Part shown: positions 1 to 64,000 of the stretch, piece by piece
Layout: each line of letters starts with the position of its first letter
How positions within the stretch are numbered: the first letter of the stretch is position 1
Source: Asanoa hainanensis
Lineage (GTDB): Bacteria; Actinomycetota; Actinomycetes; Mycobacteriales; Micromonosporaceae
Assembly (NCBI RefSeq): GCF_900188485.1
Contig: NZ_FZPH01000021.1
Coordinates: forward strand, 12,211 to 76,210
Direction of reading: 5' to 3'
Length of the DNA: 64,000 bases
The notes under the pieces: generated by a model
Database searches by the model: none
Told to the model about the DNA's origin: nothing
What the model saw: the letters and a program-made list of their open reading frames with translations, nothing else
Program-made: the position numbers and the translations under genes

Positions 1-95
1 GCCGTGCGCCGTGCGCCGTGCGCCGTGCGCCGTGCGCCGTGCGCCGTGCGCCGTGCGCCGTGCGCCGTGCGCCGTGCGCCGTGCGCCGTGCGCCG
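1..95. repeat. 7-bp tandem repeat, about 13.6 copies
   Basis: A perfect head-to-tail array of the heptamer GCCGTGC runs from the first base of the window to position 95, so its true left end is not visible. Seven is not a multiple of three, so translation cycles through a seven-residue period, which produces a spurious plus-strand reading frame. It lies about 57 bp beyond the stop of the minus-strand response regulator. Between the array and that stop are two small inverted repeats (CTGCT/AGCAG near 99-113 and ATGCGG/CCGCAT at 117-132) that could act as a weak terminator. The array is a likely length-variable (VNTR-type) locus. Confidence 0.95.
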
Positions 96-151
96 AAGTC
101 TGCTCGCGCAGCAGCGATGCGGCTAACCGCATGCAGTGCAACGCGACACCT

Positions 152-823
152 TCAGAGGGCGACCAACCCCGACTGATAGGCGAAGACCACCAACTGCGCC
201 CGGTCCCGGGCGCCCAGCTTGATCATTGCGCGGCTTACGTGCGTCCGAGCCGTCGCCGGCGAGACCACCAACCGCCCCGCGATCTCCTCGTTGGACAAGC
301 CTTCACCCACCAGGCCGACGATCTCGCGTTCGCGGTCCGTCAGGGTGCCCAGCTGCGGGTGCGGCTTCAACGTCCGCGCCGGTCGGGTGGAGAACTCGCG
401 TACCACCCGCCTGGTCACCGACGGCGACAGCAGCGCCTCGCCCGCCGCCACCAGGCGGATCGCGCGGAGCAGTTCCGCCGGCTTGGTGTCCTTGGTCAAG
501 AAGCCGCTGGCTCCGTGCCGCAGCGCGTCGAACACATACTCATCCAGCTCGAACGTGGTCAGCACGATCACCCGGGTGTGCTCCAGCGCCGGGTCCGCCA
601 CGATCCGGCGGGTCGCCTCGATGCCGTCTATGCCGGGCATCCGTACGTCCATCAGCACGATCGACGGCGACGTCGCCGCGGCGGTCGCTACCACTTCGAT
701 GCCGTCGGCGGCCTCGCCTACCACTCGCATTCCGTCTTCCGCCTCGACCAGCGAGCGCAGCCCGATTCGCACCAGGTCCTGGTCGTCGGCGATCAGCACA
801 CCGATCTCTTCCACGGCACTCAC
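152..823 (-). CDS. NarL/LuxR-family response regulator
   Basis: A cytoplasmic DNA-binding response regulator of 223 aa, the usual length of the NarL/FixJ family. The receiver domain (about residues 7-125) has the acidic pair D13-D14, phospho-acceptor D59 in the motif LMDVRMPG, and the conserved Lys in LTKDTKP. The C-terminal LuxR-type helix-turn-helix starts near LTDREREI (about 160-220). The GTG start overlaps the kinase stop by 4 bp (GTGA) and has an AGGA ribosome site 5 bp upstream, so translation is probably coupled to the kinase. It is the last gene of an ABC exporter-kinase-regulator operon. In this type of operon the regulator usually controls the neighbouring transporter, but the ligand cannot be read from the sequence. 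Confidence 0.95.
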   Translation of the reverse strand: MSAVEEIGVLIADDQDLVRIGLRSLVEAEDGMRVVGEAADGIEVVATAAATSPSIVLMDVRMPGIDGIEATRRIVADPALEHTRVIVLTTFELDEYVFDALRHGASGFLTKDTKPAELLRAIRLVAAGEALLSPSVTRRVVREFSTRPARTLKPHPQLGTLTDREREIVGLVGEGLSNEEIAGRLVVSPATARTHVSRAMIKLGARDRAQLVVFAYQSGLVAL

Positions 824-1986
824 CGATCCTCGTCCGACGACAACCCAGCCCCTACCGGCAACGACGCGTGCACCCGCCAGCCTCGGCCCGCAGCCAGCGG
901 CCCGGCCGTGAGCGTCCCACCCAACGCCGTCACCCGCTCCCGCATCCCCTGCAGGCCATGGCCAGGGACGTCACCGACCACCCCACCACGGCCCGTGTCC
1001 GTCACCTCGGCCTCCACCGACGCGGGCAGATACGTGATCACCACCGCAGCGCTCGCGGCCCCCGCGTGCCGCAGCACGTTGGTCAAGGACTCCTGCACCA
1101 CCCGGTACGCCGCCAGGTCCACCGCCAGCGGCAGCTCAAACGCCGAACCGACCACCGACAGCGACACCGGCAGCCCCGACTCCGCCAACCGGTCCCGCAG
1201 AGCCGGCACCTGGGCCAGCCCCGGCGCCGGCGCCCGTTCGCCGCGCGAGCGCAGCACCGACAGCGTGACCCGCAACTCGTCGAGCGCCGCCTTGCTGCTG
1301 AGGCTGATCCGGGTCAGCGCGGCCTCCGCCTCCTCCGGCTTGCGGGGCAGCAGATGCAACGCGATCTCGGCCTGCATGTTGATCGCGGCCAGCCCGTGCC
1401 CGACCACGTCGTGCACCTCCTGGGCGACCCGTAGCCGCTCGTCGTCCGCGATCCGGCGCGCCTCGTCGGCCCGGGACCGCTGCACCGCCTCCCGGCTCAC
1501 CTTGACCGTCACCCCGATCGCGAACGGCACCGCCACGAACGCCGCCGCCGGCAGCAGGCCGCCGAACTTCGTGTTGGTCGGGTCCGTGAAGGGCACGAAA
1601 GCGTGGAGCGCCAGGAGTACGAAGGCGCCACCGCAGAGCCAGGCCGCACGGCGCAGCGGCACCTCCTCGGCCATCGTGTAGATGACCACCGCCAACGTGA
1701 TCAAGATCGGTCCGTAGGGGAAACCGATGATCAGGTACGCCGCGGTCATCCCGGCCACGACGGCGAGCGTGCTGACCGGCCACCGGCGCCGCACGAGCGT
1801 CACCGCCGCCGCCGCGAAGATCAGCCCGTACGCGAGCGCGTCCAGCGGCGTCCGCAGCGTTCCGGTCGCCTGCTGGTTCTCCTGCGCGAAATGTGACCCG
1901 AAGGCACCAATGAGCAGCAGGAACGCCGTGACGAGCCCGTCCGCCACCCAGCGCCGCGCGGCGCCCCGGCGGGCAGACGAGCTCAT
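820..1986 (-). CDS. Sensor histidine kinase (HisKA_3 type)
   Basis: A membrane sensor kinase of 388 aa, partner of the overlapping response regulator. The N-terminal half has about five hydrophobic segments (roughly residues 16-160) with little extracellular sequence, typical of intramembrane-sensing kinases. The dimerisation/phosphotransfer helix carries the phospho-acceptor His192 in QEVHDVVGHGL. A HATPase domain follows, with a DTGRGG glycine box and GHGLQGMRER near the C-terminus. I chose the ATG at 1986 because GGAGG lies 5 bp upstream of it. An in-frame GTG at 1998 would add four residues but overlaps that ribosome site. It lies 15 bp downstream of the ABC permease, in the same operon. 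Confidence 0.93.
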   Translation of the reverse strand: MSSSARRGAARRWVADGLVTAFLLLIGAFGSHFAQENQQATGTLRTPLDALAYGLIFAAAAVTLVRRRWPVSTLAVVAGMTAAYLIIGFPYGPILITLAVVIYTMAEEVPLRRAAWLCGGAFVLLALHAFVPFTDPTNTKFGGLLPAAAFVAVPFAIGVTVKVSREAVQRSRADEARRIADDERLRVAQEVHDVVGHGLAAINMQAEIALHLLPRKPEEAEAALTRISLSSKAALDELRVTLSVLRSRGERAPAPGLAQVPALRDRLAESGLPVSLSVVGSAFELPLAVDLAAYRVVQESLTNVLRHAGAASAAVVITYLPASVEAEVTDTGRGGVVGDVPGHGLQGMRERVTALGGTLTAGPLAAGRGWRVHASLPVGAGLSSDEDR

Positions 1987-2001
1987 CACAGCCTCCACAC
2001 G

Positions 2002-2823
2002 TCAGAGAATGTCACGGCGGCGCAGGACCACCGCCCCCAGCGCCAGGAAGAAGACCAGGTACGCCGCCACCACCAGCGTCGCCGGCCCGCCGCCCATCAA
2101 GGCCGAGACACCCGGCGTGCCGGTCGGCGCGCCCAGCGCGGCCACCAGCGCCCCGGCACCCGGCCCGGGCAGCCCCCGCTGCGCGCTGTCCACCCACGGC
2201 AGCAGCGGCGCCGCCAACTGCGAGATCAGGTTCTGCACGGCCAGCATCCACACGAGCCCGAGCCCGACCGCCAACGCCACGCCGCGCAGCAGGATGCCCA
2301 GCACCGCCCCGAACATCGTCCACATCGTCGCGATCAGCCAGCCGGCGCCGATGCCCCGCACGATGTCGAACGCCGACGGGAACGTCAGAGAGGCGTCCTC
2401 GGCCAGAGCGATCAACACGCTCGCCACCGTGCCCATCAGGAAGATCGCCAGCACGAAGCCGAGCGCGGCCACCGCGAGCACGCCGAACTTCCCGAACAGC
2501 ACCGTCGTGCGGGACGGCCCCTGGGTGAGCACGGTCTTCCAGGAACCCCAGCCGTACTCGCCGCCGACGAACAGCACACCCAGCACGACCAGCAGCGCAC
2601 CGAGGAAGACCGGGTAGCCGCCGAGCGTGTTGCCGACGATGTTCGCCGGCAGGGTCGCCGCCAGGCCCCGGTCGGCGGTGGCACCGGTGGTGCCGGACGT
2701 GGCACCGAGATACGGAATCACATAGGCGAAGAGCGCCCCGAGCGTCAACGCGATCCCCAGCAGCAGCCAGGTCGCCGGCCGCTTACCCAGCTTCAGCAGC
2801 TCCGCGCGAAAACTACCGACCAT
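2002..2823 (-). CDS. ABC transporter permease (ABC-2 type)
   Basis: An integral membrane permease of about 273 aa with six hydrophobic spans. The first (AtWLLLGIALTLGALFAY region) follows a short cytoplasmic N-terminus containing FRAELLKLGKRP, typical of bacitracin/lantibiotic-type ABC-2 permeases. The start at 2823 overlaps the upstream ATPase stop by 11 bp. A longer frame to 2874 exists but would begin deep inside the ATPase gene and adds no recognisable sequence. It probably pairs with the adjacent ATPase as an exporter, perhaps for peptides, antibiotics or lipids. The substrate cannot be inferred. Confidence 0.9.
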   Translation of the reverse strand: MVGSFRAELLKLGKRPATWLLLGIALTLGALFAYVIPYLGATSGTTGATADRGLAATLPANIVGNTLGGYPVFLGALLVVLGVLFVGGEYGWGSWKTVLTQGPSRTTVLFGKFGVLAVAALGFVLAIFLMGTVASVLIALAEDASLTFPSAFDIVRGIGAGWLIATMWTMFGAVLGILLRGVALAVGLGLVWMLAVQNLISQLAAPLLPWVDSAQRGLPGPGAGALVAALGAPTGTPGVSALMGGGPATLVVAAYLVFFLALGAVVLRRRDIL

Positions 2824-3703
2824 TGCTCTCGCCTCCGGTGAGCTCGAGGAAGACCTGCTCCAGATCACGTTCACGGGTACGCAGCTCGCTGACCGCGATC
2901 CCGGCCTTGACCAGCGACTCGTTGATCTCCGCAGCCCGCGAAGGCGAGACGGTCACGTCCAGCGCCCCGTCCACGACCGCCACCGCCGCGGGCCCGAGCA
3001 GCAGGCGCAGCCAGGCGACCGCGTTGTCCAGCGGCGCGGCGAGAATCCGCAGCCCGGCGCCGCTGCGGAGCTCGGCCACCGTGTTCTCCGCGACCAGCGC
3101 ACCCCGTGCGACGATGCCGACCCGGTCGCAGATCTGCTCGACCTCCCCGAGCAGGTGACTGGAGATCAACACCGTCGATCCGGCCGCCCCGAGCCGGCGG
3201 ATCAGGGTGCGCATGTCGGCCATGCCGGCCGGGTCGAGCCCGTTGGTCGGCTCGTCCAGGATCAACAGCTGCGGGTCCTTGAGCAGGGCCGCCGCGACGC
3301 CGAGCCGCTGCTTCATGCCGAGCGAGTACGTGGCGAACTTGTGCCGCGCCCGATCCGTGAGGTCGACCAGGTCGAGCACGACGTCGATCCGCCGGTCGTC
3401 GACACCGGCGTAGCGGGCCAGCACCCGCAGGTTGTCCCGCCCGCTCAGGTACGGATAGAACGCCGGCCCCTCGATCAGCGCGCCGACGCCGGAGAGATCA
3501 CCGGGCGGCCGGCCGTGCAGCAGCACCCGCCCGCTCGTCGGCCGCACCAGGCCGAGCAGCATCCGCAGGGTGGTCGTCTTCCCGGCGCCGTTGGGGCCCA
3601 GGAAGCCGTACACCTCACCGGCCCGGACCGACAGATCCAGATCCTGCACGGCGACCACCTCGCCGTACCGTTTCGTCAGCTTTTCGCACACCACCGGTTC
3701 CAT
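2813..3703 (-). CDS. ABC transporter ATP-binding protein
   Basis: A nucleotide-binding subunit of 296 aa. Walker A is GPNGAGKTT (about 36-44), the signature is YSLGMKQR (about 126-133) and Walker B is LLILDEP with the catalytic Glu near 151, followed by the switch His in SSHLLGEVEQI. The C-terminal roughly 80 aa extension is common in BcrA/CcmA-type drug and lantibiotic exporters. The ATG at 3703 was chosen because the protein then begins directly with the canonical first strand (VVCEKLTKRYG). The open frame continues upstream into glnD, but that part is shadow sequence. First gene of the ABC-kinase-regulator operon. Confidence 0.94.
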   Translation of the reverse strand: MEPVVCEKLTKRYGEVVAVQDLDLSVRAGEVYGFLGPNGAGKTTTLRMLLGLVRPTSGRVLLHGRPPGDLSGVGALIEGPAFYPYLSGRDNLRVLARYAGVDDRRIDVVLDLVDLTDRARHKFATYSLGMKQRLGVAAALLKDPQLLILDEPTNGLDPAGMADMRTLIRRLGAAGSTVLISSHLLGEVEQICDRVGIVARGALVAENTVAELRSGAGLRILAAPLDNAVAWLRLLLGPAAVAVVDGALDVTVSPSRAAEINESLVKAGIAVSELRTRERDLEQVFLELTGGESNGR

Positions 3704-3781
3704 GCCCACAGGCTTCCCGCAGAACCGGCAAAGAGCGTCAGTGCGCGAGCGGCATCCCGCGTACGCCCGGCAGCGTAGAAA

Positions 3782-3797
3782 GGCGCCCGAAAGCGCC
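3782..3797 (-). terminator. Hairpin just after glnD
   Basis: A GGCGC / GCGCC stem with a 6-nt loop, read on the minus strand and followed by TTTCT, begins 3 bp after the glnD stop. It is short but correctly placed to end the amtB-glnB-glnD transcript. The 97-bp gap before the ABC ATPase holds nothing else I recognise apart from room for that operon's promoter. Confidence 0.45.
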
Positions 3798-3800
3798 GCC

Positions 3801-6068
3801 TCAGGACGCAGCGGCAGCCAGCACAGCCGCTTCGACGGCGGCCTCACCCGCCCCGATGCCGACCAGGTAGAAGGCGTCCACCACGTCGCCACCCAGGGTG
3901 GAGATCCGCGCGGCCCGCACCGATGCCCCGGCCTCGTCGAGCGCGCTGGCCACCCGATAGAGCAGGGCCGGCGAGTCAGCGGCCCGCAGCTCGAGCACGA
4001 CCGCGTCGGTCGCCGCGTCCCGGTGCCAGACCACCCGCGGCGGCGCCCCGGAACCGGCCGACCGGCCACCCCGACCCCGCAGCCGCTGCGTCACCGACAC
4101 GTCCCCGGCCACCGCCCGCCGCAGGTCGTTGGCCAACGCGATCGGATCCGGCGAAGTGCCATAGCGCGGAGACGTGACGAACTCGACCAGCGCCCGATCC
4201 TCCACCGTGGACACGTCGGCCCCCCGCACGTCGAGCCGGTGCAGCGCGAGGCACCCGGCCACTGCCGCCAGCAACCCGCGCCGGTCGGCCGCGGCCACCG
4301 CGACCCGGTCACCGTCGAGGTGTACGGCCGGCAGCGGCCCCTCCACCAACGCCGGGTCGGGGGTCGGCAGCGCGGGCAGCACGCCGGTGTCCAACGCAGT
4401 GTGGGTTAGGCGCACGAGCGTGTCGATCAGCCGGCCCTTCCAGTCGGACCAGGCGGCCGGCCCGGTGGCCCGCGCGTCGGCCCGGGCCAGCCCGTGCAGC
4501 AGGTCCAATGTGGTCGCGTCGCCGACGGCCGAAGCGACTGCGGCGATCGTCTTCGGGTCGGAGAGGTCCCGGCGGGTGGCCACCTCGGGCAGCAGCAGGT
4601 GCAGCCGGACCAGCTTCTCGATCAGTGCGACGTCGGCCGCCGGCAGCCCGATCCGGGCGGCCACGGCGGCCGCGACCGGCGCGCCGGCGGTGCTGTGGTC
4701 GCCGGGCAGGCCCTTGCCGACGTCGTGCAGGAACGCGGCCAGCAGCAGCAGGTCGGGCCGGTCGACCTCGCGGGTGAACCCGGTCGCCTCCGCCGCCGCC
4801 TGCACCAGGTGGCGGTCGAGGGTGAACCGGTGCACCGGGTTGTGTTGGGGCAGGCTGCGCATCCGGGCCCACTCCGGCAGCCAGCCGTCGACGAGCCCGT
4901 AGCGGTCGCAGGTCTCCCAGGCCGGCACCAACCCGGCACCGGAGCCCAGCAGGGTGATCAGCGCGGCAAGCGCGGAAGCCGGCCAGGGCGACGGCAACGG
5001 CGGGCAGTACGCGGCCAGCCACTCGCAGGTCGCCCGGGAGATCGGCAGGCGGGTCGTGGCGGCCGCGGCGGCGACCCGCAACGACAGCGACGGGTCCGGC
5101 CGGGCCCCGATCGCGGTGCGGGCCAGCACGAGCTCGCCGTCCTGCTCGACCACGTCGCGGGCGACCGGGCGGCGCAGCGGCTTGCCGTCACCGCCCCGCC
5201 GGCGGATCACCCGGACCCGGTCGGCGGCCCGCCAGGCGTCGTCGAGGGCGTTGGCGACCGTACGCGCGTCACTGGCCACCCGCCGCAGCAGCGCGTCGCC
5301 GTCGTCGAGGCCGAGCAACCCCGCCACCGCGAAGCGCTCCTGTGCCACGAGCCGGTCGACCCGCCGACCGACCGCGATGTGCAGCGCGTCGCGGGTGTCC
5401 AGCAGCCGCAGGTGCGCGGCCCGGACGGCCGGCCGCAGCGCGTCGGTGACACCGGAGCGCGCGATGCCGCGCAGCACACCGACATCGCGCAGCCCGCCCG
5501 CCGCCTCTTTGAGATCACCCTCCAGCAGGAAAGCCAGCTCGCCGTGCGCCTCCCAGCGGGCCGTCGTCACGGAACGCAGCGCGGGAAGCTGCCGGATAGC
5601 GGTGCGCCGCCACTGGTCCGCGGCCGCGGCGGCGAGCGAAGCGGTCAGGTCGGCGTCGCCGGCGATGTGCCGGGCGTCGAGCAGCCCGAGTGCGACCTTC
5701 ACGTCGTCGTGCGCGACGGACAGCGCCTCGGGCAGGGTCCGCACGGAGTGGTCGAGGCCGAGCCTGGCGTCCCAGATCGGATACCAGAGCGACGCGGCCA
5801 GCTCGTCCATCCCGGGCACGCCCGCGTGCAGCAGCACCAGGTCGAGGTCGGCGTGCGGGGCGCACTCGCGCCGCCCCAGACCGCCGACGGCCACCAGCGC
5901 GACGCCGGCAACCGAGGCGGGAAACAACTCCCGGAGCCACGCGTCCAACGCGGACGCGCGGGCGTCCCGGGCAGCGGCCCCGATGCCGTCAGGAACGGGA
6001 GGAACAACAGGAGCGACCGAGGGACCGACTCCAGCCGAAGCTGGCGCCGATCCCCCGGTCGTCGTCAT
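3801..6068 (-). CDS. glnD: PII uridylyl/adenylyltransferase
   Basis: A bifunctional nucleotidyltransferase and nucleotidyl-removing enzyme that modifies the PII protein encoded just upstream. In actinobacteria it adenylylates Tyr51 of GlnK. The 755 aa contain the nucleotidyltransferase motif GGLGRRE (62-68) with metal-binding D74 and D76, the LKEAAGGLRD element (about 186-195), an HD domain with H448-D449 (FLHDVGKG), and two C-terminal ACT domains (roughly 575-645 and 685-755). The Pro/Ala-rich first 30 residues are not conserved, so the exact start is less certain than the body. The start lies 5 bp after the glnB stop, making it the last gene of the amtB-glnB-glnD operon. Confidence 0.95.
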   Translation of the reverse strand: MTTTGGSAPASAGVGPSVAPVVPPVPDGIGAAARDARASALDAWLRELFPASVAGVALVAVGGLGRRECAPHADLDLVLLHAGVPGMDELAASLWYPIWDARLGLDHSVRTLPEALSVAHDDVKVALGLLDARHIAGDADLTASLAAAAADQWRRTAIRQLPALRSVTTARWEAHGELAFLLEGDLKEAAGGLRDVGVLRGIARSGVTDALRPAVRAAHLRLLDTRDALHIAVGRRVDRLVAQERFAVAGLLGLDDGDALLRRVASDARTVANALDDAWRAADRVRVIRRRGGDGKPLRRPVARDVVEQDGELVLARTAIGARPDPSLSLRVAAAAATTRLPISRATCEWLAAYCPPLPSPWPASALAALITLLGSGAGLVPAWETCDRYGLVDGWLPEWARMRSLPQHNPVHRFTLDRHLVQAAAEATGFTREVDRPDLLLLAAFLHDVGKGLPGDHSTAGAPVAAAVAARIGLPAADVALIEKLVRLHLLLPEVATRRDLSDPKTIAAVASAVGDATTLDLLHGLARADARATGPAAWSDWKGRLIDTLVRLTHTALDTGVLPALPTPDPALVEGPLPAVHLDGDRVAVAAADRRGLLAAVAGCLALHRLDVRGADVSTVEDRALVEFVTSPRYGTSPDPIALANDLRRAVAGDVSVTQRLRGRGGRSAGSGAPPRVVWHRDAATDAVVLELRAADSPALLYRVASALDEAGASVRAARISTLGGDVVDAFYLVGIGAGEAAVEAAVLAAAAS

Positions 6069-6073
6069 GCCAC

Positions 6074-7812
<1,739 letters not shown>

Positions 7813-7923
7813 GCTGCCTCCTCTCGGTAGGTTTCCTCCCTCCGGCAGGCAGAGCAGCGTCGCCCGACAGCCGGTTCGGGCTGAAGCCTCCCGGGCCGCT
7901 GTTTCGCGCAAGGTCGCGAGTCG

Positions 7924-7960
7924 GTTACCGCATCGTGACGGGTTGTTTCGTACGTGTGAA
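7924..7960 (-). promoter_or_regulatory. Candidate GlnR box upstream of amtB
   Basis: Read on the minus strand, the sequence is TTCAC-6-GAAAC-5-GTCAC-6-GTAAC. The known actinobacterial GlnR operator consists of alternating gTnAC and GnAAC pentamers with 6-nt spacers. All four pentamers fit or nearly fit; only the middle spacer is one base short. The position, about 110-150 bp before the amtB start, suits activation of an amtB-glnB-glnD operon under nitrogen limitation. No glnR gene is in the window. Confidence 0.6.
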
Positions 7961-7971
7961 GAAACCCGCGA

Positions 7972-8760
7972 TCAACGCAGTGCGTATTCCAAGGTGTGGC
8001 GTTCGTAGTCGAGCAGGCGGAGATCACGCATCGGGCGCCGAAGGTGACCCTTGTGCACGATCCGGACGAACGCCGGGTCGCCCGCGGCCGCCATCCGGCG
8101 GATGCCCTCCACGTGGTCGACGATCCGCTTGCGGATCGTGCGCACCAGCCGGTGCCGGTCGCGGGGGATCAGCCCGTACGCGTCGGCGAACATCCGCAGG
8201 CGCTGCGGCCGGTTGGGCCGCTTCCAGCCGAGCGTGTAGGAGTCACGGTCGGAGAACAGCGGCACCCAGGTCCAGGCCGCGTAGGCGACGTCGTAGATCC
8301 GCGCGCCGGGCGAGGCCAGGTCGAAGTCGATCAAGGCCAGAGTGCCGTCCGGACGCCAGATCACGTTGTGCGGCGCCGCGTCGTGGTGACAGATCACCTC
8401 GGTGTCCGGCGGCGGCGGCCCGAACGAGCGCCAGACCGCGTTGCGCTCCGGCGCGAAGCCGTACTGCGCGTCGTGGAACATCCGCAACATCGTCGCGACC
8501 GTGATCAGCGCTTCGTCGGTGACCCAGTGCGGGGCCAGCGGGTACTCGCCGCACTCCCCCTCGAGGTAGGAGAGCACCTCGCGGTTGCGCTCGTCCATGC
8601 CGAGCACGCGTGGTGAGCCGGTAAAACCGACATATTCGAGGTGACGCAGCAACGCGTGCACGGACGGGGTCCACGGACCGGCGTTACGCCGGACGGTGTC
8701 GCCGACGCGCACCACGGTGCTGACGTTTCCCCCGCGCAGGGGAACTTCGTGCTGCGTCAC
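7972..8760 (-). CDS. Aminoglycoside-phosphotransferase-family protein
   Basis: A small-molecule kinase-fold protein of about 262 aa (APH/choline kinase superfamily). The catalytic loop reads CHHDAAPHNVI (Brenner-type HxDxxxxN) and the metal-binding motif reads ALIDFDLAS. The GTG at 8760 was chosen for the GAGGA site 6 bp upstream. The longer frame to 8874 lacks any family sequence. The substrate is unknown: members phosphorylate aminoglycosides, macrolides, choline, homoserine or sugars, and the neighbours (ftsY, amtB) do not help. It is not evidence for antibiotic resistance. Confidence 0.85.
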   Translation of the reverse strand: MTQHEVPLRGGNVSTVVRVGDTVRRNAGPWTPSVHALLRHLEYVGFTGSPRVLGMDERNREVLSYLEGECGEYPLAPHWVTDEALITVATMLRMFHDAQYGFAPERNAVWRSFGPPPPDTEVICHHDAAPHNVIWRPDGTLALIDFDLASPGARIYDVAYAAWTWVPLFSDRDSYTLGWKRPNRPQRLRMFADAYGLIPRDRHRLVRTIRKRIVDHVEGIRRMAAAGDPAFVRIVHKGHLRRPMRDLRLLDYERHTLEYALR

Positions 8761-8810
8761 CGCGTTCCTCGCTCCGCTCGTCACTGGTGACTGAGTGCTG
8801 AGCCGGCTGT

Positions 8811-8831
8811 TGGGCTCGCGAGGCGAGCCCA
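8811..8831 (-). terminator. Hairpin downstream of ftsY
   Basis: A perfect inverted repeat TGGGCTCGC / GCGAGCCCA with a 3-nt loop lies 50 bp after the ftsY stop and upstream of the phosphotransferase. It has no T-tract, as is usual for actinobacterial terminators. Confidence 0.5.
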
Positions 8832-8880
8832 CAAACGGTCTCCCGAGCCCGGAGGCCTGCCAGTCGTAAGACACCCGAGG

Positions 8881-10023
8881 TTACGCGTCCGTGCCAACAA
8901 GGGCGTCGACGAAGGCGGCCGGCTCGAAGGGTGCGAGGTCGTCCGGGCCCTCGCCGAGACCGACCAGCTTGACCGGGATGCCGAGCTTGCGCTGCACGGC
9001 GATGACGATACCGCCCTTGGCGGTGCCATCGAGCTTGGTGAGCACGACACCGGTCACGTCGACCACCTCGGTGAACACCCGGGCCTGCTCGAGCCCGTTC
9101 TGACCCGTCGTGGCGTCGAGCACGAGCAGCGTCTCGTCGACCGGGCCGTGCTTCTCGACCACCCGCTTGACCTTGCTGAGCTCGTCCATCAGGCCGACCT
9201 TGTTCTGCAGGCGGCCCGCGGTGTCGACCAGCACGGTGTCGACGCCCGTGTCGACGCCCTTCTTCACCGCGTCGAACGCGACGCTGGCGGGGTCGGCACC
9301 CTCGGGGCCGCGGACCACCTCGGCGCCCACGCGGCCGGCCCAGGTGGCCAGCTGCTCGGCGGCGGCGGCGCGGAACGTGTCGGCGGCACCCAGCAACACG
9401 GAGTGCCCGTCGGCGATCAGCACCCGTGCGATCTTGCCGCATGTGGTGGTCTTTCCGGAACCGTTGACGCCCACCACCATCAATACGGACGGCTTGCCGC
9501 CGACCTTGAGCGAGCGGTCCAGCGTGGGGTCGAGCGCCTCGACGAGCTCGGCGGTGAGCAGGGCGCGCAGCTCCGTCGGGGTGCGGGTGCCGAGCACCTT
9601 GACCCGCTCCCGGAGCCGGCCGACGATCTCGCCGGTCGCCTCGACGCCGACGTCCGCGCCGATCAGGCTGTCTTCGATCTCTTCCCAGGCGTCGTCGTCG
9701 AGCCGGTCCCGGGAGAGCACCGAGAGCAGGCTCTTGCCGAACACGTTCTGCGAGCGGGAGAGCCGCCCGCGCAGCCGGACCAGCCGCCCGGCGGTGGGCG
9801 CCGGGGTCTCGATCGTGGGAGGGGCGGGCGCTTCGGGCGCCTCGGCCGGCCGTTCCGGTGCCAGAATGCCGACACCACCGGCCTCCTCGGCGGACTCCTC
9901 GGGTGCTCCGGTCGGGCGTGGCGGGGCCGGCGGCACCCGGCGGCGCAGCCGGGGCACGAGCAGGCCGACCCCGGCCAGCAGCAGCACGCCGGCCAGAACG
10001 ATTCCGAGGATCACGTATTCCAT
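8881..10023 (-). CDS. ftsY: Signal recognition particle receptor FtsY
   Basis: The SRP receptor GTPase that docks ribosome-nascent chain complexes at the membrane. The ATG at 10023 gives 380 aa beginning with a single N-terminal membrane anchor (residues 3-25), then a Pro/Ala/Glu-rich linker (30-78), the helical N domain and the G domain. G1 is GVNGSGKTTT (185-194); the DTAGR and TKLDGTAKGG motifs follow. The sequence upstream of 10023 looks non-coding. In most actinobacteria ftsY directly follows smc. Here the two are 3.7 kb apart, with five genes between them on both strands. Confidence 0.96.
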   Translation of the reverse strand: MEYVILGIVLAGVLLLAGVGLLVPRLRRRVPPAPPRPTGAPEESAEEAGGVGILAPERPAEAPEAPAPPTIETPAPTAGRLVRLRGRLSRSQNVFGKSLLSVLSRDRLDDDAWEEIEDSLIGADVGVEATGEIVGRLRERVKVLGTRTPTELRALLTAELVEALDPTLDRSLKVGGKPSVLMVVGVNGSGKTTTCGKIARVLIADGHSVLLGAADTFRAAAAEQLATWAGRVGAEVVRGPEGADPASVAFDAVKKGVDTGVDTVLVDTAGRLQNKVGLMDELSKVKRVVEKHGPVDETLLVLDATTGQNGLEQARVFTEVVDVTGVVLTKLDGTAKGGIVIAVQRKLGIPVKLVGLGEGPDDLAPFEPAAFVDALVGTDA

Positions 10024-10159
10024 ACCGAAATCCTGACATGCCGCGCGCGGACCCCTGCGGCGGCCGGTGTGAGGTGTCGCGCCTTCGGCTATGGCGCCGG
10101 GGCACCCTGGGTAGAAAGGATGGTCCCGGTCACTGTTCCGTCCTGGAGGTAGGAAACGC

Positions 10160-11938
10160 ATGTCGACCGCACGTCTGCTGATCGGTCCGGTGCTCCGCCG
10201 GGTCGTCGACACCCGGGCCACGATCTGGGTCGAGACGGCGACGCCTGCGCTCGTCACGGTGCGTGCGGAGGGAGGTGCGGAAGGTAGCGCAAACACCTTC
10301 ACCGCCTTCGACCACCACTACGCGCTGGTCGTCGTCGAGGGGCTGCCGGCCGACGCGGTCACCCCGTACGAGGTGTTCGTCGACGAGGAGAAGGTGTGGC
10401 CGGAGCCCGACTCCGCGTACCCCGGGAGTGTGATCCGCACCCGCATGGGTGACGACCAGGGCCAACCGGTCAAGTTGGTCTTCGGATCGTGCCGGGAGGC
10501 GACACCGCGCTCGACCGGGCACAAACTTCCCCCGGACGCGCTGGACGCGTTCGCGCGGCGACTGATGGCCGACGAGGGGGTCCGGCCCGACCTGCTGGTG
10601 CTGCTCGGCGACCAGGTCTATGCCGACATGACCTCCCAGGAGGTACGCCGGTTCCTCCGCAAGCAGCGCAAGCGGCGCAAGGCCAAGCTGACCGACGCGC
10701 CGCCGCACCAGGTCGTCACGTTCCACGAGTACACCCAGCTCTACCTGGAGTCATGGCGCGACCCGGAGATCCGCTGGCTGCTGTCGACGGTGCCGAGCGT
10801 GATGATCTTCGACGACCACGAGATCATCGACGACTGGAACTCGTCGGCGTCGTGGCGGGTAGCGGCCCGCGAGCAGCCGTGGTGGGCCGAGCGGATCACC
10901 AGCGGGCTCGCCTCGTACTGGGTCTACCAGCACCTGGGCAACCTGCACCCCGACGAGCTGGCCACCGACGCGCTCTACCCCAAGGTGGTCGGCTCCGGCG
11001 ACGCGACCGAGATCCTGCGCGAGTTCGGGGAGCGCGTCGACAAGGAGGCCGACGCGGCGCACGACACCGAGCGCTGGCGGGCGACCCAATATCAGTGGTC
11101 GTACCGCGTCGACCTCGGCCGGACCCGGCTGGTCGTGCTCGACAACCGGTGCAGCCGGGTGCTCGACCCCGACTCCCGGGCGATGCTGCCGCCCGGCGAG
11201 TGGTCGTGGTTCCTCGACCAGGCCCACGGCGACTACGACCACCTGGTGGTCGGCTCGTCGCTGCCGTGGCTGCTGCCGCACGGCATCCACCACCTGGAGG
11301 CGTGGAACGAGCGGCTGGCCGCCTCCGACCGCGGCTTCGTGGCCAGCGCCGCCGAGCGGGTGCGCCGCGCCGTCGACCTGGAGCACTGGGCGGCGTTCCA
11401 GCGCTCGTTCGAGGACCTGGCCGAGCTGTTCGCCCGGATCGGCTCCGGCCCGCGCACGACCGGCGGCGAGCGGGTCGGTGCCGGCCCGGCCTATCCCGCG
11501 CCGGCGTCGATCAGCGTGCTCTCCGGCGACGTGCACCATTCCTATGTGGCCCGGGTCCGCTTCCGCGACCACGAGGTGAACACGCCGGTGCACCAGCTCA
11601 CCTGCTCGCCGATCCACAACGCGGTGCCGGCGGTGATGAAGCCGGTGATGACGCTGGGCTGGTGGCGCGGCCCGTCGGCGCTGGTCCGGGCCCTGGCCAA
11701 GACGGCCCGGGTACGCAAGAACAGCATCGGCTGGCGCAAGCTGGCCGGCCCGTACTTCGGCAACGCGGTGAGCACGCTCTCGCTATCGGGGGTCTCGGCC
11801 GCGGTCACCATCGAGGGCACCCGCCCCGACGGCGTCCTGACCCGGGTGGCGTCGCTGCCGCTGACCGAGCCCGCCGAGCCGCAGCCCCCGGTGCCGACCC
11901 AGAAACCGGGCGGCGTGCCGGCCACCGAACCGGCATGA
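10160..11938 (+). CDS. PhoD-like metallophosphatase
   Basis: An alkaline phosphatase D family protein of 592 aa. An N-terminal beta-rich domain (about 1-95, starting RLLIGPVLRRV) precedes the phosphatase domain with KLVFGSCREA, LLGDQVYAD and the metal-site motif MIFDDHEIIDDWN. A histidine pair near SGDVHHSYV completes the metal centre. Classical PhoD is Tat-exported, but no signal peptide is visible here, so it is probably cytoplasmic. A GGAGG site precedes the ATG. It is divergent from ftsY across 136 bp, and the DUF664 gene follows after 7 bp. The biological substrate is unknown: phosphodiester or phosphomonoester. Confidence 0.88.
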   Translation: MSTARLLIGPVLRRVVDTRATIWVETATPALVTVRAEGGAEGSANTFTAFDHHYALVVVEGLPADAVTPYEVFVDEEKVWPEPDSAYPGSVIRTRMGDDQGQPVKLVFGSCREATPRSTGHKLPPDALDAFARRLMADEGVRPDLLVLLGDQVYADMTSQEVRRFLRKQRKRRKAKLTDAPPHQVVTFHEYTQLYLESWRDPEIRWLLSTVPSVMIFDDHEIIDDWNSSASWRVAAREQPWWAERITSGLASYWVYQHLGNLHPDELATDALYPKVVGSGDATEILREFGERVDKEADAAHDTERWRATQYQWSYRVDLGRTRLVVLDNRCSRVLDPDSRAMLPPGEWSWFLDQAHGDYDHLVVGSSLPWLLPHGIHHLEAWNERLAASDRGFVASAAERVRRAVDLEHWAAFQRSFEDLAELFARIGSGPRTTGGERVGAGPAYPAPASISVLSGDVHHSYVARVRFRDHEVNTPVHQLTCSPIHNAVPAVMKPVMTLGWWRGPSALVRALAKTARVRKNSIGWRKLAGPYFGNAVSTLSLSGVSAAVTIEGTRPDGVLTRVASLPLTEPAEPQPPVPTQKPGGVPATEPA

Positions 11939-11945
11939 TGCCCCG

Positions 11946-12461
11946 ATGACCTGGGTTGCCCCTGACATCGACCGCCGCAACGAGCCGTACGTCGCCGACG
12001 AGCGCACCATGCTCCAGGGCTGGCTCGACCTGCACCGTGACACCCTGCTCTTCAAGTGCCAGGGTCTGACCGCCGAGCAGTTGACGCGCCGGACGGTCGA
12101 GCCGTCGACGCTCAGCCTGCTCGGCCTGGTGCGGCACATGGCGGCCGTCGAACGAAGCTGGTTCCACCGCGCGGCGGGCGCCGCGCACGAGAACCTCTTC
12201 TACACCGACGACAACCTGGACGGCGACTTCAACGACGGCACCGCGGAGTCGGCCGAGGCGGACTTCGCGACGTTCCGCGCGGAGTGCGCCAAGGCCGACG
12301 CCCTGGTGGCCGATCTGCCGCTGGACCACACCTTCGACACGACCCGCGACCGCACGATCAACCTGCGCTGGGTCTACACCCACATGATCGAGGAGTACGC
12401 CCGCCACAACGGCCACGCGGACCTGCTGCGCGAACGCCTGGACGGCAAAACCGGCGACTGA
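11946..12461 (+). CDS. DinB/DUF664-family protein
   Basis: A 171-aa four-helix-bundle protein of the DinB/YfiT-like DUF664 group. The family is recognised by TMLQGWLDLHRDTL, the SLLGLVRHMAAVERSWF helix with its metal-ligand His, and the C-terminal HMIEEYARHNGHADLLRER. These proteins usually bind a divalent metal, and some are thiol-dependent transferases using bacillithiol or mycothiol; its own reaction is unknown. The start is 7 bp after the PhoD-like gene, so the two are probably co-transcribed. It converges on the mazF-like gene 7 bp away. Confidence 0.87.
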   Translation: MTWVAPDIDRRNEPYVADERTMLQGWLDLHRDTLLFKCQGLTAEQLTRRTVEPSTLSLLGLVRHMAAVERSWFHRAAGAAHENLFYTDDNLDGDFNDGTAESAEADFATFRAECAKADALVADLPLDHTFDTTRDRTINLRWVYTHMIEEYARHNGHADLLRERLDGKTGD

Positions 12462-12468
12462 CCCGTGC

Positions 12469-12813
12469 TCAGCGGCGGGCGATCAGCCGGTCGGTGAGGA
12501 TGGTCAAGACCTCGGCGAGCACGTCTTTGCCGACGCGGCCGAGATGCCGGTGTAGGTAGCGCAGGTCAATGGCGCGGATCTGCTCTGTCATCACGAAGCA
12601 CGGAGTATGCAGGCCGTTTTCCGCGTCCGGCACGACAGGCACGTGATTCGGGACGCCACGGTTGGTCGAGGTCAGCGGGCAGATCAGCGCCAGGTTGGGG
12701 ATGCGCGCGTAGTCATGACTATGGACGATCAGGACGGGACGTCGCCCAACCTGCTCCACTCCACGGATGTGCCGTTCGCCGAGGTCGGCGATGTAGAGGG
12801 TGCCCGCTCTCAC
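12469..12813 (-). CDS. MazF/PemK-family toxin
   Basis: A probable endoribonuclease toxin of 114 aa, the typical MazF length. It has the SH3-like beta barrel pattern: an early GTLYIADLGE strand, GRRPVLIVHSHDYAR and ALICPLTSTNRG, then a C-terminal helix ending LAEVLTILTDRLI. The start overlaps the stop of the upstream antitoxin by 4 bp (ATGA), the normal antitoxin-first arrangement. Cleavage specificity cannot be predicted. Confidence 0.88.
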   Translation of the reverse strand: MRAGTLYIADLGERHIRGVEQVGRRPVLIVHSHDYARIPNLALICPLTSTNRGVPNHVPVVPDAENGLHTPCFVMTEQIRAIDLRYLHRHLGRVGKDVLAEVLTILTDRLIARR

Positions 12814-13088
12814 CGGTCATGCACGGTCGACGGCACATCGTCGATCATCTCCGGCGGCGTCGGGAAGGGACCGACGGCCGGTAGGTCTGCGTACTCGGGA
12901 AACTCATCGTCATCGCCACCGGCATAGCCGTCGGCATAGCCGATCGAGACCTTCTCCCAGAACTCATTGCGCTCAGCGATGTCCAGCAACACTTCTATCT
13001 CCTCCCCCATCGGTCGACCATGTCGGGCTGCCCATGCCGCTAGTCGGTCACGAGTGGCGGATTCGACGCTGATCGTGGTCTTGCCCAT
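12810..13088 (-). CDS. Putative MazE-like antitoxin
   Basis: A 92-aa acidic protein that probably neutralises the adjacent MazF-like toxin. The N-terminus (GKTTISVESATRDRLAAWAARHGRPM) resembles a ribbon-helix-helix DNA-binding motif. The C-terminal half is acidic and likely disordered (GYAGGDDDEFPEY), the usual toxin-wrapping region. I prefer the ATG at 13088: a TACCCT hexamer 7 bp upstream fits a -10 element for a leaderless transcript, and no ribosome site is visible. A start at 13112 would add eight residues. Confidence 0.78.
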   Translation of the reverse strand: MGKTTISVESATRDRLAAWAARHGRPMGEEIEVLLDIAERNEFWEKVSIGYADGYAGGDDDEFPEYADLPAVGPFPTPPEMIDDVPSTVHDR

Positions 13089-13132
13089 ATCGATGAGGGT
13101 AGCGGGAGGCATTCATGATCGCATGCCTAAAG

Positions 13133-13753
13133 CTATGCCAGATTGAGTGCCGCTCGGATGTAGGGAAGGTCGGCCGGCCCGGTCCAGCGATAGGCAGCCA
13201 GCCCCGCGGCGCGCGCCCCCAGCACGAAGCGCTCACTGTCGTCGACGAACAACACGTTCCGCGGCGGGGTCCGCAACGCCAGGCACGCCGCGCCGAAGTA
13301 CTCCGGAGCCGGCTTCGGGATCCGCAGCTCCGACGAGTTGATCACCGCGTCGAACTCATCGACCAGGCCCAACGTACGCAGGTCGGCCGGAAGCAGATCC
13401 GTGGCGTTCGTGGCCAGCCCGACCTTGATGCCGGCGGCCCGCGCCTCCCGGATCAGCGCCAGCAGCCCCGGCTCGACGGTGCCCCGGTACTGCTCCCACT
13501 CCTTGACCGCGGCCCGCGCCCGGTCCGGGTCGCCCGTCTGGTCGGCGAGCTCCGCCGCGATCACGTCGGCCCACTCGTCGTGGGTGATCTCGCCGATGAT
13601 CGCCGGCATCAGCCGCGACCAGTCCAGCGCGGCCATATAGAGCGCGCCGGGCTTGAGGTCGTGCGCCGCCTCGATCCCGTGGATCACGGCCGGGTCCCAG
13701 CGGCGCAGGGTGCCGTCCAGGTCGACCAGCAGCGCGGTGGCCTTCGGGCGCAT
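13133..13753 (-). CDS. HAD-family hydrolase
   Basis: A haloacid dehalogenase-like phosphohydrolase of 206 aa. Motif I is LLVDLDGTL, with the nucleophile Asp near residue 11. A helical cap domain (about 20-90) follows, then motif II in GLATNAT and the motif IV aspartates in NVLFVDDSERF. It shares one base with the smc stop (TGATG), so it is translated with or just after SMC. The substrate is unknown; such proteins dephosphorylate sugars, nucleotides or glycolate derivatives. Confidence 0.88.
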   Translation of the reverse strand: MRPKATALLVDLDGTLRRWDPAVIHGIEAAHDLKPGALYMAALDWSRLMPAIIGEITHDEWADVIAAELADQTGDPDRARAAVKEWEQYRGTVEPGLLALIREARAAGIKVGLATNATDLLPADLRTLGLVDEFDAVINSSELRIPKPAPEYFGAACLALRTPPRNVLFVDDSERFVLGARAAGLAAYRWTGPADLPYIRAALNLA

Positions 13754-16700
13754 CAGTCCTCCTCGCCGCCGAGTCGCTGGCTGATCACTTCTGTGACGCC
13801 GTTGCGCATGGTCACGCCGTACAGGGCGTCGGCGACCTCCATCGTGCGCTTCTGGTGGGTGATGATGATCAGCTGGCTCTTCTCGCGGAGCTGGGCCATC
13901 AGCGTGATCAGCCGGCCGAGGTTGACGTCGTCCAGCGCCGCCTCGACCTCGTCCATGATGTAGAACGGGCTGGGGCGGGCCCGGAAGATCGCGACCAGCA
14001 TGGCCACCGCGGTCAGTGAACGCTCACCGCCCGAGAGCAGCGAGAGCCGCTTGATCTTCTTGCCCGGCGGGCGGGCCTCGACCTCGACGCCCGTGGTCAG
14101 CATGTCCTCGGGGTCGGTGAGCACCAGGCGACCCTCGCCGCCGGGGAACAGCACCGTGAAGACCTGCTCGAACTCGCGGGCCGTGTCGTGGTACGCGTTC
14201 GTGAACACCTCGAGGATCCGGTCGTCCACGTCCTTGACCACGGTGAGCAGGTCCCGCCGGGTGTTCTTGAGGTCCTCGAGCTGGTCGGAGAGGAACTTGA
14301 ACCGCTCCTCCAGCGCCGCGAACTCCTCCAGCGCCAGCGGGTTGACCTTGCCCAACAGGGCCAGCTCGCGTTCCGCCTTCGCGGCCCGCTTCTCCTGCGT
14401 CGGCCGGTCGTAGGGCAGCGCATCGGGCTCTGGCTCACCCGCCGCGGCGGCCGCGGCCAGAGCAACCTGCGTCGGGGGTACGGGCTGCGCCGGGCCGTAT
14501 TCGGCGACCAGCGTCTCGACGTCGAGCGAGAAGTCCTCCGCGGCCTTGATCTCGAGCTGCTCGATCCGCATCCGCTGCTCGGCCCGGGCCACCTCGTCGC
14601 GGTGCACCGCGCTGGTCAGCCGCTCCAGGTCGCTGGCGAGCCGCTTGGCCGCCGCGCGCACCTCCTGGAACTCGGCCTCGCGGGCGGACCGGGCGGACGC
14701 GACGGCGTCGCGGGTCTCCTCGGCGGCGGCCAGCGAGACCGCGACCCGGGCCAGCGCCTCGCGGGCGCCGATCTCCACGGCACGGGCGATGCCGGCACCA
14801 CGGACGCGGGCGGCCTTGCGCGCGGCCGTGCGCTCGCGGGCGGCGCGCTCGGCGGCGGCCTGGCGGGCCAGCGACTCGGCGCGGCCGGCGATCGACGCGA
14901 CCCGCTCCTCGGCGGTGCGGACCGACAGCCGCACCTCCATCTCGTTCTGCCGCGCCTGCGGCACCATCGCGGCGAGCTGGTCGCGCTCCTCGGTCGACGG
15001 CTCCTCGTCGATCGGGGTGGTCTCGGCCAGCTCGAGCCGGGTCTCCAGCTCGGCCAGCGCGGTCAGGTCCCGGTCGCGGGCCTCCTGCGCCCGGGCCCGG
15101 GAAGCGCCGAGGCGCTCGGTCTCCGCGGCGGCGGACCGGGCGGCGGCGCCGAGCTCGGCGAGCCGGCGGGCGGCGGCGTTGCGCTGCCCCTCGGCGGCCC
15201 GCTTCTCGCGCTCGGTGACCTGCACGGCCTCCTTGCGCCCGGCGACCGCGGCCCGCGCAGTGGCGAGCTGGGTGCGGAGCTGCTCGATCTGCTCCTCGGC
15301 GGTGGACCGGTTGGTCGCCGCCTCGTCGACCGCCGCCTGCAGCTCGATGAAGCTCTGTGCCTTGGCCGAGCCACCCGCGGCGGCGTACGCGCCGACCACG
15401 TCGCCGTCCGGCGTGACCGCGCGCAGCTGCGGGTTGTCGGCCACCGCGCGGGTGGCCAGCTCCAGGCTCCCGGTCAGGATCACGTCGCGCAGTGCCCAGT
15501 GCACGGCCGGCCGGATCCGCTCGTCGCAGCGGACGACGTCCGGCGCCCACCGCGCACCGTCGGGCAGCGCCGGGCGCAGCGTGTCCGGGGAACCGATCAT
15601 GCCGGGGCCGGCCGGCGTGCCGACCAGCAGCGACGCCCGCCCGGCGTCCTGGATCTTGAGGTAGCGCATCGCCTCGGCGGCCTCGTCCACGCCGGCGACC
15701 GCGACCGCGTCGGCGAGCGCGCCGAGCGCGGCGGCCAGCGCCGCCTCGTGGCCCGGCTCGACGGTCAGCATGCCGGCCAGGCTGCCGAGCAGGCCGGGTA
15801 CCTGGTCGGCCCGGCTCAGCAGCGCGCCGGCACCGTCCTTGCGCCGCAGGCCGAGTGACAGCGCTTCTTCGCGGGCCTTCCAGGTCGCCGCGTCCTTCTC
15901 GGCGATCCGCTCGCGGTTGGTCAGCTCGCGGACCTCGGCCGCGGCGGCCTCGTGCGCGGCCACGGCCTCGTCGTGCCGGGCGTCCAGGTCGGCGTCGGCC
16001 AGGTCGGCCTCCGACGACTCCGCCGCGACCGCGTCGACCTCGGCCTGCGCCCGCTGGGCCCGGGCCTGCGCGTCGGCGTGCGCCGTGGCCAGGCGTTCGA
16101 TCTCCTCGGAGCCGCTGCTGCTGCGGGCGCGGGCGGCGTTGACCTGGCCGGTGAGCTTGGCGAGCCCCTCGCGGCGGTCGGCGATCGCCTTCGCGGCCGC
16201 GCGCAGCGCCTGCTCGGCCGCGGCGAGCTGGCGCTCCAGCGCCTGCCGGGACTCGACCGCCTCGGCGAGGTGGGTCTGGTCGTCCTTGAGGGCGGCGCGG
16301 AGCGTGTCCTCCTGTGCCCTTATGCGCTCGGACTCAGCGGCCAGCTCGTCGGGGTCGCGGCCGGGGCGCTCGTCGTCGGGGGTGGCGCTCAGGTGGCGCA
16401 GCCGCTCGCTGGCCAGCTGCTCGGTGGACCGGAAGCGCTCCTGCAGCGCGGACAGCTTGTACCAGGCGTCCTGCGCGGCCGCGAGCAGCGGCGCGTCCTC
16501 GGCCAGGGCGGCCTCGAGCTGGGTCAGCCGGCGCTGCGCCTGCTCGTGCTCGTCCTCCACATATTCCCGCCGCTCGCGCAGGGCCGCCTCGTCGGCGATC
16601 TCCTTGTCGAGGGTGGTGCGCAGCGTGAACAGGTCGTCGGCGAGCAGCCGGAGCCGGGCGTCACGCAGGTCGGACTGGATGCCGGCCGCGCGCCGGGCCA

Positions 16701-17331
16701 CCTCGGCCTGCCGGCCCAGCGGCTTGAGCTGGCGGCGCAGCTCGGCGGTCAGGTCCGTGAGCCGGTTGAGGTTGGTCTGCATCGCGTCGAGCTTCCGCAG
16801 CGCCTTTTCCTTGCGCTTGCGGTGCTTGAGGACGCCGGCCGCCTCCTCGATGAAGGCCCGGCGGTCCTCCGGCTTGGCGTGCAGCACGGCGTCGAGCTGG
16901 CCCTGGCCGACGATCACGTGCATCTCGCGGCCGATGCCGGAGTCGCTCAGCAGCTCCTGGATGTCGAGCAGCCGGCACGAGTTGCCGTTGATCTCGTACT
17001 CGCTCTCGCCGGAGCGGAACATCCGGCGGGTGATCGACACCTCGGTGTAGTCGATCGGCAGTGCGCCGTCCTGGTTGTCGATCGTCAGGGTGACCTCGGC
17101 GCGACCCAGCGGCGCCCGGCCGGCGGTGCCGGCGAAGATCACGTCTTCCATCTTGCCGCCGCGGAGGGCCTTGGCGCCCTGCTCGCCCAGCACCCAGGAG
17201 ATCGCGTCGACCACATTGGACTTGCCGGAGCCGTTGGGCCCCACGACGCAGGTGATGCCCGGCTCCAGCCGCAACGTCGTCGCGGAGGCGAAGGACTTGA
17301 AGCCCTTCACGGTCAAGCTCTTGAGATGCAC
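13753..17331 (-). CDS. smc: Chromosome segregation protein SMC
   Basis: A 1192-aa condensin ATPase that organises and helps segregate the chromosome. The N-terminal head has Walker A GPNGSGKS (31-38). A long coiled coil with Ala/Arg/Glu heptads leads to the hinge (roughly 500-660, around GLLGSLAGMLTVEPG). A second coiled coil returns to the C-terminal head with signature LSGGERSL and Walker B FYIMDEVEAALDD. Length and order match the family. ScpA and ScpB are not in the window. The HAD gene follows with a 1-bp overlap. Confidence 0.97.
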   Translation of the reverse strand: MHLKSLTVKGFKSFASATTLRLEPGITCVVGPNGSGKSNVVDAISWVLGEQGAKALRGGKMEDVIFAGTAGRAPLGRAEVTLTIDNQDGALPIDYTEVSITRRMFRSGESEYEINGNSCRLLDIQELLSDSGIGREMHVIVGQGQLDAVLHAKPEDRRAFIEEAAGVLKHRKRKEKALRKLDAMQTNLNRLTDLTAELRRQLKPLGRQAEVARRAAGIQSDLRDARLRLLADDLFTLRTTLDKEIADEAALRERREYVEDEHEQAQRRLTQLEAALAEDAPLLAAAQDAWYKLSALQERFRSTEQLASERLRHLSATPDDERPGRDPDELAAESERIRAQEDTLRAALKDDQTHLAEAVESRQALERQLAAAEQALRAAAKAIADRREGLAKLTGQVNAARARSSSGSEEIERLATAHADAQARAQRAQAEVDAVAAESSEADLADADLDARHDEAVAAHEAAAAEVRELTNRERIAEKDAATWKAREEALSLGLRRKDGAGALLSRADQVPGLLGSLAGMLTVEPGHEAALAAALGALADAVAVAGVDEAAEAMRYLKIQDAGRASLLVGTPAGPGMIGSPDTLRPALPDGARWAPDVVRCDERIRPAVHWALRDVILTGSLELATRAVADNPQLRAVTPDGDVVGAYAAAGGSAKAQSFIELQAAVDEAATNRSTAEEQIEQLRTQLATARAAVAGRKEAVQVTEREKRAAEGQRNAAARRLAELGAAARSAAAETERLGASRARAQEARDRDLTALAELETRLELAETTPIDEEPSTEERDQLAAMVPQARQNEMEVRLSVRTAEERVASIAGRAESLARQAAAERAARERTAARKAARVRGAGIARAVEIGAREALARVAVSLAAAEETRDAVASARSAREAEFQEVRAAAKRLASDLERLTSAVHRDEVARAEQRMRIEQLEIKAAEDFSLDVETLVAEYGPAQPVPPTQVALAAAAAAGEPEPDALPYDRPTQEKRAAKAERELALLGKVNPLALEEFAALEERFKFLSDQLEDLKNTRRDLLTVVKDVDDRILEVFTNAYHDTAREFEQVFTVLFPGGEGRLVLTDPEDMLTTGVEVEARPPGKKIKRLSLLSGGERSLTAVAMLVAIFRARPSPFYIMDEVEAALDDVNLGRLITLMAQLREKSQLIIITHQKRTMEVADALYGVTMRNGVTEVISQRLGGEED

Positions 17332-17563
17332 CTAATCGAATCCTCGTCCGACGGCCCGCCGTCGGGGCTCACGTGGGTGTCCAACTCTTCGTGTTCCGGC
17401 GCAAGCGTATCCCGGCCTCCCCCCGCAGGCCCGGTAGCTTCCCGGCAGTATGGATCCGTCGTACGGGTGATGCCGGCGACACGCCCACACCTCAGGAGGG
17501 CAAAAAGCTGCGCGCCGACACCTGGGTGGCGGCGCGCTTCTGGTGGTGCGTGCGGGTCACGCG

Positions 17564-17581
17564 GGCCGGCTGTTGCCGGCC
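17564..17581 (-). terminator. Hairpin after the small coiled-coil gene
   Basis: An inverted repeat GGCCGGC / GCCGGCC with a 4-nt loop lies 8 bp beyond the stop of the 64-aa minus-strand gene. The rest of the 257-bp gap to smc shows no convincing gene and probably contains the smc promoter. Confidence 0.5.
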
Positions 17582-17588
17582 GTCAAGA

Positions 17589-17783
17589 TCAGGTCAGTGC
17601 GGGTTCCGGGAGCCGGAGCAGACCGTCTGCCTCGGCCGCCGCCGCCGCGAGCCGGTCGTTTTCGGCACGCAACCTGGTGATCTCGAACTCGAGCGCCTGA
17701 ACCCGGGCACGCAATCGGGTGACCTCGTCGAGTAGACGCCGGTCGGGCGCCGAACCCACGTGGCCGTAGAGGGCCTTCGCCAT
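17589..17783 (-). CDS. Small coiled-coil protein, conserved hypothetical
   Basis: A 64-aa protein beginning MAKALYGHVG. A continuous heptad-patterned helix covers about residues 15-50 (LLDEVTRLRARVQALEFEI), followed by a short Leu/Pro tail. The start is strongly supported by AAGGAG six bases before the ATG at 17783; a longer in-frame start at 17861 has no such site. From memory, similar short proteins starting MAKALxGxVG are common in actinobacteria, but I know no assigned function. It may dimerise through the coiled coil. It is divergent from the CAP-domain gene. Confidence 0.8.
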   Translation of the reverse strand: MAKALYGHVGSAPDRRLLDEVTRLRARVQALEFEITRLRAENDRLAAAAAEADGLLRLPEPALT

Positions 17784-17940
17784 ATCGTCTCCTTGTAAAG
17801 CGCAGCCGGAAATGGCCGGCCAACGCGCGCCCAATGCCTCGCGACGTCTGCCCACGGGCACAAGTGGGCACGATCGGGCGCGACTGGCGACACCTCCATG
17901 TTCCGCCTGCGGCCCGCGTTCGTCAAGCGCAACAAGAAAG

Positions 17941-17958
17941 CCTTAGGAATTCCTTAGG
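17941..17958. promoter_or_regulatory. CCTTAGG repeat / TWAGGAATTCCTWA palindrome
   Basis: CCTTAGG occurs twice 11 bp apart, and the intervening bases make an imperfect palindrome TTAGGAATTCCTTA. It lies in the 266-bp region between divergent genes, immediately upstream of the predicted -35 of the CAP-domain gene. A one-turn spacing is typical of a dimeric activator site. The regulator is unknown. Confidence 0.45.
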
Positions 17959-17962
17959 CAGA

Positions 17963-17990
17963 TTGCCCGATTCAGCAGGTCACGTATAGC
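17963..17990 (+). promoter_or_regulatory. Predicted promoter of the CAP-domain gene
   Basis: A TTGCCC hexamer (17963-17968) and a TATAGC hexamer (17985-17990) are spaced by 16 bp, close to the principal sigma factor consensus. A start site near 17997 would give a roughly 50-nt leader containing two small hairpins (CCTG/CAGG and GACCC/GGGTC). The leader is too short for a known class of riboswitch. Confidence 0.4.
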
Positions 17991-18049
17991 GTCCCGACCT
18001 GGCTTGATGCAACAGGTTCGACCCAAAGGGGTCGCGTTAGGAGGGCCGA

Positions 18050-18850
18050 GTGCAGGACACCGAGCACGCCGGCACAGGAAAGCACCGAAACGCACGGCGT
18101 ACATTCGGGCCTCTCGGCCTCGCCTTTGTCGTCATGATCATTCTAGGCGGTTTAGGCGCCGGAGCGGCACTGTTGCCATCAAGTTTTATCGGCACCTCCA
18201 AGAGCTCCACCAAAGGCGCCATCGCCGGCCCGGGCGACAGCGCCTTCGACGCCGACACCAGCGGTGGCGAGGACGGCCCGGACAGCGACGCCTACGGCGA
18301 CGAAGCGCTGTCCGAGCCGTCGCCGGCGCCGGTCGAGGTCATCCCTACCGCTCCCCCGTCGCCGAAGCCGACGGTGCGCAAGACCACCGCGCCGAAGAAG
18401 ACCACCTCGTCGCCGAGCAAGCGGTCGACGACCAGCGGGAACACCGTCTCGGTCTCCGGCGCCGGCGGGTCCGAGCAGGCCAAGGTGGTGGCGGAGACCA
18501 ACCGGCAGCGCGCGCTGAACGGCTGCGGCGCTGTCACCGTCAACGCCAAGCTGACCGAGGCCGCCCAGCTGCACAGCATCGACCAGGCCGACCACAACAC
18601 GATGTCGCACGACGGCAGCGACGGCAGCAGCCCGTGGGACCGGTCCCAGGCCGCCGGCTACGACAACGCGATCGGCGAGAACGTGGCGATGGGCTACCGC
18701 GACGCCGCCGCGGTCATGGACGGCTGGATGAACAGCCCCGGCCACCGGGCCAACATCCTCAACTGCAGCGCGAAGGCGATCGGCGTGGGCCTGGCCAAGG
18801 CGGCCGACGGCAGTCCGTATTGGACGCAGATGTTCGGATCAGTGAAGTAG
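18050..18850 (+). CDS. Secreted or membrane-anchored CAP (SCP/PR1) protein
   Basis: A 266-aa extracytoplasmic protein. A basic N-terminus is followed by a hydrophobic segment (about residues 20-45, GLAFVVMIILGGLGAG), acting as a signal or anchor. A Pro/Thr/Lys/Asp-rich low-complexity linker (about 50-130) leads to the C-terminal CAP domain (about 142-266). Family landmarks are NRQRALNGCG, LHSIDQADHNTMSHDG, IGENVAMG and WMNSPGHRANIL, with both His/Glu cavity residues and a Cys pair. The GTG start has AGGAGG six bases upstream. Bacterial CAP proteins have few defined functions. The next gene starts 97 bp later on the same strand. Confidence 0.9.
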   Translation: MQDTEHAGTGKHRNARRTFGPLGLAFVVMIILGGLGAGAALLPSSFIGTSKSSTKGAIAGPGDSAFDADTSGGEDGPDSDAYGDEALSEPSPAPVEVIPTAPPSPKPTVRKTTAPKKTTSSPSKRSTTSGNTVSVSGAGGSEQAKVVAETNRQRALNGCGAVTVNAKLTEAAQLHSIDQADHNTMSHDGSDGSSPWDRSQAAGYDNAIGENVAMGYRDAAAVMDGWMNSPGHRANILNCSAKAIGVGLAKAADGSPYWTQMFGSVK

Positions 18851-18947
18851 CTGTCGCTTAGTCGACATCGCACTAGTCGGCGCGGCGCTGGGTCGTTGCC
18901 TTCTGCATGACCCAGACCGCCGCCGCCGCGGCGCACGGAGTCCCGTC

Positions 18948-20372
18948 GTGCGCGTAGCACTGATCAACGAAGGCACCTACCCGTACGCGCCCGGAGGCGT
19001 CGGCACCTGGTGCCACCAGATCCTCAACGGGCTCGACGGGCACGAGTTCCACGTCGTCGCCCTCACCGGCCACGGTGGCCCGCGCGAGCCCGCCTACCCG
19101 GTGCCGCCCTCCGTCACCGCGGTCGAGACGTACCCGGTGTGGGACCGACCGATCATGGTCTCCGGCGGGATCGCCCGGCACCGCCGCCGGCGCGCCGCGT
19201 CCGCCGCGGCCGTGCTGCTCTGCCGCGGACTGCTCGGCGACGACCCGCACAGCGCCGGCATGTTCGCCGACGGGCTGCGCCGGCTGACCGAGCTGTCCGG
19301 CGACGGCACGCACCCGCTGTTCGGCACGGAACTGCCCGAGGTGCTGCTCGACGCCTGGCAGGCCTCCGCCGGACCCGCCGCCGGCCGCCCGCCGCTGCCC
19401 CGGCTGTCGCTGCGCGACGCCCGGTCCGCCGCGGTGCTGCTCGAGCACGCCGTCCGGCCGCTGGCCTGCCGCACTCCCCGGGTGGATCTCTGCCACCCGG
19501 CCGCCGCCGGCCTGCCGGTGCTGGTCGCGCTGGCCGCCAAGTGGCGCGCCGGCACGCCGTACCTGCTCACCGAACACGGCGTCTACCTGCGCGAACGCTA
19601 TCTGGAGTACGGCGCGGGGATGCCGCTCGCGGTCAAGACGGTGGTGCTGCGGTTCTACCGGGCACTGGCCCGGCTCGGCTACGACGAGGCCGCGTTGGTC
19701 GCCTCCGTCAGCCGCTTCAACCAGCGGTGGGAGCTGCGGCTCGGCGCCCATCCGGCCAAGGTCGTGGTGGTGCCCAACGGGGTCGAGCCGCTGCGCTACC
19801 CGCCGCTGGCCACCGAGCCGACCGTGCCGACGGTCACCTGGGTCGGCCGGATCGACCCGCTCAAGGACCTGCACACGCTGATCCGGGCGATGCGCACCAT
19901 CCGCGACGCGGAGCCGCTGGCCCGGTTGCGGCTCGCCGGCCCGGTGCCCGAGACCGGCCGGGAGTACGCGGCGAGCTGCCTCGCGCTGATCGAACGGCTG
20001 GGCCTGCGGGCGGCGGTCGACCTCTCCGGCCCGGTGACGTGCAGCCGGCAGGCGTACGCGGACGGTCACCTGGTCGCGCTGTCGAGCATCTCCGAGGGCC
20101 TGCCGTACACGATCATCGAGGCGATGATGTGCGGCCGGCCGACGGTCAGCACCGACGTCGGAGGGGTGTCCGAGGTGGTCGGCGGCACCGGGCTGATCGT
20201 GCCGCCCGGCGACCCGGTCGCGTTCGGCCAGGCCTGCCTGGAGCTGCTCGGCGACGGCGAGCGGCGACGCAAGCTCGGCGCGCAGGGCCGGGACCGGGCC
20301 CTCACGCATTTCACCGTCGACCGGATGCTGGCCGCCTACCGCCAGCTCTACACGGACGTAAGAGCGGCATGA
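18948..20372 (+). CDS. PelF-like glycosyltransferase (GT4, DUF3492)
   Basis: A cytoplasmic GT-B glycosyltransferase of 474 aa. The N-terminal half starts MRVALINEGTYPYAPGGVGTW, the signature of the DUF3492 domain found in PelF, the glycosyltransferase of Pel exopolysaccharide synthesis. The C-terminal half is a GT4 donor-binding domain with VVPNGVE, VTWVGRIDPLKDL and the catalytic-site motif SEGLPYTIIEAMMCGRP. The GTG start has GGAG 7 bp upstream. The stop overlaps the next gene by 4 bp (ATGA). The sugar donor in characterised PelF is UDP-linked; here it is not known. It starts a three-gene coupled cassette. Confidence 0.88.
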   Translation: MRVALINEGTYPYAPGGVGTWCHQILNGLDGHEFHVVALTGHGGPREPAYPVPPSVTAVETYPVWDRPIMVSGGIARHRRRRAASAAAVLLCRGLLGDDPHSAGMFADGLRRLTELSGDGTHPLFGTELPEVLLDAWQASAGPAAGRPPLPRLSLRDARSAAVLLEHAVRPLACRTPRVDLCHPAAAGLPVLVALAAKWRAGTPYLLTEHGVYLRERYLEYGAGMPLAVKTVVLRFYRALARLGYDEAALVASVSRFNQRWELRLGAHPAKVVVVPNGVEPLRYPPLATEPTVPTVTWVGRIDPLKDLHTLIRAMRTIRDAEPLARLRLAGPVPETGREYAASCLALIERLGLRAAVDLSGPVTCSRQAYADGHLVALSSISEGLPYTIIEAMMCGRPTVSTDVGGVSEVVGGTGLIVPPGDPVAFGQACLELLGDGERRRKLGAQGRDRALTHFTVDRMLAAYRQLYTDVRAA

Positions 20373-21805
20373 GCGCACCGACGATCGGGCCGGTAGGCAG
20401 CGTCCCAGCGCCAAAAGGCCCCCCGCCGAGGTCGATCGCCGATCTGGCCGAGCGGTTCGCCGGCCGCGTGCTGGTGGTCGACGTCGAGGAGCTCGTCGCG
20501 ACCATCGAGGCGGCCGGCATCAGCGACAGGCAGGCGCAGGTGAGGTACGGCGTGCCGACGGTGTTCGCGCTCGGCGAGGCGGTGCTGGCCCAGCTCTGGG
20601 CCCAGCGCGGCCACCCGGGTGCGCGACCGCGCCGGCCCGCGATGGCCCCGTTCGCCCGCGCCGCGCTGGCCCGCGCGGCCCTGTTCCTGACACCGGCCCT
20701 GGCCGCCAACGCCGGCGGCGCGACGCTCGACCGGGTCGGCTGGCCGCTGCTCGCGATCACGCTGGTGCTCGGCTGGTCCGGCGGTCAGGCGCTGGCCTGC
20801 GCGGGGTACGCCCGCGCCGGGCACGGTGCGATCGGTTCGGCGCTGCGCCGGCTCGGGCTCGGCCTGCTGGTCGGCACCGCCGGGTGCGGCGCCCTGGTCG
20901 CCCTCGGTCCGAGCTGGCTGGTCGGTGCGCGCGCGGTCGCGTACGCCGTCTGCGGTGTCGGGCTCGTCGCCTTCGCCACCGTCGCCGCCGCCCTGGTCGG
21001 GGACCGGGTCGGCGCGGTGCTGCGCTGGTCGGTGCCCGTCTCGCTGGTCAGCCTCGCGCTGCTGGCCGGGCTGCTGCCGGAGCGCTACACGTGGGTGCTC
21101 GGCGCCGCGGTCGGGCTCGCCGCCGCACGCGCCTTCGCACCGGCGCTGCGCCGCGACCCACCCGGCGCCCGCATGCCGGTGCGCACCCCGTACGGCGCGG
21201 TGGCCGCGTACCTGCTGATCGGTGCCGGGCAGGCGGGCGCGTTCTTGCTGGTATCCCGGCTGGAGGCGGGTGCCGGGGCGGCCGCGGTCCCGCTGCTGCT
21301 GGCCGTGCCGTTGATCGAGCTGTTCGTCGGCTGGCACGCCGCCGGCGCCGCGGCCGGCCTGGACCTCTACGACGACCTCGCCACCTACCGCCGGCACCTG
21401 CGGGCGCTGGGCGTGGTCACCCTCGCCGCGCTGGTGCCGCCGCTGGCGATCGGAGCCGCGCTCGTGTTCGCGGCCTTCCGGCTGCCCTACGAGCTGTCCC
21501 GCCACCCCGACGCGCGCACGCTGGTGCTGTCGGCGGCGGCCGGCCTGCTGCTGGCCGGCGTCTGGGCGGCGACGCTGCTGCTGGCGACGCGCGGTCGGCT
21601 GGTGCTGGCCGCGCTGCTGGCGCTGGCGCCCGTCGCCTTCGCGGTGGTGCCGGTAGCGGGTTGGCTGGTGGCCGTGCCGACGGGCAGCGCCGAGTCGTTG
21701 ATCCAGGTGTTGTTGCCCGCGACGGTGGCCGGCCTGGCCGCGACCTCGGTGCTCGGCCTCGCCGCCACCGCACACACCGTCTTCCATTCCGGGAGCTACC
21801 GATGA
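20369..21805 (+). CDS. Multi-span membrane protein, PelG-like
   Basis: A 478-aa membrane protein. A soluble N-terminal segment of about 75 aa (ADLAERFAGRVLVVDVEELV and DRQAQVRYGVPTVFAL regions) is followed by about 12 strongly hydrophobic spans from residue 95 to the end. Position and topology match PelG, the MOP-superfamily flippase-like partner of PelF, but sequence motifs alone do not prove the family. It overlaps both neighbours by 4 bp (ATGA), so the three genes are translationally coupled. It probably moves or helps secrete the glycan made by the upstream enzyme. Alternatively it is an actinobacteria-specific transporter of unknown function. Confidence 0.75.
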   Translation: MSAPTIGPVGSVPAPKGPPPRSIADLAERFAGRVLVVDVEELVATIEAAGISDRQAQVRYGVPTVFALGEAVLAQLWAQRGHPGARPRRPAMAPFARAALARAALFLTPALAANAGGATLDRVGWPLLAITLVLGWSGGQALACAGYARAGHGAIGSALRRLGLGLLVGTAGCGALVALGPSWLVGARAVAYAVCGVGLVAFATVAAALVGDRVGAVLRWSVPVSLVSLALLAGLLPERYTWVLGAAVGLAAARAFAPALRRDPPGARMPVRTPYGAVAAYLLIGAGQAGAFLLVSRLEAGAGAAAVPLLLAVPLIELFVGWHAAGAAAGLDLYDDLATYRRHLRALGVVTLAALVPPLAIGAALVFAAFRLPYELSRHPDARTLVLSAAAGLLLAGVWAATLLLATRGRLVLAALLALAPVAFAVVPVAGWLVAVPTGSAESLIQVLLPATVAGLAATSVLGLAATAHTVFHSGSYR

Positions 21806-22497
21806 TCGAGCTGCCTCGCCGGGTGCCCGGCGCCTCCACCGCCGGGCCGGCGCCGACCAGGTTGGTGCCGCTCTACGTGCATCCGCACGAGGACCCGCAG
21901 GCCTGGGACCCGGACGCGCTGGCCGGCACCACCGTGATCGTCAACGTGCAGGACGGGCCGGGTGCCGCGCCCGACGAGTCGTACCTGTCGGCGACCGCCC
22001 GGCTCGCGCGGGACGGCGTGCCGATGCTCGGCTACGTCGACCTGGGCTACTCGGCCCGGCCGATCGCCGACATCCTCGACGACGTCGACCGCTGGACCGC
22101 GTACCCGATGTCGGGTGTCTTCCTCGACCAGTGCCCGACCGGCGCGTTCGGCATGGGCCCGGTGGCGTTGGCGGTGCGCGTCGCCCGCCGGGCCGGCCTG
22201 TTCGCGACGGTGCTCAACCCCGGCACGCCGCCCGAGCCGGTCTACCGGGACCTCGGCGTGCCGATCTGCGTGTACGAAGGCGCCTGGGACGACTACCAGG
22301 AGTGGACGGGCGAGGGCGCGCTGCCCGGCGACGGCCACCTGATCCACAGCGTGCCGCCGTGGCAGCTCGAACACGCCCGCCGCGTGATGGCCTGGCGCGG
22401 TGCCGGCTTCGGCCTGGTCACCGACCGCTGGCCGCCGAACCCGTGGCAGGGCCTGCCGTCGGACTCACCGCGCCCGCTGGCCGTGGTGCCCGGCTAA
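21802..22497 (+). CDS. Spherulin-4/GH135-like glycosidase
   Basis: A 231-aa protein of the spherulation-specific family 4 (TIM-barrel) group. Characteristic segments are [12 protein letters not shown] near the N-terminus, [28 protein letters not shown] and ATVLNPGT, which carry the barrel's acidic residues. Characterised relatives (fungal Sph3, GH135) cleave alpha-1,4-GalNAc polymers, and the PelA hydrolase domain is functionally similar. No signal peptide is visible, which is odd for an enzyme of this type; it may act inside or be exported by another route. It is the third coupled gene of the Pel-like cassette and converges on mutM with a 4-bp overlap. Confidence 0.85.
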
Positions 22498-23345
22498 GCC
22501 GCGATACGGGGTCGCGGCTGGCACTTCGGGCACGAGAACGACGAGCGGTTCATGAACGCCTCGCGGCGCATCGGCGCGCCGCAGCGGTTGCAGGGCAGGC
22601 CCTCCCGGCCGTACGCGTTCAGGCCCCGCTCGAAGTAGCCGCTCTCGCCGTTGACGTCGACGTAGAGCGCGTCGAAGCTGGTGCCGCCCGCGCGGATCGC
22701 CTCTTCGAGCACGTCGCGGACGTGTCCGAGCAGGCGCAGGGCGGCGGGCCGGGTCAGCCGGTCGGTGGGCCGGGCACCGTGCAGGCGCGCCCGCCACAGC
22801 GCCTCGTCGGCGTAGATGTTGCCGACCCCGGAGATCAGCGTCTGGTCGAGCAGCGCGCGCTTCACCTCGGTGCGGCGGCGGCGCAGGCCGGCGGCGAAAC
22901 CCTCGTCGGAGAACTCCGGGTCGATCGGGTCCCGGGCGATGTGGGCGATCTCCGCGGGCAGGTCAGCGCCGCCCGAGGAGACCGACAGGCCGCCGAACGT
23001 GCGCTGGTCGACGAAGCGCAGCTCGGGATCGCCGTCGTCGAAGCGGAAGCGGATCCGCAGGTGGGTCTCGTCCGGGGTGCTGGCCGGCTGGAGCAGCATC
23101 TGGCCGGACATGCCGAGGTGGCCGACGATCGCGTCGCCGCTGTCGAGCGGGAGCCACAGGTATTTGCCCCGGCGGCGGACGTCGAGGACCCGGCGGCCGA
23201 CGAGCTGGCCGGCGAAGTCGAGCGGGCCGGGCAGGTGGCGGCGGACCGAGCGCGGGTGGTGCACCTCGACCGACGCGATCCGCCGGTCGGCGACGTGCTT
23301 CTCCAGACCGCTGCGGACGGTCTCGACCTCGGGTAGCTCGGGCAC
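22494..23345 (-). CDS. mutM: Formamidopyrimidine-DNA glycosylase
   Basis: A base-excision repair enzyme (Fpg) removing 8-oxoguanine and formamidopyrimidines, with AP lyase activity. The 283 aa start PELPEVETV, giving the catalytic Pro (nucleophile) and Glu after Met removal, followed by the beta-hairpin Lys near 61 (GKYLWLPL). The helix-two-turn-helix contains [12 protein letters not shown]. The C-terminal zinc finger has CNRCG and CPKC. The start is 9 bp after the rnc stop, in the DUF177-rpmF-plsX-rnc-mutM operon. Confidence 0.96.
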
Positions 23346-23354
23346 CGGGTAAAC

Positions 23355-24098
23355 CTATTCGGCGGCGGCCGGTGCGGCCACCTTCTCCGTCACCCGATCG
23401 GACAGCTCCCGCCAGGCGGACTCGGCCGCCCGCTGCTCGGCCTCCTTCTTGCTGCGGCCGTCGGCGCCGCCGTAGCGCTTGCCGGCCACCACGACCCAGG
23501 CGGTGAACGTCTTGGCGTGGTCGGGGCCGGCCTCGTCGATGCGATATTCCGGGACGCCGAGGCTCAGCGTCGCCGTCAGCTCCTGGAGGCTGGTCTTCCA
23601 GTCGAGTGCGGCGCCCCGGCCGGCGGACTCCGCCATCAGCGGGTCGAACAGCCGGTGGATCACCTCGGCCGCGGTGTCCAGGCCGTACTGGAGGTAGATG
23701 GCGCCGAGCAGCGCCTCCAGGGTGTCGGCCAGGATGCTGTTCTTGTCGCGCCCGCCGGTCGTCTCCTCACCCTTGCCGAGCAGAAGGTAAGGGCCGAGCC
23801 CGCCCGGGCCGAGCCGACGGGCCACGTCGGCCAGCGCCCGCATGTTGACGACGCTGGCCCGCAGCTTGGCCAGCTGGCCCTCCGGCAGGTCGGGGTGGTT
23901 GTTGAAGAGGGCGGTCGTGATCACCACGCCGAGCACCGAGTCACCGAGGAACTCGAGGCGCTCGTTGGTCGGCAGTCCGCCGTTCTCGTAGGCGTAGGAC
24001 CGGTGGGTCAACGCCCGCTCCAGCAGGTCGACGTCGAACCCGATGCCGAACGCCGTCTCCAGCTGCGCGACCGGTGGTCGCCTGCGCTTGTCAGTCAT
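23355..24098 (-). CDS. rnc: Ribonuclease III
   Basis: A double-stranded RNA endonuclease for rRNA and mRNA processing. With the ATG at 24098 it has 247 aa: an N-terminal RNase III domain with the signature [12 protein letters not shown] holding the catalytic Glu and Asp residues, and a C-terminal dsRNA-binding domain (about 165-235, ending [13 protein letters not shown]). A longer in-frame extension overlaps plsX and is rejected. The start overlaps the plsX stop by 4 bp. Confidence 0.95.
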
Positions 24099-25111
24099 GT
24101 GGTCACCTCGATCAGGTCGGCCAAAGCCGTCGCGATACGCGCGATCGCGTGGTTTCGGTGCAGGGTGGCGGCGAGGGCGAGGCCCGACGCGATGTCGTCG
24201 CCGGTCGCGCCGCCGTGACAGATCACGACGGTGCCGCACACTCCGAGCAGGGCGGCGGCCCGCGGCGCGGCGCCGCCCGGCGGTGGTCCGCCGGCCATGG
24301 CGTAGGCGCCCTCGATGCCTTTGAGCAGGACATTTCCGGTGAAGCCGTCGGTCACCACGACGTCGGCCCGCTCGCCGGACGAGACGTCGTAGCCCTCGAC
24401 GAGGCCGACGTAGTGAGCGTCGCCGCAGAGCTTGAGGTCGGCCAGCATCGGGTCGGTGCTGCGCCGGGCGCGGTCGCCCTTGCCGGGCTCGGTGCCGATG
24501 GAGAGCAGGCCGACGCGGGGGCGGGCGATGTCGTGCACGACGCTGGCGTACGCGGCTCCGAGCAGGGCGTGCCCGGCCAGCGTGATCGGTCGCGCCTCCA
24601 GCGAGCCCCCGACGTCGAGCAGGGTCACGGGGCCGGCGATGGCCGGGATGGTGGCGAGCAGCGCGGGACGCCGGATGCCGGGCCAGCGGCCCAGGCTGAG
24701 CACGGCCGCGGTGACGATGGCCCCGGTCGCGCCGGCGGAGACGAGCGCGTCGGCCGCGCCCTCGGCGACGGCCAGGGCGGCACCGCGGACGGTGGTGTCG
24801 AAGCGGCCACCGCGCTGCGGCGGGTCGGCCATGCCGACCGCACCCCACAGGGCGCGCACGGAGACGCGGTGGCGATCGGCGGCCGGGATGGCCGCGATGA
24901 ACTCGTCGGCCACCTCAGCGGGGCCGACGAGCAGGAGGCGCAGATCGGGATCAGCCGCGAACGCCCGCAGAGCGCCGTCAACCACGACGGCGGGAGCTCC
25001 GTCCCCGCCGAGGAGGTCAACGGCGATCCGCACGGCGACCGGTTCCAGGGAACGTCCGGGAACCGGGTCGCCGGGCGCCGACGCTGCCCGACCGAGGGTC
25101 GGGTGCGTCAC
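24095..25111 (-). CDS. plsX: Phosphate acyltransferase PlsX
   Basis: An acyl-ACP:phosphate acyltransferase that makes acyl-phosphate for phospholipid synthesis. The 338-aa reading has the PlsX core [37 protein letters not shown] and [12 protein letters not shown]. The GTG at 25111 follows the rpmF stop by 7 bp but lacks a good ribosome site. An in-frame GTG at 25033 would start exactly at the canonical MRIAVD and give 312 aa, so the start is uncertain. The Gly/Pro-rich stretch [14 protein letters not shown] near residue 285 is less conserved. It sits between rpmF and rnc in the conserved operon. Confidence 0.92.
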
Positions 25112-25118
25112 GCCGAGA

Positions 25119-25292
25119 TCAGACCTCGATGACCTGACGGCCGTTGTAGGTGCCGCAGACGCTGCACGCGGCGTGCGGCAGCTTCGGCGACTTGCACTGC
25201 GGGCAGGCCACGGTCGCGACCGCCGTGGTCTTCCACTGCGCCCGGCGCGACCGGGTGTTGCTCCGCGACATCTTGCGCTTGGGAACGGCCAC
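25119..25292 (-). CDS. rpmF: 50S ribosomal protein L32
   Basis: A 57-aa large-subunit protein, short and starting with GTG, so it is easily missed. It begins [20 protein letters not shown] and has a zinc-ribbon pattern CPQC (30-33) and CSVC (43-46), and ends QVIEV. A GGGAAG ribosome site lies about 10 bp upstream. The start is 5 bp after the DUF177 stop and the stop is 7 bp before plsX, the standard bacterial order. Retention of the cysteines suggests a zinc-binding form. Confidence 0.96.
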
Positions 25293-25297
25293 GGTAG

Positions 25298-25861
25298 TTA
25301 CTTCCCTTCACGGTTAAGTTCAGACAGCGCCGCCCAGCGCGGGTCGACCTGCTCGTGATTGTGGTCAGCGGGCAGTTCGTCGAGCAGTCCCCCACAGTCG
25401 GGGCACAGCCCGGGGCAGTCGGCACGGCACACCGGGTTGGTCGGCAGTGCCAGCACCACCGCGTCCCGTACCGCCGGCTCCAGGTCGATCAGATCACCCT
25501 GGACCCGGCCGATCTCGTCCTCGTCGCTCGTCTCGTCGGTGGTGCTGTGCTCGTAGGCGAACAGCTCCTGGATCGGGACGTCTTCGGAGTCGCTGATCGG
25601 GCGCAGGCAGCGGCCGCACTCGCCGGTGATCGGGACATGGACCGTCCCGGAGACGAGCACGCCCTCGGACACCGACTCGAGTCGCAGATCGAGACCCAAC
25701 TCGGCGCCTTCCGGCACACCGATCATCTCCAGGCCGAGGTCGGACGGTGCCGCGACGACGCGCTCGACGGTGCGCATGGCACCAGGGCGCCGTGGCAGTT
25801 CTCGGGTGTCGAGAACCAGCGGGGCGCGGGGGTCGAGGTTGTGCTGCGTGTTTTTTGGCAT
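25298..25861 (-). CDS. DUF177 (YceD-like) protein
   Basis: A 187-aa member of the DUF177 family, linked in bacteria and plants to 23S rRNA accumulation and nearly always encoded before rpmF. Key pieces are [17 protein letters not shown], the CGRC pair ([10 protein letters not shown]) and the C-terminal cysteine cluster [14 protein letters not shown]. The ATG at 25861 was preferred because the family pattern begins there; an upstream start at 25891 adds ten unconserved residues. Precise biochemical role unknown. Confidence 0.9.
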
Positions 25862-25941
25862 AGTCAGACTCCGGCCTGTCGAGGCCGACATGCCAGGTTA
25901 CCCGAGGCGTGACGGCCGAGGCCAATCGGGCCGGCAACCGG

Positions 25942-26439
25942 TCAGAAGGGCAGTGGACGTTCGTTTTCCTCGCCGACGAAGGTGCCGATCTCGCGCAGCG
26001 CGTGCATCTTGTCGCGCCCTCGCTCGATCGAGGCTAGCGCGCGGGTGAGGAACTGCTCGAAGTTGGCGAGCGCGGTGTCGACGTAGTCGTCGACCTCTTC
26101 CCGGAGCCGCTGCGCCTCGGCCCGCGCCTCGGAGATGATCCGGGCGCCCTCGTGCTCGGCGCTGACGGTGATCTCGTTGACCGACACCAGCCGGGCGTGC
26201 TCGGCCTCGCCCTCGCTGATGATCCGGTCGGCCTCGCGCTTGCCGGCGTCCATGATCTTGTCGCGCTCGTCGAGGAGCGCGGCCGCGCGCCGCAGCTCGC
26301 TGGGCAGGTCGGCGCGGAGCTCGTCAAGCTTGGCGATCATGGGACCGCGATCGACCATGGCGCTGTTGCGCGACATCGGGACCGCGCGCGCGTGCTCCAC
26401 AATCGCGATGATCTCGTCGATCTGCTCGAACGGATCCAC
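25942..26439 (-). CDS. sepIVA: SepIVA-like DivIVA-domain protein
   Basis: A 165-aa cytoplasmic coiled-coil protein: an N-terminal segment (DPFEQIDEIIAIVEHARAVPM), then a long helical region from about residue 40 rich in Ala, Arg and Glu. Its position between coaD/rsmD and DUF177-rpmF matches mycobacterial Rv2927c/SepIVA, a DivIVA-domain factor in septation and cell-envelope growth. The GTG has AGGAG 6 bp upstream. The symbol is assigned by position and architecture, not by a search. Confidence 0.75.
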   Translation of the reverse strand: MDPFEQIDEIIAIVEHARAVPMSRNSAMVDRGPMIAKLDELRADLPSELRRAAALLDERDKIMDAGKREADRIISEGEAEHARLVSVNEITVSAEHEGARIISEARAEAQRLREEVDDYVDTALANFEQFLTRALASIERGRDKMHALREIGTFVGEENERPLPF

Positions 26440-26598
26440 CGCACTCTCCTGTCATCTTCGGCCGGCGGCCGGTCGGCTGCTCCATCCATGATGCGGCTCG
26501 GAGGCGACACCGGGCCCATTCCGGATCGGCGCGTCGCCCTATGTATCGAGGGGCCTGCGCACCCGGTATCGAACCACGACGATCGGTTGGCCGGAAGG

Positions 26599-27087
26599 TC
26601 AGTGCACTCCCTTGGCGGCCAACCGGTCCCGCAGAGCATCCAGGACGTGGTCGGGCACGTGCGCCGACACGTCACCGCCCCATTTCGCCACCTCTTTGAC
26701 GAGGCTGGACGAAAGGAACGAATAGAGCGGGTTGGTCGGCATGAACAGGGTCTCCACGCCGGCGAGCCCGATGTTCATCTGCGCCATCTTGAGCTCGTAG
26801 TCGAAGTCGCTGACCGCCCGCAGGCCCTTGACCACGACGGCCGCCTGCACGGTCCGGCAGAAGTCGACCAGCAGGCCCTGGAAGGACTCGATCCGGACGT
26901 TCCCGTAACCGCCGGTCGCCTCGCGGAGCATCTCGATGCGCTCGTCGACGGTGAACAACCCGGTCTTCGACTGGTTGATCAACACACCGACGATCACCTC
27001 GTCGAACAGCCGGCTCGCCCGGCCGATGATGTCCAAGTGACCATTGGTGACCGGGTCGAACGATCCAGGACACACCGCACGCCTCAT
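26599..27087 (-). CDS. coaD: Phosphopantetheine adenylyltransferase
   Basis: An enzyme of coenzyme A synthesis, converting 4'-phosphopantetheine and ATP to dephospho-CoA. The protein is 162 aa with the nucleotidyltransferase signature GSFDPVTNGHLDII, the VVVKGLRAVSDFDYE segment, and SSSLVKEVAKWGG near the C-terminus. The ATG at 27087 overlaps the rsmD stop by 4 bp (ATGA), which decides it over an upstream start at 27105. Between its stop and sepIVA are 159 bp without an obvious gene. Confidence 0.96.
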   Translation of the reverse strand: MRRAVCPGSFDPVTNGHLDIIGRASRLFDEVIVGVLINQSKTGLFTVDERIEMLREATGGYGNVRIESFQGLLVDFCRTVQAAVVVKGLRAVSDFDYELKMAQMNIGLAGVETLFMPTNPLYSFLSSSLVKEVAKWGGDVSAHVPDHVLDALRDRLAAKGVH

Positions 27088-27647
27088 GATCGGCGACCGT
27101 ACCAAAGCGTCGTCTCCCCGTAACGGCGGCTGCGCACGGACGTGACCCCTTCCACCTGCGGCGGCGGGCCGCTGCGGGACGAGCGCTCGAAAACCAGCAC
27201 GGCGTCCTCGGCCAGCCAGCCGCCGTCGACCAGTGCGGTCGCCGTCGCGGCGATCTCCTCGTCGATCACCGCGTACGGAGGGTCGGCGAAAACCACATCG
27301 TAGGGCGCGCCGTCGGGCCCGCGGCCGAGGACCGCGGCGACCCGGTCGACGACCAGCCGGGCGGCGGGCTCGGCGCGCAACGTCGTCAGGTTGGTCTGTA
27401 TCGTCCGCGCGGCGCGGCCGTCCGACTCGACCAGCAGCACGTGGGTGGCACCCCGGGACAGCGCCTCCAGCCCGACCGCGCCCGAGCCGGCGTAGAGGTC
27501 GGCGAACCGGGCGCCGTCGAGGTCGACCATCGAGTCGAGGCTGCTGAACAACGCCTCGCGTACCCGGTCGGAAGTGGGCCGGGTGCCCGCACCCGGCGGT
27601 GCCGTCAACCGGCGCCCGCCGAGCGTGCCCGCGACGATGCGGGTCAT
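27084..27647 (-). CDS. rsmD: 16S rRNA (guanine(966)-N2)-methyltransferase RsmD
   Basis: A SAM-dependent methyltransferase of the small ribosomal subunit, 187 aa from the ATG at 27647. It starts TRIVAGTLGGRRLTAPPG and shows the RsmD pattern TRPTSDRVREALFSSL, the SAM-binding DLYAGSGAVGLEALSRG, and the catalytic VFADPPY. It overlaps coaD by 4 bp, a conserved pair. Confidence 0.94.
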   Translation of the reverse strand: MTRIVAGTLGGRRLTAPPGAGTRPTSDRVREALFSSLDSMVDLDGARFADLYAGSGAVGLEALSRGATHVLLVESDGRAARTIQTNLTTLRAEPAARLVVDRVAAVLGRGPDGAPYDVVFADPPYAVIDEEIAATATALVDGGWLAEDAVLVFERSSRSGPPPQVEGVTSVRSRRYGETTLWYGRRS

Positions 27648-27957
27648 GACTGCCTGCCCATAAACGTGCAGGCTACTCGGCCGGCCGGGCGGCTGCCGCG
27701 CCCGCACCGCGACGTTCGGGGATCAAGAGGTGACCGGGCGTGTATCAACAATCACGAATCAATATCACCATCCTTAGGTCTTGCTGATAGCGGCGTGTCC
27801 CTTTTAGAAACCGCTAAGGTCTCCGCCTGTGTCGACTGCCGCCCAGTTGGCACACGACGGCGAGGCAGACGACCCGGGGCCCGACTGACCACACTCGACG
27901 GTGGCGACGGGGTGTCTCGACCGTGTCCTGAAAAGCCCCAATCTGTCAGGAGTACGC
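27648..27957. other. Intergenic region upstream of the LPXTG gene
   Basis: A 310-bp region between divergent rsmD and the LPXTG surface-protein gene. The central part (about 27745-27815) is unusually AT-rich for this genome and probably holds promoters. It contains CCTTAGG at 27772-27778 and CTAAGG at 27814-27819, an inverted repeat with a 36-bp centre that shares the core of the motif upstream of the CAP-domain gene. No small gene or RNA is recognised. Confidence 0.5.
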
Positions 27958-29025
27958 GTGTTCCACATCCCATCCGTAGTGCGGCGACCGCTCGCCGTCG
28001 CAGGGGCCGCGGTCGTCGGTCTCGCCGCAGCGGTCGTCCTCGGCGGCTCCCCGGCGAGCGCGCACCACCCCGTGGTCACCGGCGACGCGACCTGTGTCGA
28101 CGGCAAGTGGCAGGTCGAGTGGAAGGTCGCCAACAGCGAGACCGACCTCGACGGTGACATCGTCAGCGCCACCTTCACACCCACCTTCGAGAGCGACACC
28201 ATCAAGGCCGGCGCCGTCCTGCCGAAGTTCCAGGGCGAGGCCAGCCTGCTCAAGGCCACCCAGACGCTCGACATCAGCGTCACCAAGGCTTCGCTGAGCG
28301 TCGAGGCGCACTGGAAGCGCGGTCGCCAGAACATCACCAAGACCCAGGGCGCGACCGTCAACATCCCCCGGGGCGGCTGCAAGACCTCCAAGCCGGCCGT
28401 GGCGTTCGCTGACGACTGCGCCGGCCAGGTCACCGTCGTGGTGTCCAACGGCGAAGAGGCCACCAAGGATCTCCGCTACACGATCGTCGTCGGCGACGAG
28501 AAGGTCTCCGAGGGCACCGTCGAGCCGGGCAAGTCGTCCGAGCCGTTCGTGGTGCCGGGCAACGAGGACGGCACGCCCGTCAAGGTCGTCGTGAAGAGCA
28601 AGGACAAGGTGATCGGCGAGCACGAGTGGACCGGTCCCGAGGGCGGCTGCGAGCCCGAGATCGCCGTCGAGTCGACCTGTGACGACCTGAGCATCTCGGT
28701 CACCAACCCGCCGGAGGGCCTCGAGTTCGAGGTCGTCTTCACCCCGAGCACCGGCGAGCCGCAGACCATGAAGGTGGAGAAGGGCAAGACCTCGACGGTC
28801 ACCTTCCCGGCCTCCGACGGCCTGACCGTGACCCCGAGCATCGGTGAGGACAAGCTCGACGCGATCGCCTGGGAGAACCCGGGCAACTGCGAAGAGGACA
28901 CCCCGACCCTGCCGGTGACCGGCGCCAACGCCGGTGCGATCGCCGGTGGCGCGGGTGGCCTGCTGGTCGTCGGTGCCGCGGTGTTCTTCTTCGCCCGTCG
29001 TCGTCGCCTCCGGTTCACCGCCTGA
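27958..29025 (+). CDS. LPXTG cell-wall-anchored surface protein
   Basis: A 355-aa exported protein. It has a signal peptide (about 1-35, basic RR then a hydrophobic stretch ending SPASA), an extracellular beta-rich region with several regularly spaced cysteines (CVDGKW, GGCK, DDCAG, GGCE, STCDD, GNCEE), and a C-terminal sorting signal: LPVTG at 318-322, a hydrophobic helix and a basic RRRRLRF tail. Sortase would cleave between Thr and Gly and link it to peptidoglycan. No sortase gene is in the window. The GTG start has AGGAG 5-6 bp upstream. Ligand or role unknown. Confidence 0.9.
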   Translation: MFHIPSVVRRPLAVAGAAVVGLAAAVVLGGSPASAHHPVVTGDATCVDGKWQVEWKVANSETDLDGDIVSATFTPTFESDTIKAGAVLPKFQGEASLLKATQTLDISVTKASLSVEAHWKRGRQNITKTQGATVNIPRGGCKTSKPAVAFADDCAGQVTVVVSNGEEATKDLRYTIVVGDEKVSEGTVEPGKSSEPFVVPGNEDGTPVKVVVKSKDKVIGEHEWTGPEGGCEPEIAVESTCDDLSISVTNPPEGLEFEVVFTPSTGEPQTMKVEKGKTSTVTFPASDGLTVTPSIGEDKLDAIAWENPGNCEEDTPTLPVTGANAGAIAGGAGGLLVVGAAVFFFARRRRLRFTA

Positions 29026-29049
29026 GGTTCTGACTAGCTAGACAACGCG

Positions 29050-29084
29050 AGCGCGCCACCCCTCGTCACGAGGGGTGGCGCGCT
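29050..29084 (+). terminator. Strong terminator after the LPXTG gene
   Basis: A perfect 16-bp stem starting AGCGCGCCACCCC with a 3-nt TCA loop lies 24 bp after the LPXTG gene stop, followed by TGTCTGTG. It should act in both directions, but only the upstream plus-strand gene needs it. Confidence 0.9.
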
Positions 29085-29181
29085 TGTCTGTGTCGACTGA
29101 CACGTTGCCGTCAGCGAACCCCGGCTCTGACCTAGGCGTCCTTATTCTGGTCGGGTCGATCTGGGGGGAGCTCGTAAAACC

Positions 29182-29838
29182 GTGTCCACATCTGCGACCA
29201 GAACCTGGGAGGGCATGACCATCCCGAGTGCCGGTGTCTACAAATTGGACCAAGCGCACAAACGGGTGGGCTTCCTGGCCCGACACATGATGGTCAGCCC
29301 GGTCCGGGGCGAGTTCCGGGAAGCCAGCGCGCAGATCGTGGTCGGCGAGGATCCGCTGTCGTCGTCGGTCACCGCGGTCATCAACACGGGCAGCCTGACC
29401 ACACACAACCCGGACCGCGACACCCACCTGCGCAGCCCCGACTTCCTCGACGTCGAACGCTTCCCGCTGATGCGCTACCGCAGCACCGGCATGTCCTGGA
29501 AGGGCGCCGACGACCCGATCTTCCTGTGGGCCAGGCTGCGCAACAACAAGCTCAACCGCCGGGTCACCGGCCCCGAGCCGGCGCCGGGACCGGTGCGCTT
29601 CACCCTGCACGGCCAGCTGACGGTCCGCGACGTGACCCGCGCCGTCGACCTGCGCGTCGAGTGGGGCGGCGCCCGCCGCGACCCGTACGGCCAGGACATC
29701 TTCGGTTTCAGCGCGAGCGCCGAGATCGAGCGCGAGGACTACGGCCTGCTGTGGAACGTCGCCCTGGAAAGCGGCGGCGTGCTGGTCGGCAAGACGGTGC
29801 ACATCGAGATCGCCGGCGAGGCCCTGCGCGCCGACTAG
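29182..29838 (+). CDS. YceI-family lipocalin-like protein
   Basis: A 218-aa beta-barrel protein of the YceI family. It opens WEGMTIPSAGVYKLDQAHKRVGFLARHMMVSPVRGEF, with the usual His residues, and has the strand NPDRDTHLRSPDFLDVERFP and C-terminal GKTVHIEIAGEAL. YceI proteins bind isoprenoid or other long-chain molecules. No signal peptide is present, so it is probably cytoplasmic. The GTG at 29182 is used, but an ATG at 29215 (GGGAGG just upstream) is possible. It converges on the decayed amine oxidase, with their stops overlapping. Confidence 0.88.
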   Translation: MSTSATRTWEGMTIPSAGVYKLDQAHKRVGFLARHMMVSPVRGEFREASAQIVVGEDPLSSSVTAVINTGSLTTHNPDRDTHLRSPDFLDVERFPLMRYRSTGMSWKGADDPIFLWARLRNNKLNRRVTGPEPAPGPVRFTLHGQLTVRDVTRAVDLRVEWGGARRDPYGQDIFGFSASAEIEREDYGLLWNVALESGGVLVGKTVHIEIAGEALRAD

Positions 29839-31201
29839 CTCGCGAGCACCCGCTGGTGGATCGCGGTGACCACCGACCGGGCCGAGACGAAGGCGCCGTC
29901 ACTCCCTGGGCCAGGGCCCGCGCCTCGCGTTCGGCGTGCGGCAACGCGCTGTAGGTCCGCGCCGCGGCGCCGGTGTTGTAGTAGCCGACGACCAGGCCGC
30001 GGCGGCCGTGGAAGCCGTACGACGGGTACCAGATGTGCTGCAGGTCCAGGTCGGTCTCGGTGATGCCGCCGTAGATCCGGTCGTCCTCCTCCCACCACCG
30101 GCGCTTGTACTCGAGGCCGATCTTCCCGGCGGCGGTGACGCCGAACTCCGCCAGCGCCGAGGTGACCGGCGTGCCCAGGTTGTGCGGGATCCGCGCCATC
30201 AGGTGCGGTGGCAGCGTCGCGACGCAGAAGTCGGCGTGCAGCACCCGGACGGCCTTGCTCTGCCGGTAGGTGACGGCCACCGACGAGCCGGTGTCGGTCA
30301 CGTCGGTCACCTCGGCGCCGTTCTTGATCCGGTGGCCGCCGACCGCCCTGCCCAGCGCCTTGGGGATCTGGTCCATCCCGCCGACCGGCTGGAACATCAG
30401 CATCGCCTGGTCGTAGCCGAGCTCGAAGGAGAAGTACCGCCCGACGTTGCTGGCGAAGACGTCGGCGAGCGCCGCCGGCCCGGCCAGCGGGGTGTCCTCG
30501 TCGTTGCCGGCACCGGGATAAGCGGCGAACCCGCGCCGGCTGCCACCCGCGTAGGCGAAAGTCGAGCCGAGCGACCCGTACGACCGCAGGAACGTCATCA
30601 GCCTCTCCTTGTCGGCCGTGGTCAGCGCGGCGTCCAGCGCACCCTGGTTCGTGGCCTTGGCCAGCAGCTCCGAGACGTAGCCGAAGACGTCCGCCTTGGC
30701 GGTCCGGAAGCGCACCGGAGCCGTCATCCCGGCGGACTCGTTGTAGATCAGCGCGTCGGCGTTGGCGTTCGTGAACACCTCGATCGGCACGCCGAGCCCG
30801 CGACAGTAGTCGAGGGTGACCATCCACTGGGCGAGCCGGCCCGGGCCCGCGTTGAGGTAGACGCCGTCACCGAAGCGCGCCTGCTGGGTGCGCCCGTCGA
30901 GGTCGGTCTCCGTCGTGCCCCGGCGCACGGTGAAGTTGCGCCCGCCGACCACGTCGCGGGCCTCCAGCACGGTGCAGTCGTAGCCGGCCTTGCCCAGCTC
31001 GTACGCTTTGGCCGGACCGGCGATGCCGCCACCGAGGATGGCCACCCGGGCCCGGCCGCGCCCGGTCAGGTGGAAGTCGGCCGGGCTGGGCGCCCGGTAC
31101 GCGGGAGCCGCCGCGGCGGCGGTCGGTGCGAGGCCGAGGGCGCCCATGGTCGCGAACATCGCGCCCGCTCCCCCGCTGATCCCAACGGCCTGCAGCGCTC
31201 T
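29835..31201 (-). pseudogene. Flavin amine oxidase pseudogene (internal deletion, lost start)
   Basis: The minus strand encodes most of an FAD-dependent amine oxidase: a dinucleotide-binding motif ILGGGIAGPAKAYELGKAGYDCTVLEA, the substrate domain, and VVGYYNTGAAARTYSALPHAEREARALAQG. At about 29903 the family sequence stops. The normal C-terminal end, GAFVSARSVVTAIHQRVLAS, then appears at once in another frame and ends at 29835. About 60 residues are missing, including the second FAD-contact motif, and the frame shifts. At the other end, sequence homologous to a Tat signal (RALQAVGISGGAG) continues upstream of the first ATG at 31159 but has no start or twin arginine. Both defects indicate decay. 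A shortened 483-aa translation is possible but would carry a nonsense tail. Confidence 0.82.
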
Positions 31202-31229
31202 TGCTTTGCTACAGACCCAATTCCATACG

Positions 31230-31793
31230 TCAGGCCGAGCCGGCGCAGCCCGCGGGTGGGGTGGCGAGCTTCGGGACGGTCTCGATGATCGGGTTCGAGA
31301 ACACGATCGCCCACTGGCCCGCGGCCTCGTACGCCTTCGGCACCGTGACCTGGATCGTGACCTCGCGGTCGACGGTCGTCAGCACCGTCGCCTCCGGGGT
31401 GACCACGTCGTGCCAGCAGACCTTGTCGAGCAGGCTGACCAGGTCGGTCTGCGGGAAGGTCGGCGCCGGGACGCCGCAGGCCAGGGTGATCGCGGGGTCG
31501 CCGTAGGCGGCGTTCTGCTCCGTGCCCGCCGTCACCGGGCGTTGGGCCCGGTCACGCAGGGCCTGCGGCAGTTGCGAGAGCAGCGCGCGGCAGAGCGTGG
31601 TCGCGCGGGGCGTGAGCGCCGGCGCGGTCATCGTCACCGGGGACGTCGCCTGCGGCGCGGGTGCGGAGGTGGCCGGCGCGGCCTTCGGCTCGTCAGGCGA
31701 GAAGCGCCAGAACGACAGCAACACGACGAGTACGGCCAGGGGAACGGCAACCGCGGTCGCGAGGAGCGCGGCCTGGCGGGTCGAACGGTCCAC
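31230..31793 (-). CDS. DUF3515 family membrane-anchored protein
   Basis: A 187-aa protein with an N-terminal membrane helix (about 9-28), an Ala/Pro/Thr-rich linker (about 36-60) and an extracytoplasmic domain with three visible cysteines (LCRALLSQLP, LACGVPAP, DKVCWHDV) and a C-terminal one in AGCAGSA. The DUF3515 family is actinobacterial and of unknown function. The GTG start directly abuts the stop of the AsnC-like gene, an arrangement conserved near thiL. Confidence 0.85.
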   Translation of the reverse strand: MDRSTRQAALLATAVAVPLAVLVVLLSFWRFSPDEPKAAPATSAPAPQATSPVTMTAPALTPRATTLCRALLSQLPQALRDRAQRPVTAGTEQNAAYGDPAITLACGVPAPTFPQTDLVSLLDKVCWHDVVTPEATVLTTVDREVTIQVTVPKAYEAAGQWAIVFSNPIIETVPKLATPPAGCAGSA

Positions 31794-32027
31794 TCAGAGA
31801 TGCACCACCGAACAGGTGATCGTGCGGGTGATTCCGGGTACGAGCTGGACCCGGGAAACGATCATCTTCCCGAGCTCGTCAAGGGTGTGTGCCTCGGTCA
31901 GGGCGATGACCTCGTAGGGTCCCGTTACGGCGTCGACCCGGACGACGCCCGGAATATCCGAGATTGACGCGGCCACGTCACGCGCCTTTCCGACCTCGGT
32001 CTGGATGAGGATGTACGCCTGGACCAC
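31794..32027 (-). CDS. Stand-alone Lrp/AsnC ligand-binding domain protein
   Basis: A 77-aa protein consisting only of the RAM/AsnC effector domain, starting VQAYILIQTEVGKA and ending with ITCSVVHL; it has no DNA-binding helix-turn-helix. The GTG at 32027 has GGAG 8 bp upstream; the open frame before it is not family sequence. Such free-standing domains form oligomers and may bind amino acids, but their role is not defined. It is divergent from thiL across 79 bp and adjoins the DUF3515 gene. Confidence 0.87.
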   Translation of the reverse strand: MVQAYILIQTEVGKARDVAASISDIPGVVRVDAVTGPYEVIALTEAHTLDELGKMIVSRVQLVPGITRTITCSVVHL

Positions 32028-32106
32028 GACCCGTCTCCAATCGCCGCCAACGGCACGAGAAGTGAAACTACCGCAACGGAGCAGGCACCGAACCCGGAGG
32101 TTACTG

Positions 32107-33048
32107 GTGAGTGTGGCCCGCACGGGTGAGTTCGGGCTGATCGCCCGGGTCACCGCTCGGCTTCAGCCCGGCGCCAGCACGCTGCTGGGGCCCGGGGACG
32201 ACGCCGCGATCGTCTCCGCGCCCGACGGCCGCGTGGTCGCGTCCACCGACGCTCTGGTCGAAGGTCGCCACTTCCGTCGCGACTGGGCCAGCGGGGTCGA
32301 GATCGGGCACCGCGCCGCGGCGGCCAACCTGGCCGACATCGCCGCGATGGGCGCGACGCCCACGGCGCTGCTGGTGGCGCTCTGCGCGCCGCCGGGCCTG
32401 GACACCCGGTGGGCCGAGGACCTGGCCGACGGGCTGGCCGCCGAGGCCGCCCTGGTCGGTGCCGCCGTGGTCGGCGGTGACATGGCCGGTAGCCCGACCC
32501 TGACGATCGCGGTGACCGCGCTCGGCGACCTGGCCGGGCGGCGGCCGGTGACCCGCGACGGGGCCCGCGCCGGCGACGTGGTCGCACTCTGCGGGCGGGT
32601 CGGCTACGCGGCCGCCGGATACACCGTGCTGAGCCGCGGCTTCCGCACCCCTGTCCTGCTCGTCGACGCGTACCGGCGGCCGAAGGTGCCCTATTCCGCC
32701 GGTCCGGCGGCCGCCCGAGCCGGGGCGAGCGCCATGCTCGACGTCTCCGACGGGCTGCTCCAGGACCTCGGGCACATCGCGCGCGCGAGCAAGGTGTCGA
32801 TCGACATCGACCGCGGGGCGTTCGAGGTGCCGCCGCAGATGCGGGACGCGGCACAGGCGCTCGGCGTCGACCCGTACCACTGGGTGCTCGGCGGTGGCGA
32901 CGACCACGCGCTGGCCGCGACCTTCCCACCCGACCGGACCCTCCCGGAGGGCTGGCGCGAGATCGGCCGGGTCAGCGAGGGTACGGGCGTCACGGTCGAC
33001 GGCAAATCGCCCAAGGGCCCGCTCGGCTGGGACCATTTCGCTTCCTAG
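32107..33048 (+). CDS. thiL: Thiamine-monophosphate kinase
   Basis: The last step of thiamine diphosphate synthesis (ThMP + ATP to ThDP). The protein is 313 aa with the AIRS/ThiL ATP-binding motifs: GEFGLIARV, LLGPGDDAAIV, STDALVEGRHFRRDW, ANLADIAAMGATPTALL, GGDMAGSP, and LDVSDGLLQDLGHIA. The GTG at 32107 has GGAGG six bases upstream. No TPP riboswitch is seen upstream. Confidence 0.94.
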   Translation: MSVARTGEFGLIARVTARLQPGASTLLGPGDDAAIVSAPDGRVVASTDALVEGRHFRRDWASGVEIGHRAAAANLADIAAMGATPTALLVALCAPPGLDTRWAEDLADGLAAEAALVGAAVVGGDMAGSPTLTIAVTALGDLAGRRPVTRDGARAGDVVALCGRVGYAAAGYTVLSRGFRTPVLLVDAYRRPKVPYSAGPAAARAGASAMLDVSDGLLQDLGHIARASKVSIDIDRGAFEVPPQMRDAAQALGVDPYHWVLGGGDDHALAATFPPDRTLPEGWREIGRVSEGTGVTVDGKSPKGPLGWDHFAS

Positions 33049-33094
33049 GGCCTGGAACGGGGAACCTCGATGGGGCGTCGTGGCAAGTAGGGGT

Positions 33095-33643
33095 ATGACC
33101 ACGACGACCACGGGAGCCGACCTCGGCGCCGACCCGGCGGATCTGGCCGGCATGTTCACCGCCTACGGGCGCGAACTGCTGCGCTACTGCACCCGCCGGG
33201 TCGGCGAGCATGTCGCCGAAGACGTCGTGGCGGAGACGTTCCTCGTCGCGTACGAGCAGCGGTTCCGCTATGACCCCAGCCGGGGTGGTGTCCTGCCGTG
33301 GCTCTACGGCATCGCGACCAACCTGCTGCGGCGGCACCGGCGCACCGAGGTCCGCGCGCTGCGGGCGCTCGCCGACACCGAGCCCGGGCCGGACGCGGCC
33401 ACGGATCGGGTCGACGCCCAACGCACCGTTGCCAGGCTCGCCGCCGTGCTCGCCGGGCTGCCCCGGCGCCAGCGCGACGTGCTGCTCCTGTTCGCGGTGG
33501 CGGAGCTCGACTACGCCGAGATCGCCACGGCCCTCGATATCCCACCCGGCACGGTCCGGTCGGCCCTGCACCGGGCACGCGCGAAGGTTCGCGCCGCCCT
33601 CACCCCTGAAGGAACCGTTCCCGCTGAAGGAGATGTGCCGTGA
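33095..33643 (+). CDS. ECF-type RNA polymerase sigma factor
   Basis: A 182-aa extracytoplasmic-function sigma factor. Region 2 contains LLRYCTRRVGEHVAEDVVAETFLVAYEQ and the DNA-contact helix VLPWLYGIATNLLRRHRR. Region 4 contains LPRRQRDVLLLFAVAELDYAEIATALDIPPGTVRSALHRARAKVR. The start ATG has GGGG just upstream. It overlaps the next gene by 4 bp (GTGA), and that gene is the usual partner of this sigma group. Confidence 0.93.
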   Translation: MTTTTTGADLGADPADLAGMFTAYGRELLRYCTRRVGEHVAEDVVAETFLVAYEQRFRYDPSRGGVLPWLYGIATNLLRRHRRTEVRALRALADTEPGPDAATDRVDAQRTVARLAAVLAGLPRRQRDVLLLFAVAELDYAEIATALDIPPGTVRSALHRARAKVRAALTPEGTVPAEGDVP

Positions 33644-34677
33644 ACCGCGCCGATCCCGACCTCATCGCCGTGCGCGACCTGCCGCCGGGCACGGTCGAGC
33701 CGACCGACGAGTCCGTCTCCCGCACCTGGCACACGATGACCCGCCGCCAGGCGCCGCCCGCCCGGTCCCGGTTCCGCCGCCTGGTGCCGGCGGCGGCCGC
33801 GCTGGTGGTCGCCGGCCTGGCCACGACCGGCGTGGTGGCCCTCCAGGGCGGCGGCAGCGACCCGGGCGTCAGTGTCGGCAGCGCACCGAGCTCGCCGCCG
33901 AACCCCAAGGGTGGGGAGGTGTCCCACGGGCCCAAAGGCGGCGGTGGCAAGAATCCGTCGCCGGCGGTGGGCACGCCACTGCCGCTCGGCGCCAGCAAGC
34001 CGATCAACGCCAAGCAGTCGCTCGACCGGCTGGCCGCCAAGGCCGCCACCTCGAAGACCGAGACGGTTCGGCCCGACCAGGTGATTTACACCCGGATGTA
34101 CGGGGTGAGCTCGACCGACAACATCGGTGACGCCGCACCGCCGGTGCTCGGTGCGGACGAGACCGAGCTCTGGTTCGCACCGGAGGGCATGACCGCCGTG
34201 GCGAACATCCGCAACGGCGTCGACCGGGGCGGAAGCACCGACCCGAGCACGCCGGTGGACAAGCCGTCGATCTGGCAGCCGACGCCGGAGTGGCTGGCGG
34301 CCCTGCCGACCGACCCGGCGGCGTTGCGGGCGGCGCTGCTGGAGGGCATCGGCGGGAACGACAAGCGGAGCGACGACAGCCTGCTGGCCAAGGAGATCGG
34401 TGAGCTGCTGGTCAGCTCCGAGACACTGCTGAAGGCCGACGTCCGGGTGGCGATGCTCAAGTCGATCAAGAGCTGGCAGGGGCTGTCGGCTCGGGAGACC
34501 GTCTTCGACGGCCGGAAGCTCTGGGCGATCCGACAGACCGAGCGGGGCCGCTTCGACGAGCTGCTCTTCGACCCGGCCACGGGGCGGGCCGTCGGGCGGG
34601 CGTCGGGCACGGACAGCACGGTCGACTACCAGGTCCTCTGGACCCACAAGATCGTGGCGAAGGCAGGTGACCGATAG
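33640..34677 (+). CDS. CU044_5270-family membrane protein (sigma partner)
   Basis: A 345-aa protein with a cytoplasmic N-terminus (about 1-45), one transmembrane helix (about 46-66, LVPAAAALVVAGLATTGVVAL), a Gly/Ser/Pro linker and an extracellular domain. It fits the CU044_5270 family that commonly follows ECF sigma genes in Micromonosporaceae, and may serve as an anti-sigma or surface sensor. That role is an inference from gene pairing. The GTG start has AAGGAG 7 bp upstream inside the sigma gene. Confidence 0.85.
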   Translation: MNRADPDLIAVRDLPPGTVEPTDESVSRTWHTMTRRQAPPARSRFRRLVPAAAALVVAGLATTGVVALQGGGSDPGVSVGSAPSSPPNPKGGEVSHGPKGGGGKNPSPAVGTPLPLGASKPINAKQSLDRLAAKAATSKTETVRPDQVIYTRMYGVSSTDNIGDAAPPVLGADETELWFAPEGMTAVANIRNGVDRGGSTDPSTPVDKPSIWQPTPEWLAALPTDPAALRAALLEGIGGNDKRSDDSLLAKEIGELLVSSETLLKADVRVAMLKSIKSWQGLSARETVFDGRKLWAIRQTERGRFDELLFDPATGRAVGRASGTDSTVDYQVLWTHKIVAKAGDR

Positions 34678-34699
34678 CGGGAGTGATCGTCGCTACAGC

Positions 34700-34730
34700 G
34701 GCGGCGGCCGGTCACCCACCGGTCGCCGCC
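34700..34730 (+). terminator. Hairpin after the sigma operon
   Basis: GGCGGCGGCCGGT and ACCGGTCGCCGCC form a 13-bp stem with one mismatch and a 5-nt loop, 22 bp after the CU044_5270 stop. It probably ends that transcript and argues against starting the next gene at 34667, which would put it inside coding sequence. Confidence 0.65.
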
Positions 34731-34738
34731 GTACCGTC

Positions 34739-35206
34739 GTGTCCGTGGAACATCTCGACATCAAGCGCCTGCCGTTCACCGCGCCCGAGTCGGTGGCGCT
34801 GGTCACCGAGCTCATGATCGACCTCGGCGCCCGCTACGGCAGCTCGGGCGACGACACCCCCGTCGACCCGACCGACTTCTCCCCGCCCAACGGCGACTTC
34901 CTCGTCGCGTTCCTAGACGGGGAGCCCGTCGGCTGCGCGGGCTGGCGCGTCCACGGCGCCGAGGAGGCCGAGCTCAAGCGGATGTACACCGCGCCCGCCG
35001 GCCGCCGCCGCGGGGTGGCCAAGGCCGTCCTGCGGGCGATCGAGGACTCCGCCCGGGAGGCGGGGCGCAAGCGGTTGATCCTGGAGACCGGCGACAAGCA
35101 GCCCGAGGCGATCGCGTTCTACGTGGCCAACGGCTACGAGCGGATCCCGGATTTCGGCTACTACCGCGACTCGCCGGGCGTGCGGTCGTACGGCCGCGTT
35201 CTGTGA
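34739..35206 (+). CDS. GNAT-family N-acetyltransferase
   Basis: A 155-aa acetyl-CoA-dependent acetyltransferase fold protein. The acetyl-CoA motif A reads ELKRMYTAPAGRRRGVAKAVLRAIEDSA, and motif B is near IAFYVANGYERIPDFGYY. I chose the GTG at 34739 (MSVEHLDIKRL), with another at 34745; neither has a clear ribosome site. A longer frame from 34667 would overlap the previous gene and pass through the hairpin. The substrate is unknown. Confidence 0.82.
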   Translation: MSVEHLDIKRLPFTAPESVALVTELMIDLGARYGSSGDDTPVDPTDFSPPNGDFLVAFLDGEPVGCAGWRVHGAEEAELKRMYTAPAGRRRGVAKAVLRAIEDSAREAGRKRLILETGDKQPEAIAFYVANGYERIPDFGYYRDSPGVRSYGRVL

Positions 35207-35213
35207 GCACAGC

Positions 35214-35245
35214 AAGCCGCCGGGCCCTGTCAGGCCCGGCGGCTT
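35214..35245. terminator. Bidirectional terminator between GNAT and rpmB
   Basis: A perfect 13-bp stem AAGCCGCCGGGCC / GGCCCGGCGGCTT with a 6-nt loop lies between two converging genes (GNAT on plus, rpmB on minus), and should serve both. Confidence 0.88.
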
Positions 35246-35268
35246 GGTGAAAGTACTCGGTCGCGCCG

Positions 35269-35460
35269 TCAGGCGCGCGTGACCTTGCCCGCCTTGATGC
35301 ACGAGGTGCAGACCTGCATCTTGCGGGTGTTGCCACCACCGGCCGGGGTGCGCACCGTCTGGATGTTGGGGTTCCAGCGGCGGTTGGTCCGCCGGTGCGA
35401 GTGGGAAACGTTGTGGCCGAAGCCCGGCCCCTTGCCACAGACGTCGCACACGCTAGCCAC
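35269..35460 (-). CDS. rpmB: 50S ribosomal protein L28
   Basis: A 63-aa large-subunit protein starting [20 protein letters not shown] and ending KAGKVTRA. It carries two CxxC pairs (C5/C8 and C51/C54), the zinc-binding (C+) form. Many actinobacteria also have a zinc-free paralogue induced by zinc starvation; none is seen here. The GTG start is followed closely by the CDVCGKG motif, so it is well fixed. Confidence 0.95.
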
Positions 35461-35611
35461 GGGTTACTCCTGGGATCTGGTCGCCTTGGGGGTTGCTGGT
35501 GGGTCCTCGCCGACCAGGCAACCTGTCGAGAATACCCGACCCCTGCCGCACCCGGCGAATCGGCTCCCACCGCAGCGCGCGGCGGGGTTGACTGGAGGGC
35601 GGGAGGTCGTC

Positions 35612-36541
35612 ATGAGGGTACTGCTCGCGGGCGCCACGGGCGCCATCGGGACGCCGCTGATCCAGCGGCTGGTCGCCTACCACCACGAGGTCATCGGGAT
35701 CACGCGGCTGCTGGCCAACACCCGGCGGCTGGAGGCGTTCGGCGCGAAGACGCTGGTCGCCGACGTGCTGGACCGGGAGGACCTGCTGCGCGCCGTGTCC
35801 GGCCTGTCCGCCGACGTGGTGATCCACGAGTGCTCCGCCCTGACCCGTCCCCCACTGCGCTTCCACGACCTGGACAAGACCAACGACCTGCGCACGATCG
35901 GCAGCGCCAACCTGGTGGCCGCGGCGCGGGAGGTCGGCGCGAAGCGCTTCCTGACCCAGTCGATCGTGTACGGGTACGGATACGGCGACCACGGCACCAA
36001 GGAGCTCACGGAGGCCGACCCGTTCGGGGTGCCGGCCGAGGGCCCGCTCGGCCCGATCATGGACGCCTTCCACGAGGCCGAGGCGACGGCGTGCGAGACG
36101 CCCGGGCTGGAGGGCATCGCGCTGCGGTACGGCCTCTTCTACGGCAGCGATCCTGGGACAAAACGGATGATCGACGCAGTACGCAAGCGGCGCTTCCCGG
36201 TACTCAAGGGCGGCGGCGGCGAGGTCCCGATGGTCCACCTGGACGACGCGGCATCGGCCACCGTGGCGGCGATGGAGAAGGGCCGGGCGGGGAGCGCCTA
36301 CAACATCGTCGATGGTGTCCCGGTGACCTGGGGCGAGTTCCTCGACGAGGTGGCCAGCCTGGTCGACGCCAAGCCGCCGATGCGAGTGCCGGCGCCGGTG
36401 CTACGCGCGGCCGCGCCTTACGGCTACACGGCCATGACCACCTCGATGCGCGTCTCCAACGACAAGGCCCAGAACGAGCTTGGGTGGACGCCGGCCGTCG
36501 TCGACTACAAACAAGGCCTTCGGATGGTGGCAACGGAATAG
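35612..36541 (+). CDS. NAD-dependent epimerase/dehydratase family protein
   Basis: An extended short-chain dehydrogenase of 309 aa. The Rossmann motif is GATGAIG (7-13), and the mid-region has RFLTQSIVYGYGYGDHG, holding the active-site Tyr region, then EGIALRYGLFYG and MVHLDDAASATV. The ATG at 35612 has GGGAGG 5 bp upstream. The substrate is unknown; likely a nucleotide sugar or related compound. It stands alone, divergent from rpmB. Confidence 0.88.
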   Translation: MRVLLAGATGAIGTPLIQRLVAYHHEVIGITRLLANTRRLEAFGAKTLVADVLDREDLLRAVSGLSADVVIHECSALTRPPLRFHDLDKTNDLRTIGSANLVAAAREVGAKRFLTQSIVYGYGYGDHGTKELTEADPFGVPAEGPLGPIMDAFHEAEATACETPGLEGIALRYGLFYGSDPGTKRMIDAVRKRRFPVLKGGGGEVPMVHLDDAASATVAAMEKGRAGSAYNIVDGVPVTWGEFLDEVASLVDAKPPMRVPAPVLRAAAPYGYTAMTTSMRVSNDKAQNELGWTPAVVDYKQGLRMVATE

Positions 36542-36587
36542 CTCAGGTAGATCAAGATCTAGATCGAGTTCAAGATCTGGTCCCGGG

Positions 36588-37180
36588 TCCGTCGTGGGCA
36601 CGACCGTTGCTCCCGGGGACCGGGCCGGGCCCGAGGGGGCCCGTCCCTGCCAGGTCCGCGGTCGGAAGGTCCGGAAGCTGAGGGCTGGGCGGCGCCCGGC
36701 CCGAGGGCTACCGCGTGATGGTTGTTCAGGACCGGATCCTCCGACCGTGCCCGACCCGTCACCCCCGGGGACCGGGCCGGGCCCGAGAGGCCCGTCCCCG
36801 CAAGGCCCGCGGTGGGAAACGCGGAAGCTCAGGGGTGGGGCAGGGGACCGCACAACGCCGTCACCCGGACCTGCACGTCGGAGACGACCTCGGCGCCGCC
36901 CGGGGCTACAGCCACCCCCTTCACCGCCCAGGAGAACGACACCCATACGTCACCGACGGGTTGGATGGACGGCATGGCGCTCGATCGGCACCCAGCCCGG
37001 GGCCTACCGCGTGATGGTTGTTCAGGACCGATCCCCCGGCCGTGGGCACGACCGTTACCCCCGCGAACCAGGCCCGGGCCTTGGCGGCCCGTCCGTGCAA
37101 GGTCCGTGGGGCGAACGCTGAAGCTCAGGGTTCGATGGGCGTCCGGCCCGCGGCGTACCGCGTGATGGTTTCCAGGACTG
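36588..37180 (+). repeat. Three degenerate tandem repeats
   Basis: This region between the epimerase and the first PH-like gene is not convincingly coding. It holds three imperfect, same-orientation copies of a 140-150 bp unit: A at about 36588-36746, B at about 36741-37041 (interrupted by roughly 145 bp at 36841-36987) and C at about 37036-37180. Each begins near CGTGGGCACGACCGTT (CGTGCCCGACCCGTC in B), has a GC-rich inverted repeat (GGGAC..GGGCC/GGCCCGTCCC), then GAAGCTCAGGG, and ends with CTACCGCGTGATGGTT. Copy C contains the last roughly 55 bp of the PH-like gene, so A and B look like decayed copies of its 3' end plus terminator. Confidence 0.8.
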
Positions 37181-37709
37181 AGTCCGCCGGACGGTCGCCG
37201 AACGTCAGCGACGCGTGCAGTGGTGTGCCGTAGAAGCGCTGGAGCACGTCGAAGACGTCGACGTTGGGGTAGGACCGGAGGTGGAACTCGCGCGGGTTCC
37301 GTGGCGCGACGCAGATGCGTTTGTCGAGGGCCACCCGCCGCACGTAGATCCGGTCGATCGCGGCCCACGGCACGAAGACGGCGGTGAACTGCGGGCCCAA
37401 CCGGACGAAGCCGCGCACCCGTAGGCTGACCCAGATGCCCTCCGGGTTGATGGCCAGGGTCGGGCCGCGCCGTGCGTTCGTCGCGAGGTAGACGAACAGG
37501 ATCAGCAGGGCGGGCAACGCGGCCAGCGCGACCGGCAGCAGGAGGTAGTCGCCGATCAGCAGGACCTGGAGGCCTCCCACGACCACCATGGCACCGACCC
37601 AGTAGAGGCCGAGCCGCACCAGGTTGAGGCTCAGCTCGAAGGGCTGGCCGGCCGGGATCCGGCGCGGTGCGGCGGTGGGCTGGTCCAACGGGAGTTCGTA
37701 GCCGGCCAT
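37125..37709 (-). CDS. PH-like domain membrane protein 1
   Basis: A 194-aa protein with two adjacent transmembrane segments (about 32-53 and 55-78) after a short cytoplasmic N-terminus, followed by a beta-rich domain like bacterial PH domains: LAINPEGIWVSLRVRGFVRLG, FVPWAAIDRIYVRR, FHLRSYPNVDVFDVLQRFYG and the end SLTFGDRPADSVLETITRYAAG. It is a paralogue of the next minus-strand gene, sharing VPWAAIxRxYV and ASLTFGDRPA. Its 3' end lies inside a repeat unit. Function unknown. Confidence 0.78.
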   Translation of the reverse strand: MAGYELPLDQPTAAPRRIPAGQPFELSLNLVRLGLYWVGAMVVVGGLQVLLIGDYLLLPVALAALPALLILFVYLATNARRGPTLAINPEGIWVSLRVRGFVRLGPQFTAVFVPWAAIDRIYVRRVALDKRICVAPRNPREFHLRSYPNVDVFDVLQRFYGTPLHASLTFGDRPADSVLETITRYAAGRTPIEP

Positions 37710-37784
37710 CGTGTCGCCTCCGATCGGAGATCCATGGACATGGTAGGTCCCGACCGCAATGCGTGGTCTCCCGCGAACCGGCAG

Positions 37785-38318
37785 TCAGTCGATCCGGACC
37801 TGGCCCGCGGAGAATTGCTCGATGGCGGCGAGCACCGCGGGCGCCGGCCGATCGCCGAACGTCAGCGACGCGGTGAGGACGCCGCCCTGGAACAGCGCCG
37901 AGGTCAGCCCGAGGGCGGCACGCGGGTCACGGGGACGCACATGGAACAGGCGCTCGAAACCGCGGCGCGCCACGTACACCCGCTCGATCGCGGCCCAGGG
38001 CAGGAAGACCGCCTGCCTTCGGTTTCGCCGCCGCCGGATCCAGACGCCCGCCGCGTTGACCGCGAGCACCGGCCCCGAGGCCTCCCGATAGACCTGGACG
38101 CCGGCGACGACCGTGAGGACCACGAACAGGACGAAGACCGGCCCGCCGGTGCCACCCTCCGCGAACGTGGCGGCGCCGACCAGGCAGAGGATGAAGAGCA
38201 GGATCGCGGCCGGCGGGAGGATCCGCTTGCGGAGGTCGAGCCGCAGCACGAAGGGCTGGTCGTCTGGGACTCGGTCGGCCGTTTCGACCGGGGGTGGCGG
38301 ATAGGCGGGAGTCGTCAC
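37785..38318 (-). CDS. PH-like domain membrane protein 2
   Basis: A 177-aa paralogue of the protein encoded 75 bp downstream on the same strand. Same layout: a Pro-rich N-terminus (MTTPAYPPPPVE), two hydrophobic spans (about 35-75), a basic RRRRNRRQ strand, then FLPWAAIERVYVARR and ASLTFGDRPAPAVLAAIEQFSAG. The two genes probably arose by tandem duplication and may act together. Divergent from the FakA-like gene. Confidence 0.78.
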   Translation of the reverse strand: MTTPAYPPPPVETADRVPDDQPFVLRLDLRKRILPPAAILLFILCLVGAATFAEGGTGGPVFVLFVVLTVVAGVQVYREASGPVLAVNAAGVWIRRRRNRRQAVFLPWAAIERVYVARRGFERLFHVRPRDPRAALGLTSALFQGGVLTASLTFGDRPAPAVLAAIEQFSAGQVRID

Positions 38319-38433
38319 GCGAGCCTCCGGGGGTAGGCCGATCTTGGCGCCAGGCTAGGACCGTCGCGCCAGACCCGCTGTCCCCCGAGCCGGGATCGAC
38401 GGAGTTGTCAGGCCCAACCGATAGGCTCGGGGC

Positions 38434-40290
38434 GTGTTGGAGAGCCTCGACGCCCCGGCGCTGCGCCGCTGGTGCGGCGGTGCCCTGGCGGCGCTGCGCC
38501 GCCACCAGAGCGAGATCGACGCGCTCAACGTCTACCCGGTGCCCGACGGCGACACGGGCACCAATCTCGTGCTCACGCTGACCTCGGCCAACGAGGCGCT
38601 GGTCTTCGACCCGATCGCCGAAGGCGACCTCACCCCACACGGCCAGGTGTTGCGCCTGATGGCCCGCGGCGCCCTACTCGGCGCCCGAGGCAACTCCGGC
38701 GTGATCATCTCGCAGATCCTGCGCGGCCTGGCCGACGCCACGTCGCCCCTGACCGTGTTCGACGGGCCCGCCCTCGCCCGCGGGCTGCGGGCGGGCGCGG
38801 ACGCGGCCTACGGCGCGGTCGCCGAGCCGGTCGAGGGCACCGTGCTCACGGTCGCCGCGGCCGCCGCCACCGCAGCGGAGCACGCGGCCGCGAGGGCCGG
38901 CGGTGCCACCGGCGACGCCGGCCCATCGGCCGAAACCGCCGCGCCGCCCTCCCGCGCGAACGCCGGCAACGCCGAACCGCCCGCCGAAGGCGGCGCGCCG
39001 CCGGGCGGCGGTCCCGCTGGCGAAGCCGGGTCGTTGGCCGACGTGGCCCGGGCCGCGGCGGCCGCCACCGCCGCGGAGCACGCCGGCGGTGCCGCCGGCG
39101 ACGCCGGACCGTTAGCCGAAGACGGCGCGCCGCAAGGCGGCGATGCCGCTGGCGAAGCTGGGTCGTTAGCCGCGGTGGTGCGGGCCGCGGCGGCGGCCGC
39201 CGCCGAGGCGTTGGCGCTTACGCCCACCCAGTTGCCGGCGCTGGCCCGGGCCGGCGTGGTCGACGCCGGTGGGCGCGGCCTGTGTGTGCTGCTCGACGCT
39301 CTGGCCGAGGTGGTGACCGGCGAGGTGCTGGCCGAGACCCGGCTGTTGCCCGCCCCGCGGGCCAGGCGGCCGCTGGTCGCCGCGCGGGAGAGTGGCTCGG
39401 CCGACTTCGACTACGAGGTGCAGTTCCTGCTCGACGCGCCCGAGCCGGCGGTCGAGAAGCTGCGCGCCCGGCTCGCCGAACTCGGCGACTCGCTGGTCGT
39501 GGTCGGCACCGGCGAGGGCGACGAGTCCACCTGGAACGTGCACGTCCACGTCAACGACGCCGGCGCGGCGATCGAGGCCGGCGTCGAGGCGGGTCGGCCC
39601 CACCGCATCACCGTCACGCGCTTCGCCGACCAGATCGGCGCCGGCGGGCCCGACCGGGCCGCCGTCGTGGTGGCCGCCGGCGAGGGCATCGCGGAGCTGT
39701 TCGCGAGCGAGGGCGCGGCCGTCGTCGGCGCCAACCCGTCCACCCGCGAGCTGCTGGCGGCGATCACCGCCACGGGCGCCGCGCACGTGGTCGTGTTGCC
39801 CAACGACCCCAACACCCAGACCGTCGCCGCCGCCGCGGCCCGGGAGTCCACCGCCGCCGTGCGGGTGGTGCCGACCCGTTCGCCCGTGCAGGCCCTGGCC
39901 GCGCTGGCCGTGCGCGACCCGGCGCGCGAGTTCGACGACGACGTCATCGCGATGGCCGAGGCCGCCGGCGCCTGCCGTTACGCCGAGGTCTGCCACGCGA
40001 GCCGCGACGCGTTGACCGTCGCCGGTCCGTGCCGGCGCGGCGACGTCCTCGCCCTCGTCGAGGGCGAGGTGCACCTGATCGGCGCCGACCTGGCCGAGAC
40101 CTGCCGCGACCTGCTCGACCGGCTGCTCGGCGGCGGCGGCGAGCTGGTCACCCTGATCACCGGGGCCGACGCGCCGGCGGGGCTGGCCGACGGGCTGGTC
40201 ACGCACGCCGCTGTGCACTGGCCGTTCGTCGAGGTGCAGGTCTTCGCCGGCGGGCACCCGCACTATCCGCTGCTGGTGGGTGTCGAATGA
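38434..40290 (+). CDS. DAK2/FakA-like dihydroxyacetone or fatty-acid kinase family protein
   Basis: A 618-aa protein. The N-terminal DhaL/DAK2 domain has the Mg-ATP motif PDGDTGTN (37-44) and GARGNSGVIISQILRG; the C-terminal DegV-like half starts near residue 310 (DFDYEVQFLLD) and runs through VTRFADQIG to the end. Family members include FakA, which phosphorylates fatty acids bound by FakB. The DAK2 domain is interrupted at about residues 147-243 by an Ala/Gly/Pro-rich insertion made of two related segments. The GTG start has only a weak site. It overlaps recG by 4 bp (ATGA), a conserved pair in actinobacteria. Confidence 0.9.
   Translation: MLESLDAPALRRWCGGALAALRRHQSEIDALNVYPVPDGDTGTNLVLTLTSANEALVFDPIAEGDLTPHGQVLRLMARGALLGARGNSGVIISQILRGLADATSPLTVFDGPALARGLRAGADAAYGAVAEPVEGTVLTVAAAAATAAEHAAARAGGATGDAGPSAETAAPPSRANAGNAEPPAEGGAPPGGGPAGEAGSLADVARAAAAATAAEHAGGAAGDAGPLAEDGAPQGGDAAGEAGSLAAVVRAAAAAAAEALALTPTQLPALARAGVVDAGGRGLCVLLDALAEVVTGEVLAETRLLPAPRARRPLVAARESGSADFDYEVQFLLDAPEPAVEKLRARLAELGDSLVVVGTGEGDESTWNVHVHVNDAGAAIEAGVEAGRPHRITVTRFADQIGAGGPDRAAVVVAAGEGIAELFASEGAAVVGANPSTRELLAAITATGAAHVVVLPNDPNTQTVAAAAARESTAAVRVVPTRSPVQALAALAVRDPAREFDDDVIAMAEAAGACRYAEVCHASRDALTVAGPCRRGDVLALVEGEVHLIGADLAETCRDLLDRLLGGGGELVTLITGADAPAGLADGLVTHAAVHWPFVEVQVFAGGHPHYPLLVGVE
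38872..39163 (+). repeat. Duplicated low-complexity insertion in the DAK2 gene
   Basis: Within the DAK2 domain two segments repeat: ATAAEHA..GDAGP.AE..AP.GG..AGEAGSLA.V.RAAAA occurs at about residues 145-209 and again at 211-254. The DNA copies are also similar, so this is a segmental duplication kept in frame. Confidence 0.75.
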
Positions 40291-42467
40291 CCACGCTGGC
40301 GGAGCCGCTCAAGAAGGTGCTCGGCGACAAGACCGCCAAGGCCCTCGACAAGCACCTCGACCTGCGTACCGTCGGCGATCTGGTCTATCACTTCCCCCGC
40401 CGCTACGACGAGCGTGGCGAGCACACCGACATCCGCTCCCTGTCGGTCGGCGAGGACGTCACCGTGCTCGGCCAGGTGCGGCGGGCCACCACCCGGCCGA
40501 TGCGGCAGCGCAGCGGCCGGCTGCTCGAGGTGCTGGTCGAAGACGGCACCGGCGGCCTGCTCACGCTGACCTTCTTCAACCAGGCGTGGCGCGAGCGCGA
40601 CCTGCGGCCGGGCCGGTGGGGGCTGTTCGCCGGCAAGGTCACCGAGTTCCGGGGCAAGCGCCAGCTCAACGGCCCTGACTACGTGCTGCTCGGCGACGAG
40701 GGCGAGGCCTCCGAGGAGATCGAGGAGTTCGCCGGCGCGCTGATCCCGGTCTACCCGGCCGCAGGTGCCGTGCCCACCTGGACCATCGCCCGCTGCGTCC
40801 GGGTGGCGCTCGACACGCTCGCCCCCGTCGACGACCCGCTGCCGGCGACGGTCCGCGCCGGCCGCGGCCTGCTCCCGCTCGACACCGCGTTGCGCGAGAT
40901 CCATCGCCCGGGCTCCCGCGAAGACCTGCACAAGGCCCGCCGCCGGCTCAAGTGGGACGAGGCGTTCGCGGTGCAGCTCACCCTGGTGCGGCGCAAGGTG
41001 CGGGCGACCGCCCTGCCGGCCCGCCCGCGCCCGGCCACGGCCCAGGGCGTGCTGTCCACGTTCGACACCCGGCTGCCGTACGAGCTGACCGAGGGCCAGC
41101 GGCGGGTCGGCGCCGAGATCGCCACCGACCTGGCCACCACCCATCCCATGCACCGGCTGCTCCAGGGCGAGGTCGGCTCCGGCAAGACGGTGTGCGCGCT
41201 GCGGGCGATGCTCCAGGTGGTCGACTCCGGCGGGCAGGCGGCCCTGCTGGCGCCCACCGAGGTGCTCGCCGCGCAGCACCACCGGTCCATCTCCGCCCTG
41301 CTCGGCCCGCTGGGCCGCGCCGGGGAGCTCGACGGCGACCCGGCCGGCACCCAGGTCGCCCTGGTCACCGGGTCGCTCGGTGCGGCGGCCCGGCGCGCGG
41401 CGGCGGCCGAGGTGGCCTCGGGCGCGGCCGGCATCGTGATCGGCACCCACGCCCTGCTCTACGAGAACGTCGAGTTCAACGACCTCGGCCTGGTGGTGGT
41501 CGACGAGCAGCACCGGTTCGGCGTCGAGCAGCGCGACGCGCTGCGCGCCAAGGCCGACCAGCCGCCGCACACGCTGGTGATGACCGCGACGCCGATCCCC
41601 CGCACAGTGGCGATGACGGTCTACGGCGACCTGGAGATCTCGATCCTCGACCAGCTCCCCGGCGGCCGTTCGCCGATCGCCTCCCACGTCGTGCCGGCCG
41701 CCGACAAGCCGGCCTTCCTCGACCGCGCCTGGCGCCGGCTCCGCGAAGAGGTCGACGCCGGCCACCAGGCCTACGTGGTCTGCCCGCGGATCGGCGACGG
41801 CTCGGCCTCCGACGCCGACGAGCCGCCGCCCGACGACGACGGCACCGCCCGCCGGCCACCGCTGGCGGTCACCGAGGTGGCGCCGCTGCTGGCCGAGGGC
41901 CCGCTGCACGGCCTGCGGATCGGCGTGCTGCACGGCCGGCTGCCCGCCGACGAGAAAGACGCGGTCATGCGCAGCTTCGCGGCCGGCGACCTCGACGTGC
42001 TGGTCGCCACCACCGTGGTCGAGGTCGGCGTCGACGTGCCCAACGCCACCGTGATGATCGTGATGGACGCCGACCGGTTCGGCGTCTCCCAGCTCCACCA
42101 GCTCCGCGGCCGGGTCGGACGGGGCTCCGCCGCCGGGCTGTGCCTGCTGGTGACCGAGGCCGTGGAGGGCTCGGCCGCGCGCGAACGGCTCGACGCGGTC
42201 GCCTCGACCACCGACGGCTTCAAGCTGGCCGAGCTCGACCTGGAGCAGCGCCGCGAGGGCGACGTGCTCGGCGCGACCCAGTCGGGCCGCCGCTCCCACC
42301 TGCGGTTGCTCTCGCTACTCAAGGACGAGAAGCTGATCGGCGAGGCCCGGCAGGAGGCCATCGACCTGGTCTCCGCCGACCCGGAGCTGACCGCACACCC
42401 GCTGCTGGCCCAGTCGATCGCGCTGCTCGTCGACGAGGAGCGCGCGGAATACCTCGAGAAGGGCTAG
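40287..42467 (+). CDS. recG: ATP-dependent DNA helicase RecG
   Basis: A 726-aa branch-migration helicase that remodels stalled forks and recombination intermediates. The N-terminal wedge/OB domain includes VGDLVYHFPRRYDER and FFNQAW. The helicase part has Walker A GEVGSGKT, the DEQHRFG box, TATPIPRT and the C-terminal VVEVGVDVPNAT and HQLRGRVGRG motifs. The ATG overlaps the upstream DAK2 gene by 4 bp. Slightly longer than E. coli RecG, because of an acidic insert near DADEPPPDDDG. Confidence 0.96.
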   Translation: MTTLAEPLKKVLGDKTAKALDKHLDLRTVGDLVYHFPRRYDERGEHTDIRSLSVGEDVTVLGQVRRATTRPMRQRSGRLLEVLVEDGTGGLLTLTFFNQAWRERDLRPGRWGLFAGKVTEFRGKRQLNGPDYVLLGDEGEASEEIEEFAGALIPVYPAAGAVPTWTIARCVRVALDTLAPVDDPLPATVRAGRGLLPLDTALREIHRPGSREDLHKARRRLKWDEAFAVQLTLVRRKVRATALPARPRPATAQGVLSTFDTRLPYELTEGQRRVGAEIATDLATTHPMHRLLQGEVGSGKTVCALRAMLQVVDSGGQAALLAPTEVLAAQHHRSISALLGPLGRAGELDGDPAGTQVALVTGSLGAAARRAAAAEVASGAAGIVIGTHALLYENVEFNDLGLVVVDEQHRFGVEQRDALRAKADQPPHTLVMTATPIPRTVAMTVYGDLEISILDQLPGGRSPIASHVVPAADKPAFLDRAWRRLREEVDAGHQAYVVCPRIGDGSASDADEPPPDDDGTARRPPLAVTEVAPLLAEGPLHGLRIGVLHGRLPADEKDAVMRSFAAGDLDVLVATTVVEVGVDVPNATVMIVMDADRFGVSQLHQLRGRVGRGSAAGLCLLVTEAVEGSAARERLDAVASTTDGFKLAELDLEQRREGDVLGATQSGRRSHLRLLSLLKDEKLIGEARQEAIDLVSADPELTAHPLLAQSIALLVDEERAEYLEKG

Positions 42468-42478
42468 CGTCCCCGGGC

Positions 42479-42919
42479 ATGGATGACTGTCTCATCTGTG
42501 CCAAGCATCGGGGTCAGGGTCCGCTGGTCGGTCCGGAGATCTGGCGCGACGACCTCGTCGCCGTCTCGCACGGCACGCTGGGCGAGGGCGGCGCCCTGCT
42601 CGGCTACCTCTTCGTCGAGACGTTGCGGCACGTGGGGTCACTCGACGCCCTGACCGACGTGGAGGCCGCGGCGGTCGGCTCGGCCGCCCGCCGGGCCGCG
42701 ATCGCGATTCGCTCCGAGCTCGACCCCGAGCACGTGTTCTCCGCCGTCATCGGCCGCGGCATCCCGCACTTCCACCAGCACGTCTTCCCGCGCCACCGCG
42801 GCATCCCCGAGGAGACGCCGTGGCACGAGAGCGCATACGCCCCCGAGGCGCCGCGCGGCGACCTGGCGGAGGTGACCGCTCTCGCTGACCGCCTCCGCCG
42901 GTATTTCACCGCCGTCTAA
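42479..42919 (+). CDS. HIT-family protein
   Basis: A 146-aa histidine-triad nucleotide hydrolase. The N-terminal CLIC pair (C4, C7) may bind zinc. The catalytic motif is HFHQHVFP with H97, H99 and H101. The ATG at 42479 is used; there is no strong ribosome site, and it starts 11 bp after recG. Converges on ddl with a 4-bp gap. Substrate probably an adenosine or dinucleotide phosphate. Confidence 0.88.
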   Translation: MDDCLICAKHRGQGPLVGPEIWRDDLVAVSHGTLGEGGALLGYLFVETLRHVGSLDALTDVEAAAVGSAARRAAIAIRSELDPEHVFSAVIGRGIPHFHQHVFPRHRGIPEETPWHESAYAPEAPRGDLAEVTALADRLRRYFTAV

Positions 42920-42923
42920 GAGG

Positions 42924-44027
42924 TCAGTGCAGGCCGCTGCCGCGCCGCAGCGCGGTGCGGATCAACCGGTCCACCAGCTTCGGGTACTCCAGCCCGCTGG
43001 CCGCCCACATCCGCGGGAACATCGAGGTCGCGGTGAAGCCCGGCATGGTGTTGATCTCGTTGAGCAGCACCTCGCCGGCGTCCGTGACGAAGAAGTCCAC
43101 CCGCGCCAGGCCGGCGCAGTCGAGCGCCGCGAAGGTCCGCACCGCGTAGTCGCGCACCTGCTGGGTCAACGGCTCCGGCAGCCCGGCCGGGATGTCGTAC
43201 TCGCACTGCTCGCCCAGGTATTTGGCCTCGAAGTCGTAGAAGTCGTGCCCCGCACCGGTCACCCGGATCTCGGCGAGCACCGACGCCTCCGCGCTGCCGC
43301 CGGCCTCGGCCTCCAGGACGCCGCACTCGATCTCGCGGCCCACGATCGCGGCCTCGACCAGCACCTTGGGGTCGATCTGGCGGGCGGTCGCGACGGCCGC
43401 GTCGAGGTCGGCCCAGTCGGAGACCTTGGTGATGCCGTACGACGAGCCCGCCCGCGACGGCTTGACGAACACCGGCAGCCCGAGCCGCTGCTTGTCGGCC
43501 TCGCTGAGCGAGACACCGGCCCGCAGCACCACGTAGTCGCCGACCGGGATGCCCTCGGCCGCCGCGAGCTTCTTGGTGAACTCCTTGTCCATGGCGGCCG
43601 CGCTGGCGAACACGTTGGCACCCACGTAGGGAATGCCGGCCATCTCCAGCAGACCCTGGATGGTGCCGTCCTCGCCGTAGGCGCCGTGCAGCGCCGGGAA
43701 GACCACGTCGACGTCGCCCAGCGCGCTGAGCCCGGCGGACGGCTCGACCACCATCAGCCCGCGCGAGGTCGGGTCGCCCGGCAGCACGACGGCGGTGCCG
43801 GCGGCGGCGGTGACCTCCGGAAGCCGGGCACCCTCGATCGCGAGGGCGCTGGGATCACCGTCGGTGAGCACCCACTGACCCTCGCGGGTGATCCCGACCG
43901 GAATGACCTCGTACTGGTCGGGGTCCAGCACCCGCAGGATGCTTCCGGCGCTGACCGCCGAAATCGCATGCTCAGTGCTCCGGCCGCCGAAGACGACCGC
44001 GACTCGGATCTTCCTGGGTCTTGTCAC
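42924..44027 (-). CDS. ddl: D-alanine--D-alanine ligase
   Basis: A cytoplasmic ATP-grasp enzyme making the D-Ala-D-Ala end of peptidoglycan precursors. 367 aa from the GTG at 44027, starting [18 protein letters not shown]. Family landmarks: [41 protein letters not shown], and the metal site [25 protein letters not shown]. The frame extends upstream to 44342, but that part overlaps the divergent gene and is not family sequence. Confidence 0.95.
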
Positions 44028-44130
44028 GGTCAGGACCCTACTCTGCCGTGGCACGCGAGGCGGGCTGGTCCGGCGATCACGCTCCGTGCGCGCCGTTTTC
44101 CAACTGGCACCACGGGGAACACCCGGGCCC

Positions 44131-44445
44131 ATGACGAAATGGGAGTACGCGCTGCTCGTCCGCCGGCGCATGGCGCGGGTCGACGCGGCCGGCTGGGAGG
44201 TCACCTTCCACTGGTACGGGCCGGACGGCTCGATGCTCGACGTCTCACCCTTCGGCGAGACCGCCCTGGCCCACCTCAACCGGGCCGGCGAGCAGGGCTG
44301 GGAGCTGGTCTCGGTGAGCGAGAACCCGAGCCTGGAGGGCACCAGCGAACTGCACCGCTACCACCTCAAACGGACGGCACCGGTGCCCGCACCCCGCGCG
44401 CGGCTCGGCGGCGGCTCGCGCGGGGTGCGCCGCCCGCGGGACTAG
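44131..44445 (+). CDS. DUF4177-like small protein
   Basis: A 104-aa protein. The first strand [13 protein letters not shown] and the segment [21 protein letters not shown] fit the DUF4177 pattern (a short beta-alpha fold of unknown function). The C-terminus is basic and Pro/Gly-rich ([18 protein letters not shown]). No clear ribosome site. It is divergent from ddl and overlaps the 3' end of the converging lyase gene by 4 bp. Confidence 0.75.
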
Positions 44446-45551
44446 ACCGCGTCGAGCGCCGCGGTGATGTCGGCGACCAGGTCGGCCGCGTCCTCGATGC
44501 CGCAGGACAGCCGGACGAAGCCCGGCGCGGTGTCGTCACCCCACTGCTCGCGGCGGTCGGCGCTGGTGTGCACCCCGCCGAACGACGTCGCGGCCGCGAC
44601 CAGCCGGGACGCCGCGAGAAAGCGGGCCACCCGGTCGGCCGATCCCAGGTCGAACCCGACGATGCCGGGGATCCGGCGCATCTGCCGGGACGCCACGTCG
44701 TGCGCCGGGTCGCCGGGCCGGCCCGGCCAGCGCAGCGCGGCCACGTCCGCGCGCCCGGCCAGCGCCTCGACCACCGCGGCGGCGTTGGCGGACTGGCGGG
44801 CGAGCCGCAGGTCCAGAGTGAACAGTGAGCGGTGGGCGAGCCAGGCGTCGAACGCGCCCGGGATCGAGCCGGTCGTGTTGCGCCATCCGGTCAGCGCGGA
44901 AAGCAGCTCTGGAGAACGCGTAGCCACATAGCCCAGCAGCAGGTCCGAGTGCCCCGTCAGCGCCTTGGTGCCCGACGCCAGCGAGATGTCCGCACCCAGG
45001 TCGAGCGGGCGCTGGCCCAGCGGGGTCGCGGCGGTGTTGTCGACGGCCAGCAGCGCGCCGGCGGCGTGCGCGCGGTCGGCGACCGCCGCGATGTCGCAGA
45101 CATCCAGTCCGGGGTTGGCCGGCGTCTCCACCAGCACCAGGCGCACGCCGGCGTAGTCCGGGTGCGGGCCGGCCGTCGGCGCGAACACCGCCGTGACACC
45201 GAGCTCCGCGAGCGTCGAGGTGGCGAAGCCGCGCACCGGGTAGTAGCCGTCCGCGGGCAGCACCACCGTGTCGCCGGGACGCAGGATCGACAGCAGCACG
45301 GCGGTCACCGCTGCCTGGCCGCTGGCGAAGGCCAGCGTCGGACCGCCCTCCAGCTCGCCGATCGCCGCCTCCAGCAGCCTGCGGGTGCGGTTGTCCGGCC
45401 GCCCGTAGCCGTTGGGCGACGCGGCCGGTCCGACCGCCGGATCGAGGTGGTACGGGGCCGCGAAGACCGGCCCGGGCAGGAAGGGCTCACCAGGGACCGC
45501 CGGCGGCAGTCCCGCGTGCACGGACCGCGTGCCGTCGCCGTATTCCGTCAA
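44442..45551 (-). CDS. Cystathionine gamma-lyase/synthase family enzyme
   Basis: A PLP-dependent Cys/Met metabolism enzyme of 369 aa. It has GDGTRSVHAG at the start, FASGQAAVTAVLL, VETPANPGLDVCDI, VDNTAATP and the PLP-binding Lys196 in ASGTKALTGHSD. The TTG start at 45551 lies 1 bp after the gpsA stop, with only a weak GAG site, so it is probably coupled to gpsA. Whether it is a gamma-lyase, gamma-synthase or O-acetylhomoserine enzyme cannot be decided from motifs. Confidence 0.9.
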   Translation of the reverse strand: MTEYGDGTRSVHAGLPPAVPGEPFLPGPVFAAPYHLDPAVGPAASPNGYGRPDNRTRRLLEAAIGELEGGPTLAFASGQAAVTAVLLSILRPGDTVVLPADGYYPVRGFATSTLAELGVTAVFAPTAGPHPDYAGVRLVLVETPANPGLDVCDIAAVADRAHAAGALLAVDNTAATPLGQRPLDLGADISLASGTKALTGHSDLLLGYVATRSPELLSALTGWRNTTGSIPGAFDAWLAHRSLFTLDLRLARQSANAAAVVEALAGRADVAALRWPGRPGDPAHDVASRQMRRIPGIVGFDLGSADRVARFLAASRLVAAATSFGGVHTSADRREQWGDDTAPGFVRLSCGIEDAADLVADITAALDAV

Positions 45552-45552
45552 G

Positions 45553-46548
45553 TCACTCGGCTTTCGTGGTGCGGGTCATCAGGATGGTCAGCGCCTCGCG
45601 TGGGTCGGCGCCCTCGTGGCAGACCCGTTCCACCTGCTCGGTGATCGGCATCTCCACGTTGTTCTTGCGTGCGAGGTCGCGGATCGCGAGGCAGCTCTTG
45701 ACGCCCTCGGCGGTCTGCCCGACCGCCGCCTGCGCCTGCTCCAGCGTCTCGCCCCGGCCGAGCCGCTCGCCGAACGTCCGGTTGCGCGAGAACGGCGAGT
45801 GGCAGGTGCCGACGAGGTCGCCGAGCCCGGACAGGCCCGCGAAGGTCAGCGGGTCAGCGCCGAGCGCGACGCCGAGCCGGGCCGTCTCGGCCAGGCCGCG
45901 GGTGATCAGCGTGGCCTTGATGTTGTCGCCGAGGCGCATCGCCTCGGCGATGCCGTAGGCCAGCGCGATCACGTTCTTCACGGCGCCACCGAGCTCGGCG
46001 CCGACGACGTCGTCGTTGGTGTACGGCCGCATGTAAGGCGTCGTGATCGCGTCCTGCACCAGCGTCGCGCGGCGCAGGTCGATGCCGGCCGCCACCGTCG
46101 CCGCCGGCTGCCCGCGGGCGATCTCGGGGGCCAGGTTCGGGCCGGAGACGACGACGACCCGGTCGGCCGGAACCTGGGCGGCCTCGATCACCACCTCGCT
46201 CATCCGCTTGGTGGTGCCGAGCTCGATGCCCTTCATCAGCGACACCAGCGTGGCGTCGGAGTCGAGGAACGGCCGCCAGTCGGCGAGGTTGCCGCGGAGC
46301 GTCTGCGACGGCACGGCGAGCACCACGATCTCCGCGCCGGCGATCGCCTTGCCGGCGTCGGAGGTGGCGGTCACCCGCTCCGGCAGCCGCACGTCGGGGA
46401 AGTAGTGCGGGTTGCACCCGGTCTCCCGGATGCCCGCGGCGACGACCTCCCGGCGCGACCAGATGGTCACGTCGCGGCCGGCGTCGCCGAGCACCTTGGC
46501 GAACGCGGTGCCCCACGACCCGGCACCGAGGACGGCGACGTGACTCAT
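45553..46548 (-). CDS. gpsA: Glycerol-3-phosphate dehydrogenase (NAD(P)+)
   Basis: Makes sn-glycerol-3-phosphate from dihydroxyacetone phosphate for phospholipids. 331 aa with the nucleotide-binding [10 protein letters not shown] (8-17), [23 protein letters not shown] with the catalytic Lys, and the substrate-binding [20 protein letters not shown]. It overlaps the plsC-type gene by 4 bp (ATGA) and precedes the PLP enzyme. Confidence 0.95.
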
Positions 46549-47312
46549 GCGGGGTCACCACCCGTCGGCGCGTCGGTGGTCGCGTCCTGCGTCGCGGTGC
46601 GCGCGGCCGGCTTGCGCGGCGGCGACCACAGCGGCGGCGGGTCGGTCACGCCGCGCAGGTCGGCCAGCATGTCGCGGAGGTGCAGCATGATCGCCTCGGT
46701 CATCGCGTCGAGGGTGTGCCGGGTGGGTGCCGCGCCCGCCCACTTGCTCAGGTCGATGGGCGCGCCGGCGTTGACCCGCACCGGGATCCGGGCCTTCAGG
46801 CCGACCTTGCCCGTACGCGGGTCGAACATCGCCTGCGGGCCGTCCATCACGACGGGGATCACCGGTGCGCCGGTGATCAGGGCCAGCCGGGCGGCGCCGG
46901 TCTTGCCCTTCATCGGCCAGAGGTCCGGCTCCTTGGTGGTGGTGCCCTCGGGGTAGATGATGACGCTGCTGCCGTCCTTGACGGCCGTGACCAGCGTGTC
47001 CAGCGAGCGGGCCGCGTCGACCGAGCCGCGCTCGACCGGGATCTGCTGGCAGCGGCTGATGATGTAGCCGACCACCGGCACCCGGAACACGCTGGCCTTG
47101 GCCAGGAAGCTCGGCCACCGGCCGGCGTCGTAGACGTAGTGCCCGATGACCACCGGGTCCGCGTGCGACAGGTGGTTGGCCACGATGATCGCGCCGCCGG
47201 TGGTCGGGATGTGCTCCATCCCGGTCCAGGTGCGCTTGGTCCAACCGGTCAGCACCGGCTTGACCAGGGCGACCACGAACCGTCGCCAGAACCCGAGCCT
47301 CCGCCGTGCCAC
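46545..47312 (-). CDS. plsC: 1-acyl-sn-glycerol-3-phosphate acyltransferase
   Basis: A membrane-associated acyltransferase producing phosphatidic acid. 255 aa with block I NHLSHADP, block [14 protein letters not shown] and block [15 protein letters not shown]. The C-terminal 30 residues are Pro/Ala/Thr-rich. The GTG start at 47312 has GGAGG 5 bp upstream. With gpsA downstream it forms a two-step glycerolipid unit. Paralogues exist in most actinomycetes, so the symbol is by family. Confidence 0.93.
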
Positions 47313-47419
47313 CCTGCCTCCTCGCCACCGCCGACCGCGCCCGTCCGCGCGACCCGCAGCGAAATCATGCCTGCTCCGGGGCGCGGAGGGCCAGCCAGGG
47401 AGCCTGGCACGATAAGCGG

Positions 47420-48232
47420 GTGCGTGGGGACTGGGCGGTGGTGCTGGCGGTCAAGCCGCCCGCCGCGGGCAAGAGCCGCCTACGCGGCGCGCTGCCCGGG
47501 GTGCCCCACGAGGCCCTCGCGCTGGCCCTCGCCCTGGACACCGCGACGGCGGCGCTGGCCTGCGCGGACGTGGCCGAGGTGGTGGCCGTCACCGGCGACG
47601 CGGGCGCCGCGGCCGCGCTGGCCGCGCTCGGCGTTCGCACGGTGCCCGAGCCGGCCGGCGGCGGGCTCAACCCGGCCTTCACGCGGGGCGCGGCGGCGGC
47701 GACCGGCCGTCCGGTGGCCGCGCTGCAGGCCGACGTCCCCGCGCTGGACCACCACGAGCTCACCGCGGCCCTCAACGAAACGGGCGCCCGCCGAAGCTAT
47801 GCGGCTGACGCCCCCGGCACCGGCACCGTGCTGCTGACCGCCCCGCTGGGCGTACCCCTGGATCCGCGTTTCGGTCCCGGGTCCGCCAAAGCGCACGCGG
47901 CCTCCGGCGCCGTGCCCCTCGACGGGCGGTGGCCCACCCTGCGCCGTGATGTGGACACGGCGGCCGATCTCGCCGCGGCCGCCGCGCTCGGGCTGGGACC
48001 GCACACCGCGCGCCTCGTGGGCTACGGTGCTGGCATGCAGGGCACCGTCGCCACGTACGACCCCGACAGCCGCTCCGGCACGGTGCTGCTCGACGACGGC
48101 AGCGAGCTCAGCTACCCGGCGGCCGCGTTCGACGCCTCGGGGCTGCGCCTGCTCCGCCTGGGCCAGCGCGTGCGCATCGAACAGGACCCGTCGGGAGTGG
48201 TGACCCGCCTCACCATCCCCACGATGCCCTGA
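47420..48232 (+). CDS. cofC: F420 guanylyltransferase CofC/FbiD fused to a cold-shock-like domain
   Basis: A 270-aa protein. Residues 1-205 form a small nucleotidyltransferase of coenzyme F420 synthesis (phosphoenolpyruvate or phospholactate guanylyltransferase): VVLAVKPPAAGKSRLRG, LALALALDTA, GGLNPAFTRGAA, ALQADVPALD and LRRDVDTAADL. From residue 206 a 65-aa domain starts GTVATYDPDSRSGTVLLDDGSEL, resembling a cold-shock/S1-like barrel. The frame is continuous and no ribosome site precedes the internal ATG at 48035, so a fusion is likely. Neighbours gpsA, plsC and ppk match the mycobacterial fbiD context. Confidence 0.86.
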   Translation: MRGDWAVVLAVKPPAAGKSRLRGALPGVPHEALALALALDTATAALACADVAEVVAVTGDAGAAAALAALGVRTVPEPAGGGLNPAFTRGAAAATGRPVAALQADVPALDHHELTAALNETGARRSYAADAPGTGTVLLTAPLGVPLDPRFGPGSAKAHAASGAVPLDGRWPTLRRDVDTAADLAAAAALGLGPHTARLVGYGAGMQGTVATYDPDSRSGTVLLDDGSELSYPAAAFDASGLRLLRLGQRVRIEQDPSGVVTRLTIPTMP

Positions 48233-48292
48233 GCCGCCACCAGTCGACTGAAGTGCATTTCACGTTCAGCTCGATCAGGTAATGATGATGGG

Positions 48293-50632
48293 GTGACCCA
48301 GACACCTCCCGGCCGACGCATGCCACGACCGCGGGGAACCGACGGGCGGTTCCTCCCCCTCGACGCGTCGAGTGAACATGCCGCCCTGGTGTCCGTCACG
48401 GGTCTGCCGACGGCCGGCCCGACCGAGACCCGCAGCGCGCCCGCACCGCACGGCCGCGGCGCACCACGCGCGGGGCACGGACCGGCGCCGGAGAACCCGG
48501 CCCCGCCGACCGCCAACGACCACGTCGACGGGCCGCCGCCGGACGACGTGCCGCCGCTCGGCTCGGACCCGTTGCCCGAGGACCGCTTTCTCAACCGCGA
48601 GCTGTCCTGGCTGGACTTCAACGCCCGGGTGCTGGCCCTCGCCGAGGACCCGTCGACGCCGCTGCTGGAGCGGGCCAAGTTCCTCGCCATCTTCGCCAGC
48701 AACCTCGACGAGTTCTACATGGTGCGGGTCGCCGGCCTCAAGCGTCGCCTCCAGGCCGGGCTGCCCGTCCGCGGCGGCGACCAGATGCCGTTGCGCACCC
48801 AGCTCGAGTTCGTCGCCGAGAAGACCGCCGACCTGGTCGCGCGCCAGGCGGCCTGCTTCGTCGACGAGGTGCTGCCCAAGCTCAGCGCCGAGGGCATCGA
48901 GCTGCTCCAGTGGGACGACCTCGCCGCGGAAGAGCGCGAGCAGATGCGCACCTACTTCCGCGACCACGTGTTCCCGGTGCTGACCCCGCTCGCCGTCGAC
49001 CCGGCGCACCCGTTCCCGTACATCTCGAACCGGTCGCTCAGCCTCGCCGTCTCGGTGAAGGACCCCGACGGTGGGCAGGTGCTGTTCGCCCGGGTCAAGG
49101 TGCCCAACAACGTGCCGAGGTTCGTCCGGATCGGGCGCACCAACCGGTTCCTGCCTGTCGAGGAGCTCATCTCCACCCACCTGAGCCAGCTCTTCTCCGG
49201 CATGCAGGTCGTCGAGTGCCACCTGTTCCGGGTGACCCGCAACGCCGACGTCGAGGTCGACGAGGACCGCGACGAAGACCTGCTCCAGGCCCTGGAGCGG
49301 GAGCTGGCCCGGCGCCGGTTCGGTCCCCCGGTGCGGCTCGAGGTGGCCGCGTCGATCTCCGACCACGTGCTCGACCTGCTGGTCCGCGAGCTCGACATGG
49401 AGGCCAGCGACGTCCTGCGGGTACGCGGCCTGCTCGACCTCTCGTCGCTCTGGCAGATCTACGGCGACGTCGACCGGCCCGACCTCAAGGACCGGCCGTT
49501 CGTGCCGGCCACCCACCCGCGGTTGGTCGAGGGCGAGGTGCCGCGCAGCGTGTTCTCCGTGCTGCGCGACGGCGACGTCCTGGTGCACCACCCGTACCAC
49601 TCGTTCTCGACCAGCGTGCAGCGGTTCATCGAGCAGGCCGCGGCCGACCCGAACGTGCTGGCCATCAAGCAGACGCTCTACCGCACCAGCGGCGACTCCC
49701 CGATCGTCGACGCGCTGATCGACGCCGCGACCGCCGGCAAGCAGGTGGTGGTGCTGGTCGAGGTCAAGGCGCGGTTCGACGAGGTGGCCAACATCGGCTG
49801 GGCCCGGATGCTGGAGCGCGCCGGCTGCCACGTGGTCTACGGGCTGGTCGGGCTCAAGACCCACTGCAAGACGGCCCTGGTCGTGCGCCAGGAGGGCAAC
49901 CAGATCCGCCGCTACTGCCACATCGGCACCGGCAACTACCACCCCAAGACAGCCAGGTTGTACGAGGACTTCGGCATGCTGACGGCCGACCCGGAGGTCG
50001 GCGCCGACCTGACGGACCTGTTCAACGTGCTGACCGGCTACAGCCGACAGACCGCGTACCGCCGGTTGCTGGTGGCTCCGCACGGCATCCGCAGCGGCCT
50101 GATCGAGCGGATCGACCGCGAGGTCGACAAGGTCCGCCTCGGCGGCCAGGGCCTGGTCCAGATGAAGGCCAACGGCCTCGTCGACGAGGAGATCGTGGAC
50201 GCGCTCTACCGGGCGTCCCAGGCCGGCGTGCACGTCGACCTGGTCATCCGGGGCATGTGCACGCTGCGGCCGGGCGTGCCCGGGCTCTCCGACAACATCC
50301 GGGTGCACTCGATCCTGGGCCGGTTCCTCGAGCACTCCCGGGTCTTCCGGTTCGGCGTCGACGCGAACGACCCCGAGACCGAGTTCTGGATCGGCTCCGC
50401 CGACATGATGCACCGCAACCTCGACCGCCGGGTCGAGGCGCTGGTGCTGGTCACCGACCAGGTCGCGCGGGCCGAGCTCGACAGCGTGCTGCAGGCGTCG
50501 ATGAGCGACGACACCGACACGTTCGTGTTGCACGGCGACGGCAGCTGGACCCGACGCACTTCCACTTTGGACAAGCCGCTGGAGCACGTGCAGGACCGGT
50601 TGCTGCGCCGTATCGTCGGCACGGCAAGCTGA
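48293..50632 (+). CDS. ppk: Polyphosphate kinase 1
   Basis: Reversibly polymerises ATP gamma-phosphate into inorganic polyphosphate. 779 aa: the first 95 are a poorly conserved Pro/Arg/Gly-rich extension, then the N domain ([17 protein letters not shown]), the head domain, and two phospholipase D-like catalytic domains with the active-site His in [19 protein letters not shown] and the second in [14 protein letters not shown]. The GTG at 48293 is supported only by the reading frame; a later start within the extension cannot be excluded. The CYTH-CHAD gene starts 13 bp after. Confidence 0.95.
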
Positions 50633-50645
50633 TTAGGCTAGGTCG

Positions 50646-52175
50646 ATGATCGAAGAGGAGCGCAAGTTCGCCGCCGACGACGCCTTCCAGCTGCCCGATC
50701 TGATCGACCGCCTCCCCGCTGGCGGCACCGTGGTCTCGGCCCCGCCGGCCACGCTGACCGCGACCTACTACGACACCCCTGACCTGCGGCTGGCCCGCGC
50801 CGGCGTTTCGCTGCGCCACCGCAAGGGTGACAGCGCGCCCTGGACCGTGAAGCTGCCGGCGGCCGTGCCCGGGCTGCGCCACGAGGTCTCCCGCAAGGGC
50901 CGGGCCGGCAACCCGCCGGCCGAGTTGCTGGCGCTGGTCACCGCCTGGTCGCGCGGCGAGGCGCTGGCTCCAGCCGCGAAGATCCAGACCGTCCGGCACG
51001 CGTACGACCTGACCGACGCCGAGGGCACCGTGCTGGCGGAGGTGGCCGACGACGCGGTCACCGTGTTCGACGGCAAGGCCGTGCGGATGGCGTTCCGCGA
51101 GATCGAGGTGGAGCGCAAGGCCGGCGAGCGCGGGCTGCTCGAGGCCGTCGCGGGCGCGCTGACCGGGGCCGGCGCGACGGAGGGCGAGTTCACGCCCAAA
51201 CACGTGCGGGCCCTGGGCGCGGCGGCCGCGTTGCCGCCCGACCTGACTCCGCCGGGCGACCTGCCCGACCAGCCGTCCGCCGCCGACGTGGTGGTCGCCG
51301 CGGTGCGCTCCGGCGTCGGCCGGATCCTCGCGCACGACCCGCTGGTGCGTCTGGGCCAGCCGCTCGACGACGGCGACACCGCGGTGCACCAGATGCGCGT
51401 CGGTTGTCGCCGGCTGCGCAGCGACCTGCGTACCTTCGCCGCTCTGCTGGACCGCGAGTGGGTCGGCCGGATCCGCGACGAGCTCCGCTGGATCGCCGGC
51501 GTGCTCGGCGAGGCACGCGACGCCGAGGTGCTCCGCGAGCGCCTCCAGCACACCGCGAACGCCGACCCGCTCTGCCCGGTCGACCCGGCCGCCGTCGCCC
51601 GGCTCGACGAGGCGCTCGACGCGCGGCAGCGGCAGGCGCTGGCCAACGTCGACGAGGCACTGCGCAGCCCCCGCTACCACGCGCTGCTCGACCTGCTCGT
51701 CGACGCGGCCCGCGAGCCTCAGGTCTCGTCCACCGCGGCCCAGCCGGCGCTGCGGCTGCTGCCTCGCATGGTGGCCAAGCCCTGGCGGCGGCTGGCCTAC
51801 GGCGCCAAGGGCGTCGACGGCGCCGCCGACCTCGACCCGCTGGCCGCCGACGAGCGCTGGCACGCGGTGCGGATCAACGGCAAGCGGGCCCGGTACGCCG
51901 TGGACGCGGTCTCGTCCGTGATCGGTGGCCCGGCCGCGAAGCTGGCCAAGGCGCTCGGCAAGGTGCAGAACCTGCTGGGCGAGCACCAGGACGCCGCGGT
52001 CGCGGCCGACACCTGGGTCGCGCTGGCCGCCGAGACACCCGGTGACACCGATCTCGCGGTCGTCGCCGGCCGCCTCTACGAGCGCGAGCGGGCGTCGATC
52101 CGCGCCGTCCGCGCCGCGTTCCCCGAGGCGTGGGCGGTCGCCGCCGAGCCGACAAGGACGCGATGGTTGCCCTGA
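50646..52175 (+). CDS. CYTH-CHAD domain protein
   Basis: A 509-aa two-domain protein. The N-terminal CYTH domain (about 1-195) shows the triphosphate-tunnel signature IEEERKF and YYDTPDLRLARAGVSLRHR, with WTVKLP and the EIEVERK strand; these enzymes hydrolyse triphosphates. The C-terminal CHAD domain (about 215-505) has conserved basic/His helices such as AVHQMRVGCRRLRSDLRTF and RINGKRARYAVDAV, a known polyphosphate-binding fold. Directly downstream of ppk and overlapping the NUDIX gene by 13 bp, it probably acts in polyphosphate metabolism or targeting. Confidence 0.92.
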   Translation: MIEEERKFAADDAFQLPDLIDRLPAGGTVVSAPPATLTATYYDTPDLRLARAGVSLRHRKGDSAPWTVKLPAAVPGLRHEVSRKGRAGNPPAELLALVTAWSRGEALAPAAKIQTVRHAYDLTDAEGTVLAEVADDAVTVFDGKAVRMAFREIEVERKAGERGLLEAVAGALTGAGATEGEFTPKHVRALGAAAALPPDLTPPGDLPDQPSAADVVVAAVRSGVGRILAHDPLVRLGQPLDDGDTAVHQMRVGCRRLRSDLRTFAALLDREWVGRIRDELRWIAGVLGEARDAEVLRERLQHTANADPLCPVDPAAVARLDEALDARQRQALANVDEALRSPRYHALLDLLVDAAREPQVSSTAAQPALRLLPRMVAKPWRRLAYGAKGVDGAADLDPLAADERWHAVRINGKRARYAVDAVSSVIGGPAAKLAKALGKVQNLLGEHQDAAVAADTWVALAAETPGDTDLAVVAGRLYERERASIRAVRAAFPEAWAVAAEPTRTRWLP

Positions 52176-53047
52176 TCCGCGCCGCCGGCGGCGTGGTGTG
52201 GCGGCCGGCCGGGCGGGGCGTGGAGATCTGTCTCGTGCATCGCGAGCGGTACGACGACTGGTCGCTGCCCAAGGGCAAGCTGGAGCCCGGCGAGCATCCG
52301 CTGGCCGCCGCGGTGCGCGAGGTGGCCGAGGAGACGGGCGTGCACGCCGTGCCGCAGGTGCGCCTCCCGGGCGTGCGCTACACGGTGCGCGAGGGCTTCC
52401 CGAAGACGGTCGACTACTGGTCGATGCGCTACGCGACCGAGGAACCCGCCCTGGTCGAGGACTCCGACGAGGTCAACGAGACCCGTTGGCTGTCCGTGGA
52501 CGACGCGCTCGCGCTGCTCACCTACTCCCACGACACCAAGGTGGTCCGGGACTTCGCCGCGCTGCCACCGGTCACCACCGTCTGCGGGCTGGTGCGGCAC
52601 GCCCACGCCGGCAAGCGGAGCACCTGGTCCGGCCCGGACTCCGCCCGGCCGCTCGACAAGCCCGGCCGGGACCGGGCGGCCGAGCTGGCGCCGCTGCTGG
52701 CCCTGGTGCGCCCGGCCCGCCTGGTGTCGGCGACTCCGCTGCGGTGCGTGCAGACCCTCGAACCGCTGGCCGGCCTGGTCGACCTGCCGGTCGTGGCGGA
52801 CTCCGCGCTCGACGAGCCAAAACCGGGCCAGGACCCGGACGAGAAGGCCCTCTCCACCGCCGGCCGGCTGGCCGAGCTCGCCGCCGAGGGCGCCGACTTC
52901 GTCGCCTGCAGCCAGGGCAAGGTGATGCCGGGCGCGCTGGCCCACCTGGTGGGCACTAGCAAGTCCGACGACCACCACACCCCCAAGGGCGGCGGCTGGC
53001 TCGTCGCCTTCACCGCCGAAGGCGCTCTCGCCGCCGACCGCCTGTGA
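52163..53047 (+). CDS. NUDIX hydrolase-histidine phosphatase fusion (MutT1-like)
   Basis: A 294-aa protein. The NUDIX domain (about 1-140) has an exact Nudix box GKLEPGEHPLAAAVREVAEETG. The C-terminal domain (about 150-290) begins LVRHAHAGKRSTW, the RHG-type phosphatase motif. Mycobacterial MutT1, also beside ppk, has this layout and removes 8-oxo-GTP/dGTP and diadenosine polyphosphates. The ATG at 52163 has AAGGA 5 bp upstream. Last gene of the ppk cluster. Confidence 0.92.
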   Translation: MVALIRAAGGVVWRPAGRGVEICLVHRERYDDWSLPKGKLEPGEHPLAAAVREVAEETGVHAVPQVRLPGVRYTVREGFPKTVDYWSMRYATEEPALVEDSDEVNETRWLSVDDALALLTYSHDTKVVRDFAALPPVTTVCGLVRHAHAGKRSTWSGPDSARPLDKPGRDRAAELAPLLALVRPARLVSATPLRCVQTLEPLAGLVDLPVVADSALDEPKPGQDPDEKALSTAGRLAELAAEGADFVACSQGKVMPGALAHLVGTSKSDDHHTPKGGGWLVAFTAEGALAADRL

Positions 53048-53064
53048 GGGTTGCCTGGACCACC

Positions 53065-53089
53065 CCGGAGCGCCCTGATCGCGCTCTGG
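53065..53089. terminator. Hairpin between converging genes
   Basis: CCGGAGCGC and GCGCTCTGG form a 9-bp stem with one G-T pair and a 7-nt loop, 17 bp after the NUDIX stop and 27 bp before the converging EEP stop. Likely bidirectional. Confidence 0.6.
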
Positions 53090-53116
53090 TTGATCTGAGC
53101 GGGCGCGCCGGCGGTC

Positions 53117-55012
53117 TCAGGGAAGCTGGAGGGTGGCCGCCACGGGAAGGTGGTCGGACGCCTCGGTCCGGGGCGCGACGACCTCGGTCACGCTGATTCC
53201 CGGTGACACCAACAGGTGGTCGATCTGCTCCCGGGGCGCGTCGGCCGGCGACGTGAGCAGCGGGCGGTGGGCGGCGAACCCGTCGACCAGCCCGGCCTCG
53301 GTGAAAGCGGCGAACGCCGCGTCGCCCGGCTGCGTGTTGAGGTCGCCGCCGACGACCAGTGGGCGGCCGGCGGCGAGGCCGCGCGCGAAGGCCGCGACCT
53401 CGCGCGCCTGACTCACGGGTCCGCCGTCCGGCGGCGGTTGCAGGTGGGTGGAGACGACCGCGACCTCCGTGCCGCCCACGTCGAGCACGACGCCGAGCGC
53501 CTGGGCGCCGGTGGGCGCGCCGACCGCCCGCAACCGGCTGGTCGCGGTCCGCCGCACCGGAAGCCGGGTCAGCACGGCGTCGCCCCAGACCGCGTCGGCG
53601 GCGGGCGCGAAGCGGAACGGCAGGTCGAGCCGTTCGGCGAGCAGTGCGAGCGTGTCGTGGCCGCCGTTGAGCAGCCAGGCGCGGTCGACCTCGCTGAGCA
53701 ACACCACGTCCGGGCGCTGCTCCTCGATCGCGGCGGTCAGCCCGGCCAGGTCGAACCGGCCGTCGAGGCCGAAGCCCATCCGGATGTTGTAGGCCACCAC
53801 CCGGATCGCGCCGGGCGTGGCCGGGCCGGCCGCGCTTCCCGCGCCGGCGGGCATCAGCAACGCGGCCAACAGGGTCACCGCCATGGCCACGGGAACGGCG
53901 GTCCAGGGCCAGGAACGGTGCACGACCACGCGGGGGTACGGCGGTCGGGCGGCGACAACCGCGACGACGACCGCGACCGCGGGTGGCACCCACTCGTTGG
54001 GGTAGCCGATGTCATATGAGGCGTAGTACAGCACCGCCGCCACGGCGAACACGGTCAGGCCACCGACCGCCGCGAAGCCGCGCCGGCGCGAGCCCGTCGC
54101 CGGATCGGGGTCTTCGGTGCGACAACCGGTGGCGCACAGCGACAGGCCGAGGCCCAGTGCGGTAGCCGGGATCGCCACGAGCAGACCGGATCCCCAGGAC
54201 AGCCCGAACGTGGCCGTGCCGACTCCGAGCGTGACCACTGCCGCGACCGCGACCGCGCGGGACGGCCGCGGCAGCGACGCGCCCGCCGCCAACAGGCCGA
54301 CCGACAGCGCCAGCAGCGCCGCGACCGCGACGGCCGAATCCGGGCCGGGACCGGCGATTCCCTTTTCCGCGCCGAGTGCGTAGGAGACGGCGGTGCCGGC
54401 GAGGGCCGGTGAGCCCGCGACCATCGTCCACAACAGCAGGACGGGCCCGACCACGAACCACGCCGCGGGGCCCGGCACGGATCCGGTTGTGTGGTTGGTC
54501 AATGCGGGCAGCAGCGCGCCGAATGCCAGGCACAGCAGGGCTGTCACCGACCATCCGAGCGCTCCGCCGCGCCACGTCAGGTCGAACGTGCCGACGGCGG
54601 CGTGCGTTGCCGTGCCCGCCGCGAGGCCGAGAACGAGGCCGGGCACGGGTTGCGCGCCGCCGACCGCGAGCGCGGCGAGCCAGGCGAGACCGGCCAACAG
54701 ACCGGCGCTGGCGAGATAGAGCTGTGGTTGCCCGCCGTCGGTGGCGAGCAGACCGAGGCGGCAGGCGGCGAGCGCGATGCCCGCCACGAACGCCACCCGG
54801 CGGGGCCCCGACGGGCGCAGCAACGGCACGACCGCGAACGCGGCGGCGAACCACAGCAGCGCGAAGCCACCCATCAGCTCGGCCGGCGTCGAGGCCGCCT
54901 GGCCGAAGATGGTGATGATTGACGGAAGCCAGACGCGGAGCACGTCCGTCAGCAGGATCACACCGAGGGCGATCCCGACGGCGACAACAAGAGGGCGGCG
55001 CACCCGAGACAT
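53117..55012 (-). CDS. Membrane protein with C-terminal endonuclease/exonuclease/phosphatase domain
   Basis: A 631-aa protein. Residues about 8-385 contain 10-12 hydrophobic spans; the C-terminal 250 residues are an EEP (exonuclease-endonuclease-phosphatase) domain: IRVVAYNIRMGFG, PDVVLLSEVDR, VVSTHLQPP, VGGDLNTQPGD, QIDHLLVSPG and SDHLPVAATL. The catalytic metal and His-Asp residues appear intact. Members of the superfamily cut DNA or hydrolyse phospholipid or inositol phosphates; the membrane context favours a lipid or cell-envelope substrate, but this is inference. Confidence 0.86.
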   Translation of the reverse strand: MSRVRRPLVVAVGIALGVILLTDVLRVWLPSIITIFGQAASTPAELMGGFALLWFAAAFAVVPLLRPSGPRRVAFVAGIALAACRLGLLATDGGQPQLYLASAGLLAGLAWLAALAVGGAQPVPGLVLGLAAGTATHAAVGTFDLTWRGGALGWSVTALLCLAFGALLPALTNHTTGSVPGPAAWFVVGPVLLLWTMVAGSPALAGTAVSYALGAEKGIAGPGPDSAVAVAALLALSVGLLAAGASLPRPSRAVAVAAVVTLGVGTATFGLSWGSGLLVAIPATALGLGLSLCATGCRTEDPDPATGSRRRGFAAVGGLTVFAVAAVLYYASYDIGYPNEWVPPAVAVVVAVVAARPPYPRVVVHRSWPWTAVPVAMAVTLLAALLMPAGAGSAAGPATPGAIRVVAYNIRMGFGLDGRFDLAGLTAAIEEQRPDVVLLSEVDRAWLLNGGHDTLALLAERLDLPFRFAPAADAVWGDAVLTRLPVRRTATSRLRAVGAPTGAQALGVVLDVGGTEVAVVSTHLQPPPDGGPVSQAREVAAFARGLAAGRPLVVGGDLNTQPGDAAFAAFTEAGLVDGFAAHRPLLTSPADAPREQIDHLLVSPGISVTEVVAPRTEASDHLPVAATLQLP

Positions 55013-55089
55013 TCTCGCCAGCGCGACCGACCCGCGTCTATGGCCTGGCGGTCACCCGTCCACAGCGGACGGGCCCGGACAGACCAAGA

Positions 55090-55112
55090 CGCCCACCGAG
55101 CTCCGGTGGGCG
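55090..55112 (-). terminator. Terminator after hup
   Basis: CGCCCACCG and CGGTGGGCG with a 5-nt loop lie 20 bp past the hup stop on the minus strand, separating hup from the EEP gene. Confidence 0.75.
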
Positions 55113-55131
55113 CCTTCGTCGTCTCGTCTGG

Positions 55132-55725
55132 TCAGCGGGCCTTCTTGGCCGGCGCCTTCCGGGCCGGGGCCTTCTTCGCCGCGGCGGTGGTGCGTGCCGT
55201 GGTGGTCTTCTTGGCGGCCGCGGTGCTGGTCTTCTTGGCGGTCGCCGCCTTGCGGGCGGTGGTGGTCTTCGCCGCGGTCGACTTGGCGGCCGTCTTGGCG
55301 GGAGCGGCCTTCTTCGTCGCGGTGGCGGTCTTCTTGGCGGCCGCCGCCTTCGTGGCGGTGGTGGCCTTGGCCGTGGTGGCCTTGGCGGTCGTCGCCTTGG
55401 CGGTCGTCGCCTTGGCGGTGGTCTTCTTGGCGGCGGCGGCCTTCGGCACGCGGCCGGCAGCGACCATCTCCTTGAAGCCCGCACCGGCGCGGAATGCCGG
55501 GACGGACGTCTTCTTGACCTTCACCGCTTCGCCGGTGCGCGGGTTGCGGGCTGTTCGGGCACCACGCACGCGCTTTTCGAAGACACCGAAACCAGTGATG
55601 GCCACCCGGTCGCCCTTGGTGACTGCCTGCTGGACCTCGGTGAGGACCGCGTCGAGCGCCGCCGTCGCCGTCTTCCGGTCCCCCAGGCGAGCGGCCAGCG
55701 CCTCGATGAGCTCGGCTTTGTTCAC
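55132..55725 (-). CDS. hup: HU-family nucleoid protein with Lys/Ala/Thr-rich tail
   Basis: A 197-aa histone-like DNA-bending protein. Residues 1-95 are a classic HU domain: [42 protein letters not shown] and [14 protein letters not shown] roughly 100-residue tail of Lys, Ala and Thr follows, like HupS of Streptomyces or mycobacterial HupB, which compacts DNA through its histone-H1-like end. The tail includes an ATTAK pentapeptide repeated in tandem. The GTG at 55725 has GGAGGG 5 bp upstream, which fixes the start; the frame upstream is not coding. Confidence 0.95.
55365..55425 (-). repeat. 15-bp repeat encoding ATTAK units in hup
   Basis: About four tandem copies of a 15-bp unit, read on the minus strand as ATTAK, form part of the hup tail. 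The unit is a multiple of three, so copy-number change would keep the frame. Confidence 0.8.
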
Positions 55726-55838
55726 AACTTCCCTCCGATGTTTGCATGGCCTCAACGCGAGCCATTCTGCGCGCACCGTATGCCCATTGTCGTCGGTACA
55801 CAAACATCTTGCCGAAAAAAGGCGTTGTGTCGTAACGG

Positions 55839-55874
55839 ATTCGCCCCCTCCGGTGGAGTCCGGAGGGGGCGAAT
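55839..55874 (-). terminator. Terminator after leuCD
   Basis: A perfect 15-bp stem ATTCGCCCCCTCCGG / CCGGAGGGGGCGAAT with a 6-nt loop begins 36 bp after the leuD stop, between leuD and hup, which are on the same strand. It separates the two transcripts. Confidence 0.9.
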
Positions 55875-55909
55875 CAGCGGCTGGGACCGGCCGTGTGGCC
55901 GAGAAAGAG

Positions 55910-56497
55910 CTATCCGATAGCCGGCAGGAACGCCGGTCGGTGCTGCTCATACTGCGTGATTTCCGCCTCATGCCGCAAGGTCAGACCGATGTCGTCAAGC
56001 CCTTCGAGTAGCCGCCAACGGCTGAAGTCGTCGAGCGGGAACGCCCAAACGTGGTCACCCGCACGGAGTTCACGCTTCTCGAGGTCGACCGTCACGGCAG
56101 TGGTGGGCTCGGCCTCGACCAACGCCCACAGCTCTTCCACAGCCGGCAGTTCGAGCTCGACCGGCAGCAGGCCCTCCTTGAGAGCGTTGCCACGGAAGAT
56201 GTCGCCGAACCGCGGCGAGACGACGGCCCGGAAACCAAAGTCGCGCAAGGCCCACACGGCGTGCTCGCGCGATGACCCGGTGCCGAACTCCGGACCGGCG
56301 ACGAGCACGGTGCCGCCGGCGTAGGCCTCGTTGTTGAGCACGAACGACGGGTCCTCGCGCCAGGCGGAGAACAGGCCGTCGGCGAAGCCGGTGCGCGTCA
56401 CCCTCTTGAGGTACACCGCCGGGATGATCTGGTCGGTATCCACGTTGGACCGCCGCAGCGGGACCGCGGTGCCGGTGTGCACGGTGAACTTGTCCAT
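55910..56497 (-). CDS. leuD: 3-isopropylmalate dehydratase small subunit
   Basis: Second subunit of the isopropylmalate isomerase of leucine synthesis. 195 aa with [27 protein letters not shown] at the start, the [21 protein letters not shown] core and [16 protein letters not shown]. The start is 26 bp after the leuC stop. Confidence 0.96.
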
Positions 56498-56523
56498 CTT
56501 CTCTTCTCCCTATGTCGCCGACG

Positions 56524-57978
56524 TCACAGGTCCGCCGGCGACGCCAGCCGGCCCCGCACGGCGGTGGCGGCGGCGACGGGTGGCGAAACGAGGTGGGTCC
56601 GGCCGCCGCGGCCCTGGCGGCCCTCGAAGTTGCGGTTGGAGGTGGAGGCGCAACGCTGGCCGGGCGAGAGCGTGTCGGGGTTCATGCCGAGGCACATGGA
56701 GCAGCCGGCGAACCGCCACTCGGCACCCGCGTCTGCGAAGACCTTGTCGAGGCCCTCCATCTCGGCGGCCTCGCGGACCGCCGCGGAACCGGGCACGACG
56801 AGCATCCGCACGCCGTCGGCGACCCGGTGGCCCCGGATCACGTCGGCCGCGGCGCGCAGGTCCTCCAGTCGCCCGTTGGTGCACGAGCCGACGAAGACCA
56901 CGTCGACGGTGAGGTCGCGCATCGGGGTGCCGGGCGTCAGCGCCATGTATTCCAGTGCGCGGGTGGCCGCCGTCCGCTCGCCCTCGAGAACGAAGTCCTC
57001 CGGCGCGGGCACGGAAGCGTCCAGCGGCACGCCCTGACCCGGGTTGGTTCCCCACGTGACGAACGGGCTGATCCGCGTGGCGTCGAGGGTCACCTCGGTG
57101 TCGAAGACCGCACCGTCGTCGGTCGGCAGGCTGCGCCAGTGGTCCAGCGCGGCGTCCCAGGCGTCGCCCTGCGGCGCGTACGGCCGGCCCTTGAGGTAGG
57201 CGTAGGTGGTCTCGTCCGGCGCGATCATGCCTGCCTTGGCGCCCCACTCGATCGACATGTTGGCGATCGTCATGCGGCCCTCCATGGAGAGGTCGCGGAT
57301 CGCCTGGCCCCGGTATTCCACGATGTGGCCGCGGCCGCCGCCGGTGCCGACCTGTGCGATCAGCGCCAGCACAAGGTCTTTGGCGGTGACGCCGGGCGCC
57401 AGGTCGCCGACCACGTTGACGGCCATGGTCTTCGGGCGCGACTGCGGCAGCGTCTGGGTGGCCAGCACGTGCTCCACCTCGCTGGTGCCGATGCCGAAGG
57501 CCAGGGCGCCGAAAGCGCCGTGGGTCGCGGTGTGTGAGTCGCCGCACACGATGGTCAGACCGGGCTGCGTGACACCGAGCTGCGGGCCGATCACGTGCAC
57601 GATGCCCTGGTTGTCGTCGCCCAGCGAATGCAGCTTGACGCCGAACTCGGCGCAGTTGCGGCGCAGGGTCTCGATCTGCGTGCGCGACGTCGGGTCCGCG
57701 ATCGTCAGCGGGTCACCGCGTCGAAGGTTGAACGCCGGGTTGCTGTAACCCGTGGGCGTGTTGTGGTCTTCGGTGGCAAGGGTGAGATCCGTGCGGCGCA
57801 CGGTGCGGCCGGCGGCGCGCAGCCCGTCGAACGCCTGCGGGCTGGTCACCTCGTGCAGCAGGTGCAGGTCGATGAAGAGCAGATCCGGCTCACCCTCGGC
57901 GGATCGCACCACGTGAGCGTCCCAGACCTTCTCGGCCAGGGTCCTCGGCGACGTTGGCTTCGGAGTGACTCCCACCAT
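56524..57978 (-). CDS. leuC: 3-isopropylmalate dehydratase large subunit
   Basis: The 4Fe-4S subunit of isopropylmalate isomerase, 484 aa. Markers: [45 protein letters not shown], cluster cysteine in [12 protein letters not shown] and the pair in [10 protein letters not shown]. It is divergent from the NdgR-like regulator over only 49 bp (from its start), so the regulator likely controls it. Confidence 0.96.
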
Positions 57979-58027
57979 CTGGACATCCTAAATTCTGGGA
58001 GGTATGTTTCGGCTTGTGGGACACAGT

Positions 58028-58714
58028 ATGAGCGGTGTCGGCGTCCTCGACAAGGCGGTAGTGATCCTCGCGGCCTGTGTCGACGGCGCCAGCCTGGCCG
58101 AACTGGTGGAGCGGACCCGGTTGCCGAGGGCCACCGCACACCGACTGGCGCAGGCGTTGGAGATCCATCGCATGCTCGTGCGGGACACGCAGGGGCGCTG
58201 GCGTCCCGGCCCGCGCCTGGGCGAGTTGGCCAACGCGGCGCCCGATGTGCTGCTCACCGCCGCCGAGCCGCTGCTGTCCGCATTGCGGGACGCGACCGGC
58301 GAGAGCGCCCAGCTCTATCTGCGCCGTGCGGACGAACGGATCTGTGTCGCCGCCGCGGAACGGGCCAGTGGCCTGCGCGACACGGTGCCGGTCGGTTCGG
58401 TGCTGCCGATGACGGCCGGCTCGGCCGCCCAGATCCTGCTCGCCTGGGAGCCGCCGGAGGCGGTCATGCCCCTGCTGCCACGGTGCAAGTTTACCGGCCG
58501 CACGCTGGCCGAGGTCCGCCGCCGAGGCTGGGCCCAGAGCGTCGCCGAGCGCGAGCCCGGCGTAGCCAGCGTCTCGGCACCCATCCGCGACCGCACGGGC
58601 CGCGTAATCGCCTCGATCAGCGTCTCAGGCCCGATAGAGCGCCTGGGCCGCCGCCCCGGCGACCGCCACGCGATGGCCGTAGTCCGCGCCGGGCAGCGGT
58701 TGTCCGGCCTCTGA
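58028..58714 (+). CDS. ndgR: IclR-family regulator (NdgR-like)
   Basis: A 228-aa transcription factor: an N-terminal winged helix-turn-helix (SGVGVLDKAVVILAAC, LPRATAHRLAQALEIHRM) and an effector-binding domain (from about residue 80) with SAQLYLRRADERICVAAAE and SAPIRDRTGRVIASISVSGP. NdgR of actinobacteria lies divergently from leuCD and controls leucine and other amino-acid genes. The start is uncertain (ATG at 58028 preferred by family pattern; ATG at 58004 and GTG at 58016 are in frame). No strong ribosome site, perhaps leaderless. Confidence 0.88.
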   Translation: MSGVGVLDKAVVILAACVDGASLAELVERTRLPRATAHRLAQALEIHRMLVRDTQGRWRPGPRLGELANAAPDVLLTAAEPLLSALRDATGESAQLYLRRADERICVAAAERASGLRDTVPVGSVLPMTAGSAAQILLAWEPPEAVMPLLPRCKFTGRTLAEVRRRGWAQSVAEREPGVASVSAPIRDRTGRVIASISVSGPIERLGRRPGDRHAMAVVRAGQRLSGL

Positions 58715-58834
58715 CCCTATTGGACAGACCTGTTCCCGCCGCGGACCTGGCAAACGGAGCGAAGCGGAGTGATCCCCGGCGGGAGCAACGGTCGTGCCGC
58801 CGGCGGACCTGGGAAAGCCGCACTTGATTTTGGG

Positions 58835-58866
58835 CAAAGAAAAACCCCCCGATTGCTCGAGGGGTT
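58835..58866 (-). terminator. Intrinsic terminator of the tRNA transcript
   Basis: AACCCCTCGA and TCGGGGGGTT pair with a GCAA loop (one G-T), and a TTTTTCTTTG run follows on the minus strand. It lies 9 bp past the 3' end of tRNA-Glu and is the most E. coli-like terminator in the window. Confidence 0.93.
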
Positions 58867-58874
58867 GCTCTGTG

Positions 58875-58947
58875 TAGCCCCGATGGGATTCGAACCCACG
58901 CTACCGCCTTGAGAGGGCGGCGTCCTAGGCCGCTAGACGACGGGGCC
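58875..58947 (-). tRNA. tRNA-Glu (anticodon CTC)
   Basis: A 73-nt cloverleaf. The acceptor stem is GGCCCCG paired to CGGGGCU; the anticodon loop CUCUCAA lies between CCGCC and GGCGG and reads GAG codons. The T loop GGUUCGAAUCC is normal. CCA is not encoded. It follows tRNA-Gln by 76 bp on the same strand, then a terminator. Confidence 0.97.
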
Positions 58948-59023
58948 AGGACTTCCGATGTCGTTGTGGCGACGGAGCGGAACTCTACCAGAGTCCAGCG
59001 CCGGTGCCATGTCGGCATCGTTG

Positions 59024-59095
59024 CTGGGGTACCAGGACTCGAACCTAGACTAACTGAACCAGAATCAGTTGGGCTGCCAATTACCCCATACCCCA
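59024..59095 (-). tRNA. tRNA-Gln (anticodon CTG)
   Basis: A 72-nt cloverleaf with acceptor UGGGGUA / UACCCCA and anticodon loop UUCUGGU between ACUGA and UCAGU, reading CAG codons. The T loop GGUUCGAGUCC is normal, and CCA is not encoded. It is upstream of tRNA-Glu in the same transcript. Confidence 0.97.
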
Positions 59096-59172
59096 TTGGC
59101 GCTCGGAAGCGCCGAGTGAGAACTTTACCGGAGGGGGTGGCGACCCACAAATCCGCCACCCCCGGTTCGATC

Positions 59173-59976
59173 TCAGTCGATGGCGGTGACCGGGTTGGTC
59201 AGCTCGCCGATGCCCTCGATCCGCACGGAAACCGTCTCACCGGCCAGGATCGGGCTCACCCCGGCGGGGGTGCCGGTCAGGATCACGTCGCCCGGGCCCA
59301 GCGTCATCACGTGCGAGACGTAGGACACGATCGTCGGGATGTCGAAGACCATGTCGCGGGTGTTGCCGAGCTGGCGCACCTCGAGCTCCTCCGGCGGGCG
59401 GCCGACCTCGCAGCGCACCTCGAGGTTGCTGACGTCGAGGTCCGTGACGATCCACGGGCCGATCGGGCAGAAGGTGTCGAAGCCCTTGGCCCGGGTCCAC
59501 TGACCGTCGGTGCGTTGGAGGTCGCGCGCGGTCACGTCGTTGGCGGCGGTGTAGCCGAAGATGGCCCGCTCGGCCCCGGCCCGGTCGACCCGGCGGGCGC
59601 CCTGCAGACCGATCACGACGGCCAGCTCGGCCTCGTGCTCCACCTGCTTCGACTGGATCGGCAGCTCGATCGCGTCGCCGGGCCCGATCACGGACGACGG
59701 GGGCTTGAGGAAGAGCAGCGGTTCCTTGGGCACCTCGTTGCCCAGCTCGGAGGCGTGCTCGGCGTAGTTGCGGCCGACCGCGATGATTTTGCGGGGCAGC
59801 ATCGGCGGCAGCAGCCGCACGTCGGCCAGCGCCCAGCGCCGGTTGGTGAACTTGATCTCGCCGAACGGCAGGCCCTCGATCTCGGCGACGGTGAGCGCGT
59901 CGGCACCCGCGCCGGTCTCACCCTCGACGACACCGAACGACTGCCCGTTGGAATGGGCGAACAAAGCGATACGCAC
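59173..59976 (-). CDS. Fumarylacetoacetate hydrolase family protein
   Basis: A 267-aa FAH-superfamily enzyme. Conserved signature: KIIAVGRNYAEHASELG, LFLKPPSSVIGPGDAIELP, the metal-ligand Glu pair in VEHEAELAVVIG, GYTAANDVTARDLQ, TFCPIGPWIVT and LTGTPAGVSP. Relatives hydrolyse or decarboxylate acyl-pyruvates or oxaloacetate; the position downstream of leuCD matches Rv2993c. Its substrate is unknown. No gltX lies between it and the tRNAs, unlike in mycobacteria. Confidence 0.92.
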   Translation of the reverse strand: MRIALFAHSNGQSFGVVEGETGAGADALTVAEIEGLPFGEIKFTNRRWALADVRLLPPMLPRKIIAVGRNYAEHASELGNEVPKEPLLFLKPPSSVIGPGDAIELPIQSKQVEHEAELAVVIGLQGARRVDRAGAERAIFGYTAANDVTARDLQRTDGQWTRAKGFDTFCPIGPWIVTDLDVSNLEVRCEVGRPPEELEVRQLGNTRDMVFDIPTIVSYVSHVMTLGPGDVILTGTPAGVSPILAGETVSVRIEGIGELTNPVTAID

Positions 59977-60060
59977 GCCTCAAACTTAGCCGTCGCACAC
60001 GGTGTCCCCGTCAACGGCGCCGCGGTTGGCATGCTAAGGGCCGGGACGGGGAGGTCCGCG

Positions 60061-60822
60061 GTGCGCGACGAGCAACCCAATGTGGCCCGCATGTGGGATT
60101 ACCACCTCGGTGGTGACCGGGCCGGCGAGGCCGACCGGCGGTTGGCCGACGCGGTCACGGCCGCCTGTCCCGAGGTTCCGCTTGCCGCGCGCGCCAGCAG
60201 GGCGTTCCTGGGGCGGGTGGTGCGCCATCTGGTCGACCTCGGTGTGCGGCAGTTTCTCGACCTCGGTGCCGGCCTGCCGACCGCACGCAACACCCACGAG
60301 ATGGCCTGTGGCAGCCGGGTGGTCTACGTCGACATCGACCCGATGGCCGTGCTGCACAACAGGATCGGCGTCGTCGGCAACCCCGACGTCACCGTGGTGC
60401 AGGCCGACGTGCGCGATCCGGAGCTCGTGTTGCGGCACCGCGACGTCCGCCACTACATCGACTTCGAGCGCCCGGTCGCGGTGCTGGCGTTGGCCGTCTA
60501 CCACCTGGTGCCCGACGCCGAGGAGCCGGCGGCCGGCACGGCCGCGATCTACGACCAGGTCGCACCGGGCAGCTATCTCGCGATCAGCCACGGCAGCGCC
60601 GACCTGTCACCGGAGCGGGCCGCCCGGGTGGCCGAGCTCTACGCGGCCTCCGGTTTGACGTTGCGACCGCGCAGCCGGGCCGAGATCACCACGATCTTCG
60701 ATCGCTTCGGGCTGGTCGGGCCCGGCCTGGTGTCCGCCGACCGGTGGCATCCGGCCGCGCCGGCGGCACCCGTCCTGCCGGCCGGATGGTACGGCGGCCT
60801 GGGGCGGAAAGCGGGCCTATAG
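60061..60822 (+). CDS. SAM-dependent methyltransferase (DUF574 type)
   Basis: A 253-aa protein of the actinobacterial Methyltransf_19/DUF574 family, recognised by ARMWDYHLGGDRAGEADR, QFLDLGAGLPTARNTHE, VVYVDIDPMAV and LALAVYHLVPD. The GTG at 60061 has GGGGAGG six bases upstream. A very long plus-strand open frame runs before it, opposite the FAH and tRNA genes, and is not coding. Substrate unknown; these genes are often present in many copies. Confidence 0.9.
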   Translation: MRDEQPNVARMWDYHLGGDRAGEADRRLADAVTAACPEVPLAARASRAFLGRVVRHLVDLGVRQFLDLGAGLPTARNTHEMACGSRVVYVDIDPMAVLHNRIGVVGNPDVTVVQADVRDPELVLRHRDVRHYIDFERPVAVLALAVYHLVPDAEEPAAGTAAIYDQVAPGSYLAISHGSADLSPERAARVAELYAASGLTLRPRSRAEITTIFDRFGLVGPGLVSADRWHPAAPAAPVLPAGWYGGLGRKAGL

Positions 60823-60874
60823 ACCTTGCTCGGTTTCCGCACCCTGAGCCATCTGGCCACGCCAGGATCTGGGC

Positions 60875-61285
60875 ATGACTGACAAAACCATGCGCTACAC
60901 CGACCAGGAGCGCGACACCCTGCGCAACTCGGCGATGGGCGCGATGATGCTCGTCTCGAAGTCCGACCCGGGGATCATGGGCACGATCAAGGAGATGATC
61001 GCGGGCTCCAAGGCGCTCCGCGGCGCCTCCCCTGAGATGCAGGAAATCTTCAAGGGCAGCGGCGGCATGCCGAAGATGCCCAAGGGCTCGCAGGGCGACA
61101 TGGAAAGCGGCGTCATGTCGGGGCTGCAGCAGTCGATGCAGATCCTGTCGAAGTCGCCCCAGGACCAGCAGAACTTCCGCAACACGATCATGAGCGCCTG
61201 CGACCAGGTCGCGAAGGCGCAGGGCGGCGTCAGCGACAACGAGACGCAGATGATCAACAAGATCCGGTCCGCCCTGGGCGGCTGA
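60875..61285 (+). CDS. Conserved hypothetical, possibly TerB-like
   Basis: A 136-aa helical protein rich in Met, Ser and Gln. The N-terminal part (LRNSAMGAMMLVSKSDPGIMGTIKEM) and the end (AKAQGGVSDNETQMINKIRSAL) resemble helices of TerB-like domains, but the central region is Gly/Met/Lys-rich and low in complexity. I do not recognise it with certainty. It is 52 bp downstream of the methyltransferase and 69 bp before the next gene on the same strand. Confidence 0.7.
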   Translation: MTDKTMRYTDQERDTLRNSAMGAMMLVSKSDPGIMGTIKEMIAGSKALRGASPEMQEIFKGSGGMPKMPKGSQGDMESGVMSGLQQSMQILSKSPQDQQNFRNTIMSACDQVAKAQGGVSDNETQMINKIRSALGG

Positions 61286-61354
61286 CCCGCGTTGGCCGAC
61301 GGTGGCGCCGCACGCACGGAGGGCGCGGCGCCACCGCTGGCTACGCTGGGGCGC

Positions 61355-62197
61355 ATGACGGTTCTGGAGCGCCCCGCCTGGGTCGCCCGTCGGCTCGCGC
61401 ACGAGCAGCGGGTCGACGGGTGGGTCGGGCCGCACCTGAGCCGCCGCAAGGCCGGCCGGCGGCATCCGGTCGAGGACTTCCTGTTCACCTACTACTCCCA
61501 CCGGCCCGCCCAGCTGCGCCGCTGGCACCCCGGTGCCGGGGTGTTCCTGGCCGACGCCACCGTCGACGAGCTGGGCCGCGACTACGTCGCCCGGCCCGCG
61601 GGGGTCACGGTCGACACCGATGGCGTACGCGAGCGCCGGGCCGACTCGATCGCCTGGATCCGCACCCTGCTCACCCGCACCGCCGCCCGCCCCGCTCAGC
61701 TGGGCTGCTTCGGCATGCACGAGTGGGCGATGGTCTACCGGCAGACGCAGCAGGAGGTCCGGCACGACGCCTGGCCGCTGCGGCTCTCCCCCGCCGAGAC
61801 CGCCACCGTCGTCGAGGAGCGCGGGGTGCGCTGCAGCCACTTCGACGCGTTCCGGTTCTTCACCGCCCCGGCCCGCCCGCTCAACGTGCTGACCCCGACC
61901 CGGGAGCTCCAGCACGAACTGGAGCAGCCGGGCTGCCTGCACGCGAACATGGACCTCTACAAGTGGGCCTACAAGCTCTCGCCGCTGGTGCCCAGCGAGC
62001 TGGTGGCCGACTGTTTCGCGCTGGCGCACGACATCCGCACCCTCGACATGCGGGCCAGCCCGTACGACCTGGCCGAGCTCGGCTACCCGCCGGTGCGGAT
62101 CGAGACGGCGGCGGGCCGCGCCGAGTACGCCGCCGCCCAGCGCGCGTTCGCCGACCGCGCCGCGCCACTGCGCGCCCGGCTGGTGGCGGCGATCTAG
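61355..62197 (+). CDS. Conserved hypothetical protein
   Basis: A 280-aa actinobacterial protein. Conserved pieces are LAHEQRVDGWVGPHLSRRK, HPVEDFLFTYYSHRPAQLRRWHPG, AQLGCFGMHEWAMVYR and NMDLYKWAYKLSPLVPSELVADCF. From memory, homologues are labelled 3-methyladenine DNA glycosylase in some genomes, but I see no glycosylase motif such as a helix-hairpin-helix, so that name is doubtful. It overlaps the converging CGNR gene by 4 bp. Confidence 0.82.
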   Translation: MTVLERPAWVARRLAHEQRVDGWVGPHLSRRKAGRRHPVEDFLFTYYSHRPAQLRRWHPGAGVFLADATVDELGRDYVARPAGVTVDTDGVRERRADSIAWIRTLLTRTAARPAQLGCFGMHEWAMVYRQTQQEVRHDAWPLRLSPAETATVVEERGVRCSHFDAFRFFTAPARPLNVLTPTRELQHELEQPGCLHANMDLYKWAYKLSPLVPSELVADCFALAHDIRTLDMRASPYDLAELGYPPVRIETAAGRAEYAAAQRAFADRAAPLRARLVAAI

Positions 62198-62811
62198 GCG
62201 CGCCGCTTCTGGTAGTGGCGGCGGGCCCGGGCCCGGTTGCCGCACATCCGGCTGTCGCACCACTGTCTACTGTGGTTGCGGCTTTCGTCGACGAACAGCC
62301 AGCCGCAGGTCTCGCCCGGGCACTGCTTGAGGGGCGGGGCGTCGGGTGAGCCGAGCACCGCCACCGCGTCGGCGGCCGCCTCCCAGGACGGCACGTCCAG
62401 GCCCGTCCAGCCCGGCCGGTAGCCGCGTCCGTCGCCGACGCCCACCCGGATCTGCCGCATGCCGGCCCGGAAGACCCGGTCCAGCACGGCGAGGTCGGCG
62501 CCGTCCGGTTCGGCGCCGGCCGCGACCGCGGAGAAGAGCCGGAACAGCGCCTCACGCAGCGCCAGGGCCCGATCCAGGGCCGCCGTGGCGGCGGCCGGCT
62601 CGGCGGCGGCGCCGGCCTCCAGGTCGGTCAGCGCGGCGTCGTCGAGCCCGCCCGCGTCGCGCAGGTAGCCGGCCAGCGCCGGGTAGTCCGTGATGCGCTC
62701 GACCGGCTCGGCCGACCGCCGCCACAGCACGCTGTTGACCAGGGCCAGCGACAGCCGACCCCCCAGGGCGTGGGCGATCGGGCGGGCCGGTCGCAGTTCG
62801 ACGCTCAACAC
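62194..62811 (-). CDS. CGNR zinc-finger transcriptional regulator
   Basis: A 205-aa protein. The N-terminal ABATE-type helical domain (about 1-130) precedes a C-terminal CGNR zinc finger: CPGETCGWLFVD, SRQWCDSRMCGNRARARRHY, with four Cys ligands. Such proteins often regulate stress or detoxification genes. The GTG start is abutted by an inverted repeat that is also found at the divergent hydrolase promoter. A TAGACT hexamer 7 bp upstream suits a leaderless start. Confidence 0.88.
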   Translation of the reverse strand: MLSVELRPARPIAHALGGRLSLALVNSVLWRRSAEPVERITDYPALAGYLRDAGGLDDAALTDLEAGAAAEPAAATAALDRALALREALFRLFSAVAAGAEPDGADLAVLDRVFRAGMRQIRVGVGDGRGYRPGWTGLDVPSWEAAADAVAVLGSPDAPPLKQCPGETCGWLFVDESRNHSRQWCDSRMCGNRARARRHYQKRRA

Positions 62812-62893
62812 CCTAACGAGTCTAAGGGCCTTGACCTGTTAAACCCGACAGCCGTACCGTGCCTAACATGTTTGGGACGTTAAGCTCGTTAGG
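62812..62893. promoter_or_regulatory. Twin operator in the divergent CGNR/hydrolase promoter
   Basis: CCTAACGAG (62812-62820) is repeated in inverted form as CTCGTTAGG (62885-62893), one beside each divergent gene. In the outward-reading direction each copy is TTAnnCTCGTTAGG, overlapping a -10-like hexamer (TAGACT for the regulator, TAAGCT for the hydrolase). A third related sequence, CCTAACATGTTTGG, lies between. This fits autoregulation by the CGNR protein. Confidence 0.55.
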
Positions 62894-63674
62894 AGGGCCG
62901 GTCTCCGTCACCCAGCACGGAGTCGAGGAACGCGGTGGCGTGCTGGTCCACGACATCACCTACGCCGCGCGCGACGGTGATCCCGTGCGCGCCTACCTGG
63001 TCGAGCCGGCCCGCCCGGGCCGCTACCCGGCCGTCCTCTACCTGCACTGGTTCGAGCCGCCCAACCCGACCAGCAGCCGCCTGGAGTTCCTCGACGAGGC
63101 GGTGGACCAGGCCCGCCAGGGCGCCGTCGCGCTGCTACCGGACCTGACGTTCCCGTGGTCGGTCGACCCGGTCGGCGACCGCCGGGACGTCGCCAACGTG
63201 GTGGCCCAGACCGTACGGCTGCGCCGCGGGCTCGACCTGCTGACCGCCCGGCCGGACGTCGACCGGTCGCGGATCGCGGTGGTCGGCCACGACTACGGCG
63301 GCATGTACGGGCTGCTGCTCGCTTCGGTCGACCGGGACCGGATTCACGCCGTGGTGGCGATGAACGTCGACGCCACGTTCGGCAACTGGTTCGCGACCTT
63401 CTTCCTCGGCCTCTCCGGCGACGCCACGATCGCCTACGAGAAGCTGTTCGAGCCCGTCGACCCGATCCGGTACGTGGCCGACCGCGGCGGCGTGCCCCTG
63501 CTGTTCCAGTTCGCCGAGCCCGACTTCTTCGTGCCCGACTCGACCCGCCGCACGCTCGTGTCCCTGGCGGAGCAGCCCACGGACTACCGCCTCTACCCCG
63601 GCGCGGGGCACGAGCTCGACGCTGCCGCCCGCGCCGACCGGGAGGCCTGGCTCACCTCGCGGTGGAAGGCCTAA
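62868..63674 (+). CDS. Alpha/beta hydrolase (dienelactone hydrolase-like)
   Basis: A roughly 268-aa hydrolase. Visible elements: [11 protein letters not shown] (oxyanion hole), [19 protein letters not shown] around a nucleophile elbow of GHDYGG type (Asp rather than Ser or Cys), [13 protein letters not shown] and GAGHELD, with the catalytic Asp and His. A nucleophile Asp resembles haloalkane dehalogenase/epoxide hydrolase arrangements, though the enzyme may work differently. The start is uncertain: ATG at 62868 is used, but the promoter suggests a later start such as the GTG at 62940. Confidence 0.82.
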
Positions 63675-64000
63675 CCACCACCGGCGATGATCCGGTCGGC
63701 CGCCTGGGATGCCTGCTCGATCGGGATCGCGAACCCGATCCCGATCGAGCCGCCGCCTTCCAGCGACGCGATCGCCGTGTTGACCCCGACGACCTCGCCG
63801 CTCCCGTTGACCAGCGGCCCGCCGGAGTTGCCGGGGTTGATCGAGGCGTCGGTCTGGATCGCCGTCTGGCGCCGGCCCTTCGGCAGCTTCACCTCGCGGT
63901 CGAGCGCGCTGACGATGCCGGCGGTGACCGTCCCGGACAGCCCGAGCGGTGACCCGACGGCGATCACGGGCTCACCCACCTGGGTCGTGCCGGTCTTGGC
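63671..64000 (-). CDS. Trypsin-like serine protease (HtrA/DegP type), partial
   Basis: The 3' end of a gene that continues beyond the right edge; 109 residues are visible. They contain [31 protein letters not shown] and the catalytic Ser loop [17 protein letters not shown], ending [24 protein letters not shown]. HtrA proteases usually continue with a PDZ domain; this one stops right after the protease domain. Its stop overlaps that of the converging hydrolase. Confidence 0.92.

Follow-up and report, generated by a model that had tools for sequence, protein, structure and literature searches.

The window analysed here, a 64,000-nucleotide stretch of an Asanoa hainanensis contig (Micromonosporaceae), carries between smc and mutM three consecutive genes for a glycosyltransferase (GT), a membrane protein (MP) and a Spherulin-4-like protein (SPH), each coupled to the next by a stop/start overlap (Table 1). 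The three reading frames, their two ATGA couplings and their place between smc and mutM had all been claimed in a preliminary description made from the sequence alone, and were recovered at the same coordinates, together with a CAP/SCP-domain gene in the same interval that it left unmentioned.

Table 1. Features of the smc-mutM interval, in window coordinates
Feature	Position	Strand	Description
smc flank	13753..17331	-	name from sequence and synteny
CAP/SCP-domain gene	18050..18850	+	PF00188, E 3.6e-22
GT	18948..20372	+	474 aa, GTG start; DUF3492 + GT4 glycosyltransferase
GT-MP stop/start overlap ATGA	20369..20372	+	
MP	20369..21805	+	478-aa membrane protein; helical N-terminal domain, then 12 long helices in a predicted MOP fold
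MP-SPH stop/start overlap ATGA	21802..21805	+	
SPH	21802..22497	+	231-aa Spherulin-4/GH135-like TIM barrel, signal peptide not visible
mutM flank	22494..23345	-	name from sequence and synteny

The CAP/SCP gene was considered as a fourth cassette member and rejected, since it turned up in 18 of the 20 smc upstream stretches that lack a P0002-like MP and was detected in only 20 of the 29 with one (one of the other nine is cut by a contig end). It is probably a resident of the interval with or without the cassette.

A GT-MP cassette occupies the smc-mutM interval in 29 of 150 sampled Micromonosporaceae genomes, nearly always with SPH, a count that is a lower bound because the MP survey was run with one protein and missed a hydrophobic reading frame at the position of MP in one genome (G023, L116); another genome, with a match at E 8.7e-4 and one stop (G085), was excluded from the cassette counts. 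Of the best 30 of 47 MP loci, the window's own included, all have SPH behind MP in the same orientation and 29 have GT ahead of MP, the remaining locus (L082 in G136) having its GT 1.4 kb further upstream, so that the association is not a matter of chance. A 4-nt overlap joins MP to SPH in 24 of 32 loci (duplicates among them), and in several relatives GT and MP are separated by 0.3-1.4 kb. In the lower-ranked loci SPH was not detected beside GT-MP in G021 (L066) and G043 (L061) and was weak in G031 (L065, E 4.9e-4), PF12138 being a model that misses some SPHs visible by tblastn (G006, G031). The link of SPH with GT-MP also extends beyond this family and to plasmids. We found no published description of the smc-mutM form in the literature searched, in which coverage of subscription papers was limited.

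GT combines DUF3492 (PF11997, E 2.8e-43) with a GT4 domain (PF13692, E 3.4e-28) and has its EX7E motif at residue 383 (EGLPYTIIE). It had been described as a PelF-like enzyme; what stands is a remote relationship, seen in the DUF3492 domain and in a score of 181.7 bits with the NCBIfam PelF model (NF038011, cut-off 100). Three PelFs with PelG partners score 507, 688 and 832 bits with the same model, whereas the scores of four cassette GTs lie at 145-183 and one more (L054) gave no match at E 1e-40. In a GT tree of 46 rows, with 21 selected smc-locus loci and the window, a 100/100 branch separates the cassette GT from six PelFs with PelG, a split to be read with caution given the long PelF branches and a tree without an independent outgroup. 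GT groups outside the PelG-partnered PelFs, with a different conserved partner, an outcome that the preliminary description had itself named as refuting its proposal.

MP matches nothing in Pfam or NCBIfam. Its AF2 model (pLDDT 84.8, pTM 0.75) sets 12 long helices behind a helical N-terminal domain (approximately residues 20-82), a predicted MOP fold that would place it in the MOP transporter superfamily. This fold is common to drug and lipid-II transporters; the top Foldseek matches of MP are MATE proteins, not flippases, some MFS chains match too, and none reaches E 0.001 (best 1.2e-3). A protein of about 12 spans had been proposed for the PelG position, and the helices and fold agree with this in the model while relationship to PelG by sequence does not: PF16933 has no match in MP or in the window's genome (G000), and hhalign profile-profile comparison with four PelGs gave no similarity (E 0.28 and 0.11). 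Because MP keeps a predicted MOP fold, these results do not show it to be structurally unrelated to PelG. A plasmid search with MP as query returned nothing.

The Spherulin-4/GH135-like identity of the third gene was confirmed: SPH has a Spherulin4 domain (PF12138, E 3.3e-25) and the Sph3 fold, and its D109 and E159 align with the catalytic D/E pair of Sph3. Across 44 cassette SPHs the D is invariant and the E159 position holds E in 32, D in 9, A in 2 and S in 1, so that some cassette SPHs may be inactive. The third acid of Sph3, E167, which lies beside the nucleophile and which we take to matter for activity, is Q110 in the window; the position holds Q in 17, R in 26 and H in 1 of the 44 cassette SPHs, and Q in 6 and R, H, N and A in one each of 10 orphan SPHs found without GT-MP, E occurring in L043, L044, L124, L125 and Sph3. 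Cassette SPHs further share D80 (44/44) and W162 (43/44), where Sph3 has A and Y. No signal peptide was seen in the cassette SPHs by a hydropathy scan, which was used in place of a signal-peptide predictor: values were at most 1.15 in all 24 MP-linked loci, and also in 25 more cassette loci and the 10 orphans except L121 (1.48), L134 (1.22) and orphan L110 (1.61), in which the scan takes in an upstream frame or an inner start; L043 and L044 gave 1.72 and 2.43. Lacking both a visible leader and one of the three acids of fungal Sph3, SPH is probably cytoplasmic. PelA and fungal Sph3, by contrast, work outside the cytoplasm, and the suggestion that SPH is the counterpart of the PelA hydrolase domain was not upheld. 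A leaderless SPH without the third acid looks new.

Galactosaminogalactan is a sticky fungal polymer, and we infer, with a probability of about 0.6, that the cassette encodes a GalNAc-type polymer synthase and exporter with a cytosolic chain-trimming glycosidase, forming a minimal branch, without a deacetylase, of the actinomycete galactosaminogalactan/Agd3-type operon. The cassette would have settled at smc-mutM in an ancestor shared by some Micromonosporaceae. Its DUF3492-GT4 enzyme would polymerise a UDP-hexosamine/hexose in the cytosol, probably GalNAc with or without Gal, and MP would export the chain, during or after its synthesis, in a PelG/Gtb3 role, while SPH on the cytosolic side would most likely trim or release nascent or stalled chains, or set their length. 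Since the cassette has no deacetylase of its own, the polymer is expected to be neutral and fully N-acetylated, unless an Agd3-like enzyme from a second operon acts in trans. Several observations speak against this reading: the wide sharing of the MOP fold, the substitutions at E159, the gaps between GT and MP in some relatives, the two GT-MP loci where SPH was not found, and the mostly sub-threshold Agd3 matches in Micromonosporaceae operons. A literature search on galactosamine in Micromonosporaceae walls yielded nothing useful.

SPH also persists where GT and MP are gone, a counterpoint to a role confined to the polymer: of 20 smc-mutM intervals that lack a P0002-like MP, 10 retain SPH by itself (25 genomes were searched for smc, all but G002 matched, and upstream stretches were examined in all of these but G007, G011, G019 and G055), an arrangement that looks new. 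An independent cytosolic role for SPH, with a mainly historical linkage to GT-MP, is a rather unlikely explanation of the cassette as a whole, though one that draws on several features of the orphans. Their pairwise dN/dS is 0.06-0.24 (0.18 for G016 against G132 and G087), and three of their genomes (G008, G016, G027) have no PF11997 match, albeit to a model that can overlook divergent GTs (that of G118 matches at only E 1e-17). The best SPH tree (52 of 61 rows, omitting L082, L084, L086, L087, L088, L091, L123, L126 and an Sph3 fragment) has three changes of state between orphan and cassette-linked SPH, but its strongly supported branches force only one; one orphan (L101) has lost the nucleophile, D to H, and the frequent 4-nt MP-SPH overlap and the linkage of all three genes in other families and on plasmids also speak against independence. 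We tentatively entertain the possibility that SPH forms a cytoplasmic GH135-like subfamily, marked by a D-[Q/R] active site, D80 and W162, whose polymer-cutting fold has been relocated to the cytoplasmic side of the membrane to edit nascent polysaccharide before export, and which has gained a role of its own in several lineages, outliving the synthase.

GT and MP might instead make and flip a lipid-linked oligosaccharide or wall glycan in the manner of Wzx, SPH editing the lipid-linked sugar in the cytosol. We consider this unlikely: near relatives adjoin Agd3-like or GH114 polymer-modifying enzymes of extracellular type, and an initiating glycosyl-phosphate transferase is absent from the three cassette genes. 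It is very improbable that the cassette is a pared-down Pel machinery in which PelF works with a PelG-like exporter and a hydrolase outside the cytoplasm stands in for PelA; Pel membership was rejected on the low PelF scores and tree position of GT and on the lack of PelG similarity in MP. The leaderless SPH points the same way. PelD had been reported as not visible, and indeed its GGDEF domain (PF16963) was found in none of six Asanoa genomes and in both of two Pel plasmids, by a model that can miss divergent PelDs (PelG-bearing G160 and G190 are also negative); PelE, PelB and PelC are not among the three genes. Of the compact Pel-like cassette first proposed there remain a PelF-related GT, a Spherulin-4 protein and a membrane protein of predicted MOP fold. 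That the cassette is a decaying relic, as the absence of GT and/or MP from the interval in many relatives might suggest, is scarcely credible, as all three frames are intact and dN/dS is well under 1 in five Asanoa comparisons (GT 0.11-0.18, MP 0.29-0.42, SPH 0.15-0.30).

The polymer synthase reading would assign a recurrent and so far unnamed gene set of actinomycetes to the Pel/galactosaminogalactan realm, and the data warn that the NCBI name "PelF" is also given to a separate clade whose membrane partner is another protein. They suggest that the Spherulin-4 partner is cytoplasmic in bacterial cassettes, so that a presumed polymer-cutting enzyme is apparently intracellular, which raises the question of its job there. 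That polymer synthases come with hydrolases of their own is a puzzle that this three-gene system makes testable, with SPH-only strains as natural controls.

Pel systems comprise pelABCDEFG, or pelDEA(DA)FG in Gram-positives (PMC7112168). The cassette resembles them in a PelF-related GT with a multi-span membrane partner, and differs in the position of that GT and in lacking a PelD GGDEF domain, a sequence match to PelG and any secreted hydrolase or deacetylase. The fungal galactosaminogalactan cluster, uge3-sph3-ega3-agd3-gtb3, likewise pairs an Sph3-fold protein with a glycosyltransferase presumed to polymerise GalNAc/Gal; Gtb3, however, is a putative transmembrane glycosyltransferase, whereas GT and transporter are separate genes in the window, and Sph3, unlike the leaderless SPH, is a membrane-bound protein that presumably works at the polymer exit (PMC12054363, PMC4817252). 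The fungal Spherulin-4 partner is there described as essential to polymer production (PMC12054363).

A better parent system than Pel is the Agd3-type, galactosaminogalactan-like operon of Actinobacteria, sketched by Bamford et al. 2020 (PMC7229062) and containing an Agd3-like CE18 deacetylase, commonly a GH114, a cytosolic GT, a multi-span membrane protein and sometimes Spherulin-4. The smc-mutM cassette differs in having neither CE18 deacetylase nor GH114. The window's genome does hold an Agd3-like deacetylase in a separate operon (L097, at C18; PF25116 42.6 and PF25115 36.9 bits, cut-off 27.6), Agd3 domain matches in Micromonosporaceae operons being mostly under the Pfam cut-off. The kinship rests on family membership shared with the window's GT and multi-span membrane protein, as seen in the GT tree, in the SPH tree (Agd3 grouping supported at 98/69) and in a shared N-terminal domain of MP, and kin of the window's GT, MP and SPH occur with Agd3-like genes at L056, L064 and L060 and on a Kocuria plasmid (L122).

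The Asanoa hainanensis cassette between smc and mutM carries genes for a glycosyltransferase (GT), a predicted MOP-fold membrane protein (MP) and a Spherulin-4/GH135-like protein (SPH), coupled by two ATGA overlaps, and is described here by its gene content, predicted folds, synteny, kinship and constraint. A 4-base MP/SPH overlap recurs in 24 of 32 loci (the window's counted, two genomes present twice), a number that depends on the start-codon rule set for this analysis. Purifying selection acts on GT, MP and SPH alike in five Asanoa comparisons. The window comes from an Asanoa genome, with GT 97% and SPH 95% identical to those of A. ishikariensis DSM 44718. GT and MP are spaced 1.3-1.4 kb apart in some smc-locus cassettes (L082, L084). 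Most MPs share an unnamed helical N-terminal domain (residues ~20-82 of P0002, the window's MP; roughly AxxLExxGIxDRxAxxxYGxxxVFALA), the sole MP part detected by tblastn at L050:4507-4716 and L051:3518-3694.

Features of the smc-mutM interval in the window
Feature	Coordinates	Position
CAP/SCP-domain gene	18050-18850	between smc and cassette
GT	18948-20372	first of three cassette genes
MP	20369-21805	second cassette gene, between GT and SPH
SPH	21802-22497	third cassette gene

The GT comprises DUF3492 and GT4 domains with an EX7E motif, and scores 181.7 bits against the NCBI PelF model (cut-off 100). Four cassette GTs score 145-183 bits, against 507, 688 and 832 for three PelFs adjoining PelG, and the GT of locus L054 had no match to this model at E 1e-40. 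A 46-row GT tree, for which the PelFs served as root because no other outgroup was available, places the six PelFs that have a PelG partner on one side of a 100/100 branch. The 22 smc-locus GTs fall into a single clade (100/99) whose sister is the GT of Micromonosporaceae Agd3-type operons (98/97), galactosaminogalactan-like gene sets with an Agd3-like (CE18) deacetylase. The tree carries warnings of long branches and unusual composition, most of which concern the PelFs.

Of 150 Micromonosporaceae genomes, 47 gave an MP match. It lies at the smc-mutM locus in 29 of them and within an Agd3-type operon in 16; G022 has it in an Agd3 operon that also includes sugar-nucleotide genes, and the weak, broken match of G085 was set aside. 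Both smc and mutM lie on the retrieved stretch for 26 of the 29 smc-mutM cassettes and one of them for 3; G052 is represented by L002, the same stretch of contig from A. ishikariensis. Eight loci from the 16 Agd3-type genomes were inspected: seven (L055, L056, L058, L063, L064, L098, L099) have the order GalE, Agd3-like, GT, MP, SPH, and the eighth (L062) has the same order with no GalE detected; the remaining eight genomes are known only to place an Agd3-like gene next to MP. Agd3-domain Pfam matches in these operons fall mostly under cut-off (E 0.09 to 2e-8; L064 above one cut-off), and six of the Agd3-like proteins align over their full length with 30-58% identity to the first. Both cut-offs are passed by L043 and by a copy on another contig of the window's genome, C18 (L097; G000:C18:432000-450000), where Agd3-like, GT, MP, nucleotidyltransferase, SDR and GH114 genes make up a second, fuller operon; PF12138 (Spherulin4) detected no second SPH in that genome. 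Three genomes (G028, G129, G136) combine the smc cassette with a complete operon including Agd3-like and SPH genes (L132-L134).

Among 246 drawn Actinomycetota genomes, PF12138 matched 7, the window's included, and PF16933 (PelG) exceeded its cut-off in 2. Cassette versions are present in the f4/g48 genomes (probably Streptomyces) and on a Streptomyces californicus plasmid, several with SDR and nucleotidyltransferase genes and the plasmid version also with GH114. A Kocuria rosea plasmid (L122) carries Agd3-like, GT, MP, SPH and GH114 genes. This cassette lies between two opposite-strand copies of one transposase protein, WP_284563886.1 (NZ_CP126484.1, 666-9734), and may therefore move as a unit. 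Outside cassettes, a stronger class of Spherulin-4 matches (E ~1e-40) falls in open frames of ~620-840 aa (G087:C2:133206, G100:C5:142873, G132:C1:7806245 and others). One Spherulin-4 gene, carried by a Kitasatospora plasmid (L123, NZ_CP108485.1, 6974-7720), is surrounded by genes for phage capsid and tail proteins; Spherulin-4 genes of this kind occur in soil viruses, according to an excerpt of PMC8269230.

SPH also occurs without a synthase beside it. Twenty smc upstream regions lacking a P0002-like MP were inspected, 8 of them in genomes (G022 included) whose Agd3-type cassette lies at another site and 12 in genomes that gave no MP match. Ten hold a lone SPH (L101, L105, L106, L108, L109, L110, L111, L113, L114, L115), one GT and SPH with a divergent MP-like frame (L116) and one GT only (L100); GT, MP and SPH are all absent from the other 8. 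The CAP/SCP gene was detected in 18 of these 20 regions and in 20 of 29 cassette-bearing intervals. Seven of the ten orphan-SPH genomes have an Agd3-type cassette, and three (G008, G016, G027) gave no DUF3492 (PF11997) match. Linked and orphan smc SPHs together form one clade (100/99); the best SPH tree has three linked/orphan state changes, of which strongly supported branches require only one. Pairwise dN/dS between orphan SPHs of related genomes is 0.06-0.24.

Agd3-type operons were already described by Bamford 2020 (PMC7229062), so the parent kind of the window cassette is known. In the literature searched we found no mention of the deacetylase-less smc-mutM form or of a leaderless SPH.

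GT4 family members work in the cytosol with nucleotide-sugar donors; the cargo of MOP proteins may be a glycan, a glycolipid or a drug. We hypothesize that GT polymerizes, MP exports the polymer and SPH trims it on the cytosolic side. Since a polysaccharide kept fully acetylated is shed and non-adherent, as stated in an excerpt of PMC4817252, the deacetylase-less cassette would be predicted to yield a product that is neutral and adheres poorly, unless it is acted on by the Agd3-like enzyme encoded on C18. In fungi, the GH135 protein Sph3 has been proposed to cut the polymer on exit from the putative transmembrane GT Gtb3, preventing clogging (a proposal cited in a passage of PMC12054363); by analogy, an SPH in the cytosol could act in this way at polymer entry.
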